Both the position numbers and the translations under genes were made by a program. Shown one piece after another: positions 1 through 41,835 of a DNA stretch of 41,835 bases (position 1 is its first letter; every line of letters begins with the position of its first letter). Below the pieces are notes generated by a model. That model did no database searches. It was not told the origin of the DNA and saw only the letters and a list, made by a program, of their open reading frames with translations. Source of the DNA: Bacteroidales bacterium (GTDB lineage Bacteria > Bacteroidota > Bacteroidia > Bacteroidales > UBA7960); contig SKSE01000023.1 in the NCBI GenBank assembly GCA_007118135.1, forward strand, positions 1 through 41,835, read 5' to 3'.

Positions 1-795
1 AAGCGATGTTTGCCAGTCGATGCTGAGAAAATCACAGATGTCGTGGTTTATCTCTTTGATGCCTGTTCCGATTCCTTTGGGGAAAAAGATAAATGGTGTT
101 CCTGTGGCGCGAACAGCATTAGCAATTTTTTTCACCGATGGCATGAATACTTCCTGGTAAAATGTGAAGGGTACACTGCCGGCATGGGTGTCGAACAACT
201 GGAAAGCCGAGATACCATGTTTTACCTGTTGCAAAGCATATTCGATGGTTAGCTCGGTAACGGCTTCGGCCATTTTTTGGGTAAGATGCTTTTCTTTGAA
301 GAAAAATCTCTCGGCATCCGCAAACTGAGAGCGGGTTCCCAGTCCCTGTATCATGAACAGCATGACCGTAAGCGGGGCACCTGAGAAACCAACCAGCGGA
401 GTATTATTCCCCGGAGTTTCAAGAATTTTATCAATGGCATTGTAAATGTATTGAAGCTTACCTGGATCGGGATTTAACATTTGCAACGGATCATTCACAT
501 CCTTGAGCGGTTGTTCGAAAACCGGCCCCTGGTCGGTAAAATCAAGACCCATACCCATGGCATAGGGGATCACCAGTATATCGGAAAACAATATGGCGGC
601 ATCCACACCCAGGTCATCAATGGGCAGCAACGTAACTTTGGCTGCCAGTTCGGGATCTTTCATCAGTTGCCAGAAGGTATATTTTTCCTTCAGTGCATTG
701 TATGAGGGCAGCACCCTGCCTGCCTGCCGCATAAACCATATAGGAGGGCGGTCAGTGGGTTTGCCTTGTAGTGTATCGAGAAATATGTTTGACAT
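1..795 (-). CDS. hemE: Uroporphyrinogen decarboxylase (3' end outside window)
   Basis: Not in the ORF track because it is open at the left edge. Own reverse-strand translation from ATG at 795: MSNIFLDTLQGKPTDRPPIWFMRQAGRVLPSYNALKEKYTFWQLMKDPELAAKVTLLPIDDLGVDAAILFSDILVIPYAMG..., typical URO-D N-terminus (RPPIWFMRQAGR). Confidence 0.96.
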   Translation of the reverse strand, partial: MSNIFLDTLQGKPTDRPPIWFMRQAGRVLPSYNALKEKYTFWQLMKDPELAAKVTLLPIDDLGVDAAILFSDILVIPYAMGMGLDFTDQGPVFEQPLKDVNDPLQMLNPDPGKLQYIYNAIDKILETPGNNTPLVGFSGAPLTVMLFMIQGLGTRSQFADAERFFFKEKHLTQKMAEAVTELTIEYALQQVKHGISAFQLFDTHAGSVPFTFYQEVFMPSVKKIANAVRATGTPFIFFPKGIGTGIKEINHDICDFLSIDWQTSL

Positions 796-798
796 TCT

Positions 799-998
799 TT
801 AAAATTTAAAGTTTAAAATTCGAACCGAGGCGCAGCCGAGCTCAGCGAAGCTAATATCGAATATCGAATATCGAATATCGAATATCGAATATCGAAATCC
901 GAAACCATTAATTTTTCAACTCTTCAACTCTTCCACTTTTCAACCTTTCCACTCGCTTATCAACTTATCCACCCTTCAACTCTTCAACTCTTCCATCG
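799..998. repeat. Mosaic of low-complexity repeats between hemL and hemE: TTTAAAATT-like tract, 6 x AATATCG (853-894), and CAACTCTTC-type repeats (about 911-995)
   Basis: Direct reading: six consecutive 7-mers aatatcg at 853-894; perfect 21-nt direct repeat ttcaactcttcaactcttcca at 915-935 and 975-995. Confidence 0.93.
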
Positions 999-2271
999 CC
1001 TTCAAGCTCGCTTCCACCGTTTTATCAATCTCTTCATCGGTGATGCATGCAGGAATAAAGGCTGCCTCAAATTGAGAGGGTGGCAGGTAAATGCCTTGCT
1101 CCAGCATGGCTTTGAAATATCTGCCGAATTTTCCGGTATCGGATTGATTGGCGTCATCAAAGGATTTAACTGTATTCAGTTTTGTGAAAAACAGTGTGAT
1201 CATAGAACCTACCCTGTTTACAACACCTTTGTGCCCGGTTTGTTGCAGGTTATCTCTGAAACCTTTTTCCAGGCGCGCGGATTTCTCTTCCAGGTTTTTG
1301 TGGAATCCAGGTGTTTCGTCAATGATTTTAAGGGTTGCCAGTCCGGCAGCCATGGCCAGCGGGTTACCGGAAAGAGTACCGGCCTGGTAGATGGGTCCTG
1401 CCGGAGCCAGCTTTTCCATGATCTCTTTAGGTCCGCCGTAGGCACCTACAGGAAGCCCGCCGCCGATGATTTTCCCCAGACAGGTAATATCAGGAGTGAT
1501 TCCAAAATGCTCCTGTGCTCCTCCTTTGGCCAGTCGGAAACCGGTCATTACCTCATCAAAGATGAGCAGGGTGCCGTATTTTTGTGTCAGTCCTCTTAAC
1601 CCATCCAGAAATTCCTTATCGGGAATGACCACACCCATGTTTCCGACGACGGGTTCCAGAATTATGGCTGCAATATCATCACCATGTTTTTCAAAAAGTT
1701 TTGCTACACCTTCAAGATCGTTGTATCGGGCTGTGAGAGTATCCTGGGCGGTTCCCTGTGTAACTCCCGGACTATCAGGCAAACCCAGTGTCAGTGCACC
1801 GGAACCGGCTTTAATGAGAAAACTATCGGCATGTCCGTGATAGCAACCTTCAAATTTGATGAATTTGTTGCGGCCGGTATATCCTCTTGCGAGGCGAAGG
1901 GCACTCATGCAGGCTTCGGTACCTGAATTTACCATGCGCACAATGTCCATAGAGGGTTTCATCTTTTTGATTTGTTCAGCCATATCGGTCTCACCCACGG
2001 TGGGGGCACCGTAGCTGGTTCCGCGCTGCGCGGCTTCGGTAATGGCCTTAATAACACGCTCATCGGCATGACCTACTATCATGGGTCCCCATGATGAAAC
2101 GTAATCGATATATTCATTTCCGTCGATATCCCACATTTTGGCCCCTTTGGCCCTGGTAATAAAAACCGGATTTCCGCCCACACTTTTGAATGCTCTGGCT
2201 GGACTGTTCACCCCGCCGGGGAGGCTCTTCCGGGCCCTGTCGAATTGGTTGATGCTTTTGGTGAAGTTCAT
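976..2271 (-). CDS. hemL: Glutamate-1-semialdehyde 2,1-aminomutase
   Basis: 431 aa; [83 protein letters not shown]. Confidence 0.97.
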
Positions 2272-2352
2272 ATATGTATTAAGTTGTTAATTTTTAGTTT
2301 AAAAGCAAATAGATGTAATGAATTTTTCAATCTGCAAACATATAAATTTTTG

Positions 2353-2390
2353 CCGACCTACTCCCCCTTCGAAGGGGGCCGGGGGGATGT
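2353..2390. repeat. Left 38-nt terminal inverted repeat of DUF559 cassette, contains palindrome CCCCCTTCGAAGGGGG (2363-2378)
   Basis: ccgacctactcccccttcgaagggggccggggggatgt; 34/38 identical to the reverse complement of 2772-2809. Confidence 0.92.
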
Positions 2391-2759
2391 CTTGCGTTTT
2401 ATTTCATCAATAGTAATTTCCAAGGCTCTCAAAACGTTGAACATATCTTTTTTAACCTGCAAATCCGGAAAACGCAAAAAAGTAATCTCATACTCTTCAA
2501 GTTCCTTTTGTCTGTTACTATCATAATCAATTTTATGGTCATGACTTAAGCCATCGATTTCTATGGCAAGTTTTAATTCATGGCAGTAAAAATCAACAAT
2601 ATAATTCAATAGTGGTACTTGACGGTGAAACTCAACACCATAGGCCTTGCCTTTAATTTCTTTCCATAAAAGTATTTCCGAAAGAGTGCTTTGTTTTCTT
2701 AAGATTCGCGCAAGTTCTTTTAGTTTGGGGTTGTATGGGATTATTTTGTTGTGGTTCAT
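2358..2759 (-). CDS. DUF559 domain protein (Vsr/PD-(D/E)XK-like predicted endonuclease)
   Basis: 133 aa; LRKQSTLSEILLWKEIKGKAYGVEFHRQVPLLNYIVDFYCHELKLAIEIDGLSHD...RQKELEEYEITFLRF, typical DUF559 core; last 10 residues TSPRPPSKGE lie inside the left repeat. Confidence 0.92.
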   Translation of the reverse strand: MNHNKIIPYNPKLKELARILRKQSTLSEILLWKEIKGKAYGVEFHRQVPLLNYIVDFYCHELKLAIEIDGLSHDHKIDYDSNRQKELEEYEITFLRFPDLQVKKDMFNVLRALEITIDEIKRKTSPRPPSKGE

Positions 2760-2771
2760 TTTAATGTTTTA

Positions 2772-2809
2772 ACATCCCCCCGGCCCCCTTGAAAGGGGGA
2801 GTTGGCCGG
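2772..2809. repeat. Right 38-nt terminal inverted repeat of DUF559 cassette
   Basis: acatccccccggcccccttgaaagggggagttggccgg, inverted relative to 2353-2390. Confidence 0.92.
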
Positions 2810-2833
2810 TGGTTGGTTCAATTTTCGAATTTA

Positions 2834-3820
2834 TCAAAAGCTTTTCTTTCCCTCCAACCACTGCGCAACCTCCTTCGCATGATACGTAATAATTATATCC
2901 GCTCCGGCGCGGCGAATGGATTTCAGGATTTCTTTGGTGATGCGTTGACCGTCAATCCAGCCTTTTTCTGTGGCGGCTTTTACCATGGAGAATTCACCGC
3001 TGACATTGTAGGCGGCAATGGGAATATTGAACTGGTCTTTTGCCCGTTGAATGATATCCAGGTAGGATAAGGCCGGTTTTACCATGATGATATCTGCACC
3101 TTCTTCAATATCCAGTTCGATTTCGCGCATGGCTTCGTTGCTGTTGGCGGGGTTCATCTGGTAAGTCTGGCGGTCGCCAAACTGCGGTGCGCTTTCAGCT
3201 GCTTCGCGGAAGGGCCCGTAAAAGGCTGATGCATATTTGGCCGAGTATGCCATGATGGGAATATTGCTGAACCCTTCATCGTCCAATGCTTCGCGAATAT
3301 AGGCCACTCTGCCGTCCATCATATCGCTGGGGGCTACCATATCCACTCCGGCTTTGGCGAAGGCAAGGGATTGTTTGGCCAGGGTTTCCAGCGTCAGATC
3401 ATTATCTACATCGTTGTTGACAATGGTGCCGCAATGTCCGTGGGTAGTATATTCACAATTGCACACATCGGCAATAACATACATTTCGGGTAGTTCTTTT
3501 TTGATGGCCCAGATGGCAGTGGGTATGATGGCGTTTTCTTCTGCACCCACCAGGCCATGCTCGTCTTTGGTTTCAGGAATACCAAACAGTAAAACGGACT
3601 TGATTCCCAATTGATAAAGCTCTTTGCACTCCTGCACAAGCATATCAACCGAAAGCTGATAGTTGCCGGGCATGGAGTTTATGGGGTTTTTAACATTCTG
3701 ACCCGGGCAGGCAAACAGAGGCATCACCAGATTTTCAAGCGAAACTGTGGTTTCGTTTACCATCGCCCGGATCACCGGGTTGGAACGAAGTCTTCTTAAA
3801 CGTGTGGTTGGGAAATACAT
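2834..3820 (-). CDS. hemB: Porphobilinogen synthase (delta-aminolevulinic acid dehydratase)
   Basis: ORF extends to 3886, but the conserved start is MYFPTTRLRRLRSNPVIRAMV at 3820; HGHCG, SDMMDGRV, MAYSAKYASAFYGPFREAA, MVKPALSYLDI. Confidence 0.96.
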   Translation of the reverse strand: MYFPTTRLRRLRSNPVIRAMVNETTVSLENLVMPLFACPGQNVKNPINSMPGNYQLSVDMLVQECKELYQLGIKSVLLFGIPETKDEHGLVGAEENAIIPTAIWAIKKELPEMYVIADVCNCEYTTHGHCGTIVNNDVDNDLTLETLAKQSLAFAKAGVDMVAPSDMMDGRVAYIREALDDEGFSNIPIMAYSAKYASAFYGPFREAAESAPQFGDRQTYQMNPANSNEAMREIELDIEEGADIIMVKPALSYLDIIQRAKDQFNIPIAAYNVSGEFSMVKAATEKGWIDGQRITKEILKSIRRAGADIIITYHAKEVAQWLEGKKSF

Positions 3821-3863
3821 ATCTTGACTTTTTGAGTTGCTGTAAAAACTAAGTTCAAAGTTA

Positions 3864-4616
3864 CTATTCAGAAAAATAATCATCAATAGCCTGAACCAGC
3901 GATTGAGCGGAAGGGTAGGGGGCTGTAACTGCTACATCATAACCACATTCCTTTATAGCAAGGGCCGTCGTATTGCCTATGGCTGCCAAAAGCAACGATT
4001 CTGCATTTTGAAAAGCATCCAGAAAAGCATAAAATCCCGAGGGCGATGTAAAAATACAAATATCTGCTTCTCTGTTTTTTACCAGTCCGGCTATCTGTTC
4101 ATCCACCCTTGAAAGTGGTATTGTTTCATAGACGTTTATCCGTTTAACGGTAGCCATTTCAGAAAGCGTTGTTTCCAGAAAATCAGGAGCTTTGTTACCG
4201 ACAGCAAGTAGTATTTTATTGCCGGCAATGGAGGCATTCTCCAGAAGAAATTTTGCCAGGTCTCTGGCGTCGGTTCCCGGGTTCGGGAATGCCGCTTTAT
4301 GACCGTATTTTTCCAGTTCGGCACCCGTAGCCTGCCCAACCACTGCAATTTTGATGTGGGATGGGAGATTAAAATCACTCTGGAAATCAGAAAGATTTTC
4401 GAAAAATCCTCGCACACCTTTTTTGCTGGTGAATACCAGTAAATCAAATTCTCCCGGCTGGATAAGGCGACTGAGTTCTTCTTCATGAATCCGGATGGTA
4501 CGGGTTTCTATCATGGGAAGATTTAAGGCCTTTGCTCCTTTGGCTTCCAGGAGCATCAGCATTTCCTCCGCCTGATCGGCCGGTTGGGTGGTTATTATGA
4601 CTTTGCCTTTCAGCAT
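3864..4616 (-). CDS. hemD: Uroporphyrinogen-III synthase
   Basis: 250 aa HemD-like (VFTSKKGVRGFFENL, IFTSPSGFYAFLDAF, AIGNTTALAIKECGYDVAVTAPYPSAQSLVQAI), located in the heme operon. Confidence 0.93.
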   Translation of the reverse strand: MLKGKVIITTQPADQAEEMLMLLEAKGAKALNLPMIETRTIRIHEEELSRLIQPGEFDLLVFTSKKGVRGFFENLSDFQSDFNLPSHIKIAVVGQATGAELEKYGHKAAFPNPGTDARDLAKFLLENASIAGNKILLAVGNKAPDFLETTLSEMATVKRINVYETIPLSRVDEQIAGLVKNREADICIFTSPSGFYAFLDAFQNAESLLLAAIGNTTALAIKECGYDVAVTAPYPSAQSLVQAIDDYFSE

Positions 4617-5554
4617 CAGATTTGATTGTTTTTCCGGATTTCTTCGAGAATTTCCCTGGAGCCCTTCAGAATAAATGAATCTGCAAGTTTTGATGCAAGT
4701 TCGGTTCCACTATCAGCGGGTCCATGGAGTTCGTCCCTTAAAATTACAGAAGAATCCAGATTGGAAACGAATCCTTTTATTCTGAAATCATTGTTTTTCA
4801 GTTCTGTGAAACAGCCGATAGGTACCTGGCAGCCTCCTTCCAGCTTTCGCAGAAAAGTTCTTTCGGCATTTACCGCCTGCAAGGTGGGCTGGTGGATAAC
4901 AGGTTTGAGTAGTTCAACCAATTCCGGATCATTTTCACGTATTTCCATGGCAATGGCACCCTGGCTGACTGCCGGTATAAAAACTTCAGGGTCCAGAATT
5001 TCTGTAATCATGTGATCAAGCCCCAGTCGCTGCAAGCCTGCTGCTGCCATGATCATGGCGGTACAATGCCCGTTCTGCATTTTCTGTAGTCGGGTATTTA
5101 CGTTACCGCGTATATCAACAATCTTAAAGGACGGATTGTAGCTGAGCAATAATGCCCTGCGCCGCAGACTGCTGGTGGCAATAACATCATTCTCGTCAAG
5201 CTCATGTAATTTTTTACCTGCTATGTGCACCAGGGCATCACGAAATTCCCCCCTTTCCAATACTCCTCCCAGTGTTAGACCTTCAGGAAACCGTGTAGGT
5301 AAGTCTTTTAAACTGTGAACGGCAATATCGATGGTTCTGTTTATCAGTTCTACCTCCAGCTCTTTGGTAAATAGCCCTTTGTCGCCTATTTTTGACAAAG
5401 CAACATCAAGAATTTTATCGCCTTTAGTTTTAATTATCTTAACTTCAACCTGCTGTGCGGGCCAGGATTGTAAAATGGATTCTTTTACCCGGTGGGCCTG
5501 GTATAATGCAAGCTGACTTCCCCTCGTTCCGATGCGTATGATATTATCCTTCAT
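4616..5554 (-). CDS. hemC: Hydroxymethylbilane synthase (porphobilinogen deaminase)
   Basis: IRIGTRGSQLALYQAHRV, DIAVHSLKDLPTRFPEGL, IATSSLRRRALLL, DIRGNVNTRLQKM, LEGGCQVPIG. Confidence 0.97.
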   Translation of the reverse strand: MKDNIIRIGTRGSQLALYQAHRVKESILQSWPAQQVEVKIIKTKGDKILDVALSKIGDKGLFTKELEVELINRTIDIAVHSLKDLPTRFPEGLTLGGVLERGEFRDALVHIAGKKLHELDENDVIATSSLRRRALLLSYNPSFKIVDIRGNVNTRLQKMQNGHCTAMIMAAAGLQRLGLDHMITEILDPEVFIPAVSQGAIAMEIRENDPELVELLKPVIHQPTLQAVNAERTFLRKLEGGCQVPIGCFTELKNNDFRIKGFVSNLDSSVILRDELHGPADSGTELASKLADSFILKGSREILEEIRKNNQI

Positions 5555-6818
5555 TTTTGTCCTGAAGTTCGAATAGCTGATTTACCACATTGATAAATTC
5601 ACGTTGTTTGCCGTTGTTGGTTACCTGCTTTAGATTGCGAATGAACAGGCGGGTGTACTTGCGTGAAATATGCTCGGCATATCTCGAAATCATTTCATTT
5701 TCGTTAATACCATTAATGCGCAGAAATCCTTCCAGTTCAGAGTTGTTGACCGCTTCCATATTTTTTTGAATTTTCATGATAGAAGGGGTAAGCTCAAGTG
5801 CATTTAGCCAGTCATTGAATTCCTGCTTAACAAACTGAATAATTTCCATGGCTTCAGAAATGGCTTCCTTTCTTTTATTCTGGGTTTCCTTAACAATTTC
5901 TTGCAGGTCATCAACAGCAAAAAGTTCTACATCGGACAGTTGAAGGATATCGGTGCTGATATTTCGTGGCACGGAAAGATCCATGTAAAGCTGGGATGTT
6001 GAGCGTTGAGCTGCAAATTTTTCAACCATTTCTTTGGTAATAATATGGCTTTGAGCGCCTGTTGCAACTAGAATAATATCACTTTGCGGCAGGTATTCAT
6101 GTAACTTTTCCAGTTCAAAGGCTGTGATATTGTGCTTTTCAGCCAGTTCCAGTGCCTTGCTGTAGGTACGGTTGGTAATGTATAAATGACAGCACTCGCG
6201 TTTTACAAGGTTAACCAGGGCAAGTTCACCCATCACACCTGTACCAATGAGCGTGATCTTTTTGTTTTGAATGTCCGGGGTACGCTGGCAAATTAATTCA
6301 ACAGCTGCTGAACTGATAGATGCCGAACCTTTATTGATGGCGGTTTCTGTTCTAACCCTTTTCCCTGCTTCAAAAGCCTTATTGAACATTCGGGTCAGTA
6401 AGGAACTACTATGATCGTTTTCAAGGCTGAGTAAGAAACCGCCTTTCACCTGTGTTACTATCTGGTCTTCACCAAGAACAAGCGATTCGAGACCCGAGAC
6501 AACTCTGAACAGATGTTCTGCTGCAGGATCACCTTCAATGGAGTAAAAGTATTTTCTGAGGTCAGGAGGGGTTTTTTTAAAGAATTCCAGATTGCGATAA
6601 ATGGAATCAAAAGCTTTTTCCGGGCAACAGCTTTCAATATGAAAATAAACTTCAATACGGTTACAGGTTGAAATTACCACTGCACCTTTTAAATCAGGGT
6701 CTATCTGCAATTGCTTTAAAAATGTAAGTGATTCATCAGGGGTGAAGGCAAATTTTTCTCTGATTTCGAGAGGTGCATTTTTATAACTGGTTCCAACGAG
6801 TCCTAACATGTGAGTCAA
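5544..6818 (-). CDS. hemA: Glutamyl-tRNA reductase
   Basis: 424 aa; LVGTSYKNAPLEIREKFAF, VVISTCNRIEVYFH, GLESLVLGEDQIVTQVKGGF, ITLIGTGVMGELALVNL, ITNRTYSKALELAE. Confidence 0.96.
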   Translation of the reverse strand: MTHMLGLVGTSYKNAPLEIREKFAFTPDESLTFLKQLQIDPDLKGAVVISTCNRIEVYFHIESCCPEKAFDSIYRNLEFFKKTPPDLRKYFYSIEGDPAAEHLFRVVSGLESLVLGEDQIVTQVKGGFLLSLENDHSSSLLTRMFNKAFEAGKRVRTETAINKGSASISSAAVELICQRTPDIQNKKITLIGTGVMGELALVNLVKRECCHLYITNRTYSKALELAEKHNITAFELEKLHEYLPQSDIILVATGAQSHIITKEMVEKFAAQRSTSQLYMDLSVPRNISTDILQLSDVELFAVDDLQEIVKETQNKRKEAISEAMEIIQFVKQEFNDWLNALELTPSIMKIQKNMEAVNNSELEGFLRINGINENEMISRYAEHISRKYTRLFIRNLKQVTNNGKQREFINVVNQLFELQDKNEG

Positions 6819-6853
6819 AATAAAAGCTAATCGGTATTGTTTTACCTGTTAAT

Positions 6854-6892
6854 CAGGCTTTTGTTATGATAAAAAATGTGGTTAAAAGCCTG
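6854..6892 (-). promoter_or_regulatory. 9-bp perfect inverted repeat in the putative hemA 5' leader
   Basis: CAGGCTTTT (6854-6862) and AAAAGCCTG (6884-6892), 21-nt spacer, about 36 nt upstream of the hemA start. Confidence 0.5.
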
Positions 6893-7073
6893 AAAATCCT
6901 TTTAATCATGGTGTTTACGATGATTAGTCAGCGAAGATAAGCATAATTATTTTTAGTGAAAAACCCTGGTAATAATTTTCATCTAAGTTAGAATGTGTTT
7001 AAATTATTGGTAAAAACAAATATGATAAGCCAAAATTTACAATTACTACTTCTTTCTATTACTTTTTACTGAA

Positions 7074-7202
7074 TGGGGCTAAAGCCCAATGGTTAAGATA
7101 ATATCTTATCCGCAGGCTAAAGTCAACGGTAATCGATATATCTGTATTTCTATTTTTTATTCCGGTCAGGTTTACCCGCCTGTGGAGGGTTTAACTGACG
7201 GA
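7074..7202. repeat. Intergenic cluster of short palindromes (TGGGGCTAAAGCCCA; AAGATaatATCTT; imperfect hairpin TCCGGTCAGGTTTACCC...GGGTTTAACTGACGGA)
   Basis: Direct reading of 7074-7088, 7095-7107 and 7161-7202. Confidence 0.6.
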
Positions 7203-7277
7203 TTTGATATCCACACAATTTCGTAATTTTAACCTGTATTAGTATAAGTTTTTTCTAAGAATTAAAAACATGAAAAC

Positions 7278-8351
7278 ATGAAGATGAAACTATTACATAT
7301 TGGGATGGCCTTCGTATTAGCAGGATTGATTTCCTGTGGTCAGAGAGCTGAAAAAACCGAAGAAACAACTGAGCTTCAAGGTGTGATCATAGTTGCCAGT
7401 AAAAGCGGGAATGATGTGTATTTTATTGATCGTGAAACCGGTGAAACCCTTATCATTCTTCCAACAGGACTTGAGCCCCATGAAGTGGAAGTATCGGATG
7501 ATGGCCGCATTGCAGTGGTTTGTAATTATGGCGACAGAGAAAATCCCGGAAACACTCTTACCGTTTACGATGTGCTAAGGGGAGAATACCATAAAACCAT
7601 TGATCTGGGCGAGCATACCCGTCCGCACGGAATGCAGTGGGTTGCCGGTACCAATAATCTGCTGGTAACTACTGAGGGAAGTCAGAGTTTGCTGGTGGTT
7701 GACATAAAGGAAGGTGCCATAGTGCAGGTAATGAATACCGGAGAAGATGTATCTCATATGGTTGCTGCAACACCAGATTTTTCAAGAGCCTTTGTTCCAA
7801 GTATCCGGACCGGGAATATGGCAGTTTTTAATTTGGAAACCGGTGAGTTGATAGATCATGTTTACAGCGGAGCTGGTGCCGAAGGTATCGATGTCAGCCC
7901 CGACGGTGCAGAGGTCTGGGTTACCAACCGGGCTGATAACACCATCACCATTTTTGATACACAAACGCTTGAAGTATTGGCGCAATTGCCCTGCGAAGAC
8001 TTTCCCATCCGTGCCAAATTTACCCCGGATGGAAGCCGTTTCCTGGTGAGTAATGCCCGCTCCGGTACCATTGCCGTTTTTGATGCGGTGAATAAATTAC
8101 ACATGGCGGATATAAAACTGACTCCCCCTGTTCCGGCCGATACCGATGCCGAACGCTACTTTGCAGATTTTGAAGGTACATCCATTCCTATAGGGCTGGT
8201 AATTCCCGATAACCGCTTTGCCTATGTAGCCAATACACGCTCCGATGTGGTTTCAGTTATTGATATTGAGAAACTGGAAATTATAGATCATTTTGAGGCA
8301 GGAAGAGAGCCCGACGGTATCAACTTTTCGCATCTGAAACCGGAACAGTAA
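7278..8351 (+). CDS. YncE/cytochrome-D1-like beta-propeller lipoprotein
   Basis: Lipobox LAGLISCG; repeated propeller blades such as VIVASKSGNDVYFIDRETGE, EGIDVSPDGAEVWVTNRADNTITIFDTQTLE. Confidence 0.88.
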   Translation: MKMKLLHIGMAFVLAGLISCGQRAEKTEETTELQGVIIVASKSGNDVYFIDRETGETLIILPTGLEPHEVEVSDDGRIAVVCNYGDRENPGNTLTVYDVLRGEYHKTIDLGEHTRPHGMQWVAGTNNLLVTTEGSQSLLVVDIKEGAIVQVMNTGEDVSHMVAATPDFSRAFVPSIRTGNMAVFNLETGELIDHVYSGAGAEGIDVSPDGAEVWVTNRADNTITIFDTQTLEVLAQLPCEDFPIRAKFTPDGSRFLVSNARSGTIAVFDAVNKLHMADIKLTPPVPADTDAERYFADFEGTSIPIGLVIPDNRFAYVANTRSDVVSVIDIEKLEIIDHFEAGREPDGINFSHLKPEQ

Positions 8352-8410
8352 AACCAGTTATATAAACCCCGGCATACCCTGCCCGGTAAAAACTTATGAA
8401 ACTGCTTTGA

Positions 8411-8911
8411 TCAAGGATTGCGGGAAAATTCAATCACTTCAAGGTCTTTGATGTTTCTGCCATTGATGGTAAAACGCAACATAGTAATCACTTTATGAAA
8501 ACCACTTCTGCCTGCAGCTCCCGGGTTCATATGCAGGCAGTTATGTTTTTTATCATGCATTACTTTTAAAATATGAGAGTGGCCACTAATGAAAAGCTGT
8601 GGCGGTTGGGTTTGCATAATTTGTTTTACGGCTGGCGAATAATTGCCAGGATAACCGCCAATATGGGTAATCAAAACATCCACATCTTCACACCAAAACC
8701 TTAAAAACTCAGGAAATTCTATACGTATTGCTGTTCCGTCGATATTGCCATAAACACCTCTGAGTGGTTTTAGTTTTTTTAAAGAATCCACAGTTTGAAG
8801 ATTTCCAAAATCTCCTGCATGCCATATTTCATCACTATCTTTAAAAATTCTGCCCAGTTCAGGGTGCAGGTAACCGTGTGTATCTGAAAGAAGTCCTATT
8901 TTTCGCATCAA
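8411..8911 (-). CDS. YfcE/MJ0936-type metallophosphoesterase
   Basis: IGLLSDTHGYLHP, IWHAGDFGN, GVYGNIDG, LFISGHSHI, HMNPGAAG. Confidence 0.92.
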   Translation of the reverse strand: MMRKIGLLSDTHGYLHPELGRIFKDSDEIWHAGDFGNLQTVDSLKKLKPLRGVYGNIDGTAIRIEFPEFLRFWCEDVDVLITHIGGYPGNYSPAVKQIMQTQPPQLFISGHSHILKVMHDKKHNCLHMNPGAAGRSGFHKVITMLRFTINGRNIKDLEVIEFSRNP

Positions 8912-8980
8912 AAAAAACCTTGAAAATATACCTTTTTTAATTTTTTGGTAAAAATAAGGCTTTAACCGCGTTCAATACAT

Positions 8981-8988
8981 TAATTTTG
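8981..8988 (+). promoter_or_regulatory. Putative Bacteroidetes -7 box (TAATTTTG) of hpt-adk-obgE
   Basis: Matches TAnnTTTG 28 nt upstream of the hpt ATG; -33 element not clear. Confidence 0.45.
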
Positions 8989-9016
8989 TATTTTAGCAGC
9001 TTATAAATTATTCATC

Positions 9017-9574
9017 ATGGGGTATACCGCAGCTGGAAAACATAAAATCAAGGTAAAAGATAAATTTTTTACTAAATATATTGATGCTGTTGATATACAT
9101 AAAGCTGTTCGGAAAATATCTGAGCAGATTTATGCTGAATTCAAAGACGAAATTCCATTGTTTTTATGTGTATTAAACGGTTCTTTCATGTTCTCAGCTG
9201 ATTTTATGAAAGAATATGATGGTGTGTGTGAAATCAGTTTCATAAAACTTTCTTCTTACAAAGGAACTCAAAGCACTGAAGAAGTGAAAACACTTATAGG
9301 TCTCACTGAAGAAATTAAGGGTCGGACAGTTATTATTTTAGAGGATATTATTGATAGTGGAATAACCGTAAACCATCTCCTTGAGGACCTTAATAAATAT
9401 GAGCCCGCTCATTTAAAAGTTGCTACCCTTTTGCTAAAACCCGAAGCACTAAGAACTGATGTAAAGCCTGATTATATCGGTATCGAAATCCCTAAAGATT
9501 TTATTGTCGGATATGGTTTGGATTATGATGGTTTTGGCAGAAATCTCTCTGATATTTATAAAATTATTGAATAA
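9017..9574 (+). CDS. hpt: Hypoxanthine phosphoribosyltransferase
   Basis: PLFLCVLNGSFMFSADFMKE, VIILEDIIDSGITVNHLLEDL PRPP motif, FIVGYGLDYDG. Confidence 0.95.
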   Translation: MGYTAAGKHKIKVKDKFFTKYIDAVDIHKAVRKISEQIYAEFKDEIPLFLCVLNGSFMFSADFMKEYDGVCEISFIKLSSYKGTQSTEEVKTLIGLTEEIKGRTVIILEDIIDSGITVNHLLEDLNKYEPAHLKVATLLLKPEALRTDVKPDYIGIEIPKDFIVGYGLDYDGFGRNLSDIYKIIE

Positions 9575-9608
9575 ATTTTACAGAAACAGCTCTGCAAAAT
9601 AACTCTTT

Positions 9609-10211
9609 ATGCTTAACCTGGTAATATTTGGACCTCCCGGTTGCGGAAAAGGAACGCAATCAGCGCGTATAGCAAAAAAATACGGGTTGATGCACCTTTC
9701 ATCAGGTGATCTATTGCGCACAGAAATTGAAAAGGGTTCTAAGCTTGGTATGCAGGTTAATCATTATATTGAGAGAGGGTTACTGGTTCCTGATGGTATT
9801 ATTTTGAGAAAAGTTTACAAAAATGCCATTGGATTAATAAATTCGGCAGGAATAATTTTTGATGGGTTTCCGCGAACTCTTATTCAGGCAGTAATGTTGG
9901 ATAGATTTCTGAAAAAAAAGAGCATCAAACTGAATATGGTAATACACATGCTCGTTGACCGGGGCGAATTATTCAGAAGATTAACAGGCCGTGCCGAGGA
10001 CTCAGGCAGAGTGGATGATACTGAGCAAATATTCAGGGTAAGAATGAGAGTGTATGAAAAACAGACTCACTGTCTTAAAGAATATTATTCGGATCAGAAA
10101 AAGATATTACAGGTTAGCGGGATGGCTCCGGTTGAAGATGTTTCTGCCAAAATTGCACATGCAATTGATCATTACCGTGAAAAAAACGAAGTGTTCTCAA
10201 ATGTTATTTAG
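9609..10211 (+). CDS. adk: Adenylate kinase (short-lid form)
   Basis: LVIFGPPGCGKGTQSARIAKKYGLMHLSSGDLLR, IIFDGFPRTLIQA, RLTGRAEDSGRVDDT. Confidence 0.96.
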   Translation: MLNLVIFGPPGCGKGTQSARIAKKYGLMHLSSGDLLRTEIEKGSKLGMQVNHYIERGLLVPDGIILRKVYKNAIGLINSAGIIFDGFPRTLIQAVMLDRFLKKKSIKLNMVIHMLVDRGELFRRLTGRAEDSGRVDDTEQIFRVRMRVYEKQTHCLKEYYSDQKKILQVSGMAPVEDVSAKIAHAIDHYREKNEVFSNVI

Positions 10212-10220
10212 TTTTGGTTA

Positions 10221-11222
10221 ATGGCTTCAAATTTTGTTGATTACATAAAGATTAATTGTCGTTCAGGAAAAGGAGGTGCAGGATCAGTTCATTTTCTGCG
10301 TGCCAAGTATGTTCCCAAAGGAGGTCCTGACGGCGGAGATGGTGGTCGTGGTGGTCATGTTATTTTAAAGGGAAATAGTCATTTGTGGACATTGCTTCAC
10401 TTGCGCTACACACGTCATGTTATTGCTGAAGCCGGGCAACCCGGCAGAGGCCAGGGCAAAACCGGTGCGCAGGGAAAGGATATTACCATTGAAGTTCCGC
10501 TCGGTACAGTTGCCCGTAATGCCGAAACAGGTGAGTTAATGGCCGAGATTACAGAGCATGAACAGGAAGTGATTTTATTGGAAGGTGGTCGGGGTGGACT
10601 GGGAAACATCCACTTTAAAACGGCCACAAACCAAACACCAAGGTATGCTCAGCCCGGTGAAGATGAACAGGAAGCTTCTGTTATTATGGAGCTGAAAATA
10701 CTTGCTGATGTAGGACTTGTTGGATTTCCCAATGCAGGCAAGTCAACATTACTTTCGGTTGTTTCGGCAGCCAAACCCGAAATCGCAGACTATCCCTTTA
10801 CCACTCTTGTCCCTAACCTGGGTATGGTGCCCTATTATGATCAGAAATCATTTGTGATGGCGGATATTCCTGGTATCATAGAAGGTGCGCATGAAGGACG
10901 CGGTCTAGGTCATCGTTTTCTGCGGCATATTGAAAGAAACTCAGTACTGTTATTTCTTATTCCGGTTGATACTGATGATATAAAGAAAGAATATCAAATA
11001 TTACTGAGAGAATTGCAAATGTACAATCCTGAGCTTCTTGATAAACAAAGATTACTTGCAGTTTCAAAATGCGATTTGGCTGATGAAGAGTTACTGACTG
11101 AAATCGCTAAGGAACTTCCTGATCTGCCTTATGTTATGATTTCATCGCACACTCAGCAAGGTATTAAGGAATTGAAAGACGTGCTTTGGAAAACTCTTAA
11201 TGAAAATATTTATATAGATTAA
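10221..11222 (+). CDS. obgE: Obg-family GTPase
   Basis: [100 protein letters not shown]. Confidence 0.98.
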
Positions 11223-11243
11223 TTATATTTACTTTATCATCGA

Positions 11244-11852
11244 ATGCTTGAATTCTTAATTGAACTTGATAAACAGGTTTTCCTGCTGCTGAATGGTTTG
11301 CACAGCTCTTGGCTCGATCCTTTAATGTTCTACGCAAGTAAAAAGTTCTTCTGGATACCTTTTTATTTAGTTCTTCTATGGTTGTTTTTCAAACATTACG
11401 GTTGGCAAACAACTTTAATAATTCTACTTTTTATCGTTGTCTTAATTACAATGAGTGATCAGATATCGGGCATTTTAAAAGAAACTACCCGCAGGCTAAG
11501 ACCGGTTCGGGATGAAGAACTGGAGGGTTTGGTACATTTTGTTAAGCGAAGAAGCGGGGGGCGTTACGGTTTTGTTTCATCTCATGCATCTAATTCCTTT
11601 GCACTTGCACTATTTGTTATTCATTTACTTAAATACAAAGTAAAATTTATTATCCCTGTTATGATAGGCTGGGCAAGCTTGAAATCATACAGCAGGATTT
11701 ATCTGGGAGCTCATTTTCCAGGTGATATAATTGGAGGAATACTTTTGGGTATTGTTTGTGCAGTTATAGTTGTAAAAGCCTGGGATTATTTTTATAAAAC
11801 TGACTCTGCTGATAATCTCCCCAAAGTACCTTTAAATCCCGATTTAAATTAA
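11244..11852 (+). CDS. PAP2-family membrane phosphatase
   Basis: KETTRRLRPVRD, YGFVSSHASNSFALA, SRIYLGAHFPGDIIGG phosphatase signatures; hydrophobic helices. Confidence 0.93.
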   Translation: MLEFLIELDKQVFLLLNGLHSSWLDPLMFYASKKFFWIPFYLVLLWLFFKHYGWQTTLIILLFIVVLITMSDQISGILKETTRRLRPVRDEELEGLVHFVKRRSGGRYGFVSSHASNSFALALFVIHLLKYKVKFIIPVMIGWASLKSYSRIYLGAHFPGDIIGGILLGIVCAVIVVKAWDYFYKTDSADNLPKVPLNPDLN

Positions 11853-12314
11853 TCAGTAACCTGAAAACTTTGTTTCAGTCTTTTCAGGCATTACCTTGTA
11901 AATTGCCACATTGTTTACCGCCGGTGCATTGTAACTGAAGTCTTTTCCTGTATATTTACGCATAATAATATTTAATACTCTTACCTTTTCATCATAATCT
12001 TCAATAAATTCTACTTTCCCGGTTATAAGAACACTTTTATATTTCATGCCATAACTGCATGCAACCTGCTCATGCCTGTGAAACAACTTATGATCAGTAC
12101 TGAAAGTGACGCAAATATCAGGGTTATCATTTAAAACATCAATTTTCTTCCCAATAGGGGCCGAATGAAGAAAAACTATTCCATCTTCATATCCGAAATT
12201 GAAAGGTAAAACATAGGGTTTATTTTGCTGATCAATCATACCAATATAGCATACATCGCATTTGTCAATTACTTCAGCTGCTTTATCGGGGTCTGTATAA
12301 AGGGTATTGGCCAT
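11853..12314 (-). CDS. Pyridoxamine 5'-phosphate oxidase / NimA-like flavin-binding protein
   Basis: CDVCYIGMIDQQNKPYVLPFNFGYEDGIVFLHSAPIGKKIDVLNDNPDICVTF, typical split-barrel fold. Confidence 0.87.
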   Translation of the reverse strand: MANTLYTDPDKAAEVIDKCDVCYIGMIDQQNKPYVLPFNFGYEDGIVFLHSAPIGKKIDVLNDNPDICVTFSTDHKLFHRHEQVACSYGMKYKSVLITGKVEFIEDYDEKVRVLNIIMRKYTGKDFSYNAPAVNNVAIYKVMPEKTETKFSGY

Positions 12315-12396
12315 AATTTCTGGTCTTTGGAGTAAAAAGATAATTAAAAATTTAAATATTTAATCTGCTGCAATCTGAATATAGAAATACCTTAAT

Positions 12397-14496
12397 CTAA
12401 GATTCATTTCTAACAATGATGTTCAGATTAAGAAGTTCAGAAACCAGTTTTCTTGTTGTAACAGGTTTTGTAATATATGCATCAAAACCTTCTTTCAGAT
12501 ATTTTTCCTTATCACCTGCCATAGCATGCGCAGTAATTGCAATAACCGGCGGAAGTCTGTCATATCTTTTTCGAAGTTCTTTCATGGCGGTAACACCATC
12601 CATTACCGGCATCATTATATCCATAAGAACGACATCGTGAGTATCATAATTAAACACATCCAATGCTTCAATTCCGTTTTTTGCCATATCAACATTGCAA
12701 TCTGCTGCCTGTAACATTAAAGATATGACCTGAAGGTTCACATTTTTATCATCTACCAGCAGGATGTTAAGGCCCAGAGAAACTTCCCAGTCTTCATCCT
12801 CATCAAAATCATCTTCCGGGATATTAACTACAGATTTGGCAGTTGACTGTGACTCAAAAGTAAACCAGAAAGTACTTCCTTCTCCGGGTTTACTCTTAAC
12901 ACCTATATCACCTCCCATATAATTTATCAGATGCCTGCATATATAAAGCCCAAGTCCTGAGCCACCGGTTGAATTGTGCAAATTGTGGTCAAGTTGCTGG
13001 AATTTATTAAAAAGCCTTGCCTGATTTTCTTCGCTTATTCCAATACCGGTATCAGAAACTGAAACTATAATATTCTTTGGATTTGATGGGTCGGGCAGCT
13101 TCACTTCAATTTTGATCTTACCATTGTCGGTAAACTTAATGGAATTGTTTAGAAGATTCATGATAACCTGTTCGAGCCTGAGTTTATCTGCAACCAAAAT
13201 TTCAGGAACACTTGTATCAATTTCTACTTCAAGTACACTGTTTTTATTAATGAGTTCCGGTTGGTTTAATATTTTTATATTGTTTATCATCGTATGCAGG
13301 CTGAAAGGCTCATATCTGAGTTCAATTTCACCTGCTTCAATTTTTGCAATATCAAGAATATCGTTGATAAGGCGAAGTAAAACTTTTGAAGATTCATTGA
13401 TGATGTGCAGATAGTCTGCCTGCTGCGGGTCAAGGTCGGTGGTTGAAAGTATTTCGCTCATGCCAATTATACCTGTTACCGGAGTGCGGATTTCATGACT
13501 CATATTGGCAAGAAACAGGTTTTTTGATTCAGAAGCCTTTTGAGCTATTTCAGCTTCCTTAATTATGGCTAAAGTTTTCTTATGCTCACTTATGTCTTTG
13601 CAAATAAATAAAACCTGATCTTTGTTTCGGAATCTTAATTTACGGGCTAAAGCATTAAAACATCCTGGAACTTTGTTTTTGCCCGAAATCAGCAAATCAT
13701 CAAAAAAAATAATTTCATTGCTAAAGTCACTCAGGGTTTTATTTAGAAAATCTTCGTTTTCAGGCGGTATTATATTTGAAAACCATAGGTTTAATAACTC
13801 CGGCTTTTCATAACCAAATAAATTTGAAATTGCCTGATTTGTATAAGAAAAAACCTGTTTATCATAATCTGCAATAATAACTCCATCGTTAATATTTTCA
13901 CAGATTAATTGAAATAACTTGTACGAACTTTCATTTTCTTTTTCCAGCTCCGATATCTCAATTTTATTTTTCCAAAGTTCACGGGTGAGTTTTTTTTGAA
14001 CTTTTTCGGAGTCAGATTCAAGGTCCTGAGTATCTGTTTGTGAATAATTTTGACTTTCAGTATATGAATGATGATTATTTCGAACACCTGACGAATGGAA
14101 ATGCTCAATATACCAATGATCATTTTCTTTTTTCCATAAAATGGTCAGCTTCAAATTATTAAAACAATCTTCATGAGCTTCCTTATCATCCGGTTTATCA
14201 AATTCAAAGCTACTAATTGTCAAGGCTGAATCAGCAGAAAATGCCCTGGTATTACGGAAATTTTCATCAAATCGGGTTTGTTGATGAATCTGACTGATAT
14301 CGTTATTTATTTGTTGAATAACCTGCTCAACTCCAAGGATAGTTTTACATTTTAAAGAACCAAAACCAATAGTGTTATCAGTAAAAAATGACACCAGATC
14401 ATTGGAATTTTTACTTCTCAGAAAGGTATCCAGAAACAAATCATACTTTTCGTTGATTTCACGGGCTATTGCATCAGGGTCAAAGTATTCCCACAT
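12397..14496 (-). CDS. Hybrid sensor histidine kinase (N-terminal NTF2/SnoaL-like domain, PAS, HisKA, HATPase_c, REC)
   Basis: MSHEIRTPVTGIIGMSEIL H-box, VSVSDTGIGISEENQARLFNKFQQLD, GGSGLGLYICRHLI, C-terminal receiver LLVDDKNVNLQ...VLMDIMMPVMDGVTAM; no C-terminal HPt seen. Confidence 0.93.
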   Translation of the reverse strand: MWEYFDPDAIAREINEKYDLFLDTFLRSKNSNDLVSFFTDNTIGFGSLKCKTILGVEQVIQQINNDISQIHQQTRFDENFRNTRAFSADSALTISSFEFDKPDDKEAHEDCFNNLKLTILWKKENDHWYIEHFHSSGVRNNHHSYTESQNYSQTDTQDLESDSEKVQKKLTRELWKNKIEISELEKENESSYKLFQLICENINDGVIIADYDKQVFSYTNQAISNLFGYEKPELLNLWFSNIIPPENEDFLNKTLSDFSNEIIFFDDLLISGKNKVPGCFNALARKLRFRNKDQVLFICKDISEHKKTLAIIKEAEIAQKASESKNLFLANMSHEIRTPVTGIIGMSEILSTTDLDPQQADYLHIINESSKVLLRLINDILDIAKIEAGEIELRYEPFSLHTMINNIKILNQPELINKNSVLEVEIDTSVPEILVADKLRLEQVIMNLLNNSIKFTDNGKIKIEVKLPDPSNPKNIIVSVSDTGIGISEENQARLFNKFQQLDHNLHNSTGGSGLGLYICRHLINYMGGDIGVKSKPGEGSTFWFTFESQSTAKSVVNIPEDDFDEDEDWEVSLGLNILLVDDKNVNLQVISLMLQAADCNVDMAKNGIEALDVFNYDTHDVVLMDIMMPVMDGVTAMKELRKRYDRLPPVIAITAHAMAGDKEKYLKEGFDAYITKPVTTRKLVSELLNLNIIVRNES

Positions 14497-14739
14497 ACCA
14501 GAAAGATTTTTGGTGCTTTCCAGGCTTATTCAATTTTTAAAAATAATGACCTGTTCAGCTACTGTTTTTTCCCTTTAAACAATAAATATTCTTATTGCCT
14601 TTATCAGTTTGCAATAATAATGAATTTTATTTAATGTTTTAATTTTTCGTTTATGGGCAGTGTATTATCATAGTTTCAGGATGAACCAACAACTTATTGT
14701 AAAATAAAAGAATTCTTACAAAAGATTAGAAGGCCTTAA

Positions 14740-16665
14740 TTACTCTCGTTCTCTCCATTTCATTTTTCTATTCTCGGATTCCAATACTACTTTTTTATTG
14801 TCAAGCAGCCACTGAATTACTTTAATGATTTTATTTTCGGTAATATTTGATGGAATTTTGCTGATAATTTCCTGCATATTCATTTGTTTCTGTTGCAGTA
14901 ATGGTTTTACAATGGCAATTACATTGTCAAATTCAAGTTTGCTGAGATTGAGTTTGTTTCTTTCTATACAGATATCGCATACTCCGCAACGAGGAGCGTC
15001 TGATTCACCAAAATAGTCAAGTAATATAATACTCCTGCACCGGTTTTCAGACTCCACATAATCCTTCATTGCTTTAATGCGTTTTCCGGCATACTTCTTT
15101 CTATCGGCATAGTTTTCAGCAGAAATATTGATATCACGTAGCTCTGTACGGCCAATAATAAAAGTTAACTGTGGCTCTTTATTTTGCGGTATATAATGAA
15201 TAACATTCATCTTATGGAGATTCCATAATGCGCTGCGAACTTTATCATTGCTCAGTTTTGAACGGGTTTCAATATCATTCTCATCAATTTTAGTGAATTC
15301 AGAAAAAAGCCCAGTGTATGATCTTAAAATTATCTTCAATAATTGATCATAGGCAGGGTTGGCTACCATAAATCTGTAAAGTTCTTCTTTATTGAGAAGT
15401 ATTAGGATTCGTGAAGGATTTATTAAAGCTTCTGATAAAAAAATGTATCCTTCTTTTTCCAGTATTTTAAGCGCATTAAAAACCTTGAACCTGTCGAGTT
15501 TGTAATGATTACAGAAATCACTCAAAACAAAATCAAAACTTTTATCTTTCCCGCTTCCTATGGCAAGCTGAAAATAGTTTCCCAGGGCATTATAAACATT
15601 TTTAATGAAATCAAGTGGGGGATATGAAAGCTCGAAAAAATGGTCAAGATCAATGGTGTCTGATTTGTTGTATAGCAATACTGCATAGGCTTTTTTTTCA
15701 TCCCTTCCGGCCCTTCCCGCTTCCTGAAAATAAGCTTCCGGACTATCGGGTAAATCCATATGAACCACAAATCTGACATTGGGTTTGTCGATACCCATTC
15801 CAAAAGCATTGGTCGATACTATAACACGGCGCTTCTCCTGAATCCACGCTTCCTGTTTTATATCTCTTATACCGGAATCAAGACCTGCATGGTAAAAATC
15901 GGCGGAGATATTGTTTTTAACCAAAAATTCAGATATTTCTTTAGTCCTTCGCCTGTTTCGAACATATATTATTCCTGTACCCGGCACCTTCCGGCAAATG
16001 TTAACAAGACGGTTAAGTTTATTTTCTTCATTGATAACAGCATATACCAGGTTCTTTCGTTCGAAACTTTTCCTGAAAACCTTGCCATTATTAAATTCCA
16101 ACTTATTGCAAATATCTTTTATTACGTCAGTGGTTGCTGTTGCAGTAAGAGCCAGAAATGGAATATTCTTTAAAAATTCCCGTATTTCCGAAATTTTCAG
16201 ATAAGGTGGTCTGAAATCATATCCCCATTGCGAAATACAGTGCACCTCATCAATGGCTACAAGGTTTACTTTCATTTTGGGAAGTCTGGAACGAATGATA
16301 TCCGTTGTCAGTCTTTCAGGTGAAAGGTATAGGAATTTTATGTTGCCATAAACGCAATTATCAATTGCCATATCTATCTCCGATTTGCTTAAACCTGAAT
16401 AAATTGCTACTGCTTTTATTCCGCGCTTATTCAAATTGCTTACCTGATCTTTCATAAGCGCAATGAGGGGAGAAACAACGATACATACGCCTTCCCGTGC
16501 CATTGCCGGTACCTGAAAACAAATAGACTTACCACCTCCGGTGGGTAGTAATGCAAGTGTGTCATTTCCATCCAGAACAGATTGGATGATCTCTTCCTGC
16601 ATGGGTCTGAAAGAAGAATATCCCCAGTATTTCAAAAGTATTTGCCTGGGTTCTGATAATGACAT
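14740..16665 (-). CDS. recQ: ATP-dependent DNA helicase RecQ
   Basis: FRPMQEEIIQSVLDGNDTLALLPTGGGKSICFQVPA, AIDEVHCISQWGYDFRPPYL, STNAFGMGIDKPNVRFVVH, QEAGRAGRDEK, Cys zinc site CGVCDIC. Confidence 0.97.
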   Translation of the reverse strand: MSLSEPRQILLKYWGYSSFRPMQEEIIQSVLDGNDTLALLPTGGGKSICFQVPAMAREGVCIVVSPLIALMKDQVSNLNKRGIKAVAIYSGLSKSEIDMAIDNCVYGNIKFLYLSPERLTTDIIRSRLPKMKVNLVAIDEVHCISQWGYDFRPPYLKISEIREFLKNIPFLALTATATTDVIKDICNKLEFNNGKVFRKSFERKNLVYAVINEENKLNRLVNICRKVPGTGIIYVRNRRRTKEISEFLVKNNISADFYHAGLDSGIRDIKQEAWIQEKRRVIVSTNAFGMGIDKPNVRFVVHMDLPDSPEAYFQEAGRAGRDEKKAYAVLLYNKSDTIDLDHFFELSYPPLDFIKNVYNALGNYFQLAIGSGKDKSFDFVLSDFCNHYKLDRFKVFNALKILEKEGYIFLSEALINPSRILILLNKEELYRFMVANPAYDQLLKIILRSYTGLFSEFTKIDENDIETRSKLSNDKVRSALWNLHKMNVIHYIPQNKEPQLTFIIGRTELRDINISAENYADRKKYAGKRIKAMKDYVESENRCRSIILLDYFGESDAPRCGVCDICIERNKLNLSKLEFDNVIAIVKPLLQQKQMNMQEIISKIPSNITENKIIKVIQWLLDNKKVVLESENRKMKWRERE

Positions 16666-16773
16666 AATTTAGTTTTTTTAACCTGATTATCTTAGTCCGG
16701 ATCCTTTATAAAACCGAAAAATAAGGATTTTTTCCTTTATTTTTACAGAAAATCACAGGTTTAGATATTAATC

Positions 16774-18285
16774 ATGAAAGATAAAAGCCGGATAACCTTT
16801 CTCCTTTCTTCTTTTTTGCTTATTAAGGCTGTATTATTAATCACTGGTTCAAATTCGGCGGTTTCCATGCCTCCTTTCCAGGATAATCCGGAATTTAATT
16901 TTTTACAAGCTGTTAGCGAAGGTAACCTTAGTGAAACTGAAAGATATTTAGATGATGAAGTTGATCCTGATGCTGCTGATTTTTTTGGTGTTACCGGTCT
17001 TATGCTTGCCGCAATTAACGGGCATACCGAAATAATGGATCTCTTAATTCAATATAATGCTGATGTAAATCGGACTGATAATGATGGAATGACAGCTTTA
17101 TTGTATGCCTTGCTTTATTCAAATGATGAAATTGTTTACCGCCTGTTTCCATTGATTGATGAAATTGACCATCAGAATGAAGAAGGTTTTACTGCCCTCA
17201 TGTTTATTTCACAAACTGATAATATTTCATTTGCACAATACGCAGTTTATAGGGGTGCAAATGTAAATCATACAAATCGTTTGGGAATATCACCGATTAT
17301 GTATGCATCTGCTTTTGGTAATTTTTTCGTGGTTGATTTTTTGCATTTTCATGGTGCCAATATGGATCATCAGTCCGATGATGGCTCAGCAGCTATTCAT
17401 ATGGCAGCTTATTACGGGCATGAAGAAGTTATGGGTCTCTTACTCGAAATGGGTACTGATATAAATATGCTGGATAGTCGTGGCAATACTCCTTTAATAT
17501 ATGCTGTAATGGCTCGTAATCCGGTTGCAGTATGGTATCTGATGGAAAGTGGTGCAAATCCTGAAATTGTTAATAATTTTGACTTTACAGCACTTTCTAT
17601 TGCCATTTCAAGAGAGAATACAGGGATTGTTGAACTATTAACATCATATGATTTTATTGAACCAGATCCTTCTGAAAAGAGAAATACGGTTTTGGCAAGG
17701 GCATATTATTCGGGAAACTCTGAAATAGTAAATCTACTCAAAGGGTTTTCCGGCACTAATCCTAAGGGGTTATATTTTTCAGAACTTTCAGGTGCAGCAA
17801 AAACTGAATTTAACAGTAATGAAATGATGTATGGCATTGCTGCCAGAATCTTCGAAGCAAGATATAAAATATTGACAACTGCTTCTTTTTCAATGCGGAT
17901 AAATGAGCGCCCTGTTCAGGTTTATCAAAATCCTGAATTGATTTTCCAGTTTCAGGAATCCCGAATGATTTGGTCACTTGGCTTACAACGCGAACTTTTT
18001 TCTCTCCCGGTAAGACGGGCTGAATTTAATTTATATCTGGGTTTTAAAACACTTTATTCGCGAGGCTCATATAGTGGTACATCCATAGGTCCACCTTCAG
18101 GATTCAATATAGCACCTTTAATTGATCTTAATTACAGATATAAGGATTTTTCTGTTTCAGGAAGTTATTATTTTTATAGGACAGGGCAAACCGATATTCC
18201 GCCAAATCGTTTTCAAGTAGGAATACAATATCATTTTCAATTGTTTAAAACCAGAGGAATGCAGTTCAGACCCATTATCAGATAA
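16774..18285 (+). CDS. Exported ankyrin-repeat protein with putative C-terminal beta-barrel-like domain
   Basis: N-terminal hydrophobic signal-like segment; ankyrin repeats (GVTGLMLAAINGHTEIMDLLIQYNADVNRTDNDGMTALLYAL..., GSAAIHMAAYYGHEEVMGLLLEMGTDINMLDSRGNTPLIYAV); C-terminal ~150 aa alternating beta pattern (YKDFSVSGSYYFYRTGQ...RFQVGIQYHFQLF). Confidence 0.85.
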   Translation: MKDKSRITFLLSSFLLIKAVLLITGSNSAVSMPPFQDNPEFNFLQAVSEGNLSETERYLDDEVDPDAADFFGVTGLMLAAINGHTEIMDLLIQYNADVNRTDNDGMTALLYALLYSNDEIVYRLFPLIDEIDHQNEEGFTALMFISQTDNISFAQYAVYRGANVNHTNRLGISPIMYASAFGNFFVVDFLHFHGANMDHQSDDGSAAIHMAAYYGHEEVMGLLLEMGTDINMLDSRGNTPLIYAVMARNPVAVWYLMESGANPEIVNNFDFTALSIAISRENTGIVELLTSYDFIEPDPSEKRNTVLARAYYSGNSEIVNLLKGFSGTNPKGLYFSELSGAAKTEFNSNEMMYGIAARIFEARYKILTTASFSMRINERPVQVYQNPELIFQFQESRMIWSLGLQRELFSLPVRRAEFNLYLGFKTLYSRGSYSGTSIGPPSGFNIAPLIDLNYRYKDFSVSGSYYFYRTGQTDIPPNRFQVGIQYHFQLFKTRGMQFRPIIR

Positions 18286-18328
18286 AACTGACGATTTCGT
18301 AATTTATTTAGCTTGATTTAAACTGGGT

Positions 18329-18775
18329 ATGGTAAAAAAAATCAAAAATAATTGTACTAAGGTGTTAAAACGTTCAGCATTATTCCTTTGCATGATATTG
18401 TTACTGGTGAATTGCAAAAGTAAATATGATGATTGTACCGAACAGGATTATGCTGATTGTATAACAGAAAAACCTGAAACCGGAAGAATCAAAGTATTAC
18501 TTACTATAAACAGCGAAAATCGTTTCATACCCGTTAATGTATATGAAGGCGACTTTGAAAACGGAAAATTGTTAAGGTCTGATACTATTACAATGCGAAC
18601 CTTTCATTATAATCTTACACCGGAAAAGGATTACTCTTTTACAGCGACTTATAAAGATGGTAACTCAACAATAATGGCAATTGATGGCGGACGGATTACA
18701 ATATCGCGATACAGAATGTGCGAATTACGGTGTTACGATCTTAATGCTCCCGAAATAGATTTGCGGCTGCGTTAA
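18329..18775 (+). CDS. Small predicted lipoprotein of unknown function
   Basis: MILLLVNCKSK lipobox-like; additional Cys residues; 43 nt after the ankyrin gene. Confidence 0.75.
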   Translation: MVKKIKNNCTKVLKRSALFLCMILLLVNCKSKYDDCTEQDYADCITEKPETGRIKVLLTINSENRFIPVNVYEGDFENGKLLRSDTITMRTFHYNLTPEKDYSFTATYKDGNSTIMAIDGGRITISRYRMCELRCYDLNAPEIDLRLR

Positions 18776-18954
18776 TTCTTTTTTGCTGTAAAGTTTTTCA
18801 GATCGGTAACCAGCGGACACTTTTCACATTCGCTGCTGCAACCTTCGCAATCCGTGGCTTTGGCTTTGGGTCTTTTAAAAAATATAAGTATCCTGTAAAT
18901 GAAATAACTAAAAGCCGCAGCTACTATTAATATGGTAATTATCCATTGAAGCAT
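18772..18954 (-). CDS. FeoB-associated Cys-rich membrane protein
   Basis: 60 aa: one TM helix followed by ATDCEGCSSECEKCPL; immediately downstream of feoAB on the same strand. Confidence 0.87.
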   Translation of the reverse strand: MLQWIITILIVAAAFSYFIYRILIFFKRPKAKATDCEGCSSECEKCPLVTDLKNFTAKKN

Positions 18955-18972
18955 TTAAAACCTTCTGATTGG

Positions 18973-21498
18973 TTAATAACCAAGCAAACTTCCCACCTGG
19001 AAAACGATAAATGATGCCAGCCAGGCGACACCTGTGGTGTAGAACACAGTAAATACTCCCCACTTCCAATGACCCGATTCTTTAATAATGGCTGCCAATA
19101 CACCAATGCATGGAAAATAGAGTAACACGAAAATCATAAATGAAAGTGCTACAATAGGTGTAAATACTTTTTTACCTTGTCTGGGACCATCAGAATATGT
19201 TTGTGTTTGCAGTTTTTCAGTAAGCGATGCACTATGCGTTTGCACATGCTCATCAGCCTGGTAAAGAACTCCCATGGTACTTACTACTATCTCTTTGGCT
19301 GCCAGTCCGGAAAGAAGACTGATACTCATTTTCCAGTCAAATCCCAGGGGAGCCATAACAGGCTCAATAAACCGGCCAAGATTGCCAATAAGACTGTTTT
19401 CCTGACGCTCCTGCAATATAGATGATTCCAGATTGTCAAGAACTGCATTACGTTCATTAAGAATATTTTCGCGCTCACTTTGAGAAACATCCGGAATGCT
19501 TGCCAGCATTTCTTCGTACTGGGTTTTTACTTCCTGTTTCTGAACTTCAAGCTTTCGGTTGTATTCAAAACCATATGGGAAATAGCCCAACACCCATATA
19601 ATTATTGACGCCACAAGTATGATTCCGCTGATTTTCTTAAGATAATGAACAGCTTTACTCCACATGTGTATAATGGCTGCTTTTAATGTAGGAACTCTGT
19701 AAGGAGGAAGCTCCATTACAAAAGGTACTTCTTCGCCACGGAAAATCGTTTTTTTGAATAATATGGCTGAAACCACCGCCGTAGCTATTCCCAGAGCATA
19801 AATCAGAAATAATATAGTTCCCTGGTAGCTGGAGAAAAATGCTGTTATAAAGAGAACGTATACAGGCAGACGTGCGCTGCACGACATAAAAGGATTAATA
19901 ATCATGGTAAGCAGCCGGTCGTTGCGGTTGGCAAGTGTTCTTGTGGCCATTATTGCAGGAACATTACATCCGAAACCCATAAGCATAGGTATAAATGATT
20001 TGCCATGAAGTCCTATTTTATGCATAAGCTTATCCATAATAAATACTGCCCGCGACATGTAACCTGTATCTTCCATTAAACTTATGAAAAAGAACAGGAG
20101 TATTATATTAGGCAGGAATACTATTACACCGCCAACACCACTTATTACTCCATTTATCAGAAGATCTTTCAACGGACCGGCCTGCATTGTATGATCAAGA
20201 TAAACGCTCAGATTTTCAACCCCGGTTTCAATCCATTCCATAGGGTAGGAGCCCAAAAAGAAAGTAACCGAAAACATTACCCACATAAAGAACAGAAAAA
20301 TGGGGAAACCGAATAGTTTGTGTGTAATAAGTGTATCAATTATTTCGCTGCTTTTACGTCTTTCACTTTCGGCAGGCTCGAGAGTTTCTTTCAGTGCACC
20401 GGTAATAAAACCGTATTTAAGGTCTGTGATAATTGTATCAGTGTTATCATTGAATTCATCCTCCAGCTTTTTAACCTCCTTTTCGGTACTTTCAAGTATA
20501 TCTTTGTGATTATGACAGTTTTCGACAATTTTTGTGGATATTTCAGGGTCTTTCTCCAAAAGCTTAAGTGCAAGAAATCGGGTAGAAACCCTGTCGGTTA
20601 AATGTTGGTTGCCCGGTGCATTGATTTTGTCCTGAATGAGTTTCAGCGATTTTTCAAAAGACTCACCATAATTGATATGAATGTGTCTTTGTGTATGATC
20701 TCTATCTTCAAAAACTTCAATTACTTTGTCGAATACATCTCTTATGCCCTTGCCTTTTGAACTTACAGCAGGAATAATGGGAATACCAATCATTTTTCCC
20801 AACGAGTCATAATCAAATTTATCACCCTTCTTTTCCAACTCGTCATACATGTTAAGAACCATCACAACCTTAATATCCATATCAATAAGCTGAGTTGTGA
20901 GATACAGATTTCTTTCAAGATTGGATCCGTCAACGATGTTAATTACAACATCGGGAAGATTCTCGGTAATGAAATCCCTTACAAATAATTCTTCAGGTGT
21001 ATATGCCGAAATGGAATAAGTGCCTGGTAAATCAGTAATATTAAAGCGATAACCCTTTTGTTTAAACCAAGCAAGCTTGGCATCTACCGTAACGCCACTG
21101 TAGTTTCCTACCCGCTCACGTGAGCCCGATGCATGGTTGAAGAAACTGGTTTTTCCACTATTGGGGTTACCCACCAGGGCAACATTGATGTTACGGCCGT
21201 TTTGCCGTGTAACTTTAAAACCTTCACTTACAATAACCCCCTCAAAATCTGAGCTTTTATAATCTCTTTCTTTATCGAGGGGCATTACCTCTATGAGTTG
21301 TGCTTCACTGCTGCGCAACGAAACATTATAGCCCATTATACTATATTCTATAGGATCTTTTAGAGGAGCTTTCTTAATTACTTCTACAGTTTTACCTGCT
21401 ACAAAACCCATTTCAATGATCCTCCTTCGAAAAGCCCCTCTTCCTTTCACCTTTAATATGATACCCTTTTCGCCGTTTTTTAGCTCCAATAAAGTCAT
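18973..21498 (-). CDS. feoB: FeoA-FeoB fusion ferrous iron transporter
   Basis: N-terminal FeoA (GRGAFRRRIIEMGFVAGKTVEVIKKAPLKDPIEYSIMGYNVSLR), G domain VALVGNPNSGKTSFFNHASGSRERVGNYSGVTVDAK, LPGTYSISAYTPEE, FeoB membrane core (MGFGCNVPAIMATRTLANRNDRLLTMIINPFMSCSARLPVYV). Confidence 0.97.
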   Translation of the reverse strand: MTLLELKNGEKGIILKVKGRGAFRRRIIEMGFVAGKTVEVIKKAPLKDPIEYSIMGYNVSLRSSEAQLIEVMPLDKERDYKSSDFEGVIVSEGFKVTRQNGRNINVALVGNPNSGKTSFFNHASGSRERVGNYSGVTVDAKLAWFKQKGYRFNITDLPGTYSISAYTPEELFVRDFITENLPDVVINIVDGSNLERNLYLTTQLIDMDIKVVMVLNMYDELEKKGDKFDYDSLGKMIGIPIIPAVSSKGKGIRDVFDKVIEVFEDRDHTQRHIHINYGESFEKSLKLIQDKINAPGNQHLTDRVSTRFLALKLLEKDPEISTKIVENCHNHKDILESTEKEVKKLEDEFNDNTDTIITDLKYGFITGALKETLEPAESERRKSSEIIDTLITHKLFGFPIFLFFMWVMFSVTFFLGSYPMEWIETGVENLSVYLDHTMQAGPLKDLLINGVISGVGGVIVFLPNIILLFFFISLMEDTGYMSRAVFIMDKLMHKIGLHGKSFIPMLMGFGCNVPAIMATRTLANRNDRLLTMIINPFMSCSARLPVYVLFITAFFSSYQGTILFLIYALGIATAVVSAILFKKTIFRGEEVPFVMELPPYRVPTLKAAIIHMWSKAVHYLKKISGIILVASIIIWVLGYFPYGFEYNRKLEVQKQEVKTQYEEMLASIPDVSQSERENILNERNAVLDNLESSILQERQENSLIGNLGRFIEPVMAPLGFDWKMSISLLSGLAAKEIVVSTMGVLYQADEHVQTHSASLTEKLQTQTYSDGPRQGKKVFTPIVALSFMIFVLLYFPCIGVLAAIIKESGHWKWGVFTVFYTTGVAWLASFIVFQVGSLLGY

Positions 21499-21551
21499 AA
21501 CCGGATTTTGTAAAAGTAAACTTAGGAGCTCATTGTCAGTTCCTAGTCTGC

Positions 21552-21592
21552 AATTAATCTTTATTTAGATTGAATTAATTCAGGCAAATTTA
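21552..21592 (-). promoter_or_regulatory. Putative feoAB promoter/operator: -7-like TAAATTTG (minus strand, 21585-21592) and AT-rich imperfect palindrome AATTAATCT-N6-AGATTGAATT (21552-21576)
   Basis: Located 54-94 nt upstream of the feoAB start; arms match with a one-base indel. Confidence 0.35.
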
Positions 21593-21629
21593 TAGAAAAA
21601 AAGGATCATGTAGGAATACTGTAATGAAA

Positions 21630-21647
21630 ATCCCCATAAATGGGGAT
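21630..21647. repeat. Perfect palindrome ATCCCCAT-AA-ATGGGGAT in the feoAB/dxs divergent intergenic region
   Basis: Direct reading, 8-bp arms, 2-nt loop. Confidence 0.8.
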
Positions 21648-21796
21648 GATATATTACAGATAAAAATTCATAGGGTAATTGAAACTGAAAAATGTTCGGT
21701 AACATTACATACATTTGATATGTATGTTTTTTAATGATCCTTTATTTTTATACTTTTGTAGAATATTTTTTGAAAAATAATTTCCTGAAGAATCAG

Positions 21797-23725
21797 ATGA
21801 TTCCAGAGGCCGGCAAAATACTATCCACCATTGAATCTCCTTCCGATCTGAAAGGGCTTAACCTGGATCAGTTGATTCAGGTATGTGATGAGTTGCGTCG
21901 TTTTATTATTGATGCTGCCTGCATAAATCCAGGACATTTTGGTGCAAGCCTTGGCGTTGTTGAGCTAACGGTAGCCCTTCACCATGTTTTTAATACACCT
22001 TATGATAAACTGATTTGGGATGTTGGTCATCAGGCGTATGCTCACAAGATCCTTACAGGGCGCAGGGATATTTTTCATACTAATCGCAAATATGAAGGAG
22101 TAAGCGGGTTTCCAAAAATGAGTGAAAGCTCCTATGATGCTTTTGGAACAGGTCATTCATCAACCAGTATTTCTGCAGCTCTTGGAATGGCCATTGCCAG
22201 CGACCTTCAAAATGATAAAGATCGGCATCATATTGCAGTTATCGGCGATGGAAGTATGACTGCAGGTATGGCATTCGAAGCATTGAATCATGCCGGTGTT
22301 GCAAACGCCAATTTACTTGTTGTATTGAATGATAACGGTATTGCCATTGATAAGAATGTGGGCGCACTTAAAGAATATCTTACCGACATTACTACTTCGC
22401 GCACTTACAATAAACTCAAGGATGATATCTGGAATGCATTGGGTTCAATAAGCCGCTACGGCCCCAATACCAGGGGTTTGATTCAGAAACTTGAAAACGC
22501 CATAAAAACAACTTTGCTCAAGCAAAGTAACCTGTTTGAGTCATTGAATTTCAGGTACTTCGGTCCGGTTGACGGGCATGATGTTCAGCATTTGACCAAG
22601 GTATTAAAGGATTTGCAACACATTAAAGGGCCGAAACTACTGCATGTGATTACTTTAAAAGGAAAAGGTTTTCCGCATGCCGAAAAGGAGCAAACCAAAT
22701 TTCATGCTCCGGGTTTTTTTAATAAGCAAACAGGAGAATTAAAGGTAGCTCCATGTGAAAAAAATCAACCACCTCGCTACCAGGTAGTTTTTGGAAAAAC
22801 TCTGCTTGAGCTGGCAGAGAAAAACCCTAAAATTGTGGGCATTACACCTGCAATGCCCACAGGTAGCTCATTAAATATCATGATGAATGCTATTCCCGAA
22901 AGAGCTTTTGATGTGGGTATAGCCGAGCAGCATGCAGTTACTTTTTCAGCAGGTTTGGCAGCACAGGGATTAATCCCCTATTGCAATATTTATTCTTCGT
23001 TCTTTCAAAGAGCATTCGATCAGGCTGTTCATGATGTTGCACTGCAGAATTTACCGGTTGTTTTTTGCCTTGACAGGGCGGGACTCGTAGGTGAAGACGG
23101 ACCCACCCACCACGGTTCTTTTGATCTTTCATTTCTGCGATGTATCCCTAATCTTACGATAGCTTCGCCCATGAATGAGCAGGAATTACGCAATCTCATG
23201 TTTACTGCCCAGGATAATCCCAAAGGACCTATGGTTATCCGATATCCCCGTGGAAACGGTGTGATGAAGAACTGGAGAACTCCATTTGAAAAAATTCAGA
23301 TTGGTAAAGGCCGGAAGTTAAGAGACGGGAAGGAACTGGCTATAATATCAATAGGTCCGATGGGTAATGAAGTGCTCAAAGCTTGCAATTACATTGAAAC
23401 CCAAAGCAAAATCAGTGCAGCTATGTATGATTTACGTTTTATCAAACCCATTGATGAAAGGTTACTTCACGAAGTCTTCAAAAACTTTGATAAAATTATA
23501 ACCATTGAAGATAACGCAATAGCAGGTGGCATGGGATCTGCAGTTATTGAGTTTATGGCTGATAATGGATATAATGCCAGGGTTAAAAGGATGGGAATTC
23601 CTGATTACTTTGTCCAGCAGGGTACTCTGACGGAATTACACAAAGAATGTGGTTATGACTTTGATTCGCTTGTAAAAGAAATAACAACCATTTGCCGAAG
23701 TAGTTTTGCACTTTCGGCAAGCTGA
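21797..23725 (+). CDS. dxs: 1-deoxy-D-xylulose-5-phosphate synthase
   Basis: ORF begins at 21734 but MIPEAGKILSTIESPSDLKGL at 21797 is the likely start; DVGHQAYAHKILTGR, GTGHSSTSISAALGMA, VIGDGSMTAGMAFEALNHAG, VGIAEQHAVTFSAGLA. Confidence 0.96.
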   Translation: MIPEAGKILSTIESPSDLKGLNLDQLIQVCDELRRFIIDAACINPGHFGASLGVVELTVALHHVFNTPYDKLIWDVGHQAYAHKILTGRRDIFHTNRKYEGVSGFPKMSESSYDAFGTGHSSTSISAALGMAIASDLQNDKDRHHIAVIGDGSMTAGMAFEALNHAGVANANLLVVLNDNGIAIDKNVGALKEYLTDITTSRTYNKLKDDIWNALGSISRYGPNTRGLIQKLENAIKTTLLKQSNLFESLNFRYFGPVDGHDVQHLTKVLKDLQHIKGPKLLHVITLKGKGFPHAEKEQTKFHAPGFFNKQTGELKVAPCEKNQPPRYQVVFGKTLLELAEKNPKIVGITPAMPTGSSLNIMMNAIPERAFDVGIAEQHAVTFSAGLAAQGLIPYCNIYSSFFQRAFDQAVHDVALQNLPVVFCLDRAGLVGEDGPTHHGSFDLSFLRCIPNLTIASPMNEQELRNLMFTAQDNPKGPMVIRYPRGNGVMKNWRTPFEKIQIGKGRKLRDGKELAIISIGPMGNEVLKACNYIETQSKISAAMYDLRFIKPIDERLLHEVFKNFDKIITIEDNAIAGGMGSAVIEFMADNGYNARVKRMGIPDYFVQQGTLTELHKECGYDFDSLVKEITTICRSSFALSAS

Positions 23726-23782
23726 TTTTGGCCATCAAGTTTAAATTTTATATTGTTTTAATTAAGTAAAAAAATACAGGTT

Positions 23783-24619
23783 TTGTCAGATATACTCTCT
23801 CAGCTTAGTGAAAGTCATAATGTATTGCTTGCCTTTGGCTTGACGTTATTTGCAGGCTTATCAACCGGTATCGGAAGTGCTATCGCCTTTTTCACAAAAA
23901 ACACAAATACCCGTTTTCTTTCATTGTCGCTGGGTTTTTCAGCCGGAGTAATGATTTACATCTCATTTATGGAGATCATGCCCAAAAGTATTGAAGTTAT
24001 GGCTGATGACCTGCCTGAACGAAATGCATACCTGATGGCAATTCTGGGTTTTTTTGCCGGAATGCTTCTGATAGCAGTTATTGACAGGCTTGTTCCAAGC
24101 TTTGAAAACCCACATGAAATCAGAAAGGTGGAAGACCTGGAACCCAGCCCGGAGGACATCAGAAAGAAAAAACTTTATCGTATGGGTGTTATGTCGGCTT
24201 TTGCTATTGCCATACATAACTTTCCGGAGGGTTTGGCTACATTTATTGTGGCACTTCAGGATATTAAGCTGGGATTACCTATTGCCATCGCTATTGCCAT
24301 ACATAACATACCTGAGGGCATTGCTATTTCAGTACCTATATTTTATGCAACAGGAAGTCGTAAAAAAGCATTCAAATACAGTTTTCTGTCAGGGTTGGCA
24401 GAACCATTGGGAGCCGTATTTGGATTTTTGATCCTTATGCCATTTCTGAATGATATTTTATTCGGGTTTATTTTTGCTTCAGTAGCCGGAATTATGATAT
24501 TTATTTCCATAGATGAATTACTTCCTGCTGCACGGGAGTATGACGAACCTCATCTTTCCTTATATGGATTAATGGCAGGTATGGCAGTGATGGCGGTAAG
24601 CCTTGTAATGTTTATGTAA
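23783..24619 (+). CDS. zupT: ZIP-family metal transporter (ZupT-like), TTG start
   Basis: SLGFSAGVMIYISFMEIMPKS, AIAIHNFPEGLATFIV, AIAIAIHNIPEGIAISVPIFYATGSRKKAF. Confidence 0.93.
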   Translation: MSDILSQLSESHNVLLAFGLTLFAGLSTGIGSAIAFFTKNTNTRFLSLSLGFSAGVMIYISFMEIMPKSIEVMADDLPERNAYLMAILGFFAGMLLIAVIDRLVPSFENPHEIRKVEDLEPSPEDIRKKKLYRMGVMSAFAIAIHNFPEGLATFIVALQDIKLGLPIAIAIAIHNIPEGIAISVPIFYATGSRKKAFKYSFLSGLAEPLGAVFGFLILMPFLNDILFGFIFASVAGIMIFISIDELLPAAREYDEPHLSLYGLMAGMAVMAVSLVMFM

Positions 24620-24655
24620 AACAACAGAATTATTTAACCTGAACCAAAGATTAAT

Positions 24656-25075
24656 ATGTTTATAAGTGAAACCCAGATAAGAGTTAGATACGGAGAAACA
24701 GATCAGATGGGTTATGTGTATTATGGCAATTATCCTGCCTACTACGAAGTGGGTAGGGCAGAAGCCATGCGTAAACTGAGTATGACCTACCGGCAGATGG
24801 AAGAGAGAGGAGTAATGATGCCCATAGCTTCTATGCAGCTTAAATATATCCGGCCTGCACATTACGATGATTTGTTAACTGTACGAACCATAGTTAAAGA
24901 GTTTCCCAAAGCAAGAATGCATTTTTATTATGAAGTTTACAATGAGAGTAAAAAGCTAATCAATCAGGGTGAAACCATACTTGCATTTGTAGATATTAAG
25001 AGTGGCAGACCATGCCAGGCTCCTGAATGGTTTCAGGATGCCTTAAAAGAAAAATGGCCGGTTAAGGAGAACTAA
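24656..25075 (+). CDS. YbgC/FadM-like acyl-CoA thioesterase
   Basis: IRVRYGETDQMGYVYYGNYPAYYEVGRAEAMR hot-dog signature. Confidence 0.92.
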   Translation: MFISETQIRVRYGETDQMGYVYYGNYPAYYEVGRAEAMRKLSMTYRQMEERGVMMPIASMQLKYIRPAHYDDLLTVRTIVKEFPKARMHFYYEVYNESKKLINQGETILAFVDIKSGRPCQAPEWFQDALKEKWPVKEN

Positions 25076-25142
25076 ACTATTTCCTAAAATGGTTTGTTGA
25101 CTTTAAATGTATTGATTATTAAATATTTCAATCTGTAAAACT

Positions 25143-25535
25143 ATGGAAATGGAAATCATACTGGGAGAAAACCAGAAAGTTAAAGCCAGATACAAAGGTT
25201 TTGAAATAGAAACTGATCAGCCTGAAAAAGCAGGTGGCGAAAATTCTGCACCTTCACCTTTTGATTTTTTCCTTATCAGTATAGGTGCGTGTGCAGGTTG
25301 GTATGTAAAATCATTTTGTCAGCAACGAAAACTCCCGGAGGAGGGTATCAAGGTATTTATGACAACCCACCGCAATTCTGAAACCAGAATGATAGAGAAA
25401 ATGAAAATTGATATTCGTTTACCACAGGATTTTCCTGATAAATACCGCGATGCCGTTATAAAAGCTGCCGGTGCATGTACGGTAAAAAAACACATTACAA
25501 ATGCACCCGAATTTTCTATTGTTACCAGCAAATAA
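25143..25535 (+). CDS. OsmC-family protein
   Basis: APSPFDFFLISIGACAGWYVKSFCQQRKLP, CTVKKHITNAPEF. Confidence 0.92.
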   Translation: MEMEIILGENQKVKARYKGFEIETDQPEKAGGENSAPSPFDFFLISIGACAGWYVKSFCQQRKLPEEGIKVFMTTHRNSETRMIEKMKIDIRLPQDFPDKYRDAVIKAAGACTVKKHITNAPEFSIVTSK

Positions 25536-25548
25536 TAATCTAAATTTG
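25519..25548 (+). promoter_or_regulatory. Canonical-looking Bacteroidetes promoter TTG-N19-TAAATTTG
   Basis: TTG 25519-25521, 19-nt spacer, TAAATTTG 25541-25548, ATG of the next CDS at 25556. Confidence 0.6.
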
Positions 25549-25555
25549 CAGCATT

Positions 25556-25918
25556 ATGAGCAAAAAGACATTAGTGCTAGGGGCAAGCCCCACACCCACA
25601 AGATATGCTTACAAAGCAGTTAAAAGATTGCTTTCTCACGGACATGAAGTTGTGGCCATAGGAAAAGTGGAGGCAGAAATAGATTCGGTTAAGATTACTA
25701 AGGATATGGACGACATTACTGACCTGCACACTGTGACCTTGTATTTAAATCCGGAGAAACAGGAACCCTATCTGGATTATATTATTGAGCAAAGTCCCAA
25801 AAGAATTATATTTAATCCCGGAAGTTATAATCCAAAACTTGATAAATTGGCCAAAGCTGCAGGTATTCAGGTTATGGAAGATTGCACGCTGGTAATGCTC
25901 GATATGGATGATTTCTGA
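25556..25918 (+). CDS. CoA-binding (YccU-like, Rossmann) protein
   Basis: KTLVLGASPTPTRYAYKAVKRLLSHGHEVVAIG...IIFNPGSYNPKLDKLAKAAGIQVMEDCTLVML. Confidence 0.92.
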   Translation: MSKKTLVLGASPTPTRYAYKAVKRLLSHGHEVVAIGKVEAEIDSVKITKDMDDITDLHTVTLYLNPEKQEPYLDYIIEQSPKRIIFNPGSYNPKLDKLAKAAGIQVMEDCTLVMLDMDDF

Positions 25919-25960
25919 AAGTATTTTTCTCAGGATATCAGAATTTGTAAGATCTTTTAT

Positions 25961-25989
25961 TGCCCCCGGTGCATCTGAGTGCGGGGGCA
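25961..25989 (+). terminator. GC-rich hairpin TGCCCCCG-N13-CGGGGGCA between CoA-binding and PLP-enzyme genes
   Basis: 8-bp perfect stem, followed by an AT-rich tract without a clean T run. Confidence 0.45.
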
Positions 25990-26021
25990 CTATTATATTA
26001 TAATAATTGTAAAACAATATT

Positions 26022-27203
26022 ATGGAAACAAAAAACCTTGGCTTCGATTCCAGGCTTATTCATGCAGGAGCCTTTGATGACCAGTTTGGCAGTGCTACAG
26101 TGCCAATTTATCAAACATCAACCTTTAAATTTAAAAGTGCTGATCATGGTGCCGCATGCTTTGCAGGTGAGGACGATGGTTTTATTTATACCCGCATTAA
26201 CAATCCCACAATCGGAGCGTTGGAAGATTTGGTGGCCGAATTAGAGAACGGTTACCGCGGTGTGGCCTGCAGTTCCGGAATGGGAGCTGTAAATACCATT
26301 TATATGGCACTGCTCGAAAAAGGAGCTCATATGATTAGTACTGCTGCAGTTTATGGCCCGTCAAGGGTGGTGATGGAGAAACATTATTCACGTTTCGGAG
26401 TAGAATCGACCTATGTTGATACTTTCGACCCCGATAACATAAGAAAAGCCATTCGCCCCAATACTAAAATGCTTTATATAGAAACACCTGCCAACCCTAC
26501 AATGGATATTACTGACCTTGCAGAAGTTGTAAAAATTGCAAAGGAGCATAATCTTATTACCGTAGCCGACAATACTTTTTGCAGCCCTTATCTGCAGAAA
26601 CCGTTGGACTTTGGATTTGACCTGGTATTCCATTCCATAACCAAATTTCTTAACGGCCATGCCGACATTGTTGGTGGAATTATAGTAGCAAAGGATAAAA
26701 AATTATATGATCCTGTAAGAGCCATGATGGTAACACTGGGCTGCAACATGGACCCCCATCAGGCATACATGGCAATAAGAGGAATCAAAACACTCTCCCT
26801 GCGAATGGATCGCTCGCAGGAAAATGCCACCAAAGTAGCAGAGTTTCTCGAAAATCATCCTAAAGTAAAATGGGTAAGATTTCCGGGACTTAAATCGCAT
26901 CCGCAATACGAACTGGCTCAAAAGCAGATGAAAGGACCCGGTGGTATGATTAGTTTTGAACTTAAAGGTGGCATTGGAGCCGGAAAAACACTCATGAACT
27001 CTGTTAAGCTTTGCTTGCTGGCCGTTTCATTGGGTGGGGTAGAATCACTGATTCAGCATCCTGCCTCCATGACCCATTCCAAAATGGACAAAGCAGCACG
27101 CGAGAGTTCCGGAATAACTGACGGGTTGGTTCGTTTCTCGGTGGGTATAGAAAATATTGAAGATATTATCAAAGACCTTGAACAAGGACTTGATAAAATT
27201 TGA
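26022..27203 (+). CDS. Cys/Met metabolism PLP-dependent enzyme (methionine gamma-lyase / O-acetylhomoserine sulfhydrylase / cystathionine synthase-lyase group)
   Basis: TRLIHAG-like FDSRLIHAGAF, YTRINNPTIGALE, SSGMGAVNTIYMALL, VADNTFCSPYLQKPLDFGFDLVFHSITKFLNGHADIVGG, HPASMTHSKM. Confidence 0.93.
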   Translation: METKNLGFDSRLIHAGAFDDQFGSATVPIYQTSTFKFKSADHGAACFAGEDDGFIYTRINNPTIGALEDLVAELENGYRGVACSSGMGAVNTIYMALLEKGAHMISTAAVYGPSRVVMEKHYSRFGVESTYVDTFDPDNIRKAIRPNTKMLYIETPANPTMDITDLAEVVKIAKEHNLITVADNTFCSPYLQKPLDFGFDLVFHSITKFLNGHADIVGGIIVAKDKKLYDPVRAMMVTLGCNMDPHQAYMAIRGIKTLSLRMDRSQENATKVAEFLENHPKVKWVRFPGLKSHPQYELAQKQMKGPGGMISFELKGGIGAGKTLMNSVKLCLLAVSLGGVESLIQHPASMTHSKMDKAARESSGITDGLVRFSVGIENIEDIIKDLEQGLDKI

Positions 27204-27251
27204 ATTACCCGAAAACCCTGATTTTTATTCATATTTGAGCACCTGTTGTAC

Positions 27252-27280
27252 TTGCCTTTGAAATTATATTTGTATTTTTG
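27252..27280 (+). promoter_or_regulatory. Putative promoter TTG-N18-TATTTTTG
   Basis: Close to the Bacteroidetes -33/-7 consensus, 121 nt upstream of the DUF349 gene. Confidence 0.4.
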
Positions 27281-27400
27281 TGGGCATTTTTAAAACCAGT
27301 TGATTATCAATATAAAACTGCATCTTGTAAGGATTTTATTATCATGCAGTTTTTCTATGTATTCTTCCTTAACTTTAGTTAGTAATTATTAATTGTTATT

Positions 27401-29671
27401 TTGATGGAAAACAAAGAGCTGCTTAACCCCGATTCTGAGAATGATAAAAATGAAAACGGGGCAGAGAACCTGAAATCGGAACCCAATGATATGAGTCCGG
27501 AAGCTTCTGAAAAAACAAAAGTTGAAAAAACCAAAGAAAAGCCCCAAAAAGTAAAAAGTGCCGTTGAATCAGAAAAGGCTGTGGAATCAAAACCTGATGA
27601 AAAGCCACCAATAGAAGAGAGCACAGATAAGACACCTTCAGAATCTGAATCTCTGAAAAAAGAGAAGATTGCAGATGTTGAAGGAGAAGATGAAGCTCCG
27701 GTACCGGAAGAGACTGTTGAATCTTCACCTGTTGGCGAAGTTGAAAAATCAGATGCTGATGAAACGGTTGAACAAGAGCCCGATATAAAAGAAGTAGCTG
27801 ATGATAAGAAGAAATCCACAAAAAAATCATCCAAATCTGAAGTAAAAGAAAAAGAAAAGCCAAAGGTTGAGAAAGAAACTCAGACGGTAGAAGAAGATGC
27901 TGAAGATGAAGATGATGAAGGCGATGAGGATCTTTCCGAAAAATATAAAACACTTTCCAAGGAAGAACTGGTTGAAGCACTGGAAGCACTGGTGCAACAT
28001 GATGATATAAACTATATCCGAAATCATATTGGTCTGATAAAAGTTGCATTTCGCAATCATCTCAAAGAACAGAGCCTGACTGACTATGAAAAGAACATCT
28101 CAAAAGCTGAAGCTGATTCTGACTCTGGTTCTGAAGATTTACCCGAAGTAATTGATGAACTCGTTGTACGTTTTGATAAGGCATTTGGCATTTACAAACA
28201 GAAAAAATCTGTTTATGATCAGGCCCTTGAAAAACAAAAGCATGATAACCTTAAGGAAAAAGAAGCCATCCTTGAAGAATTGAGGCAGCTAATTGAATCA
28301 GAAGAAGAGCTTAAAAAAACTTACGATGTTTTTAAAGAACTTCAGGAAAAATGGCGTGAGATAGGCCCTGTGCCGCAATCAGCAAATAATACACTCTGGA
28401 ATAATTATCATTTTCTTGTAGAAAAATTCTTCGACAAGGTAAAGATTAACAAGGAACTCAGAGATTTGGATCTGAAAAAGAACCTTGAAGCAAAGACTGA
28501 ACTTTGCGAAAAGGCTGAAGAGTTATTGCTGGAAACATCTGTTAACAAATCCTTCCAGAAGCTGCAAAAATTGCATGAAGCCTGGAAAGAAACCGGTCCT
28601 GTACCCAAAGATAAGAAGGATGAGATATGGGATCGCTTTAAAGCTGCCAGTGATGCACTCAATGAGCATAGACAAAAATTCTATGATGAGCTTAGAGAAG
28701 AGCAGAATAAAAATTATGCCGCCAAGGTGGTTCTATGTGACAAAGCTGAACAACTAATTGAAGAAACCCCTAAATCCCCCAAAGAGTGGCAGGTTAATAC
28801 TGATAAAATCAATGAACTGTTTAAAGTATGGAAAACCATCGGGTTTGCTCCCAAAAAAGTAAATGATGAAGTTTGGGTAAGATTCAGGACAGCACTCGAT
28901 TCATTCTTTAAACGCAAAAAAGAATTCTTTGTCAAATATAAAGATGAACAATCTGAAAATTATAACCAGAAGGTGAATCTTTGTTTGCAGGCAGAGGCTC
29001 TTAAAGATAGTGAAGACTGGAAAAGAACTACAGATGAGCTTATTGCATTGCAGCAGGAATGGAAAAAGATAGGCCCTGTGCCACGTAAATTTTCTGATAA
29101 GATTTGGAAAAGATTCAGGTCTGCTTGCGATGAATTTTTCAATCGCAAGTCAGAATACTTTTCTAATATTGGTGAAAAACAGGATGAGAATTATCGGAAG
29201 AAGAAAGAGCTTATTGAGAAAATCAGAACCCATACATATTCTAAGGACAATACCGAGAATCTTAATGTACTTAAGGAGTTTCAGCGGGAATGGATGGATA
29301 TCGGACATGTTCCTATCAAGCAAAAAGATGCTATTCAAAATGAATTCAGAAAAACTATAAATGAACAGTTTGATAAGCTTAATATCAGCAGAAAGGTAAA
29401 ATCTACCATAGGTTTTAAGAATAAGATTGAAAACCTGAAAAATTCTCCCAATGCCAATAGTATTATTAACAAAGAAAGGGCATTTTTGCTAAATAAAATC
29501 AATGCGCTGCAGAATGATATCAAGCTATGGGAAAACAATATTGGCTTCTTCGCTTCATCCAAGAAAGCGGATGTACTAAAATCAGAATTTGAGAGTAAGA
29601 TTGAAAAAGCTAAAACTGATATTGCAATACTGGAAGAAAAACTAAAGATTTTGTATGAATCGCAATCTTGA
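27401..29671 (+). CDS. DUF349 repeat protein with long acidic/charged N-terminal region
   Basis: About five units of the W+[K/R]xxGPVP...[I/L]WxRF type (EKWREIGPVPQSANNTLWNNYHF; EAWKETGPVPKDKKDEIWDRF; KVWKTIGFAPKKVNDEVWVRF; QEWKKIGPVPRKFSDKIWKRF; REWMDIGHVPIKQKDAIQNEF); first ~185 aa rich in E/K/S/P. Confidence 0.94.
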   Translation: MMENKELLNPDSENDKNENGAENLKSEPNDMSPEASEKTKVEKTKEKPQKVKSAVESEKAVESKPDEKPPIEESTDKTPSESESLKKEKIADVEGEDEAPVPEETVESSPVGEVEKSDADETVEQEPDIKEVADDKKKSTKKSSKSEVKEKEKPKVEKETQTVEEDAEDEDDEGDEDLSEKYKTLSKEELVEALEALVQHDDINYIRNHIGLIKVAFRNHLKEQSLTDYEKNISKAEADSDSGSEDLPEVIDELVVRFDKAFGIYKQKKSVYDQALEKQKHDNLKEKEAILEELRQLIESEEELKKTYDVFKELQEKWREIGPVPQSANNTLWNNYHFLVEKFFDKVKINKELRDLDLKKNLEAKTELCEKAEELLLETSVNKSFQKLQKLHEAWKETGPVPKDKKDEIWDRFKAASDALNEHRQKFYDELREEQNKNYAAKVVLCDKAEQLIEETPKSPKEWQVNTDKINELFKVWKTIGFAPKKVNDEVWVRFRTALDSFFKRKKEFFVKYKDEQSENYNQKVNLCLQAEALKDSEDWKRTTDELIALQQEWKKIGPVPRKFSDKIWKRFRSACDEFFNRKSEYFSNIGEKQDENYRKKKELIEKIRTHTYSKDNTENLNVLKEFQREWMDIGHVPIKQKDAIQNEFRKTINEQFDKLNISRKVKSTIGFKNKIENLKNSPNANSIINKERAFLLNKINALQNDIKLWENNIGFFASSKKADVLKSEFESKIEKAKTDIAILEEKLKILYESQS

Positions 29672-29730
29672 TTGCAATAATTCCTGTGAGTTGAAGTTTT
29701 ATCAGAAATAACTTTTAAGAAAATACTTAT

Positions 29731-30366
29731 ATGAAAAGATACATTCTAATTGTCGTTCTGATACTTTCTGTGCAGTCTTTAAGTGCCCAGTTTTCATTGG
29801 GAATAAGAGGCGGATTGAATTTTACTTCCCTTCCTGTAAAGACTTATGAGCTTGAAAACTCAAGCATTGAGGCCCTGCCGGATTCCTACACCGGCTTTCA
29901 TTTAGGTTTGATTACACAGGCCAAATTTTCGGGTTTTTTTATTCAACCCGAATTTCTTTTTGTGTCATCAGGAAGCCAATTCCGTTACGAACATCCCGAT
30001 CAGGAACGTGATGTTTTTTTTACACAAAGGTTTTCCAAAATTGATGTTCCCGTATTGTTTGGCTTGAGAGGAGGACCTCTACGCCTTGGGCTGGGGCCTG
30101 TTGCTTCTTATTTTCTGGATAACTCGTCTAATCTTACCGAATCGGAGTTTTATGCCGGTGACAGCAGCTTTTCTGATAAATTTAATGAATTAACCTATGG
30201 TTATCAGGTTGGTGTGGGTTTAGACATTGGTAATATTGTTCTCGACCTTAAATATGAAGGTAGCCTGAGCAATTACAGCGAAGAAGTTTCCATAGGTGGT
30301 TCAACATTTAAATTTGACACCCGGCCACGACAGATAGTTTTCAGTATCGGATTATTATTTTTCTGA
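29731..30366 (+). CDS. PorT-like outer membrane beta-barrel protein
   Basis: Signal peptide ending SLSAQFSLGIRGGLNFTSL; alternating strands; terminal RPRQIVFSIGLLFF. Confidence 0.87.
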   Translation: MKRYILIVVLILSVQSLSAQFSLGIRGGLNFTSLPVKTYELENSSIEALPDSYTGFHLGLITQAKFSGFFIQPEFLFVSSGSQFRYEHPDQERDVFFTQRFSKIDVPVLFGLRGGPLRLGLGPVASYFLDNSSNLTESEFYAGDSSFSDKFNELTYGYQVGVGLDIGNIVLDLKYEGSLSNYSEEVSIGGSTFKFDTRPRQIVFSIGLLFF

Positions 30367-30393
30367 AAACATTTTATGTAAAGAATAAAAATT

Positions 30394-30421
30394 AAGCTTG
30401 CCTGAAGGCAGGCTTTTTTTA
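30394..30421. terminator. Rho-independent terminator GCTTGCC-TGAA-GGCAGGC-TTTTTTT
   Basis: 7-bp stem (30396-30402 / 30407-30413), T7 tract; between convergent genes and touching the minus-strand stop codon. Confidence 0.88.
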
Positions 30422-31729
30422 TCGGAAGGTGATTGCTTTTACCGGTGAAACCTTTGCTATTAAATAGCTGGGTATAATAAGCATGGCCATGCAAATAGCG
30501 AAAGTTCCAAGGTTGATGACAAGAATATACAAAAAATCAAAATTGATAGGAACCACATCAACAAAATAGGACTCCTGCGATAATTTTATTATACCAAATT
30601 TCTGCTGAATGAGAGCAAGACCTATCCCTAGTAAATTGCCAAGCAATAACCCGCGAATGATAAGAAATCCTGCATGATAAAGAAATATTTTTCGCACCAG
30701 TTTATTATCAGAACCAATGGCTTTTAAAATACCAATAAGATTGGTTTTCTCCAGCACAGAAATCAGCAATGTGGTAATCATGTTGATACCTGCCACAAGT
30801 ATCATGATAATTATGATTACGTAAACATTCATATCCAGCAATGCCAGCCAGTCGAATATTTGGGGATAAACCTGACGGATGGTCCTGGATGTAAGTGTAT
30901 AGGGTATGTTGTCCATTACCACTTCATTCATTCTATCCATCTGGCGGTAATTGTCAATGAGCACCTCAAAACCTCCTACCTGGTCCGGTGTCCAGTCATT
31001 GAGTCTTTGCAAATGACCGATGTCGCCAAGAATGAAGATTCTATCAAGCTCTTCAAGCCCTGTTTCATAAATACCTGCCACAGTGAATCGTCGTACCCGG
31101 GGTGGGTCCTGAATAAAATATACAAAAACATTATCATCAAGGTTGAGTTGCAAAAGTCTGGAGATGTATTCAGAAATGATAATCTGGTCGCTTCTGGCTG
31201 TATCGGTGATATTGAGTATGCTGCCTTGTTTTAGCCTTTCCCGGAAGAAATCCCAGTGAAAGTCATTCCCTATACCTTTGAATATAACTCCATGTATTTC
31301 ATCATCAGTTTTAATGATACCGGGCTTGGTACCAAAAACCTGAATATGTTTAATTCCTTCTTCATTTATTAAATCAGGGTAAAAGTCCTGTAACTTACTT
31401 ATGGGTCTTGCTTCATAGGATATATTATAATCAAAATTTGTAATCTGGATATGAGAGCCAAAACCGATTACCTTGCTGCGTATCTCATCCTGAAATCCTG
31501 TAACCACAGATACAGCAATGATCATAACAGCCAGTCCCAATGAAATGGAAAGTATGGCAATAGTCTTTACCAGGCCAGTAAGTTTGGGCTTTTCTGCCCC
31601 CATTTTTCGGGCTATGAAGAAGGGTAAATTCAAAATAAGGTTATTTTTTCCATTTTTCTGAAATGCAAAAATATAACTTTTATTTCCATCTGTAGCCGTG
31701 ATGTGTGAATTCCTAAGAATTGTTAACAC
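30419..31729 (-). CDS. LolC/LolE-type lipoprotein-releasing ABC transporter permease (FtsX superfamily)
   Basis: FFIARKMG, ILSISLGLAVMIIAVSVVTGFQDEIRSKVIGFGSHI, C-terminal FtsX TM domain ending PSYLIAKVSPVKAITFR; actual start may be TTG at 31633. Confidence 0.92.
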   Translation of the reverse strand: MLTILRNSHITATDGNKSYIFAFQKNGKNNLILNLPFFIARKMGAEKPKLTGLVKTIAILSISLGLAVMIIAVSVVTGFQDEIRSKVIGFGSHIQITNFDYNISYEARPISKLQDFYPDLINEEGIKHIQVFGTKPGIIKTDDEIHGVIFKGIGNDFHWDFFRERLKQGSILNITDTARSDQIIISEYISRLLQLNLDDNVFVYFIQDPPRVRRFTVAGIYETGLEELDRIFILGDIGHLQRLNDWTPDQVGGFEVLIDNYRQMDRMNEVVMDNIPYTLTSRTIRQVYPQIFDWLALLDMNVYVIIIIMILVAGINMITTLLISVLEKTNLIGILKAIGSDNKLVRKIFLYHAGFLIIRGLLLGNLLGIGLALIQQKFGIIKLSQESYFVDVVPINFDFLYILVINLGTFAICMAMLIIPSYLIAKVSPVKAITFR

Positions 31730-31854
31730 TCAAAATTGGGATTTATGCAAAAAGCATGGATTCCCTAATAAGTATTAAATGATTTGACTTTGGCCGTGGT
31801 TTTGGCTATATTCGATAACTGATTGTACACTTCTTATATAAAAATCATACATAT

Positions 31855-32925
31855 ATGGACAAGAACTTATTAAACAAACTGATGGAAGTTAAGGAATACC
31901 CATGTGTTTCCATATTGCTTCCAACGCATCGCACCGCACCGGAAAATCAGAAAAATGCAATCCGATTGAAGAAACTGGTCCGACAGGCAACAGAAATGCT
32001 TGAGAGCGAATTAGGTAAACGAGAGTCTAAAGGATTGTCAGAAAAAATCGGAAAACTTGCAGCTAAGGTTGATATCAGTCGCACACTCGATGGTCTTGCA
32101 CTTTTTGTTAATAAGGATATGGAGCAAATGGTTGATATCCCTTTCAGAGTTAAGGAAAGGGTTATTATTGACAAAACTTTTGCCACACGAGATCTCATTA
32201 AAAGTGTAAACAGGGGTACCAGTTATTTTGTGCTTGATTTGAGCCTTCACCGGGCACGTTTGATTTCATGTTTCAGGGATGAGGCTAATGAGATTACCCA
32301 AAATGGGTTTCCCATGCAAAGTGAATTTGAAATGCTTGAATTGAATCCCACCGATTTTTCAAGAGAAAAGAGAAAACAGATCAAAGAGTTCTTTAATCGT
32401 GTTGATAAAGCTTTTCTGTCAAATTATCATTTTGGCGATACCAAGCTTGTAATTGCCGGTGTGCAGAAAAACTTATCGCTTTACCGTGAGGCTGCTGATT
32501 CGAAAGATATTATCTATGAACAACTGGAAGGAAATTACGAAGCTACTTCGGTACATGATCTGGGTAAAAAAGCATGGGAGTTGGTCAGGGAAAAAAACAA
32601 AAAAGAAAGACATACCGCATTAAATGAAATTCAGAATGCCATAAGTGTCCAAAAACTTGCCTCGGGCATTGCTGAGGTATGGCGATTTGCCAGTGAAGGC
32701 AGGGTAAAAATGCTGCTTGTTGAAGAAGACTACCAGATCAGTGCAGTACCCGGCCCTGATAATAATATTATTATGGATATAGGTGGATTTCCTGAAAAGG
32801 ATATCATGCCCGATGCCGTTGATGAAGTTGCCGAAATAGTTGTTGACAAAGGCGGAAAGGTTATTTTTGTTGACAACGGCACCCTGGGCAATTATCATAA
32901 AATAGCTGCTATACTCAGATACTGA
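31855..32925 (+). CDS. Bacterial archaeo-eukaryotic release factor family 3 (baeRF3)-like protein
   Basis: 356 aa; CVSILLPTHRTAPENQKNAIRLKKLVRQA...DGLALFVN...; C-terminal GGKVIFVDNGTLGNYHKIAAILRY. Confidence 0.82.
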   Translation: MDKNLLNKLMEVKEYPCVSILLPTHRTAPENQKNAIRLKKLVRQATEMLESELGKRESKGLSEKIGKLAAKVDISRTLDGLALFVNKDMEQMVDIPFRVKERVIIDKTFATRDLIKSVNRGTSYFVLDLSLHRARLISCFRDEANEITQNGFPMQSEFEMLELNPTDFSREKRKQIKEFFNRVDKAFLSNYHFGDTKLVIAGVQKNLSLYREAADSKDIIYEQLEGNYEATSVHDLGKKAWELVREKNKKERHTALNEIQNAISVQKLASGIAEVWRFASEGRVKMLLVEEDYQISAVPGPDNNIIMDIGGFPEKDIMPDAVDEVAEIVVDKGGKVIFVDNGTLGNYHKIAAILRY

Positions 32926-32950
32926 AAATAACTTTCAAACCTGAATTTTC

Positions 32951-35545
32951 TTAAATGTTTTCGAAGGTAAGCTCATCATCTCTGACTTCGATGCGGATGT
33001 TTGAATCTCGTGTGATCTTTCCTGCAAGAATTTCTTTAGAAAGTCGGTTAAGGATATATTTCTGGATGGCTCTTTTTAAAGGTCGCGCTCCGTATTGTGG
33101 GTCGAAGCCGGCCTGTGCCACCCAGTTTATGGCTGAGTCGCTAAGTTCCAGATGTATACCACTTTCAGAAAGCATATCTTTAACCTGGTTGATTTGTATT
33201 TTTACGACATCGCGAATTTCATCGAAATCGAGCGGTTTGAACATAATGATCTCATCAACCCGGTTCAGAAATTCGGGTCTTATGGTTCTTTTGAGCAAAG
33301 TGGTAACGTCCAGTCGTGTTTTTTCCAGTATCTCATCATGATTACTTTCAGTCATTTTTTCAAAATTCTCCTGAATGAGTGATGACCCCATATTGGATGT
33401 CATGATGATAATAGTATTTTTGAAATCGGCGGTGCGGCCTTTATTGTCAGTAAGACGCCCTTCATCAAGCACCTGCAGAAGGATATTAAAAACATCGGGA
33501 TGCGCTTTTTCAATTTCATCGAGCAGAATTACTGAATAAGGTTTTCTTCTAACTGCTTCGGTCAACTGTCCGCTTTCTTCGTATCCAACATATCCCGGGG
33601 GAGCGCCAATGAGCCGGCTTACGGTATGACGTTCCTGGTATTCTGACATATCGATGCGTACCATAGCGTTTTCATCATTAAAAAGAAACTCTGCAAGGGC
33701 TCTTGCCAATTCAGTTTTTCCCACGCCTGTGGTTCCAAGGAAAATAAAAGACCCGATGGGTTTTTTATGGTCCTGCAATCCGGCACGACTTCTTCTGATG
33801 GCGTCTGAAACAGCTTCAATGGCTTCCTGCTGACCTACCACCCGTTTGTGCAGTTCATCCTCCAGTTTCAGGAGTTTTTCTCTTTCACTTTGCAGCATGC
33901 GGCTTACAGGTATGCCTGTCCAGCGCGATACTATATCAGCAATGTCCTCAGCGGCTACTTCTTCTTTAATAAGTGCTTTTGATGACTGCATTTGATTAAG
34001 CTTCTGATTGAGGCTTTCAAGTTCACTTTCAGCAGTTTTAATATGACCGTATCTTATTTCTGCCACTTTACCGAAATCTCCGTTTCTTTCTGCCTGATCT
34101 GCTTCAAATTTCAACTGCTCAATTGCTTTCTTTTGTTTCTGTATTCCATCCACAACTTCCTTTTCACTTTCCCAGCGTGCTTTGAGAAGATTTTTTTCTT
34201 CGTATAGATTTGCAAGGATTTCAGTGAGTTCTTTGAGTTTTTGCTCATCTTTTTCACGCTTGATGGCTTCTTTCTCAATTTCCAGTTGTCTGATTCTTCT
34301 TTCAGTTTCATCCAGTTCTTCGGGTACTGAGTTCATTTCGAGCCTGAGTTTTGATGCTGCTTCATCAATGAGGTCAATGGCCTTATCGGGCAGGAAACGA
34401 TCAGAAATATAGCGCTGCGACAAATCAACAGCGGCTACAATAGCTTCATCCTTTATACGCACCTGGTGGTGGGTTTCATATCGTTCTTTAAGACCGCGAA
34501 GAATAGAAATGGCATCTGTGCGGTCAGGTTCGTCAACCATTACGGTTTGGAAACGGCGTTCAAGTGCTTTGTCTTTTTCAAAATATCGCTGATACTCTTT
34601 AAGGGTGGTGGCACCAATGGCTCTCAGTTCACCGCGCGCAAGGGCGGGTTTCAGAATATTGGCTGCATCCATGGCACCTTCACCGCTCCCACCGGCTCCA
34701 ACGAGCGTATGAATTTCGTCAATAAACAATACAACTTCTCCATCTGAAGAAACAACTTCTTTTATCACAGCCTTAAGACGTTCTTCAAATTCACCTTTGT
34801 ATTTAGCACCGGCAATGAGTGAACCCATATCAAGGCTGAATATTTTCTTTGATTTCAGGTTTTCAGGAACATCGCCATTTATAATACGATGGGCAAGGCC
34901 TTCAGCAATGGCTGTTTTTCCTACTCCTGGTTCACCTATTAGGATGGGGTTGTTTTTGGTTCTGCGTGATAGAATCTGGAGAATCCGGCGGATTTCTTCA
35001 TCGCGGCCAATCACCGGGTCAAGTTTCCCGCTAAGGGCAAACTTATTGAGATCTTTGGCGTATTTTCCTAAGGCATTATATGTCTCCTCAGCTGATTGGC
35101 TATTCACCTTAGAGCCTTTTCGTAGTTCTGTTATAGCTGCTTTGAGATTTTTCTCTGTCAGGCCACTATCCTTCATTAATTGGCCTGTATTATCATTATT
35201 CTTTACAAATGCGAGTACTAAATGTTCAATGGATATAAATTCATCGTCGAATTCCTTTAGCTGTGTATTGGCACTTTGTAAAACCCTGCTTGTTTCCTGC
35301 GAAAGATAAATATTGCCTCCTGTTACCTTTGGATAATTATTTACAATACGATCGAGCACCTGCTGGAAATTCTGCAGATTAACGTTATTCTTTTTGAAGA
35401 GGTATGGAGTTACATTTTCATCCACAGCAAGTATTCCCTTGAGCAGATGACCTGTTTCAACAGCCTGGTTCTGATAGCCCATGGCAATCTCCTGCGCCTT
35501 TTGAAGAGCTTCCTGTGACTTAAGTGTGAAATTATCGAGATTCAT
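32951..35545 (-). CDS. clpB: ATP-dependent chaperone ClpB
   Basis: 864 aa; two AAA+ modules ([37 protein letters not shown]), M-domain, EYRERH-like [48 protein letters not shown]. Confidence 0.98.
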
Positions 35546-35845
35546 GACTTCCTGTTATCTTGATTATATTCTTCTCCTATGTAGAAATGATAGATTTATT
35601 TTCTGATTTAGAAGCATCATAATTTTCTTCAAAGAATAAACCAAGCAGGTATTCAATAAGCTTTAAAGTCATAATGGCACATAATTTTATTAAATGCTGT
35701 CAAATTTTCCTGACCTGTAATAAAAGTTTTGAAAAATGCATTATGTAAAGTGATCTTTTTGTATTATTGCCGATTGTTATTCAGGCTAGGATAAATCTAT
35801 TTTTTATTTTCATTCAGATTTAAACCGTTTTTAAGTAAATCGTAT

Positions 35846-37063
35846 ATGTTGAAACGCATACAATTACATTGGCAAATTCTTATTGCTTTATTATTCAGTA
35901 TTGTTTTTGGAATTACATTACCAGGTTATGTTAAATACGTCAGTTGGACAGGAGATCTCTTTCTTCGTGCGCTGAGTATGATTATTGTGCCATTAATTTT
36001 TTCATCAATTGTTTCAGGAGTAACAGGAATTGGTTCCGGGAAAAACCTTGGGAGAATGACTGCAAAAACTATTGGTTATTATATGATAACCAGTCTTTTT
36101 GCAATAACAACAGGTTTATTGCTGGTAAATCTTATTAAACCCGGTGTTGGTGCCGATTTGGGCTTTAGCAGAGCCGTAGAGGGTTTAGCTGTAACAGGTG
36201 ATACATTTGGGCAAACACTTCTCAGGATTATTCCTACAAATATTATTGAATCTATGGTGCGTGGCGATCTTCCATCTATAATTTTCTTTGCTATTTTCTT
36301 TGGATTTTTTGCCACCCGTGTAGAACCCAAATATGGTGAACCTGTGATTACCTTCTTTAATGCTGTTTTCGGTATTATGATGAAGATTACAATGTTTGTT
36401 ATAAAGTTTACCCCCATCGGCATATTTGGAATTGTTTCTGTTATTATTGCTGAAAATTCAGAAAATCTGGCAACTATATTTGGGCGTATGGGCATCTACA
36501 TGCTTACTGTAATTGCTGCGCTAGCTATTCATGGGATTATTATTCTACCCTTGTTAATGAAAATTCTGGGCAAGGCCAACCCCCTGCAACATGTTAAAAA
36601 TATGTCGGTTCCTTTATTAACGGCTTTCTCTACATCAAGTAGCAGTGCAACCTTGCCATTAACCATTGAGGCTGTTGAGTTCAAGAGTGGTGTTTCCAAT
36701 AAAACAACCAGTTTTGTTTTGCCCCTGGGTGCAACTATAAATATGGATGGAACCGCGCTTTATCAATGTATAGCTGTCCTTTTCATTGCACAGGCTTACG
36801 GAGTTGATTTGTCAATACTGCAACAGCTAATCGTTATGATTACTGCCTTATTGGCTTCCATTGGTGCAGCCGGTATACCTATGGCCGGACTTGTAATCAT
36901 GTCTATAATACTTTCTGCAGTAGGGTTGCCACTCGAAGGTATAGGACTGATACTCGCAGTGGATAGACCACTTGATATGTTACGCACCAGCATTAATGTT
37001 TGGAGTGATAGCTGTGGAGCGGTTATTATAGCAAAAAGTGAAGGGGAGGTGACTAATGTGTAA
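35846..37063 (+). CDS. Dicarboxylate/amino acid:cation (Na+/H+) symporter, GltP/DctA family
   Basis: FLRALSMIIVPLIFSSIVSGVTGIG, STSSSSATLPLTIEAVE, FVLPLGATINMDGTALYQ, DRPLDMLRTSINVWSDSCGAVIIAK. Confidence 0.96.
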   Translation: MLKRIQLHWQILIALLFSIVFGITLPGYVKYVSWTGDLFLRALSMIIVPLIFSSIVSGVTGIGSGKNLGRMTAKTIGYYMITSLFAITTGLLLVNLIKPGVGADLGFSRAVEGLAVTGDTFGQTLLRIIPTNIIESMVRGDLPSIIFFAIFFGFFATRVEPKYGEPVITFFNAVFGIMMKITMFVIKFTPIGIFGIVSVIIAENSENLATIFGRMGIYMLTVIAALAIHGIIILPLLMKILGKANPLQHVKNMSVPLLTAFSTSSSSATLPLTIEAVEFKSGVSNKTTSFVLPLGATINMDGTALYQCIAVLFIAQAYGVDLSILQQLIVMITALLASIGAAGIPMAGLVIMSIILSAVGLPLEGIGLILAVDRPLDMLRTSINVWSDSCGAVIIAKSEGEVTNV

Positions 37064-37120
37064 GAATTGTTGATATTTTTTTTGTAAAAGTTATTAACAA
37101 TCCGAAAAAAGTAAATAAAA

Positions 37121-37150
37121 AAAGCAGGTTTCTCTAAAAAAACCTGCTTT
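37121..37150. terminator. Bidirectional terminator AAAGCAGGTTT-N8-AAACCTGCTTT
   Basis: Perfect 11-bp stem, A-tract and T-rich flanks, between convergent genes. Confidence 0.88.
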
Positions 37151-37170
37151 TCTTATTTATAGGTTATTTC

Positions 37171-37761
37171 TTATCTTGTGAAAGTTGCAGTACCAACAAT
37201 TTCATCACCAAAATAATTCATAGTGTAGTTAAGTTGAAGAATCTTATGAGCAGCACCATCGTAAGAGCCGGTTGCCTGAATGGTTACATTGTTGTTAAAA
37301 TAGTTTTGTGCGGGAATAGTAATTACAGAACCATTGATAACAGCATTAATTATAATATCGTCAAAGAACAACTCATTAAAACGAATTTCATTAAATTCTG
37401 GTCCTCTTACAACATTAATAGGATATGGTCCGAAAGTACCTGTATTGTCTACTTCTGTAGCTGCGTAATTTCCTGTGAGCTTGTCGGCTCTGACATATAC
37501 ATTTCTTTGGTCGGATTCGCCTTCAACGGTATATGAAGCAATATAATGGTCAACAAGTTCATTGTTCCATGCGGGGTTCCAGAGTACGTTAACATCTTCA
37601 AGTTTAGCTCCGTCAACAGTAACGCCAGCTTTAGGGTCAAAATCATCTCCCAGATCAATAGTTGCATCTCCGGGAACAGTAAGTGTAACTTCAGTTTCGC
37701 AAGCTGTAAAAATAAAAGCACCTAACACCAGTGCTGCTGTAAATTTTAACAAGTTTTTCAT
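37171..37761 (-). CDS. Predicted secreted lipoprotein with Ig-like (DUF5011/DUF5012-type) beta domain
   Basis: Lipobox FIFTACET; GDATIDLGDDFDPKAGVTVDGAK...; beta-rich C-terminal region. Confidence 0.72.
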   Translation of the reverse strand: MKNLLKFTAALVLGAFIFTACETEVTLTVPGDATIDLGDDFDPKAGVTVDGAKLEDVNVLWNPAWNNELVDHYIASYTVEGESDQRNVYVRADKLTGNYAATEVDNTGTFGPYPINVVRGPEFNEIRFNELFFDDIIINAVINGSVITIPAQNYFNNNVTIQATGSYDGAAHKILQLNYTMNYFGDEIVGTATFTR

Positions 37762-37873
37762 AATTTCAGGGGTTTGTTAATAATAAAATTGATTTAATTG
37801 TTGTTTTTATTGTGAATGCAAAATTAAAGGTTTTTTCATTACATCGATTTATTTTACCTGTTTGGAAAAAGAG

Positions 37874-37881
37874 TATCTTTG
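37874..37881 (+). promoter_or_regulatory. Putative -7 box TATCTTTG
   Basis: Matches TAnnTTTG, 40 nt upstream of ATG 37921. Confidence 0.5.
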
Positions 37882-37920
37882 CACCGAGTAAATTTGATTC
37901 TAACAAAAAACAAACCAACT

Positions 37921-38268
37921 ATGAAAAAAGTTTTCGGAGTTTTATTATTAATAGGTGCTGTTGCTATTACTGCCTGTGGACCCAGCCGGCAAGACAGAGC
38001 CGCTGAACAAGCCAGGTTAGACTCTATTGCAGCTGCCCAGGAACAAGCCCTTCAGGATTCAATAGAGGCTGCAGAAGCTGCTGCGGCCGCCGCTGCTGCC
38101 GCTGCAAGACAGGAGCAAGCTCAGGAACAGGTACAACCCGCTCAGCCCACTGAAACAAGACCTTCAAGAAGAGGCGATACTGAACTTAAAGATGATGAAA
38201 GACCTACACGTAGAGGCGATCAAACTCAGGATGATGAAGAAAGCCGACCTGCGAGACGAGGCAGCTGA
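37921..38268 (+). CDS. Small lipoprotein with poly-Ala helix and Arg-rich RP-x-RRG repeats
   Basis: ATG 37921: MKKVFGVLLLIGAVAITACGPS lipobox; AAEAAAAAAAAAARQEQAQ; three RPxRRG units (RPSRRGD, RPTRRGD, RPARRGS). The ORF-track start at 37879 is a TTG overlapping the -7 box. Confidence 0.8.
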   Translation: MKKVFGVLLLIGAVAITACGPSRQDRAAEQARLDSIAAAQEQALQDSIEAAEAAAAAAAAAARQEQAQEQVQPAQPTETRPSRRGDTELKDDERPTRRGDQTQDDEESRPARRGS

Positions 38269-38290
38269 TAAACTAAATCAAAAAAAATAA

Positions 38291-38327
38291 AAAAAGGATG
38301 TTTCTTACAATGAGAAATATCCTTTTT
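38291..38327 (+). terminator. Terminator hairpin AAAAAGGATGTTTCT-N7-AGAAATATCCTTTTT
   Basis: 15-bp stem with one G-U pair, followed by a T-rich tract. Confidence 0.82.
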
Positions 38328-38348
38328 TATTTTTAAGATAAAATAATT

Positions 38349-38717
38349 TCAAAACCCCAACTCCTGAAGAGTTTTCTTAAGTTTCTCAATGGTAACGGGT
38401 TTGCTGATAAATCCGCTAAAACCATATGTGTCAAGATTTACAGCATAATCAGCCGGGTCATGCGCTGTAATAGCTATAATCGGTATATTACTTTTCTTGG
38501 TGTCAGTCATTTTTTTACGTATAAACAAGGTAGTTTCCAAACCATTTCTTACCGGCATCTCAATATCCATAAGTATAAAAGCGTAATCATTCTGTTTAAG
38601 CTTATCAATGGCATCATCTCCGTTTACAGCTTCATCGTATTTATACCCTAAAGCTTTTAAAACCAAGCCAATCTGAACCCGGCTTGTGAATAAATCATCT
38701 GCTACTAAAACTATCAT
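38349..38717 (-). CDS. Single-domain CheY-like response regulator
   Basis: LVADDLFTSRVQIGLVLKALGY, FILMDIEMPVRNGLET, PIIAITAHD, GFISKPV; conserved D, T and K positions present. Confidence 0.93.
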   Translation of the reverse strand: MIVLVADDLFTSRVQIGLVLKALGYKYDEAVNGDDAIDKLKQNDYAFILMDIEMPVRNGLETTLFIRKKMTDTKKSNIPIIAITAHDPADYAVNLDTYGFSGFISKPVTIEKLKKTLQELGF

Positions 38718-39064
38718 TCTTTTAAGACAATCCTAAATATTAAACACAAAACTATCAGACTTACAAAATATAAATCATTACACATGGTCATTATCTGAAT
38801 CATTATTTTGAAATAACCAGGAATTTATATCAATTCATGATGTAATGAGATGTAAAGGTATTTAAAAAAAATTAAACCTGATATTTCTTAGTTTGATTTT
38901 TAGATCAGAGTAACCCTGAAGTTTTCCGAAATAAATTCGCGTAATTCTACGGTTTTTAATGGATACATGCCTGATTATTTTTATCCATCATTAATAAAAT
39001 AGTGTTGAAAAGCAGGGTTAAAAGATAATCCAATGTTTTTTTCAGGAATAAAAAACTGTTAAAT

Positions 39065-40786
39065 ATGAGTTTCCTCGACAATCAGTATAGTAAAAAGAAA
39101 GGTAATCTTAGTGACCAGATTCAGGTTTTAAATTCTTGTATCGACCTTAAAATTAGTAATTTGAATCAGGCTTCATTTGATTGTTTTTTTCTCATTAACA
39201 ATGTTATGAAGCAAAACCGTAATAATGCCATTGAGGCTATGAATATGGTTACAGAATTGTTTGAACTGGCTGGTGAAAAGGGAAATCCCATTGTATTGAA
39301 AAAGATAAAAGATCAGGTTCCTCTTATCCAGGAAAATTTAAAAGGATTGGCAGATGAGATTAATAATTCATTATCTGCTTTGGGTATTATAAAGTCAAAC
39401 CTCCAGCTTTTGCCTGATCCATTTAAAAATTTGGCTCAAAACCTTGGTGCATTAAATACGCTTCTTACTCAAATTAAACTTACCAATGTCTACAAAGATC
39501 GAAGCTTTAAAAGCTTTTCAGGTGAGGAAGCCTTGAAGATTACTGAAGCCATCAATAAGTTGAAAAACAGTTGCCCGGTTTTTGAAGAAAATGTCTATAA
39601 TATTGAGAATCATATTGATTCTCTTTATGCGGAACTAAATAAATTAAAGGATTTCTTCACAAATGATTTGCTGAATGATTTATCAGCTTTATCAAATGAA
39701 TTGGAAGAAATTGATGCAACTACTCAATATTTGCTAAAGAAAAGTAAACCTGTTAATCAGCTATTGGATGATTTTAATAAACAGGCAGCTGTTGTTGTTG
39801 AAAAAATTGATTACAGAAATATTATCAGAACCAGGTTAAATCATATTCAAAACACTCAAAAGCTTATGCTTCAGGAGCTGTTTACTAATTCGGATAATAA
39901 TTCGCATGATACTTTTGAAAATAATGATTGCGATGATGTGGCAAAAATTACCAGCACACAGATTGACCGACTTTTATATACCCATAAAGAGTACCGGGAG
40001 TCTGTTGACCGAATTATTTCAGTTATGGATCAAATGGGTTCGAAAATGCATGATATGGCTGAAACTTTGGCTGAAAATAATGATGCAAACTGGTATCTTT
40101 CCCGTCACGATAGATTGACTAGGTTATTTGATAGTCTTCATGAAAGCAAACAATCACAATTAAAAAGATATACTCAGGCAAGTAATGATATGGTTTTGAT
40201 TTATAAAATTATAAAGGAACTGTTTGAGAAGTTTAAAGATCTTGAAATGATAGAAAATGCCATCGAACAAAAAGTAGTTGATCGAATCAATTTTGGTAAT
40301 TTACTTATAAGTGAAGAGAAAGAAACAGCATCGTTGGCGCAGCAAATTCTTAAAGCTTACGCAGATAATCATTTTGAGAAAAATAAAATAAGGACATTGT
40401 TTTCTAATTCTATTGAAAACCTGAAAGAATTTATTGAAAATAAGTCTGTTTACTTGTATGGAAAAAAAGGAATAGAATGTATAAATCATATTTTTGAAAA
40501 CCTTGGAAGCCATATTAATGATGTATGCCAAAATTTGAACACTTTTGGAAATCATATTCTGGAAGTTACAGAAAAAAGTAAGCTAATTCAGGAGACCGGA
40601 TTGGAAAGCTTTGAAAAATTCAGGATTTATGATTTTTCGCAAAAAGATATCAATGAACTTATTGGTCAGTTAGAAGAAATAAACATGCTTGTAAAAACTC
40701 AAAAACCAGCAATGTTGCCGGAAAAAAGCAATTCAAACAGAAAAAAAGAGCTGCAAAGAGTTTACATACCGGCAAAATTTACCTGA
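39065..40786 (+). CDS. 573-aa soluble, predominantly alpha-helical coiled-coil protein of unknown function
   Basis: No signal peptide or TM segment evident; heptad-like helices throughout; DYRNIIRTRLNHIQNTQKLMLQEL segment reminiscent of CheZ/FQDI-RQ motifs; first gene of an apparent three-gene operon. Confidence 0.72.
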   Translation: MSFLDNQYSKKKGNLSDQIQVLNSCIDLKISNLNQASFDCFFLINNVMKQNRNNAIEAMNMVTELFELAGEKGNPIVLKKIKDQVPLIQENLKGLADEINNSLSALGIIKSNLQLLPDPFKNLAQNLGALNTLLTQIKLTNVYKDRSFKSFSGEEALKITEAINKLKNSCPVFEENVYNIENHIDSLYAELNKLKDFFTNDLLNDLSALSNELEEIDATTQYLLKKSKPVNQLLDDFNKQAAVVVEKIDYRNIIRTRLNHIQNTQKLMLQELFTNSDNNSHDTFENNDCDDVAKITSTQIDRLLYTHKEYRESVDRIISVMDQMGSKMHDMAETLAENNDANWYLSRHDRLTRLFDSLHESKQSQLKRYTQASNDMVLIYKIIKELFEKFKDLEMIENAIEQKVVDRINFGNLLISEEKETASLAQQILKAYADNHFEKNKIRTLFSNSIENLKEFIENKSVYLYGKKGIECINHIFENLGSHINDVCQNLNTFGNHILEVTEKSKLIQETGLESFEKFRIYDFSQKDINELIGQLEEINMLVKTQKPAMLPEKSNSNRKKELQRVYIPAKFT

Positions 40787-40818
40787 TGAGTTCGGCAGGG
40801 TGCTAAAAATTATATGCC

Positions 40819-41136
40819 ATGGAAGATTTTAAATTCGTTTCGCAAATAAGTAATGATTCTCATGGATGTAGTATTCACATGATTTTTGAGGGAATGTTAA
40901 CATTGCAAAATGCACCCCTTATTAAAGATTCGCTCAAAGAACCTTCGCAGGAATATGATATTGTTGATTTAATTACCAAGGATGTAACCGGTATCGATGT
41001 TTCCTTTATTAAAATATTGAAATCTTTTAAAGAGCTACTTGAACAGAAAGGGAAAAAAGTAAACGTAAGAATGGATTTGCCCTATGATGTAAACAGAATA
41101 ATGTTAGAAACAGGAATTTCATTTCCAATACCATAA
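40819..41136 (+). CDS. STAS-like (MlaB/SpoIIAA-type) domain protein
   Basis: EGMLTLQNAPLIKDSLKEP...YDIVDLITKDVTGIDVSFIKILKSFKELLEQKGKKVNVRMDLPYDVNRIMLETGIS pattern fits STAS_2. Confidence 0.75.
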   Translation: MEDFKFVSQISNDSHGCSIHMIFEGMLTLQNAPLIKDSLKEPSQEYDIVDLITKDVTGIDVSFIKILKSFKELLEQKGKKVNVRMDLPYDVNRIMLETGISFPIP

Positions 41137-41185
41137 TATTGGAAAATGATGTTATTTTTGTAAACCAAATGATCTGGAATAGAAT

Positions 41186-41563
41186 ATGAGATTATACTCA
41201 AATATAAACATGCTTGATCAGGAAATGCTCAAGATGCTTAGCGATTGCGCTGATGGTAATTGTGAATTAATCAATGATATATTTGATTCTTTTTCACCGG
41301 AGGCAGAAGAATTATTAGAAACAATCCAAACATCTTTAGAAAAAAAGAATTTTGAAAATCTCAGAAAATCAACACATGCTCTCGCAGGTATCTGCGGCTC
41401 TGTTGGTGCTGCCCGTATGCAGCAAATTGCATCTGATGTTGAAAATTTAATTAAAGCAGGAGAATTAGACAATGCAGCCAGGATTGCCGCTGAACTATCT
41501 GGTAATTATGAATTGTTAAAAAAAGAAATTCATGAATACCAGGAGTCTTTGGGGCAGTATTAA
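41186..41563 (+). CDS. Stand-alone HPt (histidine phosphotransfer) domain protein
   Basis: DIFDSFSPEAEELLETIQTSLEKKNFENLRKSTHALAGICGSVGAARMQQIASDVENLIKAG; HPt motif HALAGICGSVGA. Confidence 0.88.
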   Translation: MRLYSNINMLDQEMLKMLSDCADGNCELINDIFDSFSPEAEELLETIQTSLEKKNFENLRKSTHALAGICGSVGAARMQQIASDVENLIKAGELDNAARIAAELSGNYELLKKEIHEYQESLGQY

Positions 41564-41589
41564 GCAGCTATATAATACCTGAAAAATAA

Positions 41590-41835
41590 TTAAAGAAACG
41601 GGTGAAAATCCCTGGTGAGTTCTTTATACTCCGGAGAAAATTCATGCCGTTTTTTGTTTTCAATACTAAGTACTTCCGAATTAACTTCACTTACAGGCTT
41701 TTGGGAATAAACTGAAATCAGTCTTACCGGATTATGATCAGGTGTAGGCTTTATAATCAGGTATCTTATGGGGAAAAGCTTAACTGATTGAGCAAAATAA
41801 TCATTTTGTTCTTTTGCAGAAAAAGGAAAAATTGT
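41590..41835 (-). CDS. trmN6: C-terminus of probable tRNA1(Val) (adenine(37)-N6)-methyltransferase (5' end outside window)
   Basis: Own translation: TIFPFSAKEQNDYFAQSVKLFPIRYLIIKPTPDHNPVRLISVYSQKPVSEVNSEVLSIENKKRHEFSPEYKELTRDFHPFL*; fits the C-terminal region of Bacteroidetes YfiC/TrmN6. Confidence 0.68.
   Translation of the reverse strand, partial: TIFPFSAKEQNDYFAQSVKLFPIRYLIIKPTPDHNPVRLISVYSQKPVSEVNSEVLSIENKKRHEFSPEYKELTRDFHPFL

Follow-up and report, generated by a model that had tools for sequence, protein, structure and literature searches.

The window analysed here, a 41,835-nt stretch from the draft genome of a Bacteroidales bacterium (G000), carries a DUF559 nuclease gene between two inverted repeats in the hemL-hemB spacer. 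The features at this locus are the following.

976..2271, - strand: hemL, flanking host gene (Aminotran_3 match)
2353..2809, no strand: the cassette as a whole, a DUF559 gene with one repeat at either end, located in the hemL-hemB spacer and with a counterpart at hemB-hemL in the congener G010
2353..2390, + strand: terminal repeat distal to hemB, CCGACCTACT-CCCCCTTCGAAGGGGG-CCGGGGGGATGT, with its ATGT end facing the cassette interior and dispersed copies of the same layout
2363..2378, no strand: palindrome core CCCCCTTCGAAGGGGG
2358..2759, - strand: DUF559 (PF04480) nuclease ORF of 133 aa with a predicted Vsr/EDxHD-like fold, its stop codon lying in the repeat
2772..2809, - strand: terminal repeat adjoining hemB, inverted copy (89%)
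2784..2799, no strand: palindrome core CCCCCTTGAAAGGGGG
2834..3886, - strand: hemB, flanking host gene (ALAD match)

The repeats at 2353-2390 and 2772-2809 are the sole inverted repeat of the spacer, 38 nt long, complementary at 34 of 38 positions (89%) and 381 nt apart, and thus provide the cassette with terminal inverted repeats, a feature of IS and MITEs. The original prediction had placed such repeats around a DUF559 ORF between hemB and hemL, and both its coordinates and its description were right; the overlapping genes that it reported in the hem operon were also seen, for hemB, hemD and hemC. Its repeat-ORF-repeat layout stands in that both repeats are present, but the repeat at 2353-2390 lies partly inside the ORF, encoding the C-terminus of the DUF559 protein (SPRPPSKGE) and the stop codon. 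The folding energy of the single repeats was ordinary when compared with shuffled sequences (z of 0.58 and -1.92), which lends no support to an unusual single-strand stability, so that the case for the element rests on repetition and pairing. A known structured RNA was rejected after an Rfam search of the window gave no match, as was a known defence gene, for which PADLOC returned a weak match alone (E = 0.0014).

The ORF matched PF04480 with E = 9e-26 and 90.4 bits, above the curated cut-off of 20.6, and the only other domain match was a weak one to MTES_1575. Seven candidate catalytic residues (E28, D56, E67, D69, H73, D80, R83) were invariant in 32 aligned sequences, and we take them to be equivalent to the active-site residues of Vsr. 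A structure search with the AlphaFold2 model (pLDDT 87.8) gave as top match a Neisseria DUF559-like protein (3hrl), followed by the catalytic domain of I-Bth0305I (3r3p_B; E = 2.6e-3, probability 1.00, TM-target 0.67), while Vsr itself came lower in the list. The dN/dS of 0.075 between the window gene and its G010 counterpart indicates that the cassette gene is under purifying selection.

A search for the repeat in the host and related genomes, proposed with the original prediction, uncovered further copies. The exact palindrome CCCCCTTnnAAGGGGG occurs 16 times, mostly as solo repeats, in the 3.0-Mb draft host genome, where the reversed control pattern is absent and one DUF559 gene was detected. 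The repeat consensus, read from outer to inner end, is (T)GCCGGCCtAyT-CCCCCTTnnAAGGGGG-nnn-GGGGGATGT. The congener G006 holds 31 palindromes, most of them in inverted doublets spaced by 62-66 bp, the spacers being related, yet a search of this genome (100% complete) detected no DUF559 gene. The G006 doublets at L094-L100 and L118-L120 are REPIN-like and dispersed, some of them having in common the spacer TTTAACTAACAATAcATTTAA. Solo repeats and doublets of ~110 bp are common, contrary to the idea that full copies always hold DUF559. An AGTAGG-like foot was seen in some class-A copies and was missing from class B and from the MetH ends described below, the tag position being compared only roughly; a GTAG or CGTC tag at the hairpin foot is a feature of RAYT/REPIN systems (PMC3733652). 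A literature search for peptides encoded by the repeats gave no match.

The host also has a Y1 (IS200/RAYT-type) transposase at L124 (G000:C6:11707-12048), with hairpins of its own around it, CCGTCAGCTGAAGCTGACGG and CCGTTGGTTTTAACCAACGG. It is the only confident Y1 of this genome, and its hairpins differ from the cassette repeat. Across the genus, the repeat is present with no confident Y1 match in G010, G008, G002 and G009, and a Y1 is present with the repeat absent in G011, G004, G005 and G007. Because the host Y1 has other hairpins, and Y1 and repeat fail to co-occur, a RAYT was rejected as the mover of the cassette.

Our surveys covered more than 1000 genomes overall. For a set of 77 DUF559 loci from named genomes (at least 47% identity), we scored the best pairing between the 250-bp flanks, a measure independent of the repeat classes. 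The median score was 37, as opposed to 18 at 1214 positions drawn at random from these loci (p = 3e-38), and scores of at least 36 were reached by 58% of the DUF559 loci, 0.25% of the random positions and 2.7% of 403 gene flanks. Four hairpin classes were then looked for within 200 bp of each gene; a cognate GC-rich hairpin was found on at least one side of 92% of the 77 DUF559 genes, 0.16% of the random positions and 2.2% of the 403 other genes, and on both sides of 57%, 0% and 0%, respectively, percentages that lean upward given that the classes were defined after viewing the loci. The random-position and gene-flank controls rule out a chance pairing of common intergenic palindromes. All classes have a common architecture, in which a C-run/G-run hairpin is followed after 2-4 nt by another run of G and, in most cases, by a TGT-like tail. 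A strict polarity rule, with the tail always inward, proved false since polarity varies among loci.

The class of repeat was also linked to the phylogeny of the nuclease. On a tree of 80 DUF559 proteins, repeat class changed 10 times as compared with a mean of 39 and a minimum of 32 after shuffling; the tree rests on few alignment columns, many of its forks are weak, and the relatedness of hosts contributes to the clustering. Two nuclease clades with two repeat classes exist in Mucilaginibacter; paralogues of both clades occur together in M. polytrichastri, and likewise in M. rigui. Among Flavobacteriaceae, the class-B repeat was found in 11 of 13 genomes whose nuclease shares 71% identity or more with the class-B query, none of the 6 with a nuclease at 57-65%, 3 of 20 with a more distant DUF559, and none of the 41 without a match to the query (p = 8e-10 against the 11 of 13). 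By these sequence comparisons, the repeat tracks the DUF559 clade and not the host.

The hemB-hemL junction was compared in relatives, and the cassette was found in G010 and absent from this position in other congeners. G010 has a matching cassette with a DUF559 of 92% protein identity, the spacer of G011 (~100 bp) shows no cassette trace, and that of G006 (95 bp) contains a likely half-repeat remnant, with a score reached by 0.15% of shuffles. Other spacers are found in G003 and G005. In G008, a small ORF with a four-helix-bundle-like product, presumably S23-like, adjoins hemB in the place of the cassette (L011, 2505-3191), with a tandem ATACGAATATCGAA array ahead of it. Small inserts seem to be tolerated in the hemB-hemL spacer. 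The hemB tree is compatible with G008 having lost the cassette or never having had it. Between G000 and G010, dS was 0.64 for the cassette, 1.13 for hemB and 1.58 for hemL; the lower cassette value hints at a later arrival or an exchange, with codon bias as an alternative cause. We propose that the cassette may have entered the spacer before G000 and G010 split, or have been exchanged between them afterwards. Since it is common to two species, this locus does not demonstrate a recent jump. Only 15 of 59 draft genomes of relatives yielded hemB itself, suggesting that the heme pathway is patchy in the family.

Evidence of movement came from other loci. Two genomes each contain a pair of cassettes (L226/L234 and L255/L256) with 85-90% identity over ~480 bp and unrelated sequences beyond, the similarity stopping at the repeat on one side and extending some tens of bases further on the other. 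In G558, two identical DUF559 genes lie 3.25 kb apart (L248, 4784-5213 and 8035-8464), apparently through segmental duplication. We also examined one Flavobacterium cassette site (L199) in 350 genomes of one genus. The site is filled in G995, G592, G933 and G632, as well as at loci L200, L204 and L207; it is empty, with both flanking genes kept, in G1052, G582, G608, G1016 and others; and a single repeat is left in G1003 as a remnant allele. The empty allele reads TTGAAAACAAAATAGACCTTC and the filled one TTGAAAAAAGTG-TAACATCCCCC, ~460 bp, then GGGGGATGT-AAAAAAATAGACCTTC. In the filled allele, the upstream gene ends at a new stop codon that the cassette supplies. The empty-site alleles anticipated by the original prediction were thus found, next to filled and remnant states, at an orthologous site. 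A gain in one clade is the simplest reading, repeated loss being formally possible. No clean target-site duplication was found; the A-rich L199 site would mask one, and none was clear at MetH, where the linker is replaced. None of the outcomes that had been named as speaking against mobility (repeat-free, vertically inherited DUF559; no other copies; no empty sites) was found, and we consider it very probable that the cassette is mobile.

The window cassette falls in the free-standing DUF559 clades. In a sister clade, DUF559 is found in frame within LeuRS, MetH, HsdR, HsdM, MerA, UvrC and an N6/N4 methyltransferase, as confirmed by their domains, with repeat-derived linkers on its flanks and no intein match. 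Among the ~158 best matches listed, ~48 DUF559 domains were in frames of more than 350 aa. In-frame loci include L030, L033, L045, L048, L052, L143, L146, L161 and L166 for LeuRS, L149, L151, L156, L158 and L167 for MetH, L147, L150 and L154 for HsdR, and L141 for UvrC. In the congener G002, the HMA and reductase domains of mercuric reductase MerA are separated by an in-frame DUF559 (L057, 1141-3312). Across 109 genomes of one genus, 12 MetH frames exceeded the usual 893-915 aa by ~130-190 aa; the four that were read all carry a cassette with 26-bp inverted ends, the remaining eight being assigned on frame length alone, and the linker is empty in most genomes of that genus. The MetH copies group in a single clade (support 89), as do the HsdR copies (100), and MerA is nested among LeuRS copies; in-frame copies mostly reuse the same linkers. 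Their inverted repeats are often degenerate, 23% scoring at least 30.

Outside Bacteroidota, paired repeats flank plasmid-borne DUF559 genes of Deinococcus, Qipengyuania, Sphingobium, Novosphingobium and Pseudanabaena, the last with repeat doublets on both sides, and on a phage contig; one-sided hairpins were seen at several others. Cross-phylum matches among metagenome bins may include binning errors, a problem from which plasmid records are free. On plasmids of two Deinococcus species, DUF559 and GC-rich hairpins lie in a 4-hydroxyphenylacetate gene cluster with differing gene order (L299 and L304). No convincing flanking repeat pair was found at E. coli ycjD, one P. aeruginosa DUF559 and one Neisseria copy, indicating that ordinary genes of the DUF559 family exist as well.

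We favour, with moderate confidence, the reading of the unit as a minimal selfish mobile cassette, in which a Vsr-fold (PD-(D/E)XK/EDxHD-type) nuclease gene and its cognate end hairpins would mobilise themselves. The match of the predicted fold to I-Bth0305I and the invariant residues favour a nuclease that acts on the repeat and is copied by repair. In this scheme, DUF559 would recognise its repeat in hairpin, cruciform or duplex form and nick or cut there or at a target, and repair of the break would then copy the cassette in, much as happens in homing or in the spread of REPINs. Repeats without the gene would give rise to solo copies and short doublets that could be moved in trans. Of the original proposal of a RAYT-like but nuclease-based element, the architecture held up, and the coupling of DUF559 and repeat proved general, clade-specific and present across phyla; self-mobilisation by DUF559, including its nicking activity, what is cut and how the copy is made, is what we infer and hold to be reasonably probable. 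We are evenly divided on the broader possibility of an as yet undescribed class of autonomous elements in several phyla, whose sole enzyme, Vsr/DUF559, would mobilise its own hairpins and shed REPIN-like families, with one lineage inserting in frame and unspliced.

Because the repeats persist without the gene in G006, the main rival is that the palindromes are REPINs or MITEs moved in trans by a RAYT, an IS200-type transposase or host recombination, with DUF559 as cargo serving mismatch repair or defence. The many repeats of G006, the excess of solos and doublets over full cassettes, and the link of the DUF559 protein VsrA of Caulobacter to DNA damage and to cytosine methylation (PMC12907096) fit this model. 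However, the different hairpins of the only confident host Y1 argue against a RAYT as mover here, Y1 and repeat occur in different congeners (four with each alone), the repeat sequence follows the DUF559 clade instead of the host, and the cassettes read hold no other gene between their repeats, so we regard cargo as unlikely. It is less likely still that DUF559 homes by recognising a target gene sequence, like the endonucleases of inteins, with the palindromes as tolerated ends such as translatable linkers or insulators. Such homing would agree with the I-Bth0305I fold match and the site-specific MetH and HsdR sub-lineages with their mostly reused linkers, but free-standing cassettes, including that of the window, occupy unrelated spacers, and the repeats exist in multiple copies and as doublets and vary together with the nuclease, none of which end sequences alone need.

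Already disfavoured, and very improbable in our view, is a vertically inherited repair nuclease flanked by palindromes that act as terminators or mRNA-stability hairpins. The low dN/dS, the synteny of some cassettes between sister species and the E. coli ycjD without paired repeats are in its favour; it is opposed by the filled, empty and remnant alleles in Flavobacterium, the within-genome duplicates in new contexts, the in-frame insertions in several unrelated host genes, and the lack of a flanking hairpin pair at all 403 control genes.

Its recurrence across bacteria, its variable presence at one site in related species and its in-frame insertions in essential genes give the unit the look of a class of minimal mobile DNA that has drawn little notice. 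Hardly anything has been published on DUF559, widespread though the family is, and many bacterial genomes are strewn with GC-rich palindromes that are followed by a G-run and have no assigned mover. Their coupling offers a testable origin for both, in which the RAYT/REPIN lifestyle would have been arrived at a second time by non-homologous means. If true, the apparently non-spliced in-frame insertions in LeuRS, MetH, HsdR and UvrC would be mobile DNA and not domain architecture. Our search of the literature on DUF559 or EDxHD with palindromes, REP or inverted repeats, with subscription papers mostly outside its reach, found no description of the link, which may nevertheless have been described before.

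Among known systems, the best reading is that the architecture resembles RAYT/REPIN with a non-homologous enzyme. Like RAYT/REP/REPIN systems (PMC3116915, PMC2817692), the cassette has a single gene with palindromic repeats on both sides, cognate clade-specific repeats, and dispersed solo and doublet derivatives, the doublets being seen in G006 and beside a Pseudanabaena DUF559. The RAYT/REPIN enzyme is an HUH Y1 transposase (PF01797), whereas that of the cassette is a PD-(D/E)XK/Vsr-type nuclease (PF04480) with no Y1 between the repeats; as the defining enzyme is absent, the cassette is not a RAYT system. It also has 16-31 exact palindromes instead of hundreds, a different repeat architecture and foot, and the ability to sit in genes in frame. 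With EDxHD/Vsr-fold homing endonucleases (I-Bth0305I, PDB 3r3p; PMC3943268), among which one cyanobacterial DUF559 gene has already been placed (PMC9403480), it has in common the predicted catalytic fold, a selfish endonuclease gene and site-specific lineages in conserved genes, but it lacks an intron or intein, consists of the catalytic domain alone and has terminal palindromes and dispersed repeats. Vsr/VsrA repair endonucleases (PDB 1vsr; Caulobacter VsrA, PMC12907096) are related in nuclease fold and family, DUF559 being present in VsrA; unlike them, the cassette contains no cytosine methyltransferase, is bounded by palindromes and is patchily distributed. Finally, Rickettsia palindromic elements (RPEs) and other MITEs are likewise palindromic and found in frame in host genes, but RPEs are ~150 bp long without a known enzyme (PMC10969869), whereas the cassette carries its own nuclease and could serve as a model for such enzyme-less palindromic elements.
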